A stretch of DNA of 64,000 nucleotides from contig NC_091675.1 of the NCBI RefSeq assembly GCF_042453785.1, positions 2,368,501-2,432,500 of the forward strand, written 5' to 3'. Positions within the stretch are counted from its first letter, which is position 1. Each line of letters opens with the position of its first letter. Source of the DNA: Malus domestica (lineage: Eukaryota > Streptophyta > Magnoliopsida > Rosales > Rosaceae). The notes beneath the pieces were generated by a model. The model saw only the letters and a list, made by a program, of their open reading frames with translations, ran no database searches and was not told the origin of the DNA. Of the stretch, positions 1 through 64,000 are shown one piece after another. The position numbers and the translations under genes are program-made.

Positions 1-292
1 ACCTGACTTGGCGTTGGTGGTGGTCCTTAATTCAGAAATCGTAATCTCCATCTCTGCCTGTAGTTTCGTCCAGACTCCGTGCGCATTTTCTGAGCAAAAG
101 AGGGGCCGCATCATTCAGGGAACCGAATTTCACAATTTGCCATTGACTTATTCCATCACCCATATTTTTCTTCATATTCATTTCCATTTTTTCACTCGGT
201 CGTCGGTTGCCTTTTAACTACGATTTCTTTTTTGTTAGACATTTTTAAATCTTATGGGGGCCCTTTGTTGATATAATCATGTAGGCTTATAT

Positions 293-488
293 GAGAAGAG
301 ATTCTCTCCGGATCTCTTCTACCAAAGTCATCGAATCAAGTGATCCAGACTTTTGAAATTTCATCCAACGGTAAAAATTATTATAACTTTTGAAGGATCA
401 AAACAGGTAAGCCGTTTGATGAAATTTTAAAGGTTTGGATCACTTGATCCGATAACCTTGGTGGAAGAGATTTGGAGAGAATCTTCTC
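293..488. mobile_element. Mutator-type MITE, family A copy 1
   Basis: A 196-bp element made almost entirely of two inverted arms of about 75 bp, beginning GAGAAGAGATTCTCTCC and ending with its near complement. It is flanked on both sides by the perfect 9-bp direct repeat GGCTTATAT (284-292 and 489-497). A 9-bp target duplication with long inverted repeats is typical of Mutator-like elements. It has no coding capacity. Its centre resembles that of the element at 11070-11268. Confidence 0.85.
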
Positions 489-1139
489 GGCTTATATAAC
501 TTGGCATGCAGGGCCCAACATTGGGATAATTCAGGCTCAGTTTTGTACCCATTTTTTTCTCTCGTATAGAAATGGCCATTTACATACTTATGAAGCCGAA
601 CATGTTTCCGATTTGAAACAATTCTCAACATCCTCACAAACCGCTTTAAGTGCATCAATAATGCTTTTGAAACCACGAGCTAATCTGGGGTTCCACCCGT
701 TCACCCAAAAAAAATAATCTGGGTTCCACCCCAAAACGAGTATGAGTGACCCAATTGCTTCAAAATCTCAGATTTTTCAGAACTTTGATGCAGGACAACT
801 CCTTAATTACATCCTCACCAAAATTACATAGAACTCATGTGATTAGAGGTAGGAAGATATGAGTTGGAAAAGCATGTTGATAATCACTGTCAGCTCTTAC
901 GCCCCATGTTCTTAAATTATCCCCATAAGTGAAACTAACTGGATGGTCAGTATGCGAAGAGAGGTCTCCCTTATAGTTATAAGACCACAAGAAGATAGGC
1001 AGAGTGGAAGGACAATTGTGCTAGGTGTTAAGGATAGAAGTTAGTTGACCTAGGCGAGCCTCATAGTCTTGATAAACTTTTAGGTTTAGCATAATCCACC
1101 ATCAGCACTACCGATATTTTTTCAACTTAACCACATATT
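489..1139. other. Intergenic, nothing recognised
   Basis: AT-rich sequence with short open frames only. None has codon texture, domain content or splice context that I recognise. Confidence 0.5.
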
Positions 1140-1316
1140 ATTAGGGGTTGAGTTGTATCACAAAATGCCTTGGGTGAGATAAGGGGTTGGCTTATAAGAA
1201 TGTGAGGACAAAATCCTCTATCGGTGAGAGACCAAACCATGCAAGAGCTTATAAGAATTTGGGTTACTCCCCATATTACCAATTGGTTTTATGGTGGATC
1301 TTCAACTTTCTTATTT
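1140..1316 (+). mobile_element. Degenerate LTR of the TRIM family seen at 7818-8151
   Basis: The stretch ending CCATATTACCAATTGGTTTT and ATGGTGGATCTTCAAC matches the LTR of the 334-bp TRIM at 7818-8151, read in the opposite orientation. The 5' part is diverged and neither a second LTR nor a primer-binding site is evident, so this is probably an old solo LTR. The boundaries are approximate. Confidence 0.5.
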
Positions 1317-1843
1317 ATTAATTGCTTTAAGGGTAGTCCTTCTCCATGGCGTAAAATCTTATAATGATCCCTTATCGAACTCAACTAAGAAATCCATGTT
1401 AGAGACTCCTCTAGTAACCATCCCCGAATTCCATGGAGGTGTTATTGTAAAGAAGGAAAAGTTCCAAACCAACTTGTATGAAGGCACCATGACTATATAA
1501 TCGGCTTATGCCCTTGAGAGTATGTCACGGTTCGATTTCTTTTAGTGTAACTTGTCCAGGTAAAATTTAATGCATTATTTTAGGAGTGGGCTCCAACAAA
1601 AAGTTCCATGTAACTAAGGATAAATTACATAATTTATGTTATACCATGCATTTCCCTCTTAAGTTTCTGGTTAAAAAGAGACAAAATTAAACAAGGAATT
1701 ACATGAAGTGATTGATATTGCACATTAGATATTTTCTTTCTCGACGTCTGCCTAAAAATTAAGAGGCAAATTAACATATATTAACTCTAGTGTTTAATTA
1801 AGTAACACTTGATTAATTTTGAAGCTTAATTAGCTAGCTACGG

Positions 1844-4800
1844 TTAAGTCATTTGAAGGTTGAGGCTATTGAGCAGCGTCCACTCGCCACTTGGCCTTCC
1901 AAGAGTGAACTCTAGATTAAGGTACATATCCGACGATGCCAAGGAGCTACAATCCAACGTCGGCCTCTCTTTCATGCTTTGAGCATACCCATGGCGGCGG
2001 CCTGAATCGTCTTCTTCCACCTATATATCAAAGATAAATAAAATGTTATATATAAACACACACACACACACATACACATATATATACAAATTTCTTGTAA
2101 AATTTTGATATAGTAATTGTGATTATTTTTGCATTTTTGCATACCTTAGTGCCATTTGATGGTGGGGAATGAGAATATGTCAAACCATCTTCATGTCTTA
2201 AATTAGAGCTCCCAGTTGTGATCTCCGTCGAAGAAGACCGCAAACCTCTGCACGCAAAATTAGACCATTAGTGATCATGTTGCTTAAGGGGAAGGATCCT
2301 CATTTTTTTTGAAAAAATGGGGACACGCTCCCCACTGTTAGATTGACTTTAATGAAATTGTGTGGTTAAGATTAAAACACATGTCACACAATTTCAACCA
2401 CACAATTTCATTAAAGTTAAATCCAACGGTGAGGAGCGTGTTCCAATTTTTTTGAAAAAATGGGAATCCCTCCCCTTAAGCAATTCCCATTAGTCATCAA
2501 ACATAATCACACATATATGAGTTCTGCCAGTTAGTTAGAACAATATTTTCATCCTCATAAATTCAAGTTTAAATCCTTCTTTGCTTAAATCAGTGTAATA
2601 TCCTGTATATGCCGTGTTATAGAAAAAAACATATATACAATAATCTTAAAAATTAAAGGCACTTAATTGTTGTACTTTTATTGGTAAGAAAATGTGATTT
2701 TGCCCTACCTAATGCAATCTACAAAATGCATGTCAAGCTACTTTTGTAACCGGCAACTGAGATCTAGCAACTTCAATTCTAAGCAGAGCAGGACTCAGTC
2801 GTAATGGAGTCAATAAAACGGAGTCAACAAAATGCATCGATTTGGCCAAGAGATTAGACATGCCTACCCCTAGCTAGCTAATCCATCCAAGGTCTTTGAT
2901 TTCTTTGTGATTTGTGTCAAATATCACTACCGTTGGATTTCAACAGCGTTGAGATTTGCAGTGAATTTCCTTGACTTTTGGTCACACATTGGGATCATAT
3001 CTAATACACATTCACAATCCAACGGATGTGAGATGTGGAGCTCGTTGTAAAGGACAGACGTAATACTTACATTCCCATAACAACCCTAGCCAATTAACTC
3101 CATGTTCATCAAATTCAAGGTGCTTTGAGACTTCAGCAATAAATATTTCTCTACACCATTAACAAAGACAGACAGCCACCATGTTGGACCAAAAGAAATT
3201 CCATCTCCAAGAGTACTAGCTTGTAAAAAATTCGTGATTGTAGGTTAACATTTGCATTCATTTACTAATGCCACTTATTAACCAAGTAATTAAGTCAAAG
3301 GATTTTGCTTATAGGTCTGACCTGAACTAAGAATTTATTTTAATTCTAACTCATTATTTTGTGCTCCGTCACCCTTGAACTAACCTTAAAAGCTTAACTT
3401 AGTGTTAAAAAAACAAATTAAAACTAGAGAACTCACCTATTAGTGTTAACTTTGTCACAAGATAATTGTCCATTGGCTTGAAGTGCTGGATTGATTTCTG
3501 GATTTTGACTCAAACCGATTTCTGTTTGTCCTTCATGACCTACAACATTTACAATAGATAGAACCAATGCCCCTGGATTTATCAGACACAAAGCAAATAA
3601 TTCACATGGACTAGCTACCTAACAACTACTGAAAGTCAGTGCACTTATATCCCGGCCCTCAACCATTTTTTACTTTAGTTTGGGAGGACACAATGGATCA
3701 AGTGATCGAAGAAGTCCCACTCAGATCACCCCAAGCTCCCAAACAAAGAGATAATGGAAAGATAAATAAACAATAATATGGGGTCCTTGTAAGATGAGAG
3801 GGCCGGATCGAAAATCTAATTACCTGTTCCTTTATTGTCTGTGCTCTTCACTGTTCTATACATCTGCATGAAAACACCCAAACGAAAAATAGAAGAAAAA
3901 AATTAGAGAAGATGAAAAATTAGAAAAGGTCCACATTTTCTGCAAGTACCCCCTCTAGATGCTTTTTTGTCCTCACCCTTTTGTTCTCTACCCCCCACTA
4001 CAAATGAATCATACCCATATTGTAAAAATACAAATATGTTAAAAGGTACATTGATATAACAACTCTTTGAAAAATTACAAAGAAGGACCATTTTCATTAT
4101 TCGTATGTTTGAAATCAAACAACTAAAAGAAGATTGAGGACACATGAGTAAGCAGTGATGCTATAGCCCACCTGCAAGTGACTCTTCACGTGAGCAAGGG
4201 TTAGATCCTTCACATTCATCAACTCTAACACAGATTTTGGCGTTGCCCCTGCAGTCATAATTTTAATTAATTTATCAATTACATAAGAAATAAGAATTAG
4301 CATTGAAATAACTTGATTAATAATTAACTGTTTTCTCAAGGGGTTTTATCTCAATTTTTTGCAAGGGGTTTGATTCACTTTCTCCCAGTATAACTTGTAA
4401 TTAATTGTTCTTGGAAATTAAATAGAAATGTGTAGAAATTAAAAAGATTTGTCGATTACTTTCATGGCCGCCAAGAAGCTGCACTGCATGAACGAAATGG
4501 GCATGGAGGGTTGTAGTCCACCGCATTCTTGGAGCTCTGATGCTTCTTTTCACAACACCAACCGTTCTCGCGCTTCTCTTGAACTCGCGGCCGTAGATTT
4601 GAGGGTGGTGGTGGTTGAAGCAATGATTACTGTTGAAGTTTCTTGGCATTTGGAGGGCTGGAGGAGGAGGACTAGCCATATGGTGATGATGATCTTTCCT
4701 TTCATCAAACCCTAAACTCAACTTTGGCTCCTCAACCGCCGAAGCAAGATTGTAACTGCCACTCCTTTCAAGGTGGTAGAAGCCATGTTCCTGACTCAAA

Positions 4801-4976
4801 TCGCTTCCGCTGCTGCCGGAGTCGGTGGCTGAGCTCCTGTCTGTACTGTAAAGTGCTTTTCTCGTTACTCCGATATCGTATGGAAGATCATCCGCAGATG
4901 ATGGAGGGCTGATCTGTAAAGAGAGATCAGGCAAGGGTAAAGAAATTTTTTTCATCATGCTAGGGTTTGAGCTCAT
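1844..4976 (-). CDS. KAN4: KANADI4/ABERRANT TESTA SHAPE-like GARP transcription factor
   Basis: Six exons on the minus strand: 4460-4976, 4172-4248, 3824-3863, 3437-3539, 2145-2247 and 1844-2020. They join in frame with GT/AG borders to give 338 residues. The GARP (MYB-like) DNA-binding domain spans about residues 144-207, opening RSIRAPRMRWT and continuing through GGHERATPKS and HVKSHLQMYRT. An N-terminal PDLSLQIS motif, a PQIYGREFKRS block and a C-terminal LNLEFTLGRPS tail are shared with Arabidopsis KAN4/ATS, which sets abaxial identity in ovule integuments; KANADI proteins act as nuclear repressors. The start at 4976 is the first ATG in the frame; the frame remains open upstream but without an ATG. 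Exon 2 is 77 nt and splits the GARP domain. Intron 4 holds a MITE and intron 5 a CA repeat. KAN2 is a less likely assignment. Confidence 0.9.
2057..2072. repeat. (CA)8 microsatellite in KAN4 intron 5
   Basis: Eight CA units followed by an imperfect TA tract, about 70 bp inside the intron from the exon 5 donor. Confidence 0.9.
2280..2483. mobile_element. MITE family D copy 1, inside KAN4 intron 4
   Basis: Inverted arms start TTGCTTAAGGGGAAGGAT and end with the near complement of this, enclosing a second palindrome around CACACAATTTCA. Flanking CATTAGTGA (left) and CATTAGTCA (right) may be a 9-bp target duplication with one mismatch, which would put the true ends slightly outside the limits given. 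A related copy lies at 31571-31762. Confidence 0.7.
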
Positions 4977-5700
4977 GAGGTACACAGAGGGAGAAAAATA
5001 AGTGACAATGGTGAGGAACAATAAGAGAGATTCTTATAGCAAACAGGAAAGAGAGGGAGAAATGTGTAAATTAATAATATGAAGGAAAAAGGGTTGAGAG
5101 GTATGATAATTATAGGGTCATGAGTGCCTTATGATTTGCATTGGGGTTGAGGAAGTGATCAGACATATAAATTAGTAAGTTGGTAGCCGGAGATAGGGTT
5201 TTTTAAGTAGGATCAAACAATTAGTCAGAGACGGGGAGAGAGAGAGAGGGAAATGGAGAAAGTGAGAGAGTTTTTTTGGGATGAAGGGATGCAGGAAAAG
5301 TTAGTGAAAAGGGGAAGTTGCGTATTTAAGAGAGAGTGCAGAGGGATCAGAGACCTTTCCTGCTTTCGAGTTTCTACAGCTAGAGAGAGCCAGAGAGAGA
5401 GAGAGAAGCCTGGTCTTTTTGGTATTTTGGTTTATGTTTTTTTATGGTAGAGAATGAAAAGGAGGTGCCGGGATATAATGGAGGTTTCTGCAGGGGCAGG
5501 GAATGGTTGGAATTCGAGAAAACAAAAGGGGCACTGTTCAATGGAATATCGGAAACGGAATTGACTCTCTCTCTCTCTCTCTAGGTTTTGATGGATGGAT
5601 GTATGTATGGATGGATCGCGACCTGTTTAAATACGCTACTTACTCTTTTTTTGTTACTATCAGGTATAATTCTCGTTCAATTTTAATATTTTCCTTAAAC
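4977..5700 (-). promoter_or_regulatory. Probable KAN4 5' flank with GA/CT tracts
   Basis: This is the region upstream of the KAN4 start on the minus strand. It contains purine tracts on the plus strand (5234-5249 and around 5382-5405) and a CT run at 5565-5582, a common composition for plant promoters and 5' leaders. I cannot place a convincing TATA box, so the regulatory call rests on position only. Confidence 0.35.
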
Positions 5701-5848
5701 TAGAATATTTCCATTTTATTCATGAACGAGGATTGACTGACCAGTACTGCAGCCCTTAAATTATCCCCCGTTCAAAACTCCAGCTATGCCCTTATTCGTT
5801 TTCTTTCTTGCGGACGTGACAATTAACAATTATAGAAGGGAATATGTT

Positions 5849-5990
5849 TCTCACCACCTTCAAGAAATTATGATACTCACCACCGAAGATGAGTTTAAAT
5901 TTTGAAATATGTGTAGTAAATTTTAAAATTCAAAATTTAAATTCATTCAACATTAATAAATAAGGTGGTGAGTATTATCATCACTTGAGG
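5849..5990. repeat. Short inverted-repeat element (MITE-like)
   Basis: The left arm contains GATACTCACCACC and the right arm GGTGGTGAGTATTATCATC, with TTTAAATTTTGAA and its complement in the core. Similar arms bracket 48128-48425. I could not define a clean target duplication. Confidence 0.45.
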
Positions 5991-6170
5991 GTCATCTTTA
6001 GCTTCCATTACCGGGTGCAATTTGTTGGTTCTGATCAAAGTTCTGAGGCATGCATATGAGTATACTTCATGATTTCAGATTTGAATTCTCCGATCCGAGA
6101 CGCTCGTAACTCGAAAACTAAACCCTTTTTATCTTAGTCCTAGTGGATTTTGACTAGAAAATAAGAATAT

Positions 6171-6475
6171 ATAAGAGTAATGAATGTTAAGATAAATTAA
6201 AATTTTAAACCAAATTTGCAAATTAAATGATATGTCATCAATAAGAAATATGTATGTTAATCACACTTAAGTAATAATCCAACAACCACTCAGTACTATG
6301 GTCTGGTTTGAATATCGTGGATGACAAATTTGATACCAAATTAGGTTGCTCATTGTGTGGCTTAGCCAAACTTCCCTTTGTTAGTATAAAATATATCAGT
6401 GTACTCATCAACATCCACATCATTTGATTTACAAATTTTAATTTAAAATTTTGGTTACCCTAGCATTATTCAAAA
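6171..6475. mobile_element. MITE family E copy 1
   Basis: Inverted arms with AAATTTGCAAATTAAATGAT at one end and ATCATTTGATTTACAAATTTT at the other, and TGTCATCAATAAGAAATA plus ACACTTAAGTAATAAT inside. Related sequences are at 48236-48372, 57433-57602, 60445-60585 and 62671-62790. This copy carries extra sequence in the middle. Confidence 0.55.
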
Positions 6476-6778
6476 AATAATCAATGTATTTGTATATCTT
6501 GCGTTTTTATACATGTTTCGTTTTGAGAAATTAATGCGTGACGTTGAAAACATGATCATGAGCTATAATGTATGTGACTGTTTATTGATATTAAAACTTT
6601 GAGAATAAACTCGTCATTCACTATATGAACTGGTTGTATCGCACAATAGTTTTTTGTTTCCAAGGCTAAGGGCCTAAGGCCAACCCTAACTCTTACTTAA
6701 TCAACTCAATCAAACCGACTATACAATAATTGCCAGCTGATCTGGTGCTGCAGCCTCTGCCAATTCTCCCTCATAATA

Positions 6779-7314
6779 TTTTGGAAAAATTAGTATCTGG
6801 TCCCTAGTTTTTACTATTCATTGACTAACACCTTATTAGTTCTCAAATTTTGATTCAAGTCCCTAGCATTAATGTGATAATGAATTTACATGTTTATTAT
6901 ATAATTTTTTTAATATAAAAATTAGTAATTAATTTAGGGTTTAATACTCACACCTCTATTAAACTTCTAATTAATTTTCAATTCAAACATTTCCAAAATA
7001 ATAAAAAATTAAATTAAATTAAGTTTGTACCTATTAGTTTTTTTTTATATATAAAAAGATTCTCAATTTTTTAATCTTAAATGTACCAATTCATATAATT
7101 TTTCAATTTTTTTAATCTTAAATGTACCCATTCTCAAATATATCAATTTGTTATATGTAAAATGTACCCTTCTTTAATATAAAATCCATTCAAATTTTTT
7201 AATCCATGTTTAAACTTATATGGGTACATTCTTTTTCGTTGATTTGAGAATTTATCCATGTTTTGGTACAATAACTTTTTTTGTTAATTTTGGTTAATGT
7301 ACCCATACATATAT

Positions 7315-7353
<39 letters not shown>

Positions 7354-7598
7354 ATAATAGAGAGAATAATTTATATTTTATTATTTTTAATCCCATAATT
7401 ATGGGTTTTATTTAAAATCTCATTAATATAAACAATTACAAATTTCAATTTTTAATTTTTAATTAAAAAAATATAGTAACTTACATTATTACATTAATAT
7501 CAGGGACCTCAATCAAAAACTAAAAACTAACAAGGTTTCAATCAAAGAATATTGATAGCTAGGGACCGCATCCAAAGTGTCCCTAATATTTTTCAAAC
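6779..7598. mobile_element. AT-rich inverted-repeat element with GTACCCAT motifs, copy 1
   Basis: About 820 bp bounded by an imperfect inverted repeat: the left end reads GGAAAAATTAG then GGTCCCTAG, and the right end CTAGGGACC then CTAATATTTTTC. The interior is AT-rich with recurrent TGTACCCAT-like motifs and a long AC microsatellite at 7317-7350. A second copy with the same order of parts lies at 51226-52165. There is no coding sequence. The transposon class is uncertain. Confidence 0.55.
7317..7350. repeat. (AC)17 microsatellite
   Basis: An uninterrupted AC run inside the AT-rich element. The second copy of the element has a shorter AC run at the equivalent position (about 51930-51948), so the microsatellite is part of the element and varies in length. 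Confidence 0.95.
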
Positions 7599-7817
7599 CA
7601 GTTTAATTTGAACAATATATAGACGCTGGTCCAAGTGGGCAATACCAGTTTGTCGATCATAATCGAGCTGTACACGTGCGAACCCCACGAACAAATACCT
7701 TAGCTAATTACTTTTTTTTAATTAAGCTAATTTGTTAGTTCACTATATGATTAAATCATAGCTAATTAGAAATAAGGAAATGATGAAGAAGGGGATGGAA
7801 TATAAATGCATATATAT

Positions 7818-8146
7818 TGATGAAATTGAGGTTCCACCATAAAATCAATTGGTAATATGGAGAGTAGCCCAAGACCATATAAGCACATAGCAAACCTTGT
7901 CCTTCACAGATGTGGGATAACTCTCAACACGCCCCCGCACGTGTGGCGGATTTTCAAGCCTACACGTGGACAACAATTGGGTGAAATGGAGCGCGTGTGA
8001 CCATTTGGCTTCACACGAGGACAACCCGCTCTGATACCATGATGAAATTGAGGTTCCACCATAAAACCAATTGGCAATATGAGGAGTAGCACAATACCAT
8101 ATAAGCACATAGCAAACCTTGTCATTCAACAATCTTGGACAACTCT

Positions 8147-8151
<5 letters not shown>
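7818..8151 (-). mobile_element. Complete TRIM (terminal-repeat retrotransposon in miniature)
   Basis: Two 112-bp direct repeats (7818-7929 and 8040-8151) begin TG and end CA when read on the minus strand. Next to the 5' LTR, at 8024-8039, lies TGGTATCAGAGCGGGT, the primer-binding sequence for initiator methionine tRNA. A G-rich tract (TGCGGGGGCG, 7930-7939) directly precedes the 3' LTR as a polypurine-like tract. The 5-bp target duplication is TATAT (7813-7817 and 8152-8156). The interior is only 110 bp and codes for nothing, so mobility would need proteins from another retrotransposon. Confidence 0.9.

Positions 8152-8188
<37 letters not shown>
8152..8188. repeat. (TA)n microsatellite beside the TRIM
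   Basis: A continuous TA tract immediately next to the TRIM insertion. The TATAT target duplication is part of this tract, so the element landed in, or beside, a TA repeat. Confidence 0.9.
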
Positions 8189-8191
<3 letters not shown>

Positions 8192-11069
8192 TTGAATTGA
8201 AGTCGTATATATGAAGCATAGAGGAGGTGTCATAGTGGCTGGGGTGTCCGGCGACACCAGGGTCGCAGACCCACATGCATTTCTAACTATTCAAGGTTTT
8301 CAAACATTCCTCTTGCCACTCGCTCCACATATACTTTAGTTCAATCACCTTCATCCTTATTAGGATTACATTAGTGAAGCATAAAACATGATGGAGCGAA
8401 TTCAAGAACAGTTCGACAAATGTAAAATTGTAAGCAAGATTTAAGCATTGCAAATTTGGATTTTGAGCTCCTATTTAGACCGTAATAAGCTGGGATTGAA
8501 GATGAGAACGGTTCTTGCGTTTAAAGCACTGTTTTGCCTTGAGCTATAAGTTTTTTATACTAAGTTCCTTCGTTTACTAGATAAAACTTTTAAGGATACT
8601 TTCGAAAATTGGTTATTTTCATTTTTGTTTCCATTTAGATTGAGAATCGAGATAGGGTATGTAACCACCTTCTTACGAGTTAGGGTTGTTATGTTTCATA
8701 TTATTCATTCAATCTTTGAGATTTTCTCATGCTTTTAATGGATTCTAGTCTTTCTTCTCTAAAATTAATGTGATTTCCTTTTGAGTGTCACATTGTGTCA
8801 AATAAAGTGCATTTTCTTGTTTATATATACTTGTGACTAACGATTTTCATTGTACATGTCATAGCCTCATAAATGGTACCGTTTTCTCAATTATTGTCTA
8901 AAGAGTGCATCGATCATTATGAATAACTATTACGTTAACTATTGTTTGTTATAAAACTAATATTGATTCGATGTATATGAATAACTAACCGATCTCAACT
9001 TGATTGGTTTTTTAATGTCATGATGATCATTAAACATTGACTGATAACATAATCATATGCTGTTATGACATATTCACGGAAAAAATCGTTATCATAATTA
9101 GATGGAAAAGGAAGTGAAACCCTAGTGTGTGCTTCACAATATAGTGCTTCAATGGAAGCAAGGACCAGCGCGTGTAGAAACGAGAGCGTGTAGAAGGAAG
9201 TGGATGAAGGTGAGGATGATAATTTCAACGGCTAGTATCTGTCCGATACACAGTCTTCGATCGTCCCCAATATTCCCTCTCCGTGTCCAAGTATTCCTTG
9301 GCCAAAACCCATCTGTCGAGCCCCACCCGCGCGTGGAATCTCACAAAATTAAAATTAGAAAAATACGTAGAACTCATCCCAGAGACCATATTCCTCGGCG
9401 TCAACATGGCTTCCGGTCACGTGACATATGGACGTGGCTTGACAATAGGCTCTTTCTTTGTTCTCTTCTATTGGTCTTTTATGCTTAATATTATAATATT
9501 AATTTCAACTCAAAACCCCATGACTTTTCCTATTCTTTATTATACGATTTGTTTAATTAGTTTATTAATCGTGATTACAGAAACAACAAGATGACTAGAA
9601 AACGTTAATCATTTGTTAATAGTTTTCGAAGCCACGGTCAGCGCCTGATGCGCTCTAGATTCTCGAAGAACAGAAAATTTTGTATTTCTTCTCTCTAATT
9701 ATTCTAGTATTAAATTAATTAATTAAACTTAATTAAAAGTATATGATCACACACACTCCTCGATGAATCATGATCACATATTCTCAATCCTCATCTTGTT
9801 GGAAGTATTGAATAATAAGGTTGCGGGAAGGGGAATATCCGGTCAACATGTCTCTCTATGGGTTCATTTGCAATGTTACCAAATGCTTGGGGCCATTGCC
9901 ATATTATTCCTTGAGTTATATTCCATGAGTTTGTCTCATAACACCATCTCCCTACTCTCTCATATTCATTACCTATTTTAATCTTCTGACCATATCCCTA
10001 CTTTTTAATTTAGTCCTTTTTTGACAAGGACCCCAATTGGTTCCACGTTAAAATAATGCACATTCTAATATTTCATTTTCATATCATGCGCCACCTACCT
10101 CAAATATTATATACCCTCCCTTGACCAGATATATAAAGGGACTATTGATACAATCAGACATATCTCCTTGTTATTAGTATTGTTCTCATCACGTGATAGA
10201 TGTTTGATGAGAGATACTAATGATGGAATATATTCATGTTACACCACATATTTTACTGATATACAAGCGAGGAACAACAATATGAACTTTGAATTCATGA
10301 TTTTAGATTTTGCATGCCTAGTTGGCCTTAATATGCACGACAAACCTTAATTTAGACAAGTGACAGATAAACTACAAGCAATAGTACACTTTGCTAATTA
10401 ATTAGAGATGCCTTCTTGTGTTAATTAATTCCTGGTTTAGTGCATCCCAAGTTAGAAACTGAACATAAATTTAACTTATAGTTTACCAAGATATGCATGT
10501 TCTTGTAAAGATATATGTTGCTTTTGTTTTACTGTTTATATGCTTCTCAAAATAAAAAATTGTATATACAAATTTCTAATTAATGTTTTCATCTTTTCAC
10601 GTGCATTAGATCAATAGTGTGTGAATGAAACCTAACATTAATATTCTGGCAACAGATTCAAGCTTAACAGGGTTGGGGTTAGGGTTAGGGTTAATCTGGA
10701 TTAATTATCTTAATTTAAGGGCATTCTAAGAGCTAGCTAGCTAGAAAGTTCCTTAGCAAAATGGTTCTACTCTTAGAAATTTGGAAAGTTAAAAAACAGG
10801 GCAAGCCGACCCTTACCCATTTTTATTCGGTAAAGAAAAACAGCTAGCAGTACTAAGCTTTTTAATTACCAGGACTGAGTTAATTACTGTCTTATTGTTT
10901 TGTAAACTTATACGTATAAAGTATGCAGTAATCAGGAGAATCATATTTTTATGAGAAGAATATTAGTTTCTTCATGGCGATTCGTGACATTCGGATACAG
11001 CCAAAGCATGTGTTGCTTTGAGATTTGAATATCGCCACCTCCTCCTTCTCTTCCTTTGAGTACCAATGA
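8189..11069. other. Intergenic, no gene recognised
   Basis: AT-rich DNA. A locally less AT-rich patch at about 9120-9450 contains a CACGTG G-box core near 9420, but no supported coding exon. A short TTAGGG-like run lies at 10669-10693. Small open frames here show no domain or conserved motif. Confidence 0.5.
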
Positions 11070-11268
11070 GGATCAGGATCCTCTCCTAAGTAGATGGAGA
11101 AGATCCTCTTGACTAGGCCCATCGGACCGTTCAATTTTTATCCAACGGCTACAAACAGGAAATTCCTTTAAAAGTTATAATAATTACAGCCGTTGCATAA
11201 AAATTGAACGATCCAATGGGCCTGATCAGGAGGATCCTCTCCATCTGGTCAAGAGAGGATCCTGATCC
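11070..11268. mobile_element. Mutator-type MITE, family A copy 2
   Basis: A 199-bp element with inverted ends GGATCAGGATCCTCTC and complement. It is flanked by the perfect 9-bp duplication TACCAATGA (11061-11069 and 11269-11277). The arms are about 80 bp long and nearly meet in the middle. The centre (CCAACGGC, AACAGG, AAAAGTTATAATAATTA) matches the centre of the element at 293-488 in reverse orientation, while the termini differ. Confidence 0.9.
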
Positions 11269-12335
11269 TACCAATGAAACGACAAAAAAGAAAGGAAGGA
11301 ATCACCGAAATCAACGCCGTTTAGGCTCACGTGCCCAATGACATTACATCATTTAAAGAAGAAGACGATTCCAACACATCAACATGCATGCATGCATATA
11401 TTGATCATATTTATAGAAGAATGCTAATATTTATAACTAGTTATTTACTTAATTGTGCATAACTCCATTGCAGTAGCGAGTTTTTGTTGTCTCACTATGA
11501 ACATTTGTACATATCTTATTATTTATAAAACTAAAAAGAGAAATAAATGTTATCGGTACTATAAACACAAGCATGCATGCATGCATGATGCATCCATCAA
11601 GATCGCTGGCCAATGTGGCTGATTGGGTAGAAATAAATTTCCCGATGCCTTTGAGTGATACTGGACATTTTTCGTTATCAAGGAATTAAAAGATGCTCTA
11701 CTGAAGAAGGAAAAGCTGACGGACGTCAATAGTCATTCTCCAAACTAACAATAATGCAGTCAAAACACAACTTAAAAGGTTGATCAACATTTGAAAACTC
11801 GATTTGGCCTGGTTCTTCTTATCACTTTTGGTCCTACACTTCTGATTCAATAGCAACTTCATGCCAAGTTTTTTCAAACAAAAACAGAAAGGCAGCTACC
11901 TAGATTTACCAAGCTGAGCTGAAAGTGAAGCCAATTTACAAATAAAAATTAAACATTAATAAAAGAAGAATGCATGAGCTCAGAGCCTACGCAAAATCTT
12001 GAAACTTGAGACTTTCTTCTGCATTTTAAAATTGGCTGGACAATACCTTCACCTTCGATGGTAGCTAAACAGGTCTGTAGTCAATCCATGCACACAAATA
12101 ATTAGAGGTCCATTGGGTATTTAAATTAGGTCTAACCCTATTTTGTATGGTTTAGTGTGATTATTCAGTCAGCTCTGTGTCATTCCATGCCTTATAAGTT
12201 AAGTTTGATATAAATATGTATTTATGAGTTAAGTCAGTAAATTAGGACAATATATTTACAAAAAGAAACTAATACAAACGTTTTCATGCTCATCATTCTT
12301 TTGGCATGTGTTTCTTTCTAGCTCTTTAATTTTTT
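11269..12335. other. Intergenic with CATGCATG (RY) runs
   Basis: Contains alternating CATGCATG tracts at about 11384-11398 and 11572-11588, the RY motif bound by some B3 factors. There is no coding signal. Any regulatory meaning is speculative. Confidence 0.35.
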
Positions 12336-13480
12336 TTTGCTAATACGCACATATATTCCTACTCGTGCTCTCTCTCTCAGCATCTTTTCTCGCATTCTTG
12401 AAAAAACCCTAATTAATTTAGGAACTCCACAGTCGTCGGCCCGTTGTTCCAGCTTGGGGCCAGTGGCAGTCCTTCTCATCTTTTTCCCAGCCTCCCTTTC
12501 ACCTCCCCGCTATCCTCTCTCCACCCTTATTTCACCCCTTTTGTTTCTTCCATCTCCCCTCAGCCTTCTTGCCGCCACCCCCTCTCCTGCATCTTGTATA
12601 TCCTCTCATTCTCCCTTTTCCTGACCTAACGATGTCTCCAACACTCTTTTTGGTTGGGTTAAGCCAGATTATTATCGTTCTTCACGATAATGGGCCAATT
12701 TTATTGTGCTTAACTGTCGAGGGTATTGGCCAAGGGTTTTTCCCGGGAATAGTTTGATTGGGTGCTCGGGGTGGTTTGATGCCCAAATCTGAAGGCACGA
12801 TTTCCTCTCCGCGGCTTATGGGTTCGTGGTGGTGGCAGGCAACAGCGTCGCACGTCGGTGGCTTTGGCTTGGCAACCTCTATCCACACACACTACTGTTA
12901 TTGTCCTTGCTACAACTGTGACCCACGCTGGCCGACGAAATTAAAATTCTAAAACGGTTTCTAGTGTCAACAGATTTGTGCTCGGGTATGGTTTGTGGTG
13001 TTGTCGTTGTGTTTAGGTCCACGATAGTGGCTTTGGCTGGAATCCCTCTGCGACCGACCCTTCTGTGTGTTGTCCTTGCTAAAACTAACGACCCACATTC
13101 CCTGTTACCCACACCTCTAGCCATCTCTGTACCTGCATCTCCTTCGTAGAAACATCATCGGCTTTAGCTTAGGTTTTTCAGTTTAATTTATGTTTCGTGC
13201 TTGTACTGCCTAGAGTGAGTTTGTGTCACCTTGGCGATTTGAGGTGGCCTTGCTTATTGAGGTGGTTTTATGTAAAGGTCCCGTGGTAAGGTTTGTCATG
13301 CCTATCGTTTTTTGTGACAAATCTACTCCGGGACAGTACTGGTTCTAGTGGTCTTTTGTGGCGACCATATAGGGTTTAAATTCATTTGTGTTTGTGCGAA
13401 TTTTCTCCAGGTCAAGAAGTTGGTCACAGGAGAATATGTATCCATCTGGCACCTGTTATTCTTGTTCTTGGTAATGAAAA
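12336..13480 (+). other. GC-richer transcribed-looking region of unknown nature
   Basis: The base composition changes sharply from the AT-rich surroundings. A pyrimidine-rich stretch (12360-12630) is followed by a mixed region rich in GTGG/TTGTCC. All frames are interrupted within about 100 codons and none shows a known domain. It could be a non-coding transcript, a decayed gene or the interior of an old retroelement; I cannot decide between these. Confidence 0.3.
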
Positions 13481-16068
13481 TTTAGATTTTTTTTCTTTGA
13501 AGAATGTATATACTTATTTCAACTTCAAATAATTTACAAGAAAACGAGAAATCCCTTTCCATTCTGTCGATTTTGAACGCTTTCATTCAATTAATATTCC
13601 GAACGTAGTTTTCCATCATTTTCCATTCCATTTCCCATGCAGTGAACCTGTGATAATTCATCTGCAGCTTAAGCCCTGGTTTTAGTCCTGTTTTCAATTA
13701 TGAAAAATTTGATGGCTTTCCGCTAAGCATTTAGTTGTATATGGGGATCATACATCCCAATCGCTTAAAATCCTTAGCTCTCTTTTCTCTTTTGGAATTA
13801 ATAAACTTCTTGTTTGCTTGGGAAAGATCCTTTGAGTATTCCCGTGACACTGTCTCTCTCTCATTTTCCCCATAGTTGTACTCTGGACCACACAAATTAA
13901 ATATAAATTTGTAGTAAATATATACCCCCTATAAAGGAGCATCTTCTTAGCATGAATTTCGTTTTTACTGTAGCAAAAATGAGATAATACATGATTATTG
14001 CAGAGAACTAAGATAATACATGACTATTGCAGAGAAATATGCATTCACCACATAAGATCTCTCGTATATTTCACTGTTTCTCTCATTTTTTTTTTCTCCT
14101 AAATACGAAGAACATGTCGTAACTATATATAGTCCTTACTAGATTAGAGTAAAATGCAATCTCTGCTAAAAATAGCTAATCTATATTTGTTCCAAACCTC
14201 CAAAGCACCATCATATATTTCCTTTTTTTTTTTTACTCTTTCTCACACTCATATATATGGGAATTAGGGGTGTCCCATCTGTGCTGGCAATTGTCTTGCT
14301 TCGCATCTATAGCATAGAGGAAAAAACTCATCAACCTTAAACGTCAACATCCATCCAACAATATATCCACATTTGCCGCTATCCTGAAACATCCACTTGA
14401 TCAAATTGGTCGTGTTCGAATTATTATCTTTTAGTATCAAGAAATGTAAATATTATAATAATCACACTGGTGAGAAAGACATCAAAGAGTAGAAACGAAA
14501 TAGGTCGTTGTTCATGTTTACTGTCTACAGTGTTGTGGCCGGAAATGCCACCTGAACAGTCAAATGATTCCTGAATTGGCATAATATTAGACATAAATTA
14601 GAAGGAAAAAAAGGTCACAATTAGAGTCTAATTATTAAAAAAACCAAATATAAAATGGTACTTAAGAAAGAAAACAAATGGAAGCTTTCAACTACGAAAT
14701 GCAAGACATATGCAGTGATCTGGTTAATAAGTAGATTAATTACATGCATCCAAGTGTGGCCTGCAAGTATTTTCTTTTTAAATTTATTTTCTTCTCTTTG
14801 GAGCATAGACATGGCATAAAACCCTAGCTAAAGTTTTATAGATAATGGTGGACCATGTGTGGTCAGGGAGAAGTGGTGAAACAGTCAAGGCCCTGGCAGA
14901 AAAGACAGTCGTGGAATCTGGAATTTCTGGTAAGAGATCAAATTCGATCTCAATTTTTCAATGGGAAATATGGAATCCACTATGAGCGAATTATTGTGTT
15001 TGTAGTTATTTGATAAGATAACAATTATTTCCCGAAAAACAAATTTAGTTTTTGTTATTGACATTTGATAATAATGAGAGACAAATGAATAATTAATAAT
15101 TAGTGATCCTAACTAAAAGAAGGGCTTGAATCCCGTTTTGATCCCTGTGTTAGTTCAATTTTTATGTATGTGCTTTTCGTATGACTCAATTTTTCATTGT
15201 GTTGCATTTTTATACGTTAACCATTTTGATCATTTACATCTAATATAAGTGTTAATATGCGTAATTGGGAGATAAATATCTACGGCATGCTCTAAAATGT
15301 TATGTGAGCTCCTTGATGGCCTCATGCCTTTATTTAATCTAGTCAGGCGGGCTTTAATTGCCTCACAAGCAAACAACACAATGGCCAAATTGTTCAAATT
15401 CAAAGAACAGTGACCAAAGTGGTCATACGATCTCTTTCAACTTTCACTCAAGTGCCAAGGAAACTGTTTTTCTTCCAGAAGCCCTTATTGATAACAAATA
15501 CAACTAATAAAGAACAAACCCAATAGCACAATCAACTGTTACGGACAATTGACACATGTACAGTTAACATGATGCCCTTTGGCATCATATCAAGTGGTAT
15601 TTAATCTTTTTTTATTTATTAGAAGCGAAATTTCATATTGATCTACACTAAGCAGAGAGGGAAAAAAAAGAGTTTAAATTCGAAATAAAGTAAATTAAAG
15701 AAAAATACGCTAATCACTAGTACAGTCCACCACATATCATTGGTACCCTAAGCTAAACCACCAATATTCTCGTTTGGATGAAAAAACCGCCAACCCCTTT
15801 TCCGCTATCTGTATGTTTCGGTTTCTCCGCCGGCCCATTAACACTAACAGACACTCCATTTGCATGGGCCCAGTATACGTTTGCTATGGGTAAATGAGGC
15901 CCATAAACCAAATGGGCCTGGGTCAAGTTAATCGAAGTTCAAAACCGAACGAACGGGTCCTCAACTCACCCAAATTTTAGTCGAGGATCGAGATCGCACT
16001 GCGAGATTTAGTCCGTCTGAGAGTCTTCGACTGAGAGAAAGAGAGGAGGAAGAAGAAGACGGAGCGAA
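13481..16068. other. Intergenic upstream of TMEM147
   Basis: AT-rich sequence without supported exons. The last 250 bp become less AT-rich, as expected for the promoter and leader of TMEM147, with a GA-rich leader (16035-16062) just before the start codon. Confidence 0.45.
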
Positions 16069-17870
16069 ATGACGGTGTTTCACTTCTTCAACTGCGCCAT
16101 TCTGACGTTCGGCCCTCACGCCGTCTACTACTCCGCCACGCCGCTGTACATCCCTCCTACTTTTCTTTTCTTTTTTTGTTCGGATTTTTTACGCTCTCAC
16201 AAATCACACTCAATTCACTTCGTCTTCTTCCCCAAATCAAAACCCTAACCCGATTGTGCGATTTAATTGTGCAGATCGGAGTACGATACGCTCGGTACTT
16301 CCGTCAAAGCAGCTTTGGTTTATCTCGGAACAGCTTTGGTGAAGGTTCGTTAGTATTAATTCGTGGTTAATTCAACTGATATGATTAGAAAAATCGCATT
16401 TTTATGTAAAATTATAGTACTTTGATGTAATTTCAACAGAAATGGCTGCTGATGGTTTTTGTTTATTAAATCTGTGTTCTGCAGCTGGTTTGTTTGGCAA
16501 CTTTTCTGAAGGTATCTGACAATGAGAGCTTCGATCCGTATCAGGTATTTTCTATATTTGTTTCAATTGAAATGTATCTTTCCAAATAGAAATGTCGATT
16601 TTCGATAAGTTCATGCTGGTTCCCATGTTTGTAGATGAAGTTTTATCGTAATTTGGTTAGTGTTGCATTTAAAGATTATAAATTTAGACTGAAATAAGCA
16701 AATTCTTAATGTCTTTTTTCGGGTTTCAGGAATTGTTGAAAGCTTTAATCGGTTTTATAGACGTTGCTGGACTTTACTATGCTTTGACTCAGCTGACCCA
16801 CAGGAATATCTCTCAGAATCATAAATTTCAAGCTGTGGGACTTGGTGAGTAGCGTGTGGAAAACGAAAATGATAAGTTTTTATTTATTTTAGAACAATTT
16901 TGAAGCTTTTTGTTCCCTATTTGCAGGATGGGCTTTTGCTGATTCTGTTCTCCATAGATTGGCACCGCTATGGGTGGGTGCTAGAGGACTAGAATTCACC
17001 TGGGATTACATTCTCCAAGGCCTTGAAGCAAATGCCAATCTGGTAATCAATTGTTTAGTTTCTTTGTTTCTTACATTGTAGTTTTCTTATCAAACATGTC
17101 GGCCAGAATGCTCGTTGATAGGTTTGTGGATAGAGAATGCTAAAATCCCCTTTGACTTTGGGATCCTGAAAGTGACATAATGATTTCATGTTAGGCATAC
17201 CTCAATTATATGTCCTATTTTAACAAACTTGATTAATATAACTTCAATTTTTTTTCTTCTTTAATGGATTAAATTTGCCTATCTTTGTTAATAAGTTCCT
17301 GTTCACTCTCTTTATTCAGGTCTTGAGTATATCACTTGCTGCATTTGGATCTTTGATGTGGCTTCGAAAAAACAAGCCTAAGATTATGATTCCTTTAATA
17401 TATGTATGTGCAGGAGTTGTGGCAACCATGCCATCTATCACAAGGTCAGCTTCTTAACTTCCCTTAGTTCTACCACTGCTTGAAAAATTCTTTGCTTTAA
17501 ACAACTACTCATCGCTACGGCACATTGATACTCTAGGCAACGTATTTCTTTCCCTTTCCCTTAAAAATAGTGATAACTCTATGTCCCACAAATTCTAAAC
17601 CTACCTTCCTCTTTCGTTTTCAAATTCTGATTGGTAGGGCTGGTTCCGTTCATCAATTGTCAAGTGTAACAACTAGATTGCACTCTTTTTAAGTTTCTCT
17701 CCCTTGTCTAACTCACTTATCGTTTATGCAGCTATCTGAGGCGAGGCCTGGGTTGGCAATTTCCGGATGTGGTAGTGTTTGAACTAGGTACCTCTCTATT
17801 GATGGCCCTCATCAGTTGGCAGCTCTTTGCTTATTGTCAGAGACCCTCTGCCCGAAACAACCAATCATAA
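16069..17870 (+). CDS. TMEM147: TMEM147 homologue, BOS complex subunit
   Basis: Seven exons (16069-16145, 16275-16344, 16485-16544, 16730-16844, 16927-17042, 17320-17444 and 17732-17870) join in frame to 233 residues, close to the 224 of human TMEM147. The N terminus MTVFHFFNCAILTFGPH, the LSEYDT segment, the LGWAFAD helix and the LWVGARGLEF block align with the animal protein. The protein is mostly hydrophobic helices and so a multipass ER membrane protein. In animals TMEM147 joins nicalin and NOMO in the back-of-Sec61 (BOS) complex, which helps insert multi-spanning proteins; the plant role is inferred. All introns are short with standard borders. The ATG lies just after a GA-rich leader and no earlier in-frame ATG is supported. 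Confidence 0.92.
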
Positions 17871-18549
17871 CCCCCCAACATATGACTACCAGTCAGAAAA
17901 GGTCTTCAGGATTAGAATATCCTCTGTTCTCTGTTTCTTCGAATGGTTACCCTTTGGTTTTATTATTTTAAATCATTGGTATGTAGAGATTATTCTTTTA
18001 TCTAATTTTGATCAACAGACCTTTAATGATTTCGCAATCTGAGAGCATCAGCGTATTTGTTGCAACTTTATATCAGTTTCTACTGGTGTACTCACCAGGA
18101 TTTTTGGGTTGAAGATGGAGATAAACGTACTTTTATATCGCATATTTCCCCTTCAGTGAGTGTTGGAACACTGACATCTTACCATGAATTTTATGGATAT
18201 AATCGTATTCTGCAGAGTCGTGCGGTCTTTTCTATTTATGTATTTACAAATTGGGATCTGATCCACAGATTGTTAGTTGCTGTGTGTCAATTTAGTCATA
18301 GGTGTGTCACCGTCTTGCTCAGGGTGCACGAAATCTGTTTGTTTTTCGGTTCCATTCAAAATATTTGGGTTTGACAGTGTCTGCAAAAGCATGGTCGTTT
18401 AGTTCTTCCGTCACGCAGTCGTTTGTCTGCAAAAATGCCTTCTTTTCGGAGAAGGATGACAATCCAATTGCAACCTCAAACCCTAAACAGGCTAGCAGAT
18501 GTTGCCACCACTGCATGAAGAAGTAATGCAAATTTGCAGTTAATTGGCT
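17871..18549. other. TMEM147 3' region
   Basis: Contains the presumed 3' UTR of TMEM147, then unassigned sequence up to the broken B3 gene on the other strand. Short open frames here are not supported as genes. Confidence 0.5.
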
Positions 18550-19010
18550 TCAATTAGAGACATGTGGAGCTGTAAGTAGCACATTGCCTCTGAAAATATG
18601 TAGTTGCATCGCACCTCGCTTCACAAACTCAAAAACGATGGCATCCCCAGGCGAAATCTCGTTTGTGCTAACACGAGCTAACCATCCCCGCGCCATCTGC
18701 AGACGGTGATCTGCCCTGACATGAAGTTGAGCAGGCCACGATCTTCCGGTCAGATCTTGAAGCGTTAGTCTCGCCACTCGGAAGCCCTGCAACGCTTACT
18801 AGTCCTCGAGCTCGGGCTACATGCTTCGGAATCGTCTGCAACAAGGAAAATCGTCAATACCAATGGAAGAACAAAAACACGACGTACATTTTAGAGCAAC
18901 TGTTTCAGAAACAGAATCGTGCGAAGTAACGACCAAGATACCTAGATTAGATTTCTTCAACGTTTTCATGAAACATGTATTTCTCCGGTTTAAACAAGAC
19001 GGATCCAGTT
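18550..19010 (-). pseudogene. Broken REM-type B3 domain gene (remnant)
   Basis: On the minus strand 18550-18789 encodes the second half of a B3 domain (LTLQDLTGRSWPAQL, then MARGWLARVSTNEISPGDAI and FEFV). The first half, TIPKHVARARGL, lies just upstream (about 18796-18835) after a plausible acceptor, but in a different frame with a TAA between. Farther upstream about 18950-19010 encodes TCFMKTLKKSNL, matching the first strand of REM domains, but the phase to the next exon is wrong. The order of parts and intron position match the intact REM gene at 20086-23283, so this is probably a decayed tandem copy. A single-base assembly error could mimic the frameshift. Confidence 0.65.
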
Positions 19011-20085
19011 GATGATTCTGCTAAATAAACACTTGCAGGTCTCTTTGTGCACGCTTACAGACTTGTTCTCCTAGACTCTGGGGTCCCAAAACCCATGGTC
19101 ACTTGTCGTTTGATTTTCAACCAATGCTATGTGATCAATTTAATTTTTTTTGTAGTTTCTCCTCTACTGTTTGATTTAAGATCGAATGGTAGATGACCAC
19201 AATTTTCTTGAACTTCAGGGTCTATGAGAACGGGACTCTTAGTTTAGTGCCATGCTCTTTTTTCTTCGTCAAAGTTCTTAGTGCTCTGCTCAGTGACAAT
19301 TTCATGGTTAGTCTTGGTACTTTGTTGGTTGAGTCTATTTTCTTCGGCCTGTATTAGTTTTCATGTCTATTTCGGCATCTTATTTGTTGCAACCATTCAA
19401 ATTGTCATATACTTTTGAACCAGTCGAAGTCGATTATGCTTTAAGAGTAAATAAGCATTAATCAGGACCATGGATCTCATCTTTCAACCAACAATATCCC
19501 CCTCTGTACTATCATTCATGTCGATTGCATCAAGAGTGCCGTGCCGATCATACGAAAACTCTGAAGAGTGAGATCCGATTATCGTTACAAGTTTCTCCGT
19601 GACACTGAGAATTAAAAGCAAAAACAATGCCTGAGAATGTAGTGACCCTAAACAAATGTACAGCATACACCATCACACCATTACACCAGCAAATCGGTTA
19701 CTCTCCATCCATTACCAAAAATGCAGAAACTCTACTCTTTAATGCAGCATGCATTATACCAAAGTGAATTCACCAAGGGGAAAACACGTTAAAAGTGATG
19801 ACAAACGCACATGATTATGCCCGGGGGAAAAGGAAGAAGCGCCTACGCTCACAAAAGACGTTCAGTGAAGTTCTATTAACAATCATATTCATAACAGGAA
19901 AGGATGATTAGGTTGCAGATGACAACACTTACCAATGTTTAGTTAGCAGTTGCCATGACATGAAGAACACGATCAGAGAAAAACATAGCGCAAATAGGAA
20001 AGCTCACCACAGAACACGTAGTAGGGATGGTTGAGCTGGATCATGTGTCAGAGAGAAGGTACATTTCTGGTAGATTACACAATCG
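19011..20085. other. Spacer between B3 remnant and intact REM gene
   Basis: Presumably includes the 3' UTR of the REM gene. I see no coding exon. Confidence 0.45.
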
Positions 20086-23000
20086 CTATACTACATTTGA
20101 TGTTCCTTGTCCGCCTAGATGGTCAAATCCCTTTTTACCAACACCGGAAATGTGCACGTGCATTTCATCCTTACCAACAAGCTCAAAAATGCAAACATCT
20201 CCAATGTTAATGTCATTTCCGCGTACAAATGCCATCCACCCTCCGCAAAAAGTATGCACCACACGCCCTTTCGAGTCTGGGACAGAGTTCACAGTCCAAC
20301 ATTCCCCCTTTGAGTTTCGAAGCACAATCTCTGTTTTAAAGTTGGGGAGGTATTCTGTGGAAAACTGGTATGGGATTTTCTGCAAAAGAATAACCAGTCT
20401 AAGTATGAACCATCCAAAAGCAATCTTCAAAAGAACAATATAAACATGTGTGCGCGAATTGACAAGGCTCACCAATGTATAAGATCCACTGATGTTGAAC
20501 TTCTTCATGATTTTCACAAAATTCGGGAAACAAGAAGTGAAAGATCGAGCTATTCTTTCTTCATCAAGTGTTAACTTGATTCTCAAACCACTTGATTTTG
20601 AATCCAGTTCATCATCAACAACTTTTTTCCTGCGATTAACTGTCTCCATTTTATGGTTCAGAAACCAATTTAAGTTAGAAAAATGAAAGTGCCCTCGACA
20701 TCAACCACTTTAAGCAATATTATTATCATGTGTTTCTTAAACACGTCGAAAATCTAATTACATTAGCCTGAGTTTGTAGATAAAAGTATAGCATGTTAAT
20801 CTAGATGAACTTCACGCCATTTCAATAAAAAACATGGATAGCACACATGGCCCCATCTTTGCAAGAACTTGCTTACTTACCCAACTTTTTACTAGCAACT
20901 TTTGACTGAGCGAGTGCAGCTTTAGTAAGAGATCTTGATGTGCTGCCATATTTCCTTGTGTCATTAATGAAAGCAGCGTCTTGATCCTTCTTTGATGATA
21001 GTTTATCAGCTATCTCTCTTATGCTCTTTGAAAGGACTTTGGGAGAGTTCCCTTTCATTTTCTTTGACAAGCCTTTGATAGTTTTATGCGTAGTGACAGC
21101 TAGCCCCGGACTTAACCAACTAGATGTTTCTCCCTTTTGAATGTGGACACAGAATTCAAACTCACGCACAAGTTCAAAAGTGCAGATATCTCCCAGCTGT
21201 ATGTCATTATAACGAACAAACGCCATCCATCCTCCACAAAGAGTGTGACTGGTATGCACTCTATTACTTGGCACAGAATTGACAGTCCAACTTTCTCCTT
21301 TCCAATTTTGAAGGACAATCTTTACTTTGCAGTTTGGTAAATGTGCCACTGAAAATTTATATGGGATATTCTGCAAAACATAAATCAGCCAGTAAAAAAT
21401 CACTCATACACGCCCACAACCACAAGTGTGAACACACACAAAAGTTCATACAAGAAAAAGAGGCAAAATCTTTAACACTGATAAATCTGTCAGGTGAATC
21501 CCATATAGACTTCCATTCCATGTGAAAAAGAAAAAGCAGAATACCGTGGACATTTTCCAAACCCCAAACCTGAACGACGGAATGAGGAACCACGGGCACA
21601 ACCTCTGGGTGATTGTGGTTAATTCCATCTGGAAACAGTAACATTAAAGCAAGATTTTACATGGTTTGAGGAATTATGGACAAAGAATTGATACCAAATT
21701 GGAATCAATAGATTTTTGTTTTTTTTTTATGCATGAGCAGATAATTAAAATGGGACAGCATCTCAAATGAGTGAATTGATGCAACACGTATACCTTATGT
21801 AAATAAACAAAACATCCCTCATAAGAAGAAAAAGATACAACAACAAAGCCAGAGGGAAGAACCCACCAGAGTATATGAACCACTGATGTTGAAACTTTTT
21901 ATGATTCTCACGAAATAAGGATTAGAGGAGCTAAATGATGGAGCTACTTCATGTGCTGATGACATCTGCATACAAAGTCTACCATTAACATTTAATCCAT
22001 CTCCTTTTCCACACATATTTTGGATCGATTCCTTCGCTTTATATGAAACAACATCCAAACCTGCAAGCAATAATAAAAATATCACCAATGCAACTCTATG
22101 TATTCAGTTTTGTTTGCACAGATGTACGTAAAACTTATTATTTCAGGGTTGACATTCTAGTGCATGTGAACTTCATTCTTATGCCTAGAATTTTATTACA
22201 TGAAAACTTGGGCTCGTTCCGTCCTCTCACTCCAAAATAGTTAAAATTATCTGTAATACAAACAACTTGCTATAAGAGGGAAAAGGAGAGAAAGAAAAAG
22301 GGGCAGGCTGTGCAGAATTATCTGGTGACCGGAAGGTTGCCTTTGTGTGGAAAGAGCCAATAGATCAGTTGGTTTTCTTACCAGGATTCTCAAGTGGATT
22401 TTTTTCTGTGGAACAAGTTGCTTCTTCTCGACCCTCATCAATGCATTCTGACCGGAATTGAGACGAACCGTTTCTAATCTTCTTCACCGCACCATCAACC
22501 AGCTTATTCCCAGATGATGCGACCTCCTCCCTTCTCCTTTTTCGTCCCATATACATATACTTGTCAAAGTTCCTGGAGTCTTGCCCGTATCCAAAACGAA
22601 ATGCAGCCTCTTTCTCACATGCACTTTGATCAAAAATTAGCACGGTGAAACACAAATCACCATCGTATCTAAAAATCAAGAAGTCCCCGCATTCCACATA
22701 ATGGTCTCTCACAAATGCCGGCCACCCACGATGCAAGAACAAACCACCATTCTGTTGAATCAATTCAACACTCCATTCACTGCCGCTAGGGCCGAACAAC
22801 GAAACTAACCCAGATGTTCTGCCTTCCATGTGTCTCATGAATCTTTCTGGGATTTTCTGGAGCATGACATTGTATCACCATCCAAAAGTTCAAAAAACAC
22901 TGAGATTAACCCACCAATATTTTAACTTGGCTAAACTCTGAAGATACAAAAATTATAACTTTTTACAATTTGAGTCTCTCTAGTAACAGAGTAAGATTTT

Positions 23001-23283
23001 TGCAGGATTACTAATACCAATATGGAATAAACAATTTAACTGTTTACAACTTTAATGCACTAACCCTAATTCCCAAATCCAAAGACACTCACTTTAACAT
23101 TAATCAGCAGATGTTACACACTAACCCTAATTCCCAACAACCCAGAAGAAAATAAAATTACCCAAACAGATAATGGAAAATCAGAAGAGGGAAGAACAAA
23201 ATTACCAGTCTTTCAGAGCTCAAATCAGCAGAATAAAACGCAAAAAAATGAGGGCTCCTCACATTCCGAGCTTCCTCTGCCAT
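20086..23283 (-). CDS. REM-type protein with three B3 DNA-binding domains
   Basis: Six exons on the minus strand (23206-23283, 22382-22856, 21867-22060, 20881-21370, 20473-20639 and 20086-20379) join in frame to 565 residues. B3 domain 1 starts at about residue 11 (SPHFFAFYS) and runs to about residue 95. Domains 2 and 3 start at about 232 (PYFVRIIKSFNISGSYTL) and 451 (PNFVKIMKKFNISGSYTL). Each contains W-V, GGWMAFV and a GD-C-FEL core, and each is cut by an intron right after YTL. A basic GRKRRR stretch after domain 1 could be a nuclear signal. REM proteins bind DNA and act mainly in reproductive meristems and vernalisation (VRN1 family); the target here is unknown. Exon 4 could instead stop at 20873, but its GTAAGT donor joins exon 5 in phase, which I prefer. 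The ATG at 23283 begins MAEEARNVRS. Confidence 0.82.
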
Positions 23284-23655
23284 TGAAATTAGCTCTGCAA
23301 GTTTCAAACTCTAGAAAGAAACCAGAATCTCAGTGAAATTTTCCGAGCAACCAAACAGGTCCCAACATTTTCCCTCGGAATTAAAATTAACGAAGCAAAA
23401 AGGAACAAAATTTAAGATGCTATTTGTGCTCGTATAACATTATTGGGTTTTTTTATTAAATTTTTTTTTTCTTTTCAATTTCTGGGGAAATTAGAGAGAC
23501 GAAATTAAAGCCGGTCGCCCTCTCACTTCCTCCAAGAGCTCGTTGGAGGACATGCAGCGTGGTTTCACGCCCGCCGATGTCGCGTGACTTCGCGAAGTCT
23601 CTGACTGACAATGCCACGTGCAATGGGGGGTCAGCAAATCTGGTGCTCACTAGTT
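23284..23655. other. REM gene 5' flank
   Basis: Probable leader and promoter of the three-domain REM gene on the minus strand. No distinct TATA box was identified. Confidence 0.35.
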
Positions 23656-23876
23656 GGACAAGGATTGTCTGCCCTCCTAGTTGTGGTGCCCTTCCATACC
23701 CTCTTATTTTATGCGGTCACGGTTAAGCCACGTCAATATTTTATATTTTAATTATTTTTTGTCTTATTATCTCATTAAAAAATTAATATAAAATATTGAC
23801 GTGGCTTAACCGTGACCGCACAAAATATGAGAACATGGAAGGGCACCACAACTAGGAGGGCAGACAATCCAAGTCC
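23656..23876. mobile_element. Mutator-type MITE, family C copy 1
   Basis: 221 bp with inverted ends GGACAAGGATTGTCTGCCC and complement; the arms extend to the TTGACGTGGCTTAACCGTGA block. The perfect 9-bp target duplication TCACTAGTT lies at 23647-23655 and 23877-23885. It sits about 370 bp upstream of the REM gene start. Other copies are at 48732-48951 and, degenerate, at about 54956-55113. Confidence 0.92.
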
Positions 23877-23885
23877 TCACTAGTT

Positions 23886-24601
23886 ACATACTTAATTTTG
23901 CAATCGAGAATTTAGCGAATGGAGAAGCGCCACGTCATCTGGTGGTAATTTGGATCCGTTTAGCGTCAATTAACCGGGTAATTAGAAAGGAAAACTAATT
24001 AAAATGGCTTGAAAACTTTGAATTTTAATGATAAGGACAAAATAAAGGGTAAAGTAAATAGTACCAGGATTGACTTTTTAATGTAAAAATATGATTTTTC
24101 GTTAAAGTAAACAGTACCGGGTGCTTTTCGTTAAAGTTCCCTAATTAGAATTGATGTCAAATAGCATTTTACTACAGTCGTGGAGACTGGGTGAATTCGA
24201 ACGTAATCAACTTCCTAATCCATCTAAACAAAGATTCAATAAGAATGTATTTTCAATTTCCAATATCTAGATTGCTACTTCCATTGGACACAATGGCATA
24301 GAAAAAACACAGATAAAACATGAAAAAATACTTAAATTATTTTCTACAATAAGCACATAATTAATATTTTTTTTTAGAAAATTGAACCTAAAAATATTTT
24401 TTCTAAAAATGCTTTTAGTCATTTTAAAAGAGTTTTCAAACGAGTGCTTACGAAAGTATAGAGAAGATTTAACCATCAAGTCACACGGCATGAGTTTAAT
24501 CTTCACAATATCCAGAAAACACATCAAATATGACGAGAATTACTTAGGCAGGCGCTTGATAACAACGTCGGGAAACCAAAAACTTCAGAACCAACGGCCG
24601 A
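23886..24601. other. Intergenic AT-rich DNA
   Basis: Contains a repeat-like block (24020-24150) with two related phrases around AAAGTAAA-AGTACC and CGTTAAAGT, which looks like part of an interspersed repeat. No gene seen. Confidence 0.4.
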
Positions 24602-25342
24602 TTAGGATCTGTGGCGGGTTATCTTGACGTCCATGAACGCTGTTGAAATTGAACTGGACATCCGTTTGAGCTTGAATAAGCAGACATCACCATCCTTGAG
24701 ATTGTTGGATTCACAGAAGTTATACCATCCTTTCGTTTTTATGGCTATACGATTATCAATAGCCTTCCTTCTGGTTCCCCAATGACTTAGGCTCACCGGC
24801 CACAATCTTCCGCACGGAGGCCGTTTTCTCTTGCAAACGGTGCAGGAATAGTCTGTCAAAAACACTCGCCAGATTGAGAAAGAATCCGAAAAGAAAAAGA
24901 AACTTGAGCGCACTTAATTTACAACTCTGCCTAGGGTTCTAACAATAGCATGCTCGACATGAACAAGATGAAATTAACTTCAAAAAACGTGGAATGGAAC
25001 ACACTCCGTACAGGCAAAGAAAGGTAGACCACTTACTACATAAGCCTTGTTAACAAACCCATGGGTCTTTGCCATTTTTCTCTTGGACTGCTTCCTCGAC
25101 GTTAACCATTTTGTTGTTTTCAAAAGCCCTTTTCCTGAAAAGTAAGTCCAAAGCAACCACAGTCAGATGCAATGCAACATTATTGAGATATAAGATTGTA
25201 AACCGATATAAATCTTGTGGGAAAATGGAAACAAAATCATCTAACCTATGGAACATTGACGATGCTTATAGCTCTGCGCCTTAGAGGAAGTTGCCGTCCT
25301 GTTGGCAACTACACCGGAGGCAGGTGGATACTCTTTTGACAT
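24602..25342 (-). pseudogene. REM-type single B3 gene, probably disrupted
   Basis: Minus strand. Exons 25246-25342 (MSKEYPPASGVV) and 25037-25134 join in phase, ending NKAYV at the usual REM intron site. The next acceptor (24852) gives TIPAPFARENGL, a typical B3 strand, but that frame meets a TGA after eight more codons. The rest of the domain (GRLWPVSLSHWG, then GWYNFCESNNLKDGDVCLFK) is in another frame, ending at the stop at 24602. An acceptor about 22 bases further in (after TTTGCAAG) would restore the frame but delete TIPAPFA. Either the gene is a pseudogene with a small deletion, or it makes a shortened B3 domain. It lies head to tail with the three-domain REM gene, consistent with tandem duplication. 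Confidence 0.6.
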
Positions 25343-26695
25343 CCCAGTATCCCAAAAAGTGCTGTTTTTGGTTTCTTTTCACTCCGACTTCTACAGAAAG
25401 CTGGTAGAAGTCGCTGTTCATACGTACAGGAAAACTATCAAACCACATTTCGTAATCATTCAGTTTGACAGAAGAGTTTAAATAATTTACGTTTACGTTA
25501 ATATGGAAGGTTCTACCGGATGTTCAAATCAAGAAGCAAATGATTAGGTACAAATACTAACAAGTATTTTCCGAGCACAAAGTGGTTGAGAATCCATGGA
25601 TGCTATTGGCTGGAGCTTGTACATTGGGTTCGTACTGTGCAGGCGCGCTACCACTTGCGACGGCGGAAAGCCTGAAACTCTTTCGTCATCGTCTTTGACT
25701 TTCTCTACTACGCCGACCGGGAAATTTTAAAGAATCAGAGAAATTGGGCCTATTAAGTTTAATGGGCTTAGTTGATAATAAGAAAAGAAAGGCCCATATT
25801 ACTGTACGGTATTTGAAGCAACAATTGTTAATTTGCTATTTAGTCCTCACACGGACAAAAGCTAATACCTCTCCATAATAAGTTTTTGATTTTGATGGGA
25901 TGAATTGTTTTTTTAATTTTTGAAGGCGTTTGGTATGAAGAGAAACGTTGATAGGAATGTTTGACTAGGTCAATTTTCACATGTGACACGATGAGCGAGT
26001 TGTGGAGTGAGATTAAAATGCAGAGAATCTCATGCTTTTGTGAGAGGTGTCTTACGAATGACGTGGTCAGACACACAAAAATTTTGTAGTATAATCTGAA
26101 AATCATATGCATCAGGAACCATTGGACATGCATTTATGTTTATCTTTTAAATTACATGATTAAGTTGTCTTTCCAATACTAAAGTAAGTCTTTAGTTCAA
26201 ATCCGACCTACAATGGCTTTTACTATTTGTGACCAATTAGTTCAATTCATCTGATTTCTTTGTTTAAGTGGCGGTGTCAACTTCAACATGCTGCGACGTG
26301 TGAGATATTAGAGACAGCCCCTCCTTGACGTCTCGGTTTCATGTAAGTTTTTCTTGTGTTCTTTATACCACCCAAATCAAATACACGAAAAACCCTGGCC
26401 ACACAAGGCAACACCAGAAATTTAGTTTTGAGAAGACTTGTCCCAGAGGATAAATATTCAGACCAATTTTAATTTATATTTCAAGTTACAAACTACTTTT
26501 AACTGAGCTAACACCAGTAACACAAAAAATACAATAAAAGATAAGGCAACAAAAGTAAACAAAATAATCTGCTCACAAGAAAATACTCCTGAGGAGGATC
26601 AAAAAGAAGAGACCACACAAAAGCATCCTTTCTTTCACTTCCATTTCCTACAAAATAGATAGAAAAACATCCATACAATTTTTACTTTACAAGTG
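25343..26695. other. Intergenic
   Basis: Probable 5' flank of the disrupted REM gene and the 3' region of the PLP-fold gene. No other exon is supported. Confidence 0.45.
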
Positions 26696-29536
26696 TTACG
26701 TTTCGGATTCCTCCGGTACTGGAGGTAATTCATCCCCTTCGACTTCAGCAAACGACGAATCGAGAAACTTGGCAACAAAAGCCCACATCTTGTATACATC
26801 TTCAAAGTTGGTCAAGAATCCGAGCGATGCTGTCACAACTTCGACCCTAAAGAACATGTTCTTACCGCCTTGGCGCCCGTTAACCATTGGCTTGCACAAC
26901 GATGTGTCTGCCAGATCAAGTCCCCCGCAATGCTGCTGCTTTGGGCCATCCACAATTCGAACATGACTAAGGATGCCAACGCCGAGAGATATACCATTCT
27001 TTTCAGCCAATTTTTGTATGACTTCGGGGTGAACTAGCCCTCTGCCGCTGCCCTGTCTGACATTAAAAGCTACAGCGGCACCCCTTTCGTATTTGATCTT
27101 AGGACCATATATCTGCACGAGAGGCACTTCTAAACCTTCATCGGAACCAGGTAACCGAAGTTGAAGCAGCGAGGTGACTAGCCAATTGATGAGATATCGA
27201 AGTCTGAGGGTAGTTTTGTTCAGGCCTAACATATTAACATGATCAAGACACCGGCAAACTATCTCAGGCTCCCGCCTTCCCCACTCCTGCTCATCGCCAT
27301 ATTCTCCTTCACTCATAAACTCATCGTCACCAAGGGTAGTCATGGATGTTTCTCCAGGCTCCGATATAAGGCTCGATTTTCCTCTGTGGTTGTCTTCTAT
27401 GGTAAAAGACACCCTGTGACCCATGCTTAGCTCTCGATCACCTTCTTCTAAACCGAAAAATCTACGACCAGAAAATACCTTTGTTTCCCTTCTTCCCAGA
27501 AGTCTGAAGTCACCCTCTGTCTCTCTCCTGATAGCACTGTCTTTTGATTCTTGGCAAATTTCGGAGGTTGAGGAAAGCTCAAAGTTACTGTGTTTAAGAC
27601 CAGAAGTCTGATTGTTTGGCCTAAATCCATCTTCGGTAGAAAGCAACCTAGAATTGTTGGCCATTGAATCTTCCCTGATTTCGGGTTCTTCTTGAACCTC
27701 CCTATCATTTCCTGAGGCAGCGTCGGTTTCAGCAAATAGGTCTCCTTCAGGAATTCCCTTAGCATGGTCCGGCTCATGTGACACCGATAATACAGCAGCA
27801 TCGAAAGACAAAACAGGATCTCCATGCAGTCTGAGGTGTGCTCTCTTATCATCATCATCATATATTGGGCTCTTTGGCGATTTTGGTGTCACTTTCGGAG
27901 AGAAAAACTTGTTGATTTTCCTCCCAGAAAACCACGTTGGTGGTAAGGGCGAACCTGTTTTCTGTCTCATATGTTGGTCAGAATGATCAGAACCGAATGG
28001 GCTCTGACCCAAATCAATCCAGTATGAATTGTCTGATGACTCATCCTCACTGATGATTGGACTCTTCATAACCTCCCCAATCGAAATGCTTTCAGCTTCT
28101 TCAAATATGGTGCTTCCATCCCTGTCGGAGTCCTGATCCATCTCTGTCTCAAAGCAATCCCTCACCTGATTGGAAGTGAACACACCCGAAAAAGCAGGCA
28201 TATGAGACCCCCCATGCGTTTCAGGCACTAATTCTTTGTTACTGTGGACCGCATCATTCTCAATTCCACCTAATCCATCAAGACCATCCACAGAGTCACT
28301 CAGGTACTGAGGAAAAACAGGAAGAATCCTCACAATTCCAGTACCAGTCCGCCCACCTTGACTTTGCAGGCTCGCCATTACAGATTTCTTGATCAGAAGA
28401 CAACCAAATCCAGTTGGGTCAGACCCAAAAACCCTGTAAAATGATGTAATAATGAAATCTGGGCGAAAGAGCGACAACCCTAGTGAATCCATGTCTTTAG
28501 GACCCAATGACCCGGCATCAAGCAAAACATGCCAATTGTTCTGCTGAGCAAGTGCCATCCACTGATACGAATACTTGGCCCCAGTCACTCTTGACTGAAC
28601 CGGAAACACAAAGAGCCCGGTTGCAGAATCCTTCTTCCTCCTCCTCTTGTTTGCAATCTGCTTCTTCAGCTCCCTAGAGCAAAGCTTCAATGTTGGCCAT
28701 TTAAACCATGAGCTATAAACCTTAGCACCTTTCTCTTTCGCCTTCTGCGCCATCCAGTTCACAGACTGGCTCTCATGATCAAACATTGTCAACAACTTCT
28801 TATTTGTGCCGAAAGGGTAAGATTCAGCTAGCAATTTAAATGCAGACCCTCTACTGACAGTAAAAACAAGACCATATTCGTGTTCGGGGATGTTCAAGTA
28901 ATCCATAATCCTAGTTTTTATGTCATGTTCAACACAGCCTGTCTCAGCACCTCCGTAGAGAGCATGGTTACTCAAATTTGCAGTTATTTCCGACAATGTA
29001 AACGAACATGTTTCCCAATACAGTTGAGCTTGAAGATTCGAAAACAACCCGAAACCGCAGTAATCAAGACATACCCTTGCAAGCGATTCAGAGAGGTGAT
29101 TGTACTCCTCTGCCCTCAAATGGTCAATCTTTTCAGAAGACTGGAACTTTGGGTACATTGTGAGGAACTTGTTGAAGGCTTCACGGAGGTGAGGAATTGA
29201 ATCATCTGTGGAGAATGTCCGGTCCGCCGCGAGCGCCGTCGCGCGCAGAAACTCCTTCTGGGCGTGGAGCCTGGCAAGGGATCTCGACCGTCCAAAGCTG
29301 CCGTCTTGATTTGGGGTCTGATCAGAATCAATGTCTTGGGATTTGGAAAGCGACCCATCTTCTGACGCCTCCTCAAGAGCCTCCCGGAGCCTGTTTTCTT
29401 GCAGCTGCCGGAGAACTGACGGCTTCCGCTTGGCGTCGACGGCCAAACCAGAACCGTCGTCTCTCCTCCTCCTGGTCTTCTTCTCCATTAGTAGTGCTGC
29501 ACAGTGAGATATTGGCTTCCATACTGAAAGATGCAT
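26696..29536 (-). CDS. MOCOS-like PLP-fold protein with arginine at the PLP-lysine site
   Basis: A single uninterrupted frame of 946 residues. Residues about 140-400 have the aminotransferase class V fold shared with molybdenum-cofactor sulfurase (ABA3/MOCOS): [32 protein letters not shown], a VLLDAGSLG strand (Asp340 at the PLP-nitrogen position) and [15 protein letters not shown]. In ABA3 the lysine carrying PLP is in SFYK; here the codon at 28433-28435 is AGG, Arg368. A long acidic, serine-rich low-complexity region (about 430-740) follows, then a conserved C-terminal block ([20 protein letters not shown], then [12 protein letters not shown]). No MOSC domain is seen. Arabidopsis relatives are annotated only as PLP-dependent transferase superfamily. 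Loss of the lysine suggests a non-catalytic role, which I infer. A second in-frame Met at residue 17 (MEKKTRRRR) could be the true start. Confidence 0.88.
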
Positions 29537-31536
29537 ATCGGTCCCTCTCTCTCTCTAAAACCAGTCTGATTACTGCTGCCCAGAACCAGATAATCAGTCT
29601 GAATGCAAAAAGGGGTCTCTGTATTTGAAAAAAGATTCAAATTTTGGGGCTTGAGAGATTGAATCACATTTCAAATTTTGGAGCTTTAATTTTTTTTTTT
29701 TCACCTGAAACATTCAAACAATAAAGAGAAATATTCTTCCATTTAAACCCAGAACTTTATGGTGAGATCTGAAAGGACTACTGGTCAGAAAAGGAAAAGG
29801 CATAAAACATAAAAGGACGTATCTGATAAGGAAGGAACTACTCACCTTAATTTATCATCATCCAATGTGATCACAGACAAAACCCCCAACTTTTGAAAAA
29901 ATTTTGAAAAATCATAGAATAAACAAAACCCAATATTTCCCCGGAAAAGGAATTCAAAACTCGGAAATCCCACGACCCATTTGCTATTGAATTCTGAGAT
30001 TCTTGGGGCCAAACCAATTAAAGATTAAGTCTTTTGAGGGGAAAGATAATCCAGAAAAGAAAAAAAAACCCAATAAATCAAAATTTGAAAGGTTAAGAAG
30101 ATAAAAAATGGTGCCCAGGAATCAAATGAAAAGACTCAAAGGAACACAGAAGAAAGAAGGATTAAAGCAGGGAGAAAAATAAAGGCAGCAGAACGAAATC
30201 GCTTCCTTCAACAGCTCCTCTCTCAGACTCAACCACTTGCAGCAGTGGAGAACCGATAGAAATGCAAGAGATGTCAACAAATGGTTTGGCAACCCGTCAA
30301 ATTGTTTCATTTAATATGGGCAGTTAATACAGACATGTCTGCATTTAATGCTTCCTGTTTTTGTTACCTCCCAACATTAAATACTCCACCTCCCCTCTTC
30401 ACTCATTTGATTTTCCAGTTTATTTTTTATTTTAGCGCTCACTTTCTCTCTCCTCGCTCTCTTTCTCTCTCAGCAATTTCAATTTGGAGGAGAATGTTTG
30501 AGAAAAGTTTGAGGGCTCCTTTGACCTCGCGTACGTACCCTTTCATGTACCCCGTATAATCATAAGTTGCCGCTAAGTGCGATGAGATATTTGTGAAAGG
30601 AGACATGAAACCCATGTTCATATATAGATATATTTTTCAAGTAAACTGATCGTGTATCGGAATGTTAATCGTTAATTTATACAGCATTGTTAGTTTATTT
30701 TATTGTTGTCACATTATCGATTAATTTGAGAAGAAATCTTTATTTTCTTCGTATATAATATCATAATTTCATACTAAGTTAGCTTTACGATGATATTGTT
30801 CTTTAAGAACAGTTTAGTACGCACCCTAAATTATCAGATAGCCTAAAGGCATAGGGACGGTTTAGTCGATGAAAGTCTCTTCATAATTATGTTATGAATT
30901 AACCAATAAAATTAAATTAAAAATCACAATTGCAAATCAATGAATGATGCATGCATTGTGGTGTCCCGCTTTAGTTAGCTGTCACCATTTCGAAAGGTGG
31001 TCAACTTAAATGATATTTTGCTTTTCATTTTTTTTTATATATTTTATGAGATATAATGGTCGATAATCTTTATAAAATCATGTGGCAACAAATTGCCTAC
31101 ACTTTGTTTGTTGCCACCAGGAAATATGAATAATGACTTCACTGTCTCAACAACCTTTGAATCGAAAAAGAGCAAAAACCTTAAATAGTGTCCTTAGTAT
31201 TATGGAAATGTAAATTCCCAGATTTCCTGTTGAGACGAGCTTCCATTTTGTTTTTGTTTTTGTTTTCTGGTTATGGAGCTTCCAAGGAATTTCAGTGCAA
31301 AAGGTTACTCACTTGTTTTGGATATTGACCAATTTGACCTAAAACTTTCAATACTAATTCTTACTAGTGCATTCCTTCTAACTTTGACAAATTCGAGACC
31401 AGTCAGAATTTAATTAGTTATAGAGTGTACTGAACTATTTTTGTATGGATTGAACTAACCTGTTTTGTTGCGATATTAATTTATGTTTTCGTAAGTATTA
31501 TTCATCAAATTATCAGAAAAACGGACATTTATAACC

Positions 31537-31570
<34 letters not shown>
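29537..31570. other. 5' flank of PLP-fold gene and intergenic DNA
   Basis: 29537-30500 probably contains the leader and promoter of the minus-strand PLP-fold gene, including a CT-rich block at 30436-30475. The rest is AT-rich with a TA tract just before 31570. No coding exon is supported. Confidence 0.4.
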
Positions 31571-31574
<4 letters not shown>

Positions 31575-31762
31575 CCCTTTAAGGGAAGAGATTTCTATTT
31601 TTCAAAAAATGATGGGGACACTCTCTTAACTATTATATTTGACTTTAATGAAATTTTATGGTTGAGATTAAATCATAGGTCACAGAATTTCATTAAAGTC
31701 AAATCTAACAGTCAATATTATGTTTCCATTTTTTTTTAACAGAGATCCCTTCCCTTAAAGCC
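31571..31762. mobile_element. MITE family D copy 2, within a TA repeat
   Basis: Inverted ends around CTTTAAGGGAAG and CTTCCCTTAAAG, with a central palindrome (TTTGACTTTAATGAAATT and complement) matching 2280-2483. TA microsatellites flank both ends (about 31538-31570 and 31763-31784), so the element appears to have inserted into a TA tract, which hides its target duplication. Confidence 0.7.
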
Positions 31763-31784
31763 TTATATATATATATATATATAT

Positions 31785-34172
31785 TACTTGGCAAACGTAT
31801 GATTGAATACTCTTAAAACAAAACTGAATGTAGATTAACTAATCTCATAACAAACCGTCAAAGATAATAAAGTAAGGATAATGACCTACCAAAACATTAA
31901 ATAAATAAACACTAAAGTAATGCAGAGTTCACCACCATAAATTTTTTTATAAGCCTATGAAACGTGAGGTCCAATATTTTCGTTTAAATATTATTTCCAA
32001 GATATTTGGCTACCCGATATAATAGGGTTTTCTTCTTCCCAAAAACATAAGATAAGAGCAGCAGAAGTTCCTAGTCTTCTGGATTCTGAAAAGTTTTTAC
32101 CACATTCATCTGTCTTGTATATATATATATATATATATTTAATTTTCTTCTGTTTGTTTGCTGAGATGCCACGCCATGAGTTAACCCCAAGCAAGAACAA
32201 CGTCTGCATCTTGTACTTGTACATAATTAATCCAATTCTTGAGGAGAGGTAGATCGACTCCCACCAAATATATCGATACTTTTATATTTTCCTTGAAAGA
32301 TATAGGTATTAAAACAAGAAAGTGATTGAGTTTTGCATACTAATTTTAGTTTTTCACATTCCTTTTTATTCTAATAATTGAATTGAATAAATCAAACATA
32401 ATCAACGATCAAAATTAAACATGAGTGTGTAAGAGACCTATCGAAGTAAGTGAAACTTGAGCAAGTTGTTTTTTAATACTAAATTATAATTTTCACTACA
32501 TTGTAATAAGAAAAAAACTTAAGTAAGGTACCGAATTACATCATACATAAAAAGTTATTATAAAAACATGAAATTTGATTACGTGCTTTGGTTTCACTAG
32601 CCATGTGGTGATCATTCTCACTTTGGCACGAGAGTTACACTAATTAAGCAGACTTACACAACTTTTTCTAATTGGTCTGATAGGGATGCTACAGTTTTGG
32701 TGGATTTATGAATACGAATTAGGGTAAATTAGGTATCATATTTTGTTGTGTGTGCATGGCATGTATATCATAATGCAGCACAGCTCGAAATACGACGTTT
32801 CATGTTTTGCATGCTTCATGGTTGGTGCTTTTGTGGTCCACCGCGCAATATACGTACTGTGCTTGTAGCTTAATATATAGACATGGAATGGATATTGCCT
32901 GTTGGTTGGTTTGTGGAGCGCAAAGTGACAAAGGCGTAGGTGCGGTGCGGTGCTGTGCTGCTGGGTTCATTACCTTATATATTAGTTCAACAATATTTTT
33001 GGTTAATTCCTGAATTATTCAGCAGACCCACCGTCCCTTTTCCTTTTGAATTTGGTACCCTTGCTTTGTGTTTTTTTCTATTATTTTCTTCTCTTGTTGA
33101 ATATGATGATGATGATTGATGATGTCAATTCCATTCAAATTTTGCTTTACCTAAAAGTTCATCATTAGTTTTTCTAAAGTAAAGCAATTGAGAACATTAA
33201 TGGGGACTACCATGCAAAAATATAACATCTCTCTCTCTGTGTTTGGTGACTTTTGGCCCTCGAGACGAGTCTCCACATGAGATTTGAGACGACCTTGCCA
33301 ATTGCCAAGTGCAACGTGAAGTGTTTGTGGCTGGAGGTGGACTGTCTTTTCCATGCAAAGATAAATCCTCGAGTGTAAATGTCCGTCATAAGCCATAGCT
33401 CTACTGTTCCCAACTACGTGTCTCCTTTATATCTCTTACTAGTATTTTGACATGCTCTCATAAACAAGTACGACATCATGCTTCTTACGAGTGTGCCGCA
33501 GCATTGGACATCGGCACTTGAAGGCGTAAATATCTCTAGTCTGTGTTGTCTTTCAACAATAATTAATTCTTTGAAATAACAAGTAATCATCTGTAAGAAA
33601 TGTGAACATCTATGAAATATGGTATAAATGAAATTTACATGGAACATTGGGCTGGAGTTTTAACAAATATTGGGCTGGAGCTGGGAGAAAGACTTTCTTA
33701 AACAATAAAGTCGAGCCTTATTGCCAAATGAATCCAATCAAGATAAAAGCTTGCCAAAACCTTTGGATTGGGCCGGCCACAAATTGTTGCAATTACACTG
33801 AACCAACATAACAATTCCCTTTTTAACGCTTGAACCCAAAAGTTTTTGTGTGGCACGGCGCAATTTTTACTCAGTCTAAATTAAAGTGATGGTCACCTCT
33901 TTATTGGTTATTTATTTATTAATTTGGTTTAATTGATTTAAAATACGAATTTGAAAATTTAAACTAATTTATCGGTAATTGGTGTTGGGTGGGTATCATC
34001 CTCACTTTAAAGAGGTGAGAACAAATGCACTCCTTCTTTTATTTGATTCATTGAATCTTTTAGAAGTGATTTCTCACATATATATTTTTTTAGTTTTGAT
34101 ATTGAACCCAAAAAAATTATATGTACTTCACTTCTAATCTTATCCGCCACTAATCAATTTTCTATTAAGAAA
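31785..34172. other. Intergenic
   Basis: AT-rich, with a TA run at 32118-32138 and a GATGAT run near 33102. An inverted-repeat pair lies at about 33890-34020 (GTGATGGTCACCTCTTTA and its near complement), probably a small MITE. No gene recognised. Confidence 0.4.
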
Positions 34173-34332
34173 ATGTTAGGGATATTTTCTTTATAGACCG
34201 TATTTTGTAAACCACATAATCTACAATTAATGGTTGAATTCTATTTTTAGTGATTTAAATAAGGAATCTAACAATCAATTGTCACACCATGTGGTTTACA
34301 AATATGATTTGTAAAGATGATATCTCCAGCAT
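34173..34332. mobile_element. Small inverted-repeat element (MITE)
   Basis: Arms of about 44 bp: the left contains TTGTAAACCACAT and the right ATGTGGTTTACAA, with diverged outer ends (GTTAGGGATATTTTCTTTA against the complement of AAAGATGATATCTCCAGCAT). No clear target duplication. Confidence 0.55.
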
Positions 34333-35735
34333 CATCCAAGTACAATGTAAATGGTAAAACACATCAACACCATTGTTTACTCTTATTATTATAACACGTG
34401 ATATAATATATCACGTAACTTAAACAGAACAATATGTGGAAACATAGTAAACAGAGCAAACACTTTGTTTTGGTTACACGTACAAGGTATCTTTATTCAT
34501 GTGTTTCCAATTCGAGGCCATGTCATGAATGGAACCTGGAACCCCTTCGATACCCATGTGACATCTCAATCCCCTATTTCGTCTTCACGCCTGATAACGA
34601 CTGCTCCGTTTCCAAAACGGCACAAACTTTCTAAATGCAAGAATCCAGATCAATACCGCAACTATGATCCACATTGCATAACCGTTCTCGAACTTTTTAA
34701 GTACAAAGACGTTGACATGATCAAGTTTAGAGAGCCATGAGCCGGGGAGAAATTTATTTAGGACGTGAATGTCATTGCGACATATTTTAAATAGTACGGG
34801 ATTGACTCAAACATGGTAACATTATCTTTTTTAAGGAACAATTGGTGACAAGTTACGGGAAGACTCATGGAGACATTTCAATGTTTGGTTTCCACACCAA
34901 CAGCGAGTTTCGAAGTCCAGTATCATTATCGTTCAATATAAACGTAATTGCATGTATCATTGACTTGTCAATCAATCACTTGATTCTCGAATAACTTATT
35001 ATTTAAGTGACTTAATATTTAAGTCAAATGATCTTGCAGCTCCAATATGGCTAGTATAACAGAGTCTTTAACTCTAATTAACCAATTACATAATCTTTAT
35101 TTGGTAAGACTTATTATGATCGGATATAAGAATATAAATGCGATTACGAGTATCTTCCATTTGATAATAGACTTGATTAAGAAATATCCTAACAACTAAC
35201 AAAGGATTGTCCATACTCGCCTAATAATTGTTCTAATATGTGTTAAACCTTTTCATAATAAGAACATATAATTGAAGATCGTAAAAAACGCTCTTATGAA
35301 TGAACCGATTCCTCTTCTTCTAATTTATTGTAATTCTCGTTGATATGCTTTAAGAGTTAAGAGCCATGGTACAATAAAGATGTCATCCATCTGATATTTC
35401 TAGTTAATCATATTTATTGTATGTTATAACGGGGTTTAGTAGCATTTCGGTCGACATACTATAGTGGGCATATTCCTCTCCTCAGCTTCCTTATAAAGAC
35501 GACGAATTTTCATCTTGTCTTTTAGCCAACTCACTCCCTGGTAATGTTTATCATGCCACCCTAACCCTGTTTAACTTCCCTTTTTATCACACCGTAATCT
35601 TCCGCTCATTCCAATCCCCCCTCTCGATCGTATCGGTATATATCTGTGCTGTTCTCTGCTGGGTGAATGCAACTTGCACAACCAACCCACAGCAGCAGAC
35701 CCAGCACCTTTCCTCTCAACTTCCTCAGAAAATCA
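34333..35735. other. Intergenic and 5' flank of kaurene oxidase copy 1
   Basis: The distal part has short open frames without recognised content. The last 250 bp are the leader and promoter region of the plus-strand kaurene oxidase. Confidence 0.4.
35492..35497 (+). promoter_or_regulatory. Candidate TATA box of kaurene oxidase copy 1
   Basis: TATAAA within TTCCTTATAAAGACGACG, about 240 bp before the start codon. This would give a leader of roughly 210 nt. Position and sequence are the only support. Confidence 0.45.
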
Positions 35736-38700
35736 ATGGCCCCCTTGAGCCAGATTCTCCAAGATTTCCAAGCAATGCCCTTTGCATTCCCTGCTGCCAT
35801 TGCTGCTCTGTCTCTGCTCTTCCTGTTTTCCGTCAAATCTTTCGTCTTTACCAAGAAGAATGCTTTTTCCAAACTCCCTTCTGTTCCAGGTACTTATTTC
35901 TAATTTCCCACTTTTATTTTAGTGTTTTTTTGGTTGGGGATTTATGAGTTTTGTTGAAATGGTTGGTGGGTAAATTGGGAAATTTGCAGTTGTGCCAGGG
36001 CTGCCTCTGGTGGGGAACTTGCTACAGCTGAAGGAGAAGAAGCCGTACAAGACGTTTACTAGGTGGGCTGAGGAGTACGGGCCAATATATTCCATCAAGA
36101 CTGGTGCTTCCACCATGGTTGTTCTCAATTCAACTGATGTCGCCAAAGAGGTAGATTTCTTTTACTCAGTGATTGAAAGACGTGAGTTAGAGCAGTTGGC
36201 TGGGAGCGCGGGCGCAGCGTCTTCCAAGTTCGAGAACTCACTACTCTAAATTAGAGTAATTAGAATACAATAGAGAAATGATTTCCGCACATGTTTTTTC
36301 TTTTTGCACACCTTGTTTATTCATGTTCGTGAATACTCTTTCAATTTATTTATTTCAAAGGCTAAAAGTAAATCAGGGTTTGTACCTAGATGGAAAATGT
36401 GTGCGAAAATCACTTTTTTTATAGAATAGCCTTTGTCAAATAAGGAAAAAAAAATTCACTAGGAACGATGTCACATGATCGAAGGGTACTTATGTTATTT
36501 GCTGGATAAGTAAATTGACCTTCATTGAAGTTTGTTATTACCAAGTGAAATCAGAGTTTATCCATCACTGAAACTTCCGAGTGAGATTATTTGGTTGAGT
36601 TTGGCCTTTGGACCGGTTGACTTGGTTAGTCTACCAGTCTTCACCATTTTTCTTTGGTTGGTGTGGACTTCAGAAATTGTTTAAAATTATTTAAAAAAAA
36701 ACTAACTCTCAAGGATTATTGTTTTAAATTCGGCTGAAGTTTGGTTGCAAACAGAGAACTCGGAGTGATATCGTGTTCACAACTTTGAAATTTGATCTAG
36801 AGGAGAGTCGAATTTTCTCAGGCTTTGATTTTTTGAATCTCCTCATGCGGAGTAATTAATTAATCCGTGCAACGAAAACTGGAGTAGCTGAAGTTGGCAA
36901 TTTATGAGAAGCATAGTTTAGCATTTGCAATTAACATATTGTGTTCTATCTTAAAGCCACGAAAGATCCATTCGACTGAGTTTTCTACTGATTTCCGACT
37001 TATGGGTGTAATATTTTCCATTGACATCGTTATAGAGTTGATGAGCAATAGGCATGTCCTTGACGCGTATTGCAACGCTCAAGGGTCATAACAATGAAAG
37101 TTCTGGTTCTTAATAATTCAATATGTTCTGATGAACTAATGTATTACGGGGATGGTTTTATCCTCTACATATGAATGCTTATGTATCATTGATTCATTAT
37201 CGTATTTTTTCCTTGTATGAAGGGTTGTAATAATCGGTAACCAGTTTCTGCTCTAATGATTGTTTCAGGCCATGGTGACCAGATATCCGTCCATGTCCAC
37301 GAAAAAGCTATCAAATGCACTAAAGATTCTCACTTACGATAAATGTATGGTTGCAATAAGTGACTACAACGATTTTCACAAGATGATAAAACGATACATA
37401 CTCACAAATGTTCTTGGAGCAAATGCTCAGGTTTGTTGTTGCGGTTGTTGTTCTAACTTAAAGCGCATACTATTTCTTATGCCATCATATGGTAGATCTT
37501 GTTATATAACTCCATTAATTAATTATATTCAGAAGCGGCACCGAAGCCACAGAGATACCATGAGGGATAATGTTGCAAGCCGATTGCATGCTCATGTAAA
37601 GAACTCTCCTCAAGAAGCTATAAATTTCAGAAAGATATTCGAGTCTGAACTCTTTGGAATTTCTTTGAAGCAGGTGAGTGTTGCTTTTATTTTAGTAGTA
37701 TAAGTATTCTGTAACGCTTGTTCCTTATACTTGATGTTACAACTGCGAAGTTGAGAATCTAGTAGAATCTAACATAATGGATGCAGGCTATAGGTAAGAA
37801 CATAGAAGACGGCATTTATGTGGAGGAGCTTGGTACTACATTATCAAGAGACGAGATCTTTAAGGTTCTTGTGCTTGACATAATGGAGGGTGCAATCGAG
37901 GTTGATTGGAGAGACTTCTTCCCTTACCTGAGATGGGTTCCTAATAAGACCATAGAGAATAAAATTCAGAGACTCTATCACCGCAGGAAAGCAGTAATGA
38001 ATGCCCTGATCAAGGAGCAGAAGAAGCGAATTGCTTCAGGAGAGGTTCTCTTTTCTTGCTTTCAAATGCAGTCTCTTTTTTTGGGAACTTCTTAGTAGTT
38101 GTATCTGTAACTTGACTGATGTATGAAACAGGAATTGAATTGTTATATCGACTACTTGCTTTCTGAAGCAAAAACGCTAACACCAGAGCAAATAGTCATG
38201 TTGCTTTGGGAGACAATTATCGAGACAGCGGATACTACATTGGTAACAACAGAGTGGGCTATGTATGAACTTGCAAAAGATCAGAAACGACAGGTTATTT
38301 CTATTTTTTTCCATTTTGTATGCACAACGTTTTTCTTTTACGTAGTAACTGTCATTGGCTAACTTTGCCTCGTAATGTAACAGGATCGTCTCTTTGAAGA
38401 AATCCAAAATGTTTGTGGAACCAACAAGATTAATGAGGAACACTTATCCCAGATGCCGTATCTGGGTGCTGTTTTCCATGAGACTTTAAGGAAGCACAGT
38501 CCAGCTCCTATAGTTCCTCTAAGATATGTGCATGAAGATACCCAATTAGGCGGTTACTATGTTCCAGCCGGAACAGAGGTACCTGAGAAATGTTTCCATT
38601 AGATTTATTTTTTCACTTTTTCACAACATTGTTATCGATCTTTTACTAAGTTGTGTTATTGTGCAGATCGCGATTAACATATACGGGTGCAACATGGACA

Positions 38701-38978
38701 AGAACCAATGGGAAAGCCCCGAAGAATGGAAGCCAGAGAGATTTTTGGAACCAAAATACGATCCAATCGATTTGTACAAGACAATGGCATTTGGAGCTGG
38801 AAAGAGGGTGTGTGCCGGTTCTCTTCAGGCGATGCTGATAGCGTGCACCACCATCGGAAGGCTGGTACAGGAGTTTGAGTGGAATCTGAGAGATGGAGAA
38901 GAGGAAAATGTGGACACCGTCGGGCTCACCACTCACAAACTGCATCCAATGCACGCAATCCTCAAACCAAGAAATTAG
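35736..38978 (+). CDS. KO: ent-kaurene oxidase, CYP701A (copy 1)
   Basis: Eight exons (35736-35889, 35990-36150, 37269-37430, 37533-37673, 37787-38044, 38132-38293, 38384-38578 and 38667-38978) give 514 residues. This P450 oxidises ent-kaurene in three steps to ent-kaurenoic acid in gibberellin synthesis, in Arabidopsis at the plastid outer envelope/ER. An N-terminal hydrophobic anchor (about residues 15-35) is followed by [20 protein letters not shown], the I-helix [18 protein letters not shown]-helix ETLR, PERF, and the haem loop [10 protein letters not shown] with Cys460. The match to Arabidopsis KO (GA3) runs end to end. An in-frame ATG at 35667 would add 23 residues; I chose 35736 because the anchor then lies near the N terminus. 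Intron 2 is unusually long (1118 bp). A paralogue with the same exon structure is at 56769-60075. Confidence 0.93.
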
Positions 38979-40130
38979 TAGCCTAGAAAGTTAGGCCTAA
39001 AAATACTTCTAGATGGTTTTGGGATTTTATCAACCTGAAGAGACGTGTAATATCACAGTTGAATAAGTTTTGAGTTTCTTTTTTTGGTTGAATAATATCA
39101 AACATCCTTGTATCTTTTTTGCAAACACTTACCGTAGTACCGTAGAATCTTTTTTAATAGAGCGTATGATGTCGACAATCGTTTATTTTTACTTTTATTT
39201 TAGTACCGTGAGATTTATTTAAGTAAAGCTTACGACGCGGATCATCGATAACGACGGGAATTGGAGTTTTGGGATGCCCCATTTCCCTACCGACCTCGTA
39301 AAGACAATTCCATCCACTCAAGGAGACTTTTGGGATACCCAAACCGGGTATCTATTTGTATTGTAGGGTTTGAGATTACAATGGATTAAAATTAAATTTC
39401 AATGGTTGGAATATTCAAAATTAAATATCGGCGACCTATCATATATCATTGACATACTAAAATTTTATTATTTTAGCGGTGAGAGCTGAAATTAGAGCGT
39501 TTGTTGTTTCCGAAAATTTTATTTATTTCATTTTATATGTTATAGAAACAAAAAACAACCCACAAATTCGATATCGTTTGGATCCCTTCGTTCCTTCTGT
39601 CATACATCTTTAGAACAACTGCTATAACGGAAAATTGAACCAACACATTGAAATTTCACAAGAATAGCCTAATTTTTACTACTTGTTAACTTTTTTACTA
39701 ATAATTTTGGAGCAAAAAACTATATCGTGTAAATTTTTTATAACTTAGGTGGTTAAAATTATTATAAATGTAGCGCAGTTGATCATCTCATATCCCGCGT
39801 CACTTTTCTGAAAGATACACAAAAGTAAAATTAAAGAAGCATGTATAGATTCTTTGAACTTGCCCCCACTTGACCGTACCAACGTCTTTGGAGCACATTG
39901 AACATAGACCTGGATCATTTGTACAAAATAGACTTTTGGGGTGTTTTGTCCGGCCACTTGCTAATGGCGATTGAAGAGTTTCGGTGAGCTACTGTTGGAA
40001 GTATTTCGCAGTAAAAACTAAGTTGTCGTGCAAGGAGTTTATCGCTTAAATAGTTAAAAGCATCTATAAATGCTATTTTGTGGTTTATTCTCTTGATTAT
40101 CTCATGTAGCCTGTGTCGAATTTAAACACT
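38979..40130. other. Kaurene oxidase 3' region and intergenic
   Basis: Presumed 3' UTR (to about 39120) followed by AT-rich DNA without supported genes. Confidence 0.45.
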
Positions 40131-40284
40131 CGTATCCAGTTCATAAGGCTCCCGCTTTACGCAGGGTCTGGGAGAGGTGAATGTCGGCTAGCCTTACCCC
40201 CATTTATGGAGAGGCTGCTCCCAAGTCTCGAACCCAAGACCTACCGCTCATGGGCGAAGGCACTTGCCATCGCACCAAGTTGAT
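40131..40284 (-). mobile_element. tRNA-derived SINE, Au-like
   Basis: On the minus strand it begins near ACTTGGTGCGATGGC (box A-like) and has GGTTCGAGACT (box B, 40223-40233), the two internal Pol III promoter parts of a tRNA. It then continues GAGCAGCCTCTCC, GGTAAGGCTAGCC and CCTCTCCCAGACCC, ending GGGAGCCTTATGAACTGG. This matches my memory of the plant Au SINE 3' half. It does not fold as a tRNA beyond the promoter-like part, so it is not a tRNA gene. The exact ends and target duplication are unclear. Confidence 0.7.
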
Positions 40285-42459
40285 GTATTTAAACACTAAA
40301 AAACTAAAATGTCAATGTTGATGTATTTATACTGACAACTAACTAGCTAGGGTGAAGTACACACAGCATTTGTCGCACCAATCATTTTGTAATGGCAACA
40401 TTATTTAAGCCTCAGTTAAGTCGTTTTGGAGAAATTTTTTGAAGTGCTCAATATTCAAGCAGATATTTCAAGTGTCAAAAAATAAATAGAAGAACACAGG
40501 TGATTAAGCTGTTAGTTTGGTCGCATCGCCTTGTGGAGTAAGCATAAAATGGTAATTATTCTCTGTCACCTTAATTAATTAATGTTAGTACCTGTGTGTT
40601 GTTGCCATGCAGAATTGCAAGTTCTGGCGGTGGCCGAATGGTCGGTTCTAGGTGAGCCCAAAAGGGATAACAAAAGGACTTCAATTGGTCAAACCGTCCA
40701 TATATCCTTCATTTGTGGCTAATTTCTTCTTCAATGTTATAGATGGGTTAGATACAACGAAAGTTTGAAAATGGATCAGTTCGTAGCACGAATGGGGTGA
40801 GTAAACAGTTGAATATGCAACTAATAACCAAGCAATCACTTTCAGTGCAGAAAGATAAAGGAAGTTTAATTAGCATCCTGTTCGAAGGTAAATTCATGTT
40901 TAAAACATGTAACTAAATTGGTATTGCTATATTGGATTGACACTTATCGATCCTTCCTTCTGATTCGTTTCGGACTGCTTCATAATTTAACATTGCTAAA
41001 ACATTTGTGCATGGAACTTGTACTTTCTTTATGCAAGAAAGTTGACGTGTGAAACAAGAGGCTGCTGATGGATGTCATGGCCAAATTAATCGAATAATTA
41101 AGGCATCTGATTTCATACTTAAGCAGTGATTGCTATTAGCATGACCGCTAATAGAACCAGATCCGTCATATTATCACCAGATAAACACAATACTTAGTAG
41201 CATCTCAGTACCAAATAGTTTATTAAAACAAAACAAAAGACTCCGTTATACCATTCTCCTCATGCAAAAAAAGAGATTGAATATGAGAAATGTAATCACA
41301 CGTGAATGTACAATCACGTTACACTTAGACCCAAGTTTTTCTTCCTGAATTAGGGTTAGTGCTAGGGTTTAGTATAGTGTACAGGGGACCGTCGGTAGTC
41401 ACCGTTGAGAAGTCGTCAAAAACACTGACCGGAAAAATGGGGCTGAAAGGTGACAGTGATCGGCATAAACTCCATACTATGTGATTGACAGTAACAGAAA
41501 GAAGACATTGTCGCGGAAGAGCATCTGTAGTTTTGACACAGATCGATGACTTCCTCCCTTTATAGCTTGGCTTGGCTAGTTGCTGGAGCCGCTTGCGTAC
41601 TAGCCTTATACTATGTACGAGCTCATACGCACCAAAAACTAGTACGTACTCATTACTCACCATGCAACGCTCGTTTTTTTCTTTTACCCTCATTTCTCTC
41701 TGTTCATTCTCTAATCCTCTTTTGATTTTATCAATCTAACAATTAGAGAAAAAGAGAGAAGTACAAAGGTATGAAAAAAGAGGTGCGAAACTCGCTGTCA
41801 TGAACTAAGTAAATGAGCAAATAAATGTATATGCCAAATATTTTATAATTAACGATCTAACGATTGAGAATCTTATGATATAATATGTATTGACATGTAC
41901 TCGAAAAACCCACGAAAAAAAAAGGAAATGAAAGGTAGCAGGGTCGCGGGGAGCAAGAACTACGACAAAGTTGAAGCGAATGACTGAAAGGGGGTGAGTT
42001 GAGTGACCTGGGCACCAAGTACCACTCATTACTTGCGATAAGAATCTTGAGGGTAGGGAGCTGCACGACTAGCTGGCATGTAAATGTAGCTAGGGTTCTG
42101 GTACTATTAGACTAGACACAAGGCTTTAGTACCGAGAGAGGAGGTACACACGATATCCAAGGGGCGGAGCAGAGGAGAGAACATAAGCATCCATGCTACA
42201 ATATATGCATGATATGTATAGTTTGTTCAAGTGGATACTCGTGATTTAATAATTGTATGTATTATGTAATGAGGGAGATAAGAAGACAAAAAAATATTAA
42301 TTTAGATATAAAAAGAGAAAAATTTAAACAGGCGCTTGCCGAGCTTCTAAAGAGTCTTCCGTATCGCACTTATAACAAAAACATTTCTCTTCTATGTTTG
42401 AATCTCAAACGAATCAACGCTAATCTCACGTAATACGAGAATGGCTCTCTACGTTTATG
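40285..42459. other. Intergenic
   Basis: Mixed AT-rich DNA. A 122-codon open frame on the minus strand (41325-41693) has no recognised domain and no supporting context; I do not call it a gene. Confidence 0.4.
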
Positions 42460-43935
42460 TAGGGGTGGAATTTTTTCCCGAAAATCCCGAACCGTCCCGA
42501 TCCCGTCCCGAAATTATCCCGAAAAATTCCCGAAACAAATATCCCGAAACATTCGGTACCCGAAACCGATCCCGACCCGAAATTTTCGGTTTGGGATTTG
42601 GCCACTGCTTTGAAATCTTTCGGGAATCCCGAACCGAACCGAATAATTTATATATATATATTTATTTATTTTTAATTTTTAATTAGGAATTACTTGAACC
42701 GTTGGATTTGTTAAAATCAAATCCAACCGTCCATAGTTAGGTCATTTGTTTGTTAGAACTTAGGTTATCATCAGACTCTCTCAGTCGCTCTCGCTCTCTC
42801 ACCTCACTGGCGCCGCTCACCTCACTCACTCTCACAGTCACTCACTCTCACAGTCCCCCCGCTCCACTCCTCCGTCGAATCCACGCCGCTCCTCATCGTC
42901 CATCACTCCATTGACTCACGCCGCTCCACTCCTCCGTCGACTCCAGCCTGATCGAACAAGTTTGGAACAAAGGAATCCATGCCGGTCCTCGTCGTCCATT
43001 GACTCACACCGCTTCTCCATGGACTGACGCTTCTCCATCGACTCACTCACACACTCGAATCCGACACCAATCGAGTCCCAAAATCCAGGTTAGTAGGCCT
43101 AGAAGCTTTCCCAGTTGCATGCAACGCTTCATCTCTGTGCCTCAAGAGAGAATGAGAAAGAAATCATCTCACTTCTTCTTCAACGGAGCTTGATTGTCGA
43201 GAAGGAGGTCCTGGGGTTCACGGCGGAAGGTCCGAAGATTAGGATAAGAGCTTTTGTGGAAGGCGGAGCTGGAATCTGCTGTGGCGCGAACAGAGGAGCT
43301 GTGGCGAGGAAGGACTTGGTGTTCGAGCCTCTCTCTGAGGACTCGCACAGGCTCTGGTGCCAGAAGCTCGGGGATTACATCGATTCTCTCGGTAATTTAA
43401 TTTGTAATCGGCTTGCGTCGTGTTTGGTTGATAGGAAAATGCAGGAAAATGAAACGAATATTTGGAAAAAGTTTGACTTTTCACTTCTGGGTGTTTGACC
43501 GTTGCGAGATTATTTTGAATTTCCGTTGTTCTCGTTCTAATTTCTTAACTCAAGCTCGTTTTACTCTAATGATCACTTAAGCGAGATTAATTATTGAAAA
43601 TCACATGAATTTATGGTTTATTGTTACTTTCCTGCATATGTAGTGATAATATAGGTGGTTTTTTTATAGTACATTATTTGTCTTCAGAATTATGTGCTTA
43701 TATTAAGCTTATGATTTTCTTCTTACAAGCATTGCACTTTTTAGTAGGTAGTAAATGGACTTTCGGGAAAATCCCGAAGTTTCCCGAAAATCCCGAAACA
43801 CTTTCGGGAATCCCGAATTTCGGAATTCCAATAGTTTTGGTTCGGTTTCGGGATATAAAATCCCATCCCGAAATGTTTTGGTTTGGGAATCGGGTTTGGG
43901 GTTTCGGTTCGGGATCCCGACCCGAACCAGCCCTA
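42460..43935. mobile_element. Non-autonomous hAT transposon with captured gene fragment
   Basis: 1476 bp. The ends are TAGGGGTGG (left) and CCAGCCCTA (right), imperfect inverted repeats, flanked by the 8-bp duplication CGTTTATG (42452-42459) and CATTTATG (43936-43943), one mismatch. Short TAGGG termini with 8-bp duplications are hAT hallmarks. Both ends carry dense subterminal clusters of CCCGAA/TTCGGG (42475-42640 and 43760-43930), the kind of repeat hAT transposases bind. The interior has no transposase; instead it has a C-rich leader-like section and a foreign coding exon (43186-43391). Confidence 0.85.
43186..43391 (+). pseudogene. Sphingosine kinase (LCB kinase) exon fragment captured by the hAT element
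   Basis: The open frame reads SLIVEKEVLGFTAEGPKIRI, then RKDLVFEPLSEDS and LGDYIDSLG, ending at a consensus-like donor (TCG then GTAATT). This resembles the N-terminal part of plant sphingosine/long-chain-base kinase (SPHK1), before the conserved catalytic domain, and stops where the SPHK first exon would end. The kinase catalytic region is absent. The surrounding GC-richer sequence (about 42770-43190) may be captured promoter, leader or first-exon DNA. The sequence is still open, so capture may be fairly recent, or it may be transcribed. Confidence 0.7.
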
Positions 43936-45021
43936 CATTTATGCATGAAATGCGAAGAGAGAGATCATGTACGAGTGTGATGTATGATGGTTGGTTCAAG
44001 TTGTGGTAAGTCGTGAGTAAAAACTGTGACACTGGACACGAAAATATTAGTGAGAGAGACAGGAGGTAAACACGATACCCCAGGAGAGGAAGGAGGAAGA
44101 GGAAGGGACAGGCAAAACCAATTATTGTATCCCACGCTGCCCGACACCCATCATATTGTCGGTCCTCATTTATTCTCCCCCCTATTCAACGGTTAATTAG
44201 CCCCCCGGAGTACATGTTCCTTTTCCCTCTCTTTTTTTCATTTATTCATAACAAACAAGGTATTGTTACACTCCATGTTATGAACTACGAAGAACCAGAT
44301 TAATCTCATAAAAAAATTGGACCGTGCTAATATGTATTTACAAATTGAAGAAAGTTTGAACGCGAAAAATAATGTGCTGGAAAAGAAAGTTTGAACACAA
44401 AACAAAATATGCTAAAAAGAATATCGTAACGATAATAGCAATACAACTTGATTTTTTAAAAGTTATATTTTTCCGAGATTATAAATATGGTGAATTAAAG
44501 ATAAATAAAACTGAAATTTAAAAAAATGACGGTCTGCATAAAAAAAAATTATAAAAAAAATCTCAGTAAAAAGAAGGGGGAGAACTTTTTAAAATAATAT
44601 TGCAGGGATCGAGGAAGAACTTGGTCCGATTCATTTCCGACCGAGAGCCAAGTTGATGACAAGAACAAGGTTGAGTAGAGATCACGCAAACCCTAACTGA
44701 TACGCCAGCTTCCCCACGGGCCACAAGACAAACCACGAAAATCTGCCAATCACATTCACCCACGTCACCACCTCCGTGCATGTCACTAAATATTAACCGA
44801 ACAGTTAATTTTAAAAAAAAGCAGATAAATACGAAAGGATAAGTTTACCCACTTAAATTTACTAAATCAGATTAATCGGGAGGTGGTAATTCAGCCGTCC
44901 CACGTGTCACTCGCGCCACCTTCTTCACTCCTCGATAAAACCCTCCTCTCTACTTCCAAAATATCTCCCCCCTCTCTCTGCCCAAATTCCCCCCTACTTT
45001 CTCCAAACGACCACACTCACG
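43936..45021. other. Intergenic and Dof promoter region
   Basis: AT-rich, becoming C-rich toward the Dof start. GATAAAAC at about 44934-44941 could be a TATA-like element giving a leader of about 55-60 nt, a weak call. Confidence 0.4.
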
Positions 45022-45768
45022 ATGCCGTTTGACTCTGCCGACGCGCTAATGCAACCGTCGATGACGACGAGAGTCCAGCACAGCCTGGGCCACCCTCCGC
45101 CGCAGCAGACCGAGCCGCTTCACTGCCCCCGCTGCGATTCTGACAACACCAAGTTCTGCTACTACAACAATTACAACCTCGCCCAGCCACGCCACTTCTG
45201 CAAGTCCTGCCGCCGATACTGGACCCACGGCGGAACCCTCCGCAATGTCCCCGTCGGCGGCGGGTCTCGCAAGAACACCAAGCGTTCTCGCCCATCCTGC
45301 TCTTCCTCCTCGGGCTCGCCCTCCTCCTCTTCACTGACCCAGGAGGTCAGCTCCGTCGCGCCCGATAAACCCAATTCCTTTCCGGTGGAACCGAAGCCTG
45401 AGACGGCGACGGATCACGAAAAACTGATGGACCTGAACGAGAGCGCTGTTGGGAACGGTGGCTTCACTTCTCTGTTGAGTGCTCAGGGCCCACCTGCATC
45501 TGGCTTCATGGCGTTTAGCGGGTTCGGGTACGGGTTGGGGCTCGGGCAAGGGTTTGACGAAGTGGGTACTTTCGGCTACGACGGCGGCAGAGGAGTGCTC
45601 GCTTATCCCGATGTCGGTGATTTTACAAATGTTATCCACAACAATGGAGCTGTTTCTGGGGGTTCTGTCGGGTGCAACACGTGGCAGATTATGACTGGTG
45701 GTGATGGTGGGATAGCAGAGAACAATGGTGATTGCTTTGCCTGGCCGGAGCTGGAGACTTCCAAGTAA
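45022..45768 (+). CDS. Dof zinc-finger transcription factor (DOF3.4/OBP1-like)
   Basis: A single-exon gene of 248 residues. The Dof domain spans about residues 33-85 with the C2C2 zinc ligands Cys35, Cys38, Cys60 and Cys63 (CX2C, 21 residues, CX2C), then [20 protein letters not shown]. Dof proteins bind AAAG cores in plant promoters in the nucleus. A serine-rich linker follows, then a glycine-rich [16 protein letters not shown] segment and a C-terminal CFAWPELE motif. Both resemble DOF3.4 (OBP1), a cell-cycle related Dof, so I favour that subgroup; DOF5.8 and relatives remain possible. The coding region is much richer in GC than its flanks, usual for intronless plant transcription-factor genes. 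The start ATG is the first in frame after a pyrimidine-rich leader. Confidence 0.93.
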
Positions 45769-48235
45769 CAAAAGCTACTCTTCTGACCCATTATTCGGAA
45801 GAAAAAGAAAAAGGTTTAATTTTCCTTTTCTGGGTTATGGGTTTTGGTTCTAGTTTCTGATCATGTCCTTTTGTTATCTGGGTCGGGTTTCGGTGGTGGG
45901 TTATGGTATAGATATATCGCTATAGGTTACAAAAGTTAGTTGCTTTTGCTGGCTTCTCTGTTGTCTGGTTTAGGGTTTAGTTTTTCTTGGGTCCTGTAAA
46001 TGCTCCGTCTTTTGGACACAAAACGCTGCAAGAAAATGGACAAAGACGACTGCTTTTTGGGTTAAAATGCATTTACCTTCCATTTAATTTTATCTTCTGG
46101 GAGAAATTTTATATCTTCATTTGACCAGCAATCGATTTTTATAAACTTGTGTTTATCAACGATAATTAAATCGTACGTGTTAATAGAAAAGGCTGATCCA
46201 TGTCAAGTGGGAAATTAACCAAAATGACGAAATGATGAATTTCCTCCAAGTATGTTATCAATACTTGCTCGCTATTTATTTGTTGATCGTTATTGTTGAT
46301 ATATAATCGATATTCTGGTAATGTTAGTCAAGTTCTTGTTTTTAACTTCTCTATCAGATTTTTTTTTTCTTGGATTCTAAATGTATCCACAGAATCAGTA
46401 TAAGGGCATGAAGAATAATCGAGTCCCACATCGTTAACTTCGGTTGAAGAAGATTAATTAGTGGATCCAGATTATCTTTCTTTTTCGAATTCCCTCCCTC
46501 CAGTCTCCTCCTGCGTGAATGCTTACGATTAAGCTTTAACTTCTTTACCGAGAAAAATTCGAGGAAATGAGGGGAAGGTAGGAGATCTGCAGAAAAGATA
46601 ATCCTCCTCTTAATTAATAGGGTTAGTAAAGAAACCAGACATGACTGATAGTTTAGTAAAGAGTAAATATTCTACTTCAGAAATGGACAACAATTAACCT
46701 TATACTGCTCAGTGTAGGTTTTAAGGTTTTTATACTTTATGATTCATCTCTACCGTCAACCTTCAACCTTCAACCTTCAACGTTGGAATTGAACAGTGAG
46801 TTTATTTTCTCTTCTGTTTGTCATGATGTTGAAAATGTCAGAATTTTGAGCCTTGCCACCGACCAGGGACCACTTCCATGCATCCTTCCCGAAACTGTCG
46901 TTTTCAGGTTGATATGTTGCTGAAGACTTGTTTGGGCCTCATTTGGAATTATCATTTGAATATTTTATCAGGGTTAATTTATATATTTACATGGAAGAAA
47001 ATGTAAGAAATGTTGTTTTTCCCTTTAAATTTCCTTGATTTGTGCTATACAGTTGAATTGAGGGTAAATCCAATGCACCGTAGGTAATTAAGAATTATAT
47101 AGAAAACCTACAGAAGTCATGGTCAACAATGCTAACCTTATCCTCACTATTAAATTCTCAATGCTTTACTATTGACGAAAGGTTTTAGTTCAATAATGAG
47201 CGGGTTAATTTTTGTGAGTAGATGTCGTATTTATGTAGACAAACAATGGCTACGATTCTCCTATTATATTCTTGTAGAAAATCAATATCATCTTTCAATT
47301 TTAATACAAGTGAGTAATTCATGATTCATTTCAGTCTCAATCCTTTGTAAACTTGAAGACAACCAAAACATCTTTCAATAAGATTTTTTTAAACTAATAT
47401 CGATACACTTGTGCTCATATTCTAACACTACGTTTATCTCACCGCCAAAATTACTCTGAGTGTAACTAACTAGGATATCTATATTTTATGATATAATTAG
47501 TATAAACAAGTAAAAACTAAGACCATCAACATTGTAAATTAGAAGTATTAATATTGTGTATCTACTTGTATATATATATATGTGAGATGTAAGATTCAAT
47601 TTTCGTGAATAACGAGGTTTACCGCAAAATGAAATGAAATCCTCCTGGTTGGTCTTCAATCTTCAAAAGTGTTATATTTGTCTGATTTGTATACTCATAA
47701 TTAGATCCCAATCCCGCTCGCAAGTTTATAGGGTTGCTGGTGGCACTGGCAGTATATACATGAACATGATGATTACGTAGGGATATGATGAATTGGAATA
47801 AACAATCATGTTGTTTATGCGTATGATGATATCGCATTTAATCACGGAGAGCGCCAGCTTGCCTTTGGATCATCCACTCGAGTCTCGACCATTATCCATG
47901 CATGCATGCATGCCCACAGCGGATGCACTTAATTAATTAATTAATTCAATTTACGGTAACTCCACTAATTGCTCTCTGCTAATTGAAATCATAATTAAAC
48001 ATATGATTATTCAATATAAATATGCATATATATAGGTCTCTGATCCGGTGGAGTCATCATTCTTGTGGGGATATTTGTGGGCCCCACCCCCACCAAACCC
48101 ATATTTTTCCTTTTTTAATTCGATGCAATTTTGTTTACCACTCTCAAATGTGGTAACGGTTGCTATCCTATTTATCATTTTTAATTGAGTTTAAATTTCG
48201 AAACGTGTGTAATCGATAGATATAAATCTCAAAAG
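45769..48235. other. Dof 3' region and intergenic
   Basis: 3' UTR followed by AT-rich DNA. Contains a three-fold CAACCTT-type run at about 46757-46780, a CATGCATG tract at 47898-47913 and an AATT run at 47931-47947. A small MITE-like pair of arms starts at about 48128. No gene recognised. Confidence 0.4.
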
Positions 48236-48372
48236 AGTAATGCTATGAGCCTAAATTTATAGACAAAATTTTGCAACTAAATGAAATAGAAGTTGATGAT
48301 TAGATTATTACTTAAATATTGATAAACGTGCTCATTTTCTATGTGTGACACATTATTTAGCATTACCCATCT
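48236..48372. mobile_element. MITE family E copy 2 (short), nested in another MITE-like repeat
   Basis: Begins near GTAATGCTATGAGCC and ends near GACACATTATTTAGCATTAC, with family E internal words (ATTACTTAAATATTGATAAA and CGTGCTCATTTTCTATG in reverse orientation). The arms of a different repeat lie on either side (about 48128-48200 and 48378-48425), implying nested insertion. Confidence 0.5.
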
Positions 48373-48731
48373 TAAAATTTGAATTCAACCAAAGATAATA
48401 AATAGATGGTGAGTATTATCATCACCGATCAGCAAAAATACTCTTTTGATTAAGACTGGCCATCTCTCATTAATGTGCATTATTATTAAGTCACGCCCTC
48501 AATTTCCTCCAACTATCCATCATTATCATTGCATTCCCACTCCACATTACCAACCTCAACTACATAATTAATTACTGACGAGGAAAATCAAACTACAGAA
48601 AAAGAAGACTCCCACAAATATCTAGTGTTAATTTAAATGTACAAAGTTCTTTATTTGTGTATGTAGTCGGATGATAACGTGGTCCGCATGATAAAAAGAT
48701 AGGGTAAGTAGTAACATGTTAAGAATGATAT

Positions 48732-48951
48732 GGAGGTGGATTGTCTGCCCTCCAATTTCATACTCTTCCCATCTCCTTCTGTTTGTGTGGTCACAGTTAA
48801 GTTACGTCAACATTTTATATTGATTTTTTTTATAAGAATAATAAAACAAAAAGTAATAGGAATATAAAATATTGACGTAACTTAACCGTGATGACACAAA
48901 ATAGGAAAGGATGAAAAAGTATGAAAATGGGAGAGCAGACAATCCACCTCC
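48732..48951. mobile_element. Mutator-type MITE, family C copy 2
   Basis: 220 bp with inverted ends GGAGGTGGATTGTCTGCCC and complement; GGATTGTCTGCCC and the internal GTTAAGTTACGTCAA block match the copy at 23656-23876. The 9-bp duplication GAATGATAT (48723-48731) and GAATAATAT (48952-48960) differs at one base. Confidence 0.88.
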
Positions 48952-48960
48952 GAATAATAT

Positions 48961-49411
48961 AACGACAAGTAAAGGAGACTGGGTCAAATCCAACTTTGTT
49001 TCAATGGGGTCAACTTGAGCTTATTATCATCACCTAGAAGCATGCACTGAAAATGGGGCCAACTTATAAAGATTCAGAAGCAATGAGAATGGTTCCGTTA
49101 AAATTTTTGTGATGGGAAATGAGAAATGTTGTCTTTTTTTTTCTTTTTTTTTTCTGTCTATTTTTATTCTTCTAACCGTTGAATTGAACAAATACAAGAA
49201 TGTGGAAGGAGAAAATGGGAGAAGCCTTAACTTAGTTATCTTAGTATAAAGTTTATATTTCAGAACCTGAGCGGTTATAACATAGTAACTATGGAGGCAA
49301 CAAGAACCATGATATGTACGTACGAGACGAATGGATTTTGCACTAAAGAAACATGTTTATAAGTTTTTTCAACAAATTTTGCAGAATTCCAATGCAAGAG
49401 TCATCGAAACA
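48961..49411. other. Spacer containing LHT8 3' region
   Basis: Presumably includes the 3' UTR of the LHT8-like gene on the minus strand. A poly-T tract lies at about 49130-49155. Confidence 0.45.
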
Positions 49412-52400
49412 TCAATTCGGCGGCTTGAAGAACTTCAATTTAAGTCCGCTGTTCACCATGCTCCACAAGCCTCCGATCGAAAATGCCAAGCTAAAGGCGA
49501 TCCCCAACCAGCCCAAGATCCAATGGAAATACCAGTTGAAGCTGTACTTTGTGGGTTTTTTTATAAGAACCCACATGAAGCAAGGATAGGCGAAAGTGAC
49601 CGGAAGTGTGAGCCCTCCTAGTAGACCGGCAAGACTGGAGAGGAAGGGGAGTGCCACTCCTATGAAGAAGTTGATGAATCCATAAAAGACTCGGAAACCA
49701 GACCGGACCCAAATCGAACAAGGGCGGTTGGTGCGGCTGGTGTAACCGGCTTCAAAACTGTCGAATACTGGCATGGAGTATATCTGGAAACTGCTTAAGC
49801 AATTAAACACAACTAGTAGGAAACACATTGCAAGGAGTCCTCTCGGAATGTCATGGCTGTGAAATCCGTACAGGGCATTGAGAATCCCACCAGAAGGCAT
49901 CTGTAGTTAAACAGAACATGCAACTATAATCAGCAAGACCGCTTTCATGCGTAACTGTTTGCAGTAGCCGATGAAATGCGTCTTACAAGTTAAAAGATTG
50001 GTAAACTTACAAGGTTTCCGTAAGCCCAGAAGCCTCCAATTGCAACGGGGAACAAGCACATGGCAATGAAGAAATAAGCAACTTTGGCTCCTCTCCACAT
50101 TGGCACGTGTGCCGGGTGCTTAAAGGTCGATGGCATTGTTGCCTAATCAGGTAAAATATTTTCCATTTGATAAGAATGAAAAGTGCAAAACCCCTACTGA
50201 AGATAATAGCTTTGTTACTTTTGGACTCAGTGTGCATACCTGAATCTCAAGAACTAAATTGTGTCCCCTGAAAGCAAACGCTACAATACCAAGAGCATTC
50301 AGGACGGCAAAGACAGAAGCCGAAGAGGATGGTAACGAAATGGGTTCATAGGAAATTGTGGGTGGTCTTGGCTGGCTAACAGAGAGGACCCAAACCATTG
50401 TGGAGTAGGTTATGGCGGTCACAGCCCCAATGAGTGAAAGTCCTGCGATCGAATTGAGGTTTGGGAGCTGTGATAGAACGATACATAGCGAAGTGAACAC
50501 TAAATACCACTCTACTGTTGTTAGGGGATTCGATGAACATAGAGGCCCACAAACTATCTGGAAAAATAGTTTCATAGTCTCCCCTCCTATGAGAATTAAA
50601 GCAGTTGCAGTTCCTGCTGATAAATAGACGGTTGGGAAGAGGGCAAGCCAAACTCCCAATCTTTCCCCTGTCAAAAGGAAATATATTTGCTGATTAATGA
50701 CTTATTCACGTACAATTCTACAAATTCCAATTAAGCTAATTATATATCGCTCGTAAAGATCAAGCCAAATTCTTCAAGTGCACTCGCTGCAGTCATACCT
50801 AATGCAGATCATGTAAATATTCGAGCAACAAATAATTGTGCATTTGCTGGTAATTGAAATCTCTCTTACCAAATGCAGCTTGTGCAAGCTCAACATATCT
50901 GTTGTATCGTTTTCCTGGAACTGCTTCGTGAAGCTGAACTAGAATCCACAATGTGTAAAGTTGCCAGAAGTAGGCGATGGTTAACGAAAGTGTTCCCCAG
51001 CTCCTGTGGACAAAATCAACTAAACTAGTTATTAAGATTGGACAATCTTATCCTAATGTCAAACACTTCAAATCTATGAATATTGACTAATATCATATCA
51101 TTCACACCCAAAAACACAACTCGAACAAAATTAATTGTGCAGCAGGTTCTCATAAACACGATAAATTTCCTTGAATTCTTGGGCACACCGCGCACATCCG
51201 CTCATTAAATTTAGTAATTTATATATGGAAAAATTAGGTTCTCATCCTTCCTTTTACTACTCTATTGATTAAAATCCTATTCATTTTTAATTTTTGATCA
51301 AGGTCCTTGGTATTATTAAATCATTAATTATTTCAATAATTAAATATTTTTTATTTCTAAATATATTCATTTAATGTTAAAAATGTTACAATTAGTATAT
51401 TTATATTTATGACTAAATTTTTTATCATATATTTTTAGTTTTAGTTTGTATCCATTTTTAATATGTAATTTTTTTTAATTTGTACCAATTTTCTTTTCAA
51501 TTTTAATTTGTACCCATATATTAATTTCTTTTTGCGCCCATATTTTTTAAAGTTTATTTGTATTTGTACCCATATTTTTTTTATTTGTACTTTTTATTTT
51601 GCTAAATGTACCCATGCTAATTATATGTACCCATTCATGTAAAACTTTTTAATCTTAAAATGTACTCATTCTTAAATATACAAAATTGTTATATGTAAAA
51701 TGTACCATTTTTTTAATATAAACTATATTCAATTTTTTTCTAATCTATTTTTAAACTTATATGGGTACATTCTTTTTTCTTTGATTTTAAAATGTATCTA
51801 TGTCAAGTTTAACCGAAGAAATTTACTAATGTTATTAAGCTTAATATCTTTTTTTTTTTTTTTGTGATTTTGAAGAATATACCCATGTTTTGATTTTTTT
51901 GGTTAATTTTGATGAATGTACCCATGTTTACACACACACACACACACAATAGTAGATTATATTTTAATATTTTTAATCCCACAAATTATGGTTTTTTATT
52001 TAAAATCTCATTTATATAAACAACTAAAATTTCTAATTTTTAATTTAAAAAAAATAGTAACGTACATAAAAATAAATTATCACATTAATTTCAGGGATCT
52101 CAATCAAAAATTAAAAACTAACAAGGTTTCAATCAAAGAATATTCATGACTAAGGACCGCATCCAAAGTCTCCATTTATATTATGACATTGGTATATTGT
52201 AAAAATTTTGCAATTTGAAATGAACAGTAGTTGAAAGGAATCATTGACCTCTCTTTTCTAATTAAATATTATAACACAAAAATAATATAAAATCAAAAAG
52301 TTAAAGGCAAGAAAAGAGCAGTATTGCAGTGAAGAGAATAAACAAGATCTTCGCAGTCATGGAAAAGCAAAAGCTAAGCAAGTGACATACCTCAAGGATG

Positions 52401-53265
52401 TTCTGTGTTTACTTTTTCCAAATTAAAATATAACCTATGATCAAATTTTCAATAAATGAAGTGACTTTAATCTGGAAGACCCACAAAAGCCATAAACTTT
52501 AGTCAAATACCGCACACCAGAAACCAGAAAGCATGTGAGTGTGACAGTAGCCTCAGCAGAATCAAGTAGAAAACGCCAACAAACATAATTCCAAAGCAAA
52601 ATTCACATATGGGTAATTAATAAAATTAATAAGGATAAATGCAATTAACCCCTAAAGCTAGAGACTTTACGAAGCTTGAGCTAATTCGGTGAAATGGGTA
52701 ATTAAGATCAGTAATTATGAGTAGCATAGTAGGATTTTTATTTAATTAATTACCGGCCAAGAAACACAATTCCAGAGCTAAAGCAACAAACTTTATGAAC
52801 CTGAGATAATTAGGTGAAATGGTAATTAAGATTTATCAGTAATTGTGATTAGAAGAGCAGGGTTTAACTAATTAATTACCAGCCGAGAAAAGAGAAGGCA
52901 ACGGGAAGCACCAAGGCCTGGAAGCCAACGCCGGCATTGAGGTTGTGAAACGCAGCGTAATGAGCGTTGCCGTTGCGGGACTCGGTAATGGGAAGCCACG
53001 CGTCCTGAGGGTTGAGCTTGGTGAGATGGCCCACCTCCTCCAAGTATCCCTTCATGTTGACGAGCACCCTCTTCATCGGCGTACCGATGGGGCTGAGGAA
53101 CCTCGGCGAGATGAACGACGTCGGAGTCCAGGCCGTCGACGACTTCGCCTCCTTGGACGGCGGACGAGGCGACCTCTGCCCAGATGGGGTCTGTATCTCC
53201 GGCGTGGACACCCCGCGTGGGGTCGCCGGAATGGATATCAGCTCCGTTTCCGGCCTCTCGTCCAT
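49412..53265 (-). CDS. LHT8: Lysine histidine transporter-like 8 (amino-acid permease)
   Basis: Five exons on the minus strand (52880-53265, 50870-51003, 50240-50667, 50011-50142 and 49412-49900) give 522 residues. The AAAP family imports amino acids across the plasma membrane by proton symport; the substrate of LHT8 is uncertain. A hydrophilic N terminus of about 100 residues rich in Ser/Pro (ISPRFLSPIGTPMKRVLVNM) is typical of the LHT8 branch. Then come roughly ten or eleven hydrophobic segments beginning at AAFHNLNAGVGFQALVLP, with GLSLIGAVTAITYS, FAFRGHNLVLEIQATMPS, GFWAYGN and a C-terminal GGLWSMV. Exon borders keep frame throughout. Intron 1 (51004-52879) is large and holds an AT-rich transposon-like element and a duplicated copy of the exon 1 donor region. 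The start is the first ATG of the frame, opening MDERPETELISIPATPRG. Confidence 0.92.
51226..52165. mobile_element. AT-rich inverted-repeat element with GTACCCAT motifs, copy 2
   Basis: Lies in LHT8 intron 1. It shares with 6779-7598 the left end (GGAAAAATTAG), many TGTACCCAT-like motifs, an AC microsatellite (about 51930-51948) and the right end (CTAACAAGGTTTCAATCAAA, then GGACCGCATCCAAAGT). It is about 940 bp, longer than copy 1 mainly through extra GTACCCAT-type motifs. The ends are approximate. Confidence 0.55.
52639..52890 (-). repeat. 126-bp tandem duplication spanning the LHT8 exon 1 donor
   Basis: Two adjacent similar units, 52639-52764 and 52765-52890, share AAAGC, GGTGAAATGG(G)TAATTAAG, CAGTAATT and TTAATTACC. 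The right unit contains the true exon 1 donor (exon ends 52880). The left unit contains a copy, GGCCG then GTAATTAATT, at 52754/52753 on the minus strand. The spare donor is inside the intron. Confidence 0.7.
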
Positions 53266-54955
53266 TTTTACTTCAGGTTCTTTAATGCCTTTTGTGTTAA
53301 TGTCAGAGAGAGTTGCCCTGCTGCTCTGATATATACTAGAGGTATACGAGAAGCTCTATCTGTGTTTGTGTGTGCGTGTGTGTGTGAAAAATGGCACTTT
53401 TTGCTTTTTGCTTTCAGTGTTGTGTGTCAGAAGGTCAGTGATGATCAGAAGGAGCGTGGGGCCTTTGAGTGAGGGAGTGAGAGATTCACAACTACTGAGA
53501 CTCAATGTGAAATGAAATGGTTGATATGATATCATATGACATAACGTAGGAAGAGAAGGATGTGAGTGAGGAGGAGCTTCAATTTAAACAAAATTAATTA
53601 CGGTTAATCTTGCTTAATAAATCGTAATCCGTTTCTTTTAATGAAAAGTAGTTACTTTGTGGAACACATGGCATGGCAGACCCGAAAATAAGTGACGGTG
53701 TTACCATTTGGGTAAAGTGGTGAGCAAAAACTAAGTTTCAGAAAATAAGTCAACAAAGTATATCAAGTTGATACTCGTTTTCATGTACAATTTCATTATA
53801 TATGTAGGTAGAGATAGAAACAAACAGACATATGAACAACACAACGAGTTCAACCATTTCAACTATGCTTAACCTTTTAGAAAATAAGTTAACAATGTAT
53901 ATCAAGTTAACATTCTTTCAGTTCTATCATGCACGTGGAGTGAGAGATAACATGCGCAAATGAAATAGTGCACGGCATCCTACTAAAATGGGCAACGAAG
54001 ATTTAGTTTTTGGATTTTTGAAACTCTAATACTACTAAACGCGAAAGCTTAAAGTTCCATACCATGTTTTACTTTATTTTTATGAAAGGGTGGGGGATAA
54101 GGAAAGCTTGTGAATTCGTTTGTTGGCGGGAATCATGAACATTATTTGAGATGGGTCCTAGAAAGTAGGTCCGGCCTCCGGAATCTCAGGTTCTTCAGTG
54201 TTTGGCATTGCACGCGACGATTGGCGGTGTATGCGAGATTGCGAGGTTTGGTGATCATTTCATTGGTCTGTGTTGGCCTGTGGATGATTAACTTACAAGT
54301 CACGAGTCATGAACATGTAAGCGTGACTGTTTACTGCAAATCCTTGCGATGCGCGTGAGGTTGGAGTTGACAAGAACCTGGAAACGGGAGGTCCTGCAGC
54401 GCAGCACTTCACCCGATATCTGAACGGCAGTGGCGGTAACTTTGAATAAAAGGCGGTAATTTTCATACAACAATACAGATAGAAAATGCCAGATTTTTAC
54501 CCGACACAAACCACGTGCTTCCCATCTCGCGTTCGCTGCTGCCTGCTGCTGCACCACCTTCCATTTTTTAAATATTTTTCTGGTTTTTGTTGGTAAACGG
54601 GGTAAAAAGCCAAGTATTTAGTGTCACGCATTAGAAATTAACTGAAACGCATGCGTACTAATTATCTGCTATCATATTTTTTGGATCATCTTCCGCATTG
54701 ATTTTTAATTTAATTTTAATTTGTTTTTAACAATAAACGTCCCATGCGGATGTATAGTTGGTTAGCCGTCGTCAAGTTTCTCTCTTAGATATCCATTAGT
54801 ACTAAGTTACTAACAAATGAATGAACATCCTCTTATGTGAGAATTTCAAAAATTTTTAAATCGTGTCTGTTCATCATACATCGTGCGATCAATTTTCGTC
54901 ACGAAGAAGATCTGGAGAGGATCCTCATTCCTAACAAATACGTATTCAAGGGATA
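53266..54955. other. LHT8 5' flank and intergenic
   Basis: Contains a GT-rich run at about 53362-53384 close to the LHT8 start (leader or promoter). No further coding exon is supported to 54955. Confidence 0.4.
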
Positions 54956-55113
54956 CGCCTCCCTCCCCTCCCCTCCTCTCACATATTGTTTTTTGGTCTT
55001 ATTGTCTCTATAAAAAAAATTAATATAAGATGTTGACGTGGTTAAACTGTAACCGTTCAAATAAGAGGGGATGGAAGGGGAGAGGATTAGGAGAGGAGAG
55101 AATCATCCTCCTA
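54956..55113. mobile_element. Mutator-type MITE, family C copy 3 (degenerate)
   Basis: The right half carries AATATAAGATGTTGACGTGG and TAAACTGTAACCGTTCAAAT, matching the internal block of the other family C copies. The left half is shortened and lacks the matching TTAACC arm. The ends are CT/GA-rich and no duplication is clear. Confidence 0.6.
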
Positions 55114-55982
55114 AGTACTGGTTTGGTACTGAGATGTTTTTATAAAAAGTGGGTATAAAAAAAACTGAGCTAAAAAAGGTGTTTGGTAAACTCTTAAAAA
55201 TAACTCATTTTCACAATTTTTGGTCAAAAGAAGCTAAAAATGTGAATGAGCAAAAATGAGCTTATTCTTATAGCATAGCATAAACAATTTTTTTTAAAGC
55301 ACAATAATACCAAATCAGCCCTAAATCTATACCTATAATTCATTTAATACTAGAGTGGTGCAATACTTGGAACCCAAGACTTTTGGTGCTCATTGGAGGA
55401 CTCTATAAGAGGGACGGGGTCGGACTCACGAGAGAAAGATAGATCATACTGTTAGAGAGCCCCTCGTGTAATTTACATCAAATATATACACAATACTACA
55501 GTTGACGAAGCCCAACTTTAAGGGCAAACCACTTTAACCTTGTTGTTAATCATTTAACTCTTTATTCCAATATACTTGTCTTTGTTGACTTTCTAATTTT
55601 AAGCGTTAACAATTCAAATTTTAAATTGTCTTGGCTTCTCTTCACCGCTCCACCCATTGTGAATAGTAATTCTCATGACAGTTACAATTCACCAAGTATT
55701 CATCGTATGAGATTGATTCAAAATAGGTTGTTATGGTTATTCATCCATTGTGTATAGTAACTGCCATGAAACTTGACTTGGGACTAGAATTGACATGGCT
55801 ACTGCCAAGACTCGATCAGCCATGGCTTGAAGAAAGGGGTGGAGGTGAATTTTGGATTGGATGTGTGATCTGGCCATGGCAAAAAAAAATCATGGGTGGA
55901 CCTGCTCTAATGGGAGGAACCTACGAAATTTGTCGACACACAGGTCCAATATTAACACTAGGTTCAAATACTTGTATCTTAA
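55114..55982. other. Intergenic with interspersed-repeat fragment
   Basis: 55120-55315 (TTTGGTACTGAGATG and AGCTAAAAAAGGTGTTTGGT) resembles a repeat of a type I associate with Rosaceae genomes. The remainder shows no gene. Confidence 0.35.
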
Positions 55983-56362
55983 GACCATCTCCAACCTTGG
56001 ACTAAAAACCAAATTTTTTAGCCCGGAAAATTTGGCTTTTAACTCAGAAACATTTTTTCTGCTCCAACCCTTCTGCCCTAAAATTTTAGTCCGAAATTAT
56101 TAAAGAATGAACTTAGGCTAATTTTTTTCTTAAATCAATTTTAAAAAAATAAATATGTAGATTATTGTAAATTAATTTTATGAACATTTTAATCTAAAAA
56201 AATTTAAATTCCGATAAACATTTGACATTTAGCCCGGGGGGAAAGCTGGGGGGTATTTGGCCCAGAAATAACATTTGGCATTTAGCCTAAAATTTTAACA
56301 TGGGTTGGAGAGTGTTTAGGAGGGGGGGTAATTTGGCTTTTAGCCCAGGTTTGGAGATGGTC
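55983..56362. mobile_element. Tourist-like (PIF/Harbinger) MITE
   Basis: 380 bp with inverted ends GACCATCTCCAA and TTGGAGATGGTC, flanked by TAA on both sides (55980-55982 and 56363-56365). A 3-bp TAA/TTA duplication is the mark of PIF/Harbinger elements. The interior has repeated TTTAGCCC/GGCTTTTA words near both ends and no coding region. Confidence 0.85.
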
Positions 56363-56768
56363 TAAATGCAGTATAAGATGGGGTCAAATATAAATGGGAG
56401 AAATTTTCTCATGTACTCAAAACATGATTCGGTAAGTACGTATCATAATATTATTAAAGAATTTTTTTTCAAGTGTCCCTGCACTTATTTAAGACACATA
56501 GTGGCTCGTGTATCGAAATTACTGAAAACTTTCTCTATATATGGGTCTAAAAAACAATATATGCTTAAGAATTAAATAAGGCGTCAGGAAAGGAAGCAAA
56601 GCACATATCATTTGAGATTTTCGAGTTTCAAGTTGCTTGAGCAATTTTCAAGAAAAAATTGTTTATGGCAACAATTATTTTCTTAATAGATTATGATTAT
56701 ATGATCAGTACACAGATCGCTTAAACGATAATGCATGTTTGAGAGAGGCGTTAATTATTATTTTCACA
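56363..56768. other. Kaurene oxidase copy 2 3' flank
   Basis: AT-rich sequence that includes the presumed 3' UTR of the minus-strand kaurene oxidase. No other gene. Confidence 0.45.
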
Positions 56769-58861
56769 CTAATTTCTGGGTTTGATGACTGCATGCATGG
56801 CATGGAGTTTGTGATTGGTGAAGATAGCGGTATCTTCTTCTTCGTCTCCTTCTCTTAGTCTCCACTCAAACTCCTGCACCAACCTTCCGATAGTTGTGCA
56901 TACTATTAGCATTGCCTGAAGAGAACCAGCACACGCCCTCTTTCCACCTCCAAATGCCATTGTCTTCTGCAATTCCATTGGATCCCATTTTTCCTTCTCC
57001 AGAAATCTCTCTGGCTTCCATTCTTCTGGTATATCCCATTTGTTTTTGTCCATGTTACACCCGTACAAGTTTACAGCAATCTGCACATACAAGAAAAATT
57101 AATCTCATAATGGAATGTATGTATATACATATATGTATATATGTATGTATGCATTCTATCAATTACCTGTGTTCCAGCAGGGATATAGTAACCTCCTAAT
57201 TGGGTATCTTCATCAACATATTTTGTAAGAGCTACTGGAACTGGACTGTGCTTCCTCAAAGTTTCGTGGAAAACAGCATTCAGGTATGGCAGCTGGGACA
57301 AGTGTTCCTCACTAACCTTGTCGCATCCACAAGCATTTTGGATTTCTTCGTGCAGACGTTCCTGTAATTATTCATTTTAAACACCCGGTCAATATCTCTA
57401 TGTATCAGCTAGTGAGAAGAGTACCACAAATCTAATAAAAGAAGGGAAATGTTAGGAAGATCAAAATTTTAAATAAAATTTGTAAACTAAATGATGTGTC
57501 ACTCATAAAAAATAAGCACGTTTATCAACATTTAAGTAATAATTTAATCATAAAAAATTACGATATTTGATTTGCAAATTTGGTCTGTCTAACATTATTT
57601 TTAAAAAAATTAAATTAAATAATAAAAAAAAACCATGATGAAAAGAGTAACACAAGTGTCAATCGACCGCGAAAAATAGTCACAAAAAAAAATCATAAAT
57701 CTAACTGTTATTTTATTTTCGATCAGAAAATGCAGGCAGTCAAGTTCGAGTCCAATCGACGGCGAGATCGTCGCATTTCCCAGCAAAACATACCGGAGAG
57801 CTCACTGATCTAACTGTTATTTCACTATCAGTAAAGAGGTGTTTGTCTATGATTTGATTTTTAAAAAGTGTCTCATCTCAATAATATTATTCAAGAAAAT
57901 TAAACTAATTAATAAGTAAAAAAATTACAAATTAAAGTATCATTTGCATGTAAAAATAAAAATTAGGTATCAAATACTGAGACAATAACCTGTCGTTTTG
58001 GATGCTTAGCAAGTTCATACATAGCCCATTCCATTGTTACCACTGTAGTATCCGCTGCCTCAAGAATCGACTCCCAAACAGAAACAGTTATTTGCTCCGT
58101 TGTAAGCGTTTTTCCTTCACAAAGCAAGTAGTCCAGAAAACAATTTACCTCCTGTTTCATTAATCCACCAAAGTAATTATATAAACAACCAATCTTTAAA
58201 AATAAATAAATAAAAATTATTACAAGCGACCACTAAGACAATCGACCACATGCGTATAAAACAACCAATGAACCAACTTAAATAAACAAAGCCTTTTCCA
58301 AATTAAATTAAGAATGATTAGCATATTATTATTAAATTTGAAAGCATGAAATGAATTGAAGGAGCAACCTGTCCGGAAGCAATTCGTTTCATTTGCTCCT
58401 CAATCAGGACACTCATTACTGCCTTCCTGCGGAAACAGATATTCTGGATTTTCATTTCCAAGTTCTTGTTGGGAATCCATCTCAGATAAGGAAAGAAGTC
58501 TCTCCAATCAGTTTCAGTGGCACCCTTGAGCACATCAGCTACAAGAATCTCAAAAATCTCATTTCTTGACAAAGTAGTTCCAAGCTCCTCCACATAAATT
58601 GATCCTTCTACGTTCTTTCCCAAGGCCTGGTAAATTTGATCAAGATCATCAAGTTAGTTACAGTTGTTGAGAATCAATTAACTTAACTGTAATGCCTTGA
58701 AGAAAATAAACTCACCTGCTTCAACGAAAGTCCGAAGAGTTCGGGCTCGAACACTTTCTTGAAATTCACAGCTTCATTAGGAGACTTTTTTACATGAGCA
58801 TGCAATTGGCTTGACACATTTTCTCTCAAGGTATATCTGTGGTTCTGGTGCCGCTTCTGTG

Positions 58862-58921
<60 letters not shown>

Positions 58922-60075
58922 TCAACTAGCTAGTTAAATTTTTTGGTTTGTTTAAAAAAATAAAAGCTTTTAGCTATTCCGAAAGCATGCGAACCTGAGC
59001 ATTGGGTCCAAGAATACTTTGGGCCATGTGACGTCTTCCCATCTTGTGGAAGTCGTTGTAGTTCGATGATGCAATCACAGAGTCATCGAAAGAAAGGCTC
59101 TTTATTGGCGTCGTTAGCTTTTTCGATGAAATAGACGAATGTCTAGTCACCATAGCCTGAAGGAAGCAACCGATGTAATAACATTAGAGTTGAAAGTTTT
59201 GTGACCATTGATTTTGTGGACTTGAAACAGAATTTCCCAGTGCACACCATATACTGGGAAGAGGAAAGTATCAACATTCTCGATAAATCAAGAGATCGAG
59301 GTACGAATATATACCTCTAGAGCCACATCTGCGGTATTGAGGACAACCACAGTGGAAGCACCAGTCCTGATAGAATAGATTGGTCCGTATGTTTCAGCCC
59401 AATTTGTAAATGTCTTGTAGGGCTTCTTCTCCTTCATCTGCAACAAATTCCCTACCACCGGCAACCCAGGTACCACTGCAAAAAACATTGGCAAAAAGTA
59501 AGGGTGGGAATATCGATCTTTAGGATCTCAGCATATCATTTTAAAAAATGAGAGAGCATTTTATATTTTGAGCTACCTTTCTCAGCAAGCAAATCGGTTT
59601 TACAAGGGTAAGTCCTAGTCACGCTTATATCAATTTGATATTGTTGAGAGTATGAATCTCACATCGGAAAAACATGTGCTGATAAATAATTAGACTACTT
59701 CACATATTATCAATTGATTTTATGGAACCTCAACTTTCTTTAAGATATGAAAGCGGGTTTCAATACACAATTGGGCTAGTGTGCATGACGGCATGAACAT
59801 TGTATATAGAGGGCCTATTGACATGCATAAGTGAAAGCGCTTCGTACAATACAAGAAAAACTAGCAATGGTTACTGACTTTGTTGTAAGGGCAAGTTGTA
59901 CCCAGATTTCTACGAGAATGTTATCGTCGATGCAGATGAATTAGAAGTAGTTACCTGGGACTGGAGGGAGTTTGGCATATGATCCCTTCTTGTTTGTAAA
60001 GATGAATCCTTTGATGAAATATTGGAAGAAGAGTAAAGAAAAAGTACCCACCACAACAATGGTGGCAAAGGACAT
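56769..60075 (-). CDS. KO: ent-kaurene oxidase, CYP701A (copy 2)
   Basis: Eight exons on the minus strand (59955-60075, 59315-59475, 58995-59156, 58716-58856, 58369-58626, 57990-58151, 57167-57361 and 56769-57080) give 503 residues. Exons 2-8 have exactly the same lengths as in copy 1 (161, 162, 141, 258, 162, 195 and 312 nt); only exon 1 differs. The anchor segment, [20 protein letters not shown]-helix [25 protein letters not shown] and haem loop [10 protein letters not shown] (Cys450) are all present, so the enzyme looks intact. The protein is clearly diverged from copy 1 (for example in the B-C region, [20 protein letters not shown]). The likely TATA box is at 60194-60201. Intron 1 holds an LTR remnant, intron 3 a long AT repeat and intron 6 a MITE. 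Whether it still uses ent-kaurene cannot be judged from sequence alone. Confidence 0.92.
57433..57602. mobile_element. MITE family E copy 3, in kaurene oxidase intron 6
   Basis: Starts at GAAATGTTAGG and ends at CTGTCTAACATTATT, with AAACTAAATGATGTGTCA, AATAAGCACGTTTATCAACA and TTAAGTAATAATTTAATC inside. This is the fullest match to the family core. Confidence 0.65.
58864..58917. repeat. (AT)27 microsatellite at the exon 4 acceptor of kaurene oxidase copy 2
   Basis: 54 bases of uninterrupted AT. On the minus strand it ends 7 bases before exon 4 (junction TTACACAG then AAGCGG), so it occupies the position of the polypyrimidine tract. Confidence 0.95.
59642..59742 (+). mobile_element. Solo LTR-like remnant of the TRIM family
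   Basis: Starts TGTTGAGAG and continues CTCACATCGG, ATTATCAATTGATTTTATGG and AACCTCAACTTTC, matching the 112-bp LTR at 7818-7929 (minus strand). Only one LTR is present. It lies in intron 1 of kaurene oxidase copy 2, antisense to the gene. Confidence 0.6.
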
Positions 60076-60193
60076 TTTAATGCTTGAAAATCATGAAGAA
60101 TGTGTTATAATGCACTACCCATGGTTAACATTCCCACAACTATAACAACTGTTGTACAACTTGGAAACTTGCAATAACACAACACATCTTATG

Positions 60194-60201
60194 AATTTAT
60201 A
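60194..60201 (-). promoter_or_regulatory. Candidate TATA box of kaurene oxidase copy 2
   Basis: Minus strand CTATAAATTC, about 120 bp before the start codon. It falls within the 109-bp segment (60129-60237) missing from the downstream duplicate, which makes it testable by comparison. Confidence 0.5.
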
Positions 60202-60444
60202 GACAGGCAATCACAAGGTCAAACCTTCAATACCCAATGAATAATGCTACACTTATATTTTGTACATTACATTTATATTACTTATATCAATGTGGTATCT
60301 GAAAATAAGTGTCGCAAATCAATATAAATTGTTTTCGTTATAAATATTTAATTACACTTGTGCGACTTGGTTATATGTCACATCAGCACATAATATAACT
60401 TTTGGTAGAATTTTGGTGAAAGCACTACATTGATTTGCGATATC

Positions 60445-60585
60445 CAAATGATGTGTCATCAATAGGAAATAAGCACATTAATCAACACTTAAGTAAATTT
60501 AATCATCAACATCCACATAATTTGATTTAAAAAATTTAGTTTATAAATTTAATCTCCCTAACATCATTCTGCCATGACATATTTT
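60445..60585. mobile_element. MITE family E copy 4
   Basis: Contains GATGTGTCATCAATAGGAAA, TAAGCACATTAATCAACACT and TTAAGTAAATTTAATCATC, with flanking CTCCCTAACATCATTC. Upstream of kaurene oxidase copy 2 and itself duplicated at 62671-62790. Confidence 0.55.
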
Positions 60586-60869
60586 TTTTAGGGTTGAAAT
60601 CTTTTCTTGAGAAAAGCAGATGCACAACCACTCCTCATTGGATTCTCAGTGTCAATGCTCCCCATTGGATGATGAAAGTATCAACCAAATAATTAAGTAC
60701 AACTAGTGATCTGACAAATATTTTTTTTCAGCGTGAACAAACAACCCTACGTACTAGTTGAGCGTTCTACAATTTAAATTTAATCCATCAAACTCATGAA
60801 CACGACCTTTTAGCTAAAATATACTTTAATCTAGTCATTAATCTTTTTATTTTATTTTTATTGCAACGA

Positions 60870-61590
60870 TAGATATTTCAGCCGGCTTGTAGGATGTGGG
60901 TGCATTTGACTAAGATATGATTAATCTAATCACAACAATTCTAGACAATTAACGATTAGACATCAAAACTCCCAATATACATATGCTAATTGGTAGGTGT
61001 TGACTAAGATGGGAGACTACACCGGATAATATTTTGGATAGACCAACGATATAATCATTCACATGCTACCAGAGTTTAAAATTTCTTCGGTCAATATTTT
61101 CATGGAATTATTCAAAAAATTAGAAAAATATATGAAATGGGTGGAATTGATATATACTGGTGATATTTCTGACATTTGTTAAATATTAAAGAAACTCTTA
61201 TATTTCCTCCAAACCAATGTTTGATAATCCCTAAAGTTTCATTTTAAATTTCCATCATTTTCTTTCTCGCTTCTTTTTCTTCTATTTTTTTTTTCTGCTT
61301 TATGAGCTCTTGTCTCATTTTTGGACATTCTCCACACTCAATGGTAGTTCATCGCCAAACCCGCATTCCCTTGCCATCGCACTCCTCTTTCCTTCCTTCC
61401 CCTTGCTCCCCCTCATTTTTCCAACCTTTAATTATAAATTCGGTCTCAAGGTGTTGGGCTATGTCTTAACACTAGAGCCAACCCATACAACTAGCTACTT
61501 AGTCACGCCCCGATCCCGACATACGTTAAGAATCGACACTTGACGTCACAAAATATTCAAATATCTAACATATCCCACCTCCGGAATATG
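60870..61590. other. Segment present only in duplication unit 1
   Basis: About 660 bp of this region has no counterpart in unit 2, where a different short stretch (about 63165-63260) sits instead. It contains a T-rich and C-rich section (61255-61430) with no supported gene. Confidence 0.5.
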
Positions 61591-62029
61591 TACCCAACAC
61601 AACTCAAGATTCGAATTGCATAGTAGTTTTTCGTATACTTTATGGCTTCATTTAACCTCTTGTTAGACTACCTATGTATTATAACTAGGGATCAAGCCAT
61701 TCATAGTTCACCGTTTCACTACACTTGAACATTCATCCCATAAATCACTATGTCTCAACAATATACCACAATGCATATCATGCAATATCTCAATGAACAA
61801 ACGACGAAGCGCAATCATATTCTCTAGCCATATTGATCAACAAGTCTAATCATAATGCCATCAATCACAACCAACATCATTCCATAACCACATCATCAAT
61901 AACACATACAATACACCGAAATGCATGGCTAGAGCGACACAGTTCGACTGAAGTCTACATCTCTGAAGGTGTCTCAAATGAATTAATAAGTCAAATGATA
62001 CGATTTCGGTCCAATCAACGAAATCCATC

Positions 62030-62213
62030 AACATCGGGTTCTGGACCACTCAATGTAACCAAAACACCAAATGGGATTTCAGATCACTCAACGGAATCCA
62101 AACTAGGATATGATTCCGGACCACTCAACGGAATCACGGAATAGAAGGGATTCCAGACCTTTCAACGGAATCCGAGTGGATACGATTCCGGACCACTCAA
62201 TGGAATCGCAGAG
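62030..62213. repeat. Minisatellite, about five units (unit 1 copy)
   Basis: Degenerate units of about 35-38 bp built on GACCACTCAACGGAATC followed by a variable part ending GATTCCG. It ends exactly where the second duplication unit begins. Confidence 0.8.
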
Positions 62214-62284
62214 TGTAAGGGCAAGTTGTACCCAGATTTCTACGAGAATGTTATCGTCGATGCAGATGAATTAGAAGTAGTTAC

Positions 62285-62405
62285 CTGGGACTGGAGGGAG
62301 TTTGACATATGATCCCTTCTTGTCTGTAAAGATGGATCCTTTGATGAAATATTGGAAGAAGAGTAAAGAAAAAGTACCCACCACAACAATGGTGGCAAAG
62401 GACAT
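62285..62405 (-). pseudogene. Orphan exon 1 of kaurene oxidase
   Basis: A copy of exon 1 of the gene at 56769-60075, same length (121 nt), with ATG and GT donor preserved and the frame open. At least three codons differ: F to S and N to D within KGFIFTNKK, and A to V within GSYAKL. No exons 2-8 follow it except those of the main gene downstream. The TATA-containing 109 bp upstream are deleted, so it probably is not a working first exon. Confidence 0.85.
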
Positions 62406-62670
62406 TTTTAATGCTTGAAAATCATGAAGAATGTGTTATAATGCACTACCCATGGTTAATGAATAATGTTACACTTACATTTTGTATATTACATTTATAT
62501 TACTTATATCATGTGGTCTCTAAAAATAGGTGTGTTGCAAATCAATATAAATTGTTATTGTTATAAATATTTAATTAGACTTGTGGGACTCAATTCTGTG
62601 TCACATCAGTATATAATATAACTTTTGGCAGCATTTTGACGAAAGCATTACATTGATCTGCGACATCGAA

Positions 62671-62790
62671 ATGATGTGTCATCAATAGAAAATAAGCACA
62701 TTAATCAACACTTAAGTAAATTTAATCATCAACATCCTCATCATTTGATTTAAAAAATTTAGTTTAAAATTTTAATCTCCCTAACTTCAC
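62671..62790. mobile_element. MITE family E copy 5 (duplicate of copy 4)
   Basis: Same sequence and context as 60445-60585, carried here by the tandem duplication rather than by transposition. Confidence 0.6.
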
Positions 62791-63639
62791 TCTACCATGA
62801 CATATTTTTTTTAGGGTTGAAATCTTTTCTAGAGAAAAGCAGATGCACAACCATTCCACTGTTTTGACTTTCGAGTTCGACCTTCCCCGAGTTTAACTAA
62901 TATTTCTTATGAGTCATTGGAAGGATTCTCGGTGTCAATGCTCCTCATTGGATGATGAAAGTATCAACCAAATAATTAAGTACAACTAGTGATCTGACAA
63001 ATATTTTTTTTCAGCGTGAACAAACAACCCTATGTACTAGTCGAGCGTTCTACAATTTAAATTTAATCCATCAAACTCATGAACACGACCTTTTAGCTAA
63101 AATATACTTTACATCTAGTCATTAATCTTTTTATTTTATTTTTATTGCAACGATAGATATTTCATTAAGGGGTGGATGCCAGAAGCCATCAAACCCGGTG
63201 AACAAGTCTTACAGAGAAAACTAGACCATAGCCAAGCCAAACAGCAGATTACAAAAAAAGTACCCAGCACAACTCAAGATTCGAATTGCATAGTAATTTT
63301 TCGTATACTTTATGACTTCATTTAACCTCCTGTTAGACTGTCTACGTATCCTAACCAGGGATTAAGCCATTCGTAGTTCACCGTTTGACTACACTTGAAC
63401 ATTCATCCCATAAATCGTTATGTCTCAACAATATACCACAATGCATATCATGCAATATCTCAATGAACAAACAATGAAGCACAATCATATTCTCTAGCCA
63501 TATTGATCAAATCATAGTGTCATCAATCACAACCAACATCATTCCATAACCACATCATCAATAACACATACAATACACCGAAATGCAGGGCTAGAACAAC
63601 ACAGGAAGAATGATGTGATTTCGGTCCACTCAAAGAAAT

Positions 63640-64000
63640 CCATCAACATCGGTTCCAGACCACTCAATGGAACCAAAACACCAAATGGGATTCCAGACCA
63701 CTCAACGGAATCCAAACCAGGATACGATTCCGGACCACTCAACTAAATCACGGAATATAAGGAATTCCGGACCTTTCAACTGAATCGCGGAATATAAAGG
63801 ATTCCGAACCTCTCAACGGAATCCGAGTGGATACGATTCCGGACCACTCAACGGAATCGTAGAGTACAATGCATATCGAACCACTAAATAAAATCTAAGC
63901 TGGATACAATTCCGAACCACTCAACGGAATCACGGATCACGAGGGTTTCCATACCACTCAACGGAATCCAGACGGAGTAGGGAACCAGACCACTCAATGG
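63640..64000. repeat. Minisatellite, at least nine units (unit 2 copy), open at window end
   Basis: Units of 36-38 bp starting (G/A)ACCACTCAACGGAATC and ending GATTCCG. Examples start near 63659, 63697, 63734 and 63771. It has more units than the copy in unit 1 (about five), and the array is cut by the window end. Confidence 0.85.

Follow-up and report, generated by a model that had tools for sequence, protein, structure and literature searches.

A piece of the sphingosine kinase gene SPHK1 was taken up a single time by a hAT transposon family and is now found in five elements, each at a different site, one of them in the window, by which we mean the whole 64,000-nucleotide stretch analysed here (C15:2368501-2432500). 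Gene capture recurs in this family and SPHK1 is one of several host sequences taken up, as the interval that the SPHK1 piece occupies contains, in sister elements, parts of other host genes. Our preferred reading, to which we give a probability of about 80%, is that the element in the window is an internally deleted, non-autonomous hAT from a family that repeatedly takes up host DNA, and that this family took up SPHK1 on a single occasion and has spread it since.

The window element and its sister copies

The sequence-only reading had recognized a hAT element without transposase in the window from its ends, an 8-bp target duplication (TSD) and subterminal CCCGAA clusters. The ends and the clusters were confirmed, as was the duplication, which is imperfect in that its two copies agree at 7/8 positions (Table 1). 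TCCCGAA occurs 20 times in the window compared to 5.46 times expected, a count reached in 0/100 shuffles, and 17/20 of these occurrences fall inside the two subterminal blocks of the element. Short single motifs are weak evidence for an element on their own: allowing one mismatch, the end motif occurs 4 times in the window compared to 2.38 expected, with as many in 23/100 shuffles, and the TSD 8-mer with one mismatch is common. It is the sister copies that settle the matter.

Table 1. Features of the hAT element in the window (window positions).
Feature	Position	Strand	Evidence or remark
hAT element, non-autonomous copy	42460..43935	+	1,476 bp; ends, TSD, sister copies
Left TSD, CGTTTATG	42452..42459	.	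7/8 match to right TSD
Left TIR, TAGGGGTGG	42460..42468	+	8/9 complementary to 43927-43935
Left subterminal TCCCGAA cluster, 8 copies	42476..42633	+	motif count
Putative transposase 5'-UTR exon, ending in CAAAATCCAG before GT	42755..43088	+	start unmapped; common to non-SPHK sisters
Start of putative 5'-UTR intron	43089..43149	+	element 630-690 match in isomerase (PDI) carriers L015, L017, L018, L022
22-bp footprint resembling L018 PDI insert	43145..43166	+	21/22 with one gap; 1/2000 shuffles as good
Filler at left capture junction	43167..43179	+	no match to donor or PDI insert
3' 212 bp of SPHK1 exon 1, to native splice donor	43180..43391	+	protein and donor-locus match
SPHK1 intron 1 (donor L009rc 4468-4735)	43392..43659	+	98.5% over 480-bp block including exon
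SPHK1 intron 3 end and about 14 bp of exon 4 (donor L009rc 5414-5515)	43660..43761	+	98.1% over 107 bp
Right subterminal TCCCGAA cluster, 9 copies	43762..43914	+	motif count; 99% to L013 3' end
Right TIR, CCAGCCCTA on + strand	43927..43935	-	8/9 TIR bases match left TIR
Right TSD, CATTTATG	43936..43943	.	7/8 match to left TSD

Sisters came from a search of the genome (651 Mb in 19 contigs) with the window element, in which only 40 of 591 candidates were scored. Besides the SPHK1 donor and its homeolog, 36 sister loci were fetched and both ends were located in 33 of them, L040, L043 and L055 being dropped from the set as their 3' ends were not seen. Among these 33 sisters, TSDs agree at 8/8 positions in 25, at 7/8 in 3 and at fewer in 5, the last group including L025, which stops short of the 3' tip, and L047, which differs at base 1. 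The 8-bp TSD, the short TIRs with subterminal arrays and the hAT domains encoded by transposase-bearing relatives all belong to the hAT superfamily, and the window copy itself lacks the hAT transposase. Ends, TSD and sisters thus bear out a hAT element that is non-autonomous, and the sisters, which had been proposed as something to look for, occur both with and without the SPHK1 piece. The TIR and the subterminal motif appear to differ from those of Ac, whose TIR is 11 bp long.

About 1.1 kb downstream of the element lies a Dof zinc-finger gene (window 44890-45768, + strand; PF02701, 5e-34; ATG at 45022), which places the hAT insertion within the upstream region of that gene. Two ORFs with B3 domains and an exon of a cytochrome P450 gene elsewhere in the window (20086-22874, - strand; 38550-38978, + strand) belong to ordinary plant genes.

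The SPHK1 piece, its donor and its five carriers

The exon inside the element, taken at first to resemble the N-terminal part of plant sphingosine kinase and to end in a usable splice donor, encodes a peptide with 97% identity over 69 aa to SPHK1 of Pyrus (E 1.1e-35; 38/58 candidates in the protein search at E <= 0.01, with top matches from Pyrus and Malus), and ends at 43391, followed by the splice donor GTAATT, which the host gene also has. Its originally proposed bounds, 43186-43391, were correct at the end and slightly late at the start, which lies at 43180/43181 in the middle of exon 1, about 42-43 codons into the gene. Nor is it a lone exon: it is followed by the greater part of intron 1 and then, with exons 2-3 missing in between, by the last part of intron 3 and some 14 bp of exon 4, and the retained introns indicate that the piece was copied from DNA. 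The 131-aa ORF on its own matched no Pfam family and only designed proteins, weakly, in the PDB, and an IMG/VR scan found no relative.

The parent gene, which the sequence-only reading had suggested looking for, is SPHK1 at C5:44.02 Mb, 98.5% identical to the window piece over 480 bp, with a homeolog at C10:40.62 Mb that reaches 85%. Two outcomes that were named in advance as contrary to capture, the lack of a close match to the host SPHK gene and a host SPHK locus lying between the repeats, were both tested and excluded. Paired loci in this genome sit on contigs 5/10, 9/17, 2/15 and 2/7, which are apple homeologous pairs. Together with the top protein matches, this makes Malus or a close relative the probable source of the DNA. 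A genome-wide search with the SPHK1 piece, in which 9/9 candidates were scored, led to five elements, the donor, the homeolog and one 146-bp stray. The stray (L057:2995-3140, C15:45531494-45531639) is 90% identical to SPHK1 exon 1 and was set aside as a capture by this family given that no family element matched in L057; it may be an older capture in which another kind of element was involved. The donor was fetched with 9 kb of DNA around it, in which there is no family end and no TCCCGAA cluster. One 13-bp match there resembles an end but has no subterminal TCCCGAA array, and we therefore do not regard it as a remnant of the family.

The carriers are the window element, L011, L012, L013 and L014. 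Their TSDs lie at different sites and agree at 8/8 positions in four of the five, the window copy being the one with 7/8. All five have the same left breakpoint and the change C16T in common, and they form one clade with support of 100/99 in a tree of 33 five-prime ends from which L025 was left out. What each keeps of the donor differs: in coordinates of the reverse complement of the donor locus L009 (L009rc), 4256-4735 and 5409-5515 in the window copy, 4256-4735 in L011, 4256-4544 in L012, and 4256-4497 together with 5562-5593 in L013 and L014. Because neither type of carrier can be cut from the other, the ancestral capture would have covered at least 4256-5593 (1,338 bp), and a single capture of at least this length followed by later deletions is the simplest ancestor of all five structures. 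In L011, element positions 1200-1383, the 3' subterminal block is partly duplicated (window element 1377-1414 followed by 1323-1476), as if repair had slipped on the TCCCGAA array. Of six private exon changes in the SPHK1 piece of L012, 5/6 are C:G to T:A, which is suggestive of a copy that has been methylated and silenced.

L013 (4,817 bp) and L014 (4,827 bp) have 8/8 TSDs and a transposase reading frame. The description of the carrier as non-autonomous therefore holds for the window copy and fails for these two relatives, in which a transposase gene accompanies the captured SPHK1 piece. Searched against Pfam, the L014 ORF matches Dimer_Tnp_hAT (PF05699, 3.7e-27) and the hAT RNase-H-like domain (PF14372, 1.6e-16), with a BED finger at 0.0034 that is below the cut-off, and the closest solved protein in the PDB is Hermes (8.1e-15). 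The transposases of L013 and L014 each have a coding lesion relative to the other, so that both elements may be inactive. Viewed as Pack-TYPE elements, the carriers hold captured coding DNA between TIRs with a donor located elsewhere, and they were mobilised after the capture to five sites with different TSDs; transposase is absent from the window copy, L011 and L012, and present in L013 and L014.

Other host DNA and the putative leader intron of the transposase gene

Where SPHK1 sits in its carriers, four sisters hold the 5'-UTR, start codon, exon 1 and splice donor of a gene on C17, with identities of 86% (L015), 90% (L018), 95% (L017) and 94% (L022); 40 of 146 candidates were scored in the search for this source. 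The remaining exons of the C17 gene match Thioredoxin and have WCGHC motifs, from which we identify it as a protein disulfide isomerase (PDI). L020 and L021 carry 535 bp at 96.8% identity from exon 1 of a C15 gene, a stretch whose first base lies about 11 bp upstream of the ATG of that gene, and the insert of L016 and L019 is an exon from C2 in antisense (99% identity). L041, which has a transposase and lies outside the subfamily of the window element, holds 731 bp with 94% identity to one place on C17, for which there is a homeolog on C9. L042 is a chimera of C7 and C10 loci; L023 is a chimera of C9 and C7 loci (40 of 63 candidates scored), as is its 97% copy L024. The L023 pieces, at element 545-1600, come from C7:9.32M and C9:26.61M, and some C7 pieces that abut in the element are separated by 46 and 247 bp in the host, which could be due to intron loss or deletion.

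Nine internal regions were traced (those of the window element with its SPHK1 piece, L015, L016, L020, L023, L039, L041, L042 and L045), and 7/9 contain low-copy host DNA, from nine loci, a fraction that does not describe the family as a whole because the sisters were picked by similarity to the window element. Five of the sources (C17:10.94M, C7:8.81M, C10:39.98M, C9:26.61M and C7:9.32M) count here as low-copy DNA that may or may not belong to genes. The other two regions traced (2/9) have no clear host source, the L039 insert giving one 206-bp match of 95% at a single place and the L045 insert a match of 85%.

The captured DNA appears to sit in an intron within the 5'-UTR of the transposase gene. 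In L013 and L014, the SPHK1 piece has the putative 5'-UTR exon on its left and the start codon of the transposase on its right. The predicted acceptor, TTGTCAG, with GATGGA after it at that start codon, is identical in 8/8 transposase-carrying elements, and the donor motif, CAAAATCCAG followed by GT, occurs in 15/20 elements scanned, being exact in only 3/8 transposase carriers. The interval between the donor at 43088 and the TTGTCAG acceptor is strongly different between subfamilies. Splicing of the 5'-UTR exon is predicted from this conservation. The leader-like DNA that had been counted as part of the capture is instead the element's own predicted 5'-UTR exon, which sisters without SPHK1 also have.

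The SPHK1 piece likely, though not provenly, replaced an earlier isomerase piece in this interval. Left of the SPHK1 join, the window copy and L013 keep a 22-bp footprint that resembles the isomerase insert of L018. Scores are lower against L015, L017 and the isomerase gene, where 13, 8 and 9 of 2000 shuffles, respectively, do as well, and in the SPHK upstream control 103/2000 shuffles do so. All 13 elements with one of the four inserts (five with SPHK1, four with isomerase and two with each of the others) fall into a single clade (100/98), at whose base the isomerase carriers stand; the inner branch has support of 85/80. These isomerase carriers are paraphyletic in the best tree yet form a single group in 42% of 200 bootstrap trees, and for this reason the tree does not firmly set the order of captures.

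In the window copy, the SPHK1 frame runs for 131 codons before it meets a stop. No in-frame ATG precedes it in 5/5 copies, either unspliced or with one cryptic acceptor modelled, which makes an SPHK or chimeric protein unlikely. As the piece is in sense, transcription in the element's own direction would give no antisense RNA. Any effect of the window piece would be expected to act through RNA and not through SPHK protein, and the copies give no sign of a conserved SPHK protein; most likely, the piece in the window copy is a passenger carried in the intron.

Origin of the captured DNA and relation to known elements

In the mechanism that we propose, host pieces would be copied in by template switching during the repair of a break within an element or beside it, a process that would bring introns along and leave short microhomologies or filler at the joins. 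The SPHK1 piece would have been tolerated because it lies within the transposase 5'-UTR intron, which would normally be spliced out. Cut-and-paste transposition would then have spread it and later deletions would have trimmed each copy differently. Microhomology of 1-5 bp at four joins and filler at the left join, both read by eye, fit template-switch repair as set out for animal Pack-TIRs in passages of PMC8277862.

A different origin, which we judge unlikely, is that SPHK1 lay between two adjacent hAT elements and that all three moved as a single unit, following the local-hopping fusion model of Gisby and Catoni, which was put forward for the Pack-TYPE elements of every superfamily in maize and rice (PMC8903248, section 9). 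At its right end, the window element has the subterminal variant seen in L020 and L021 and not that of L013, which could mean two contributing elements; however, the 9 kb around the donor is bare of family ends and clusters, and the piece starts mid-exon and is bordered by internal element sequence on both sides in L013. Possible, if somewhat improbable, is a more complicated history for the window copy, L011 and L012, in which a second repair in an L013-like element started from the homologous exon and re-copied a longer part of SPHK1 from the donor. The extra intron in the window copy is contiguous with the donor, 5/7 differences of the window copy fall within 41 bp of the join and 2 of these 5 match the homeolog base, but re-copying requires an extra event where the single capture with deletions already covers every structure.

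It is quite improbable that the SPHK1 piece serves the host by giving siRNA or chimeric RNA through which SPHK1 would be regulated. Its high identity to the donor, the splice donor that is intact in 5/5 copies and the C:G to T:A changes in L012, which we would expect if that copy were methylated, agree with such a role; against it, 5 amino-acid changes in the 70 codons of L012 give no sign of coding constraint, and the sense orientation of the piece speaks against it too. The remaining readings, a host SPHK locus with nested transposons or a processed retrocopy, deserve practically no credence. The full gene on C5 and the homeolog on C10 both lie outside such elements, and the piece keeps introns while lacking about the first 42-43 codons, such that the donor locus and the intron structure of the donor gene refute both. 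A single capture of SPHK1, later trimmed by deletion, remains the history that we prefer.

Gene capture by hAT elements is already known, and what is unusual here is that one putative intron in the transposase leader has served as a slot more than once. Grapevine Hatvine-6 elements are described as having transposase coding sequence and TIRs in common, with the rest often unique and matching host introns or exons. By that description only, they are like the present family in combining transposase and TIR relatedness with host intron and exon DNA, whereas the relevant passages are silent on the position of host DNA relative to the transposase leader and on one captured gene taking the place of another (PMC2528002). 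In maize, where passages of PMC3260210 call hAT capture rare and list 2 Ds2 and 9 Ds-l4 elements, Ds2-22 and Ds-l4-354 are likewise non-autonomous hATs with exon and intron DNA copied from another chromosome, but the carriers described there have no transposase gene. The Pack-hATs of rice and maize resemble the window copy, L011 and L012 as multi-copy, non-autonomous TIR elements with captured coding DNA, and their inserts are in some cases chimeric from several loci; since the pipeline in the sections concerned classes any element with a transposase hit as autonomous, L013 and L014 fall outside the Pack-TYPE class by definition (PMC8903248). Among animal Pack-TIRs, 208/370 belong to hAT, and hAT-N8_XT has a 5'-UTR-derived piece at three sites; microhomology at the joins (median 2 bp) and template-switch models are common ground with our elements, from which those described there differ in being short, non-autonomous, mostly single-copy and animal (PMC8277862). 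In the open-licence literature we found no mention of a hAT with SPHK inside or of serial replacement in a transposase leader intron, which speaks only weakly for their absence.

Studies of captured genes mostly deal with non-autonomous elements, and one annotation pipeline separates transposase-hit elements by design (PMC8903248, in its pipeline description). Transposase-carrying hATs of the present family hold host gene pieces where splicing could hide them. The SPHK1 carriers go back to one capture from one donor and give a dated series that runs from a long copy through a trimmed one to one trimmed further, which makes them useful for testing how hAT elements acquire DNA. A bolder idea, which we regard as doubtful, is that the 5'-UTR intron is an exchangeable slot in which host pieces are captured, replaced and kept for the leader exons and transposase regulation that they supply or vary, with serial replacement driving the evolution of the family. 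The slot pieces are often first exons with their own splice donors, and the sequence here, if true, would run from isomerase exon 1 to SPHK1 exon 1. Were the slot to affect transposase expression, this would be a reason for the persistence of captures in the family.
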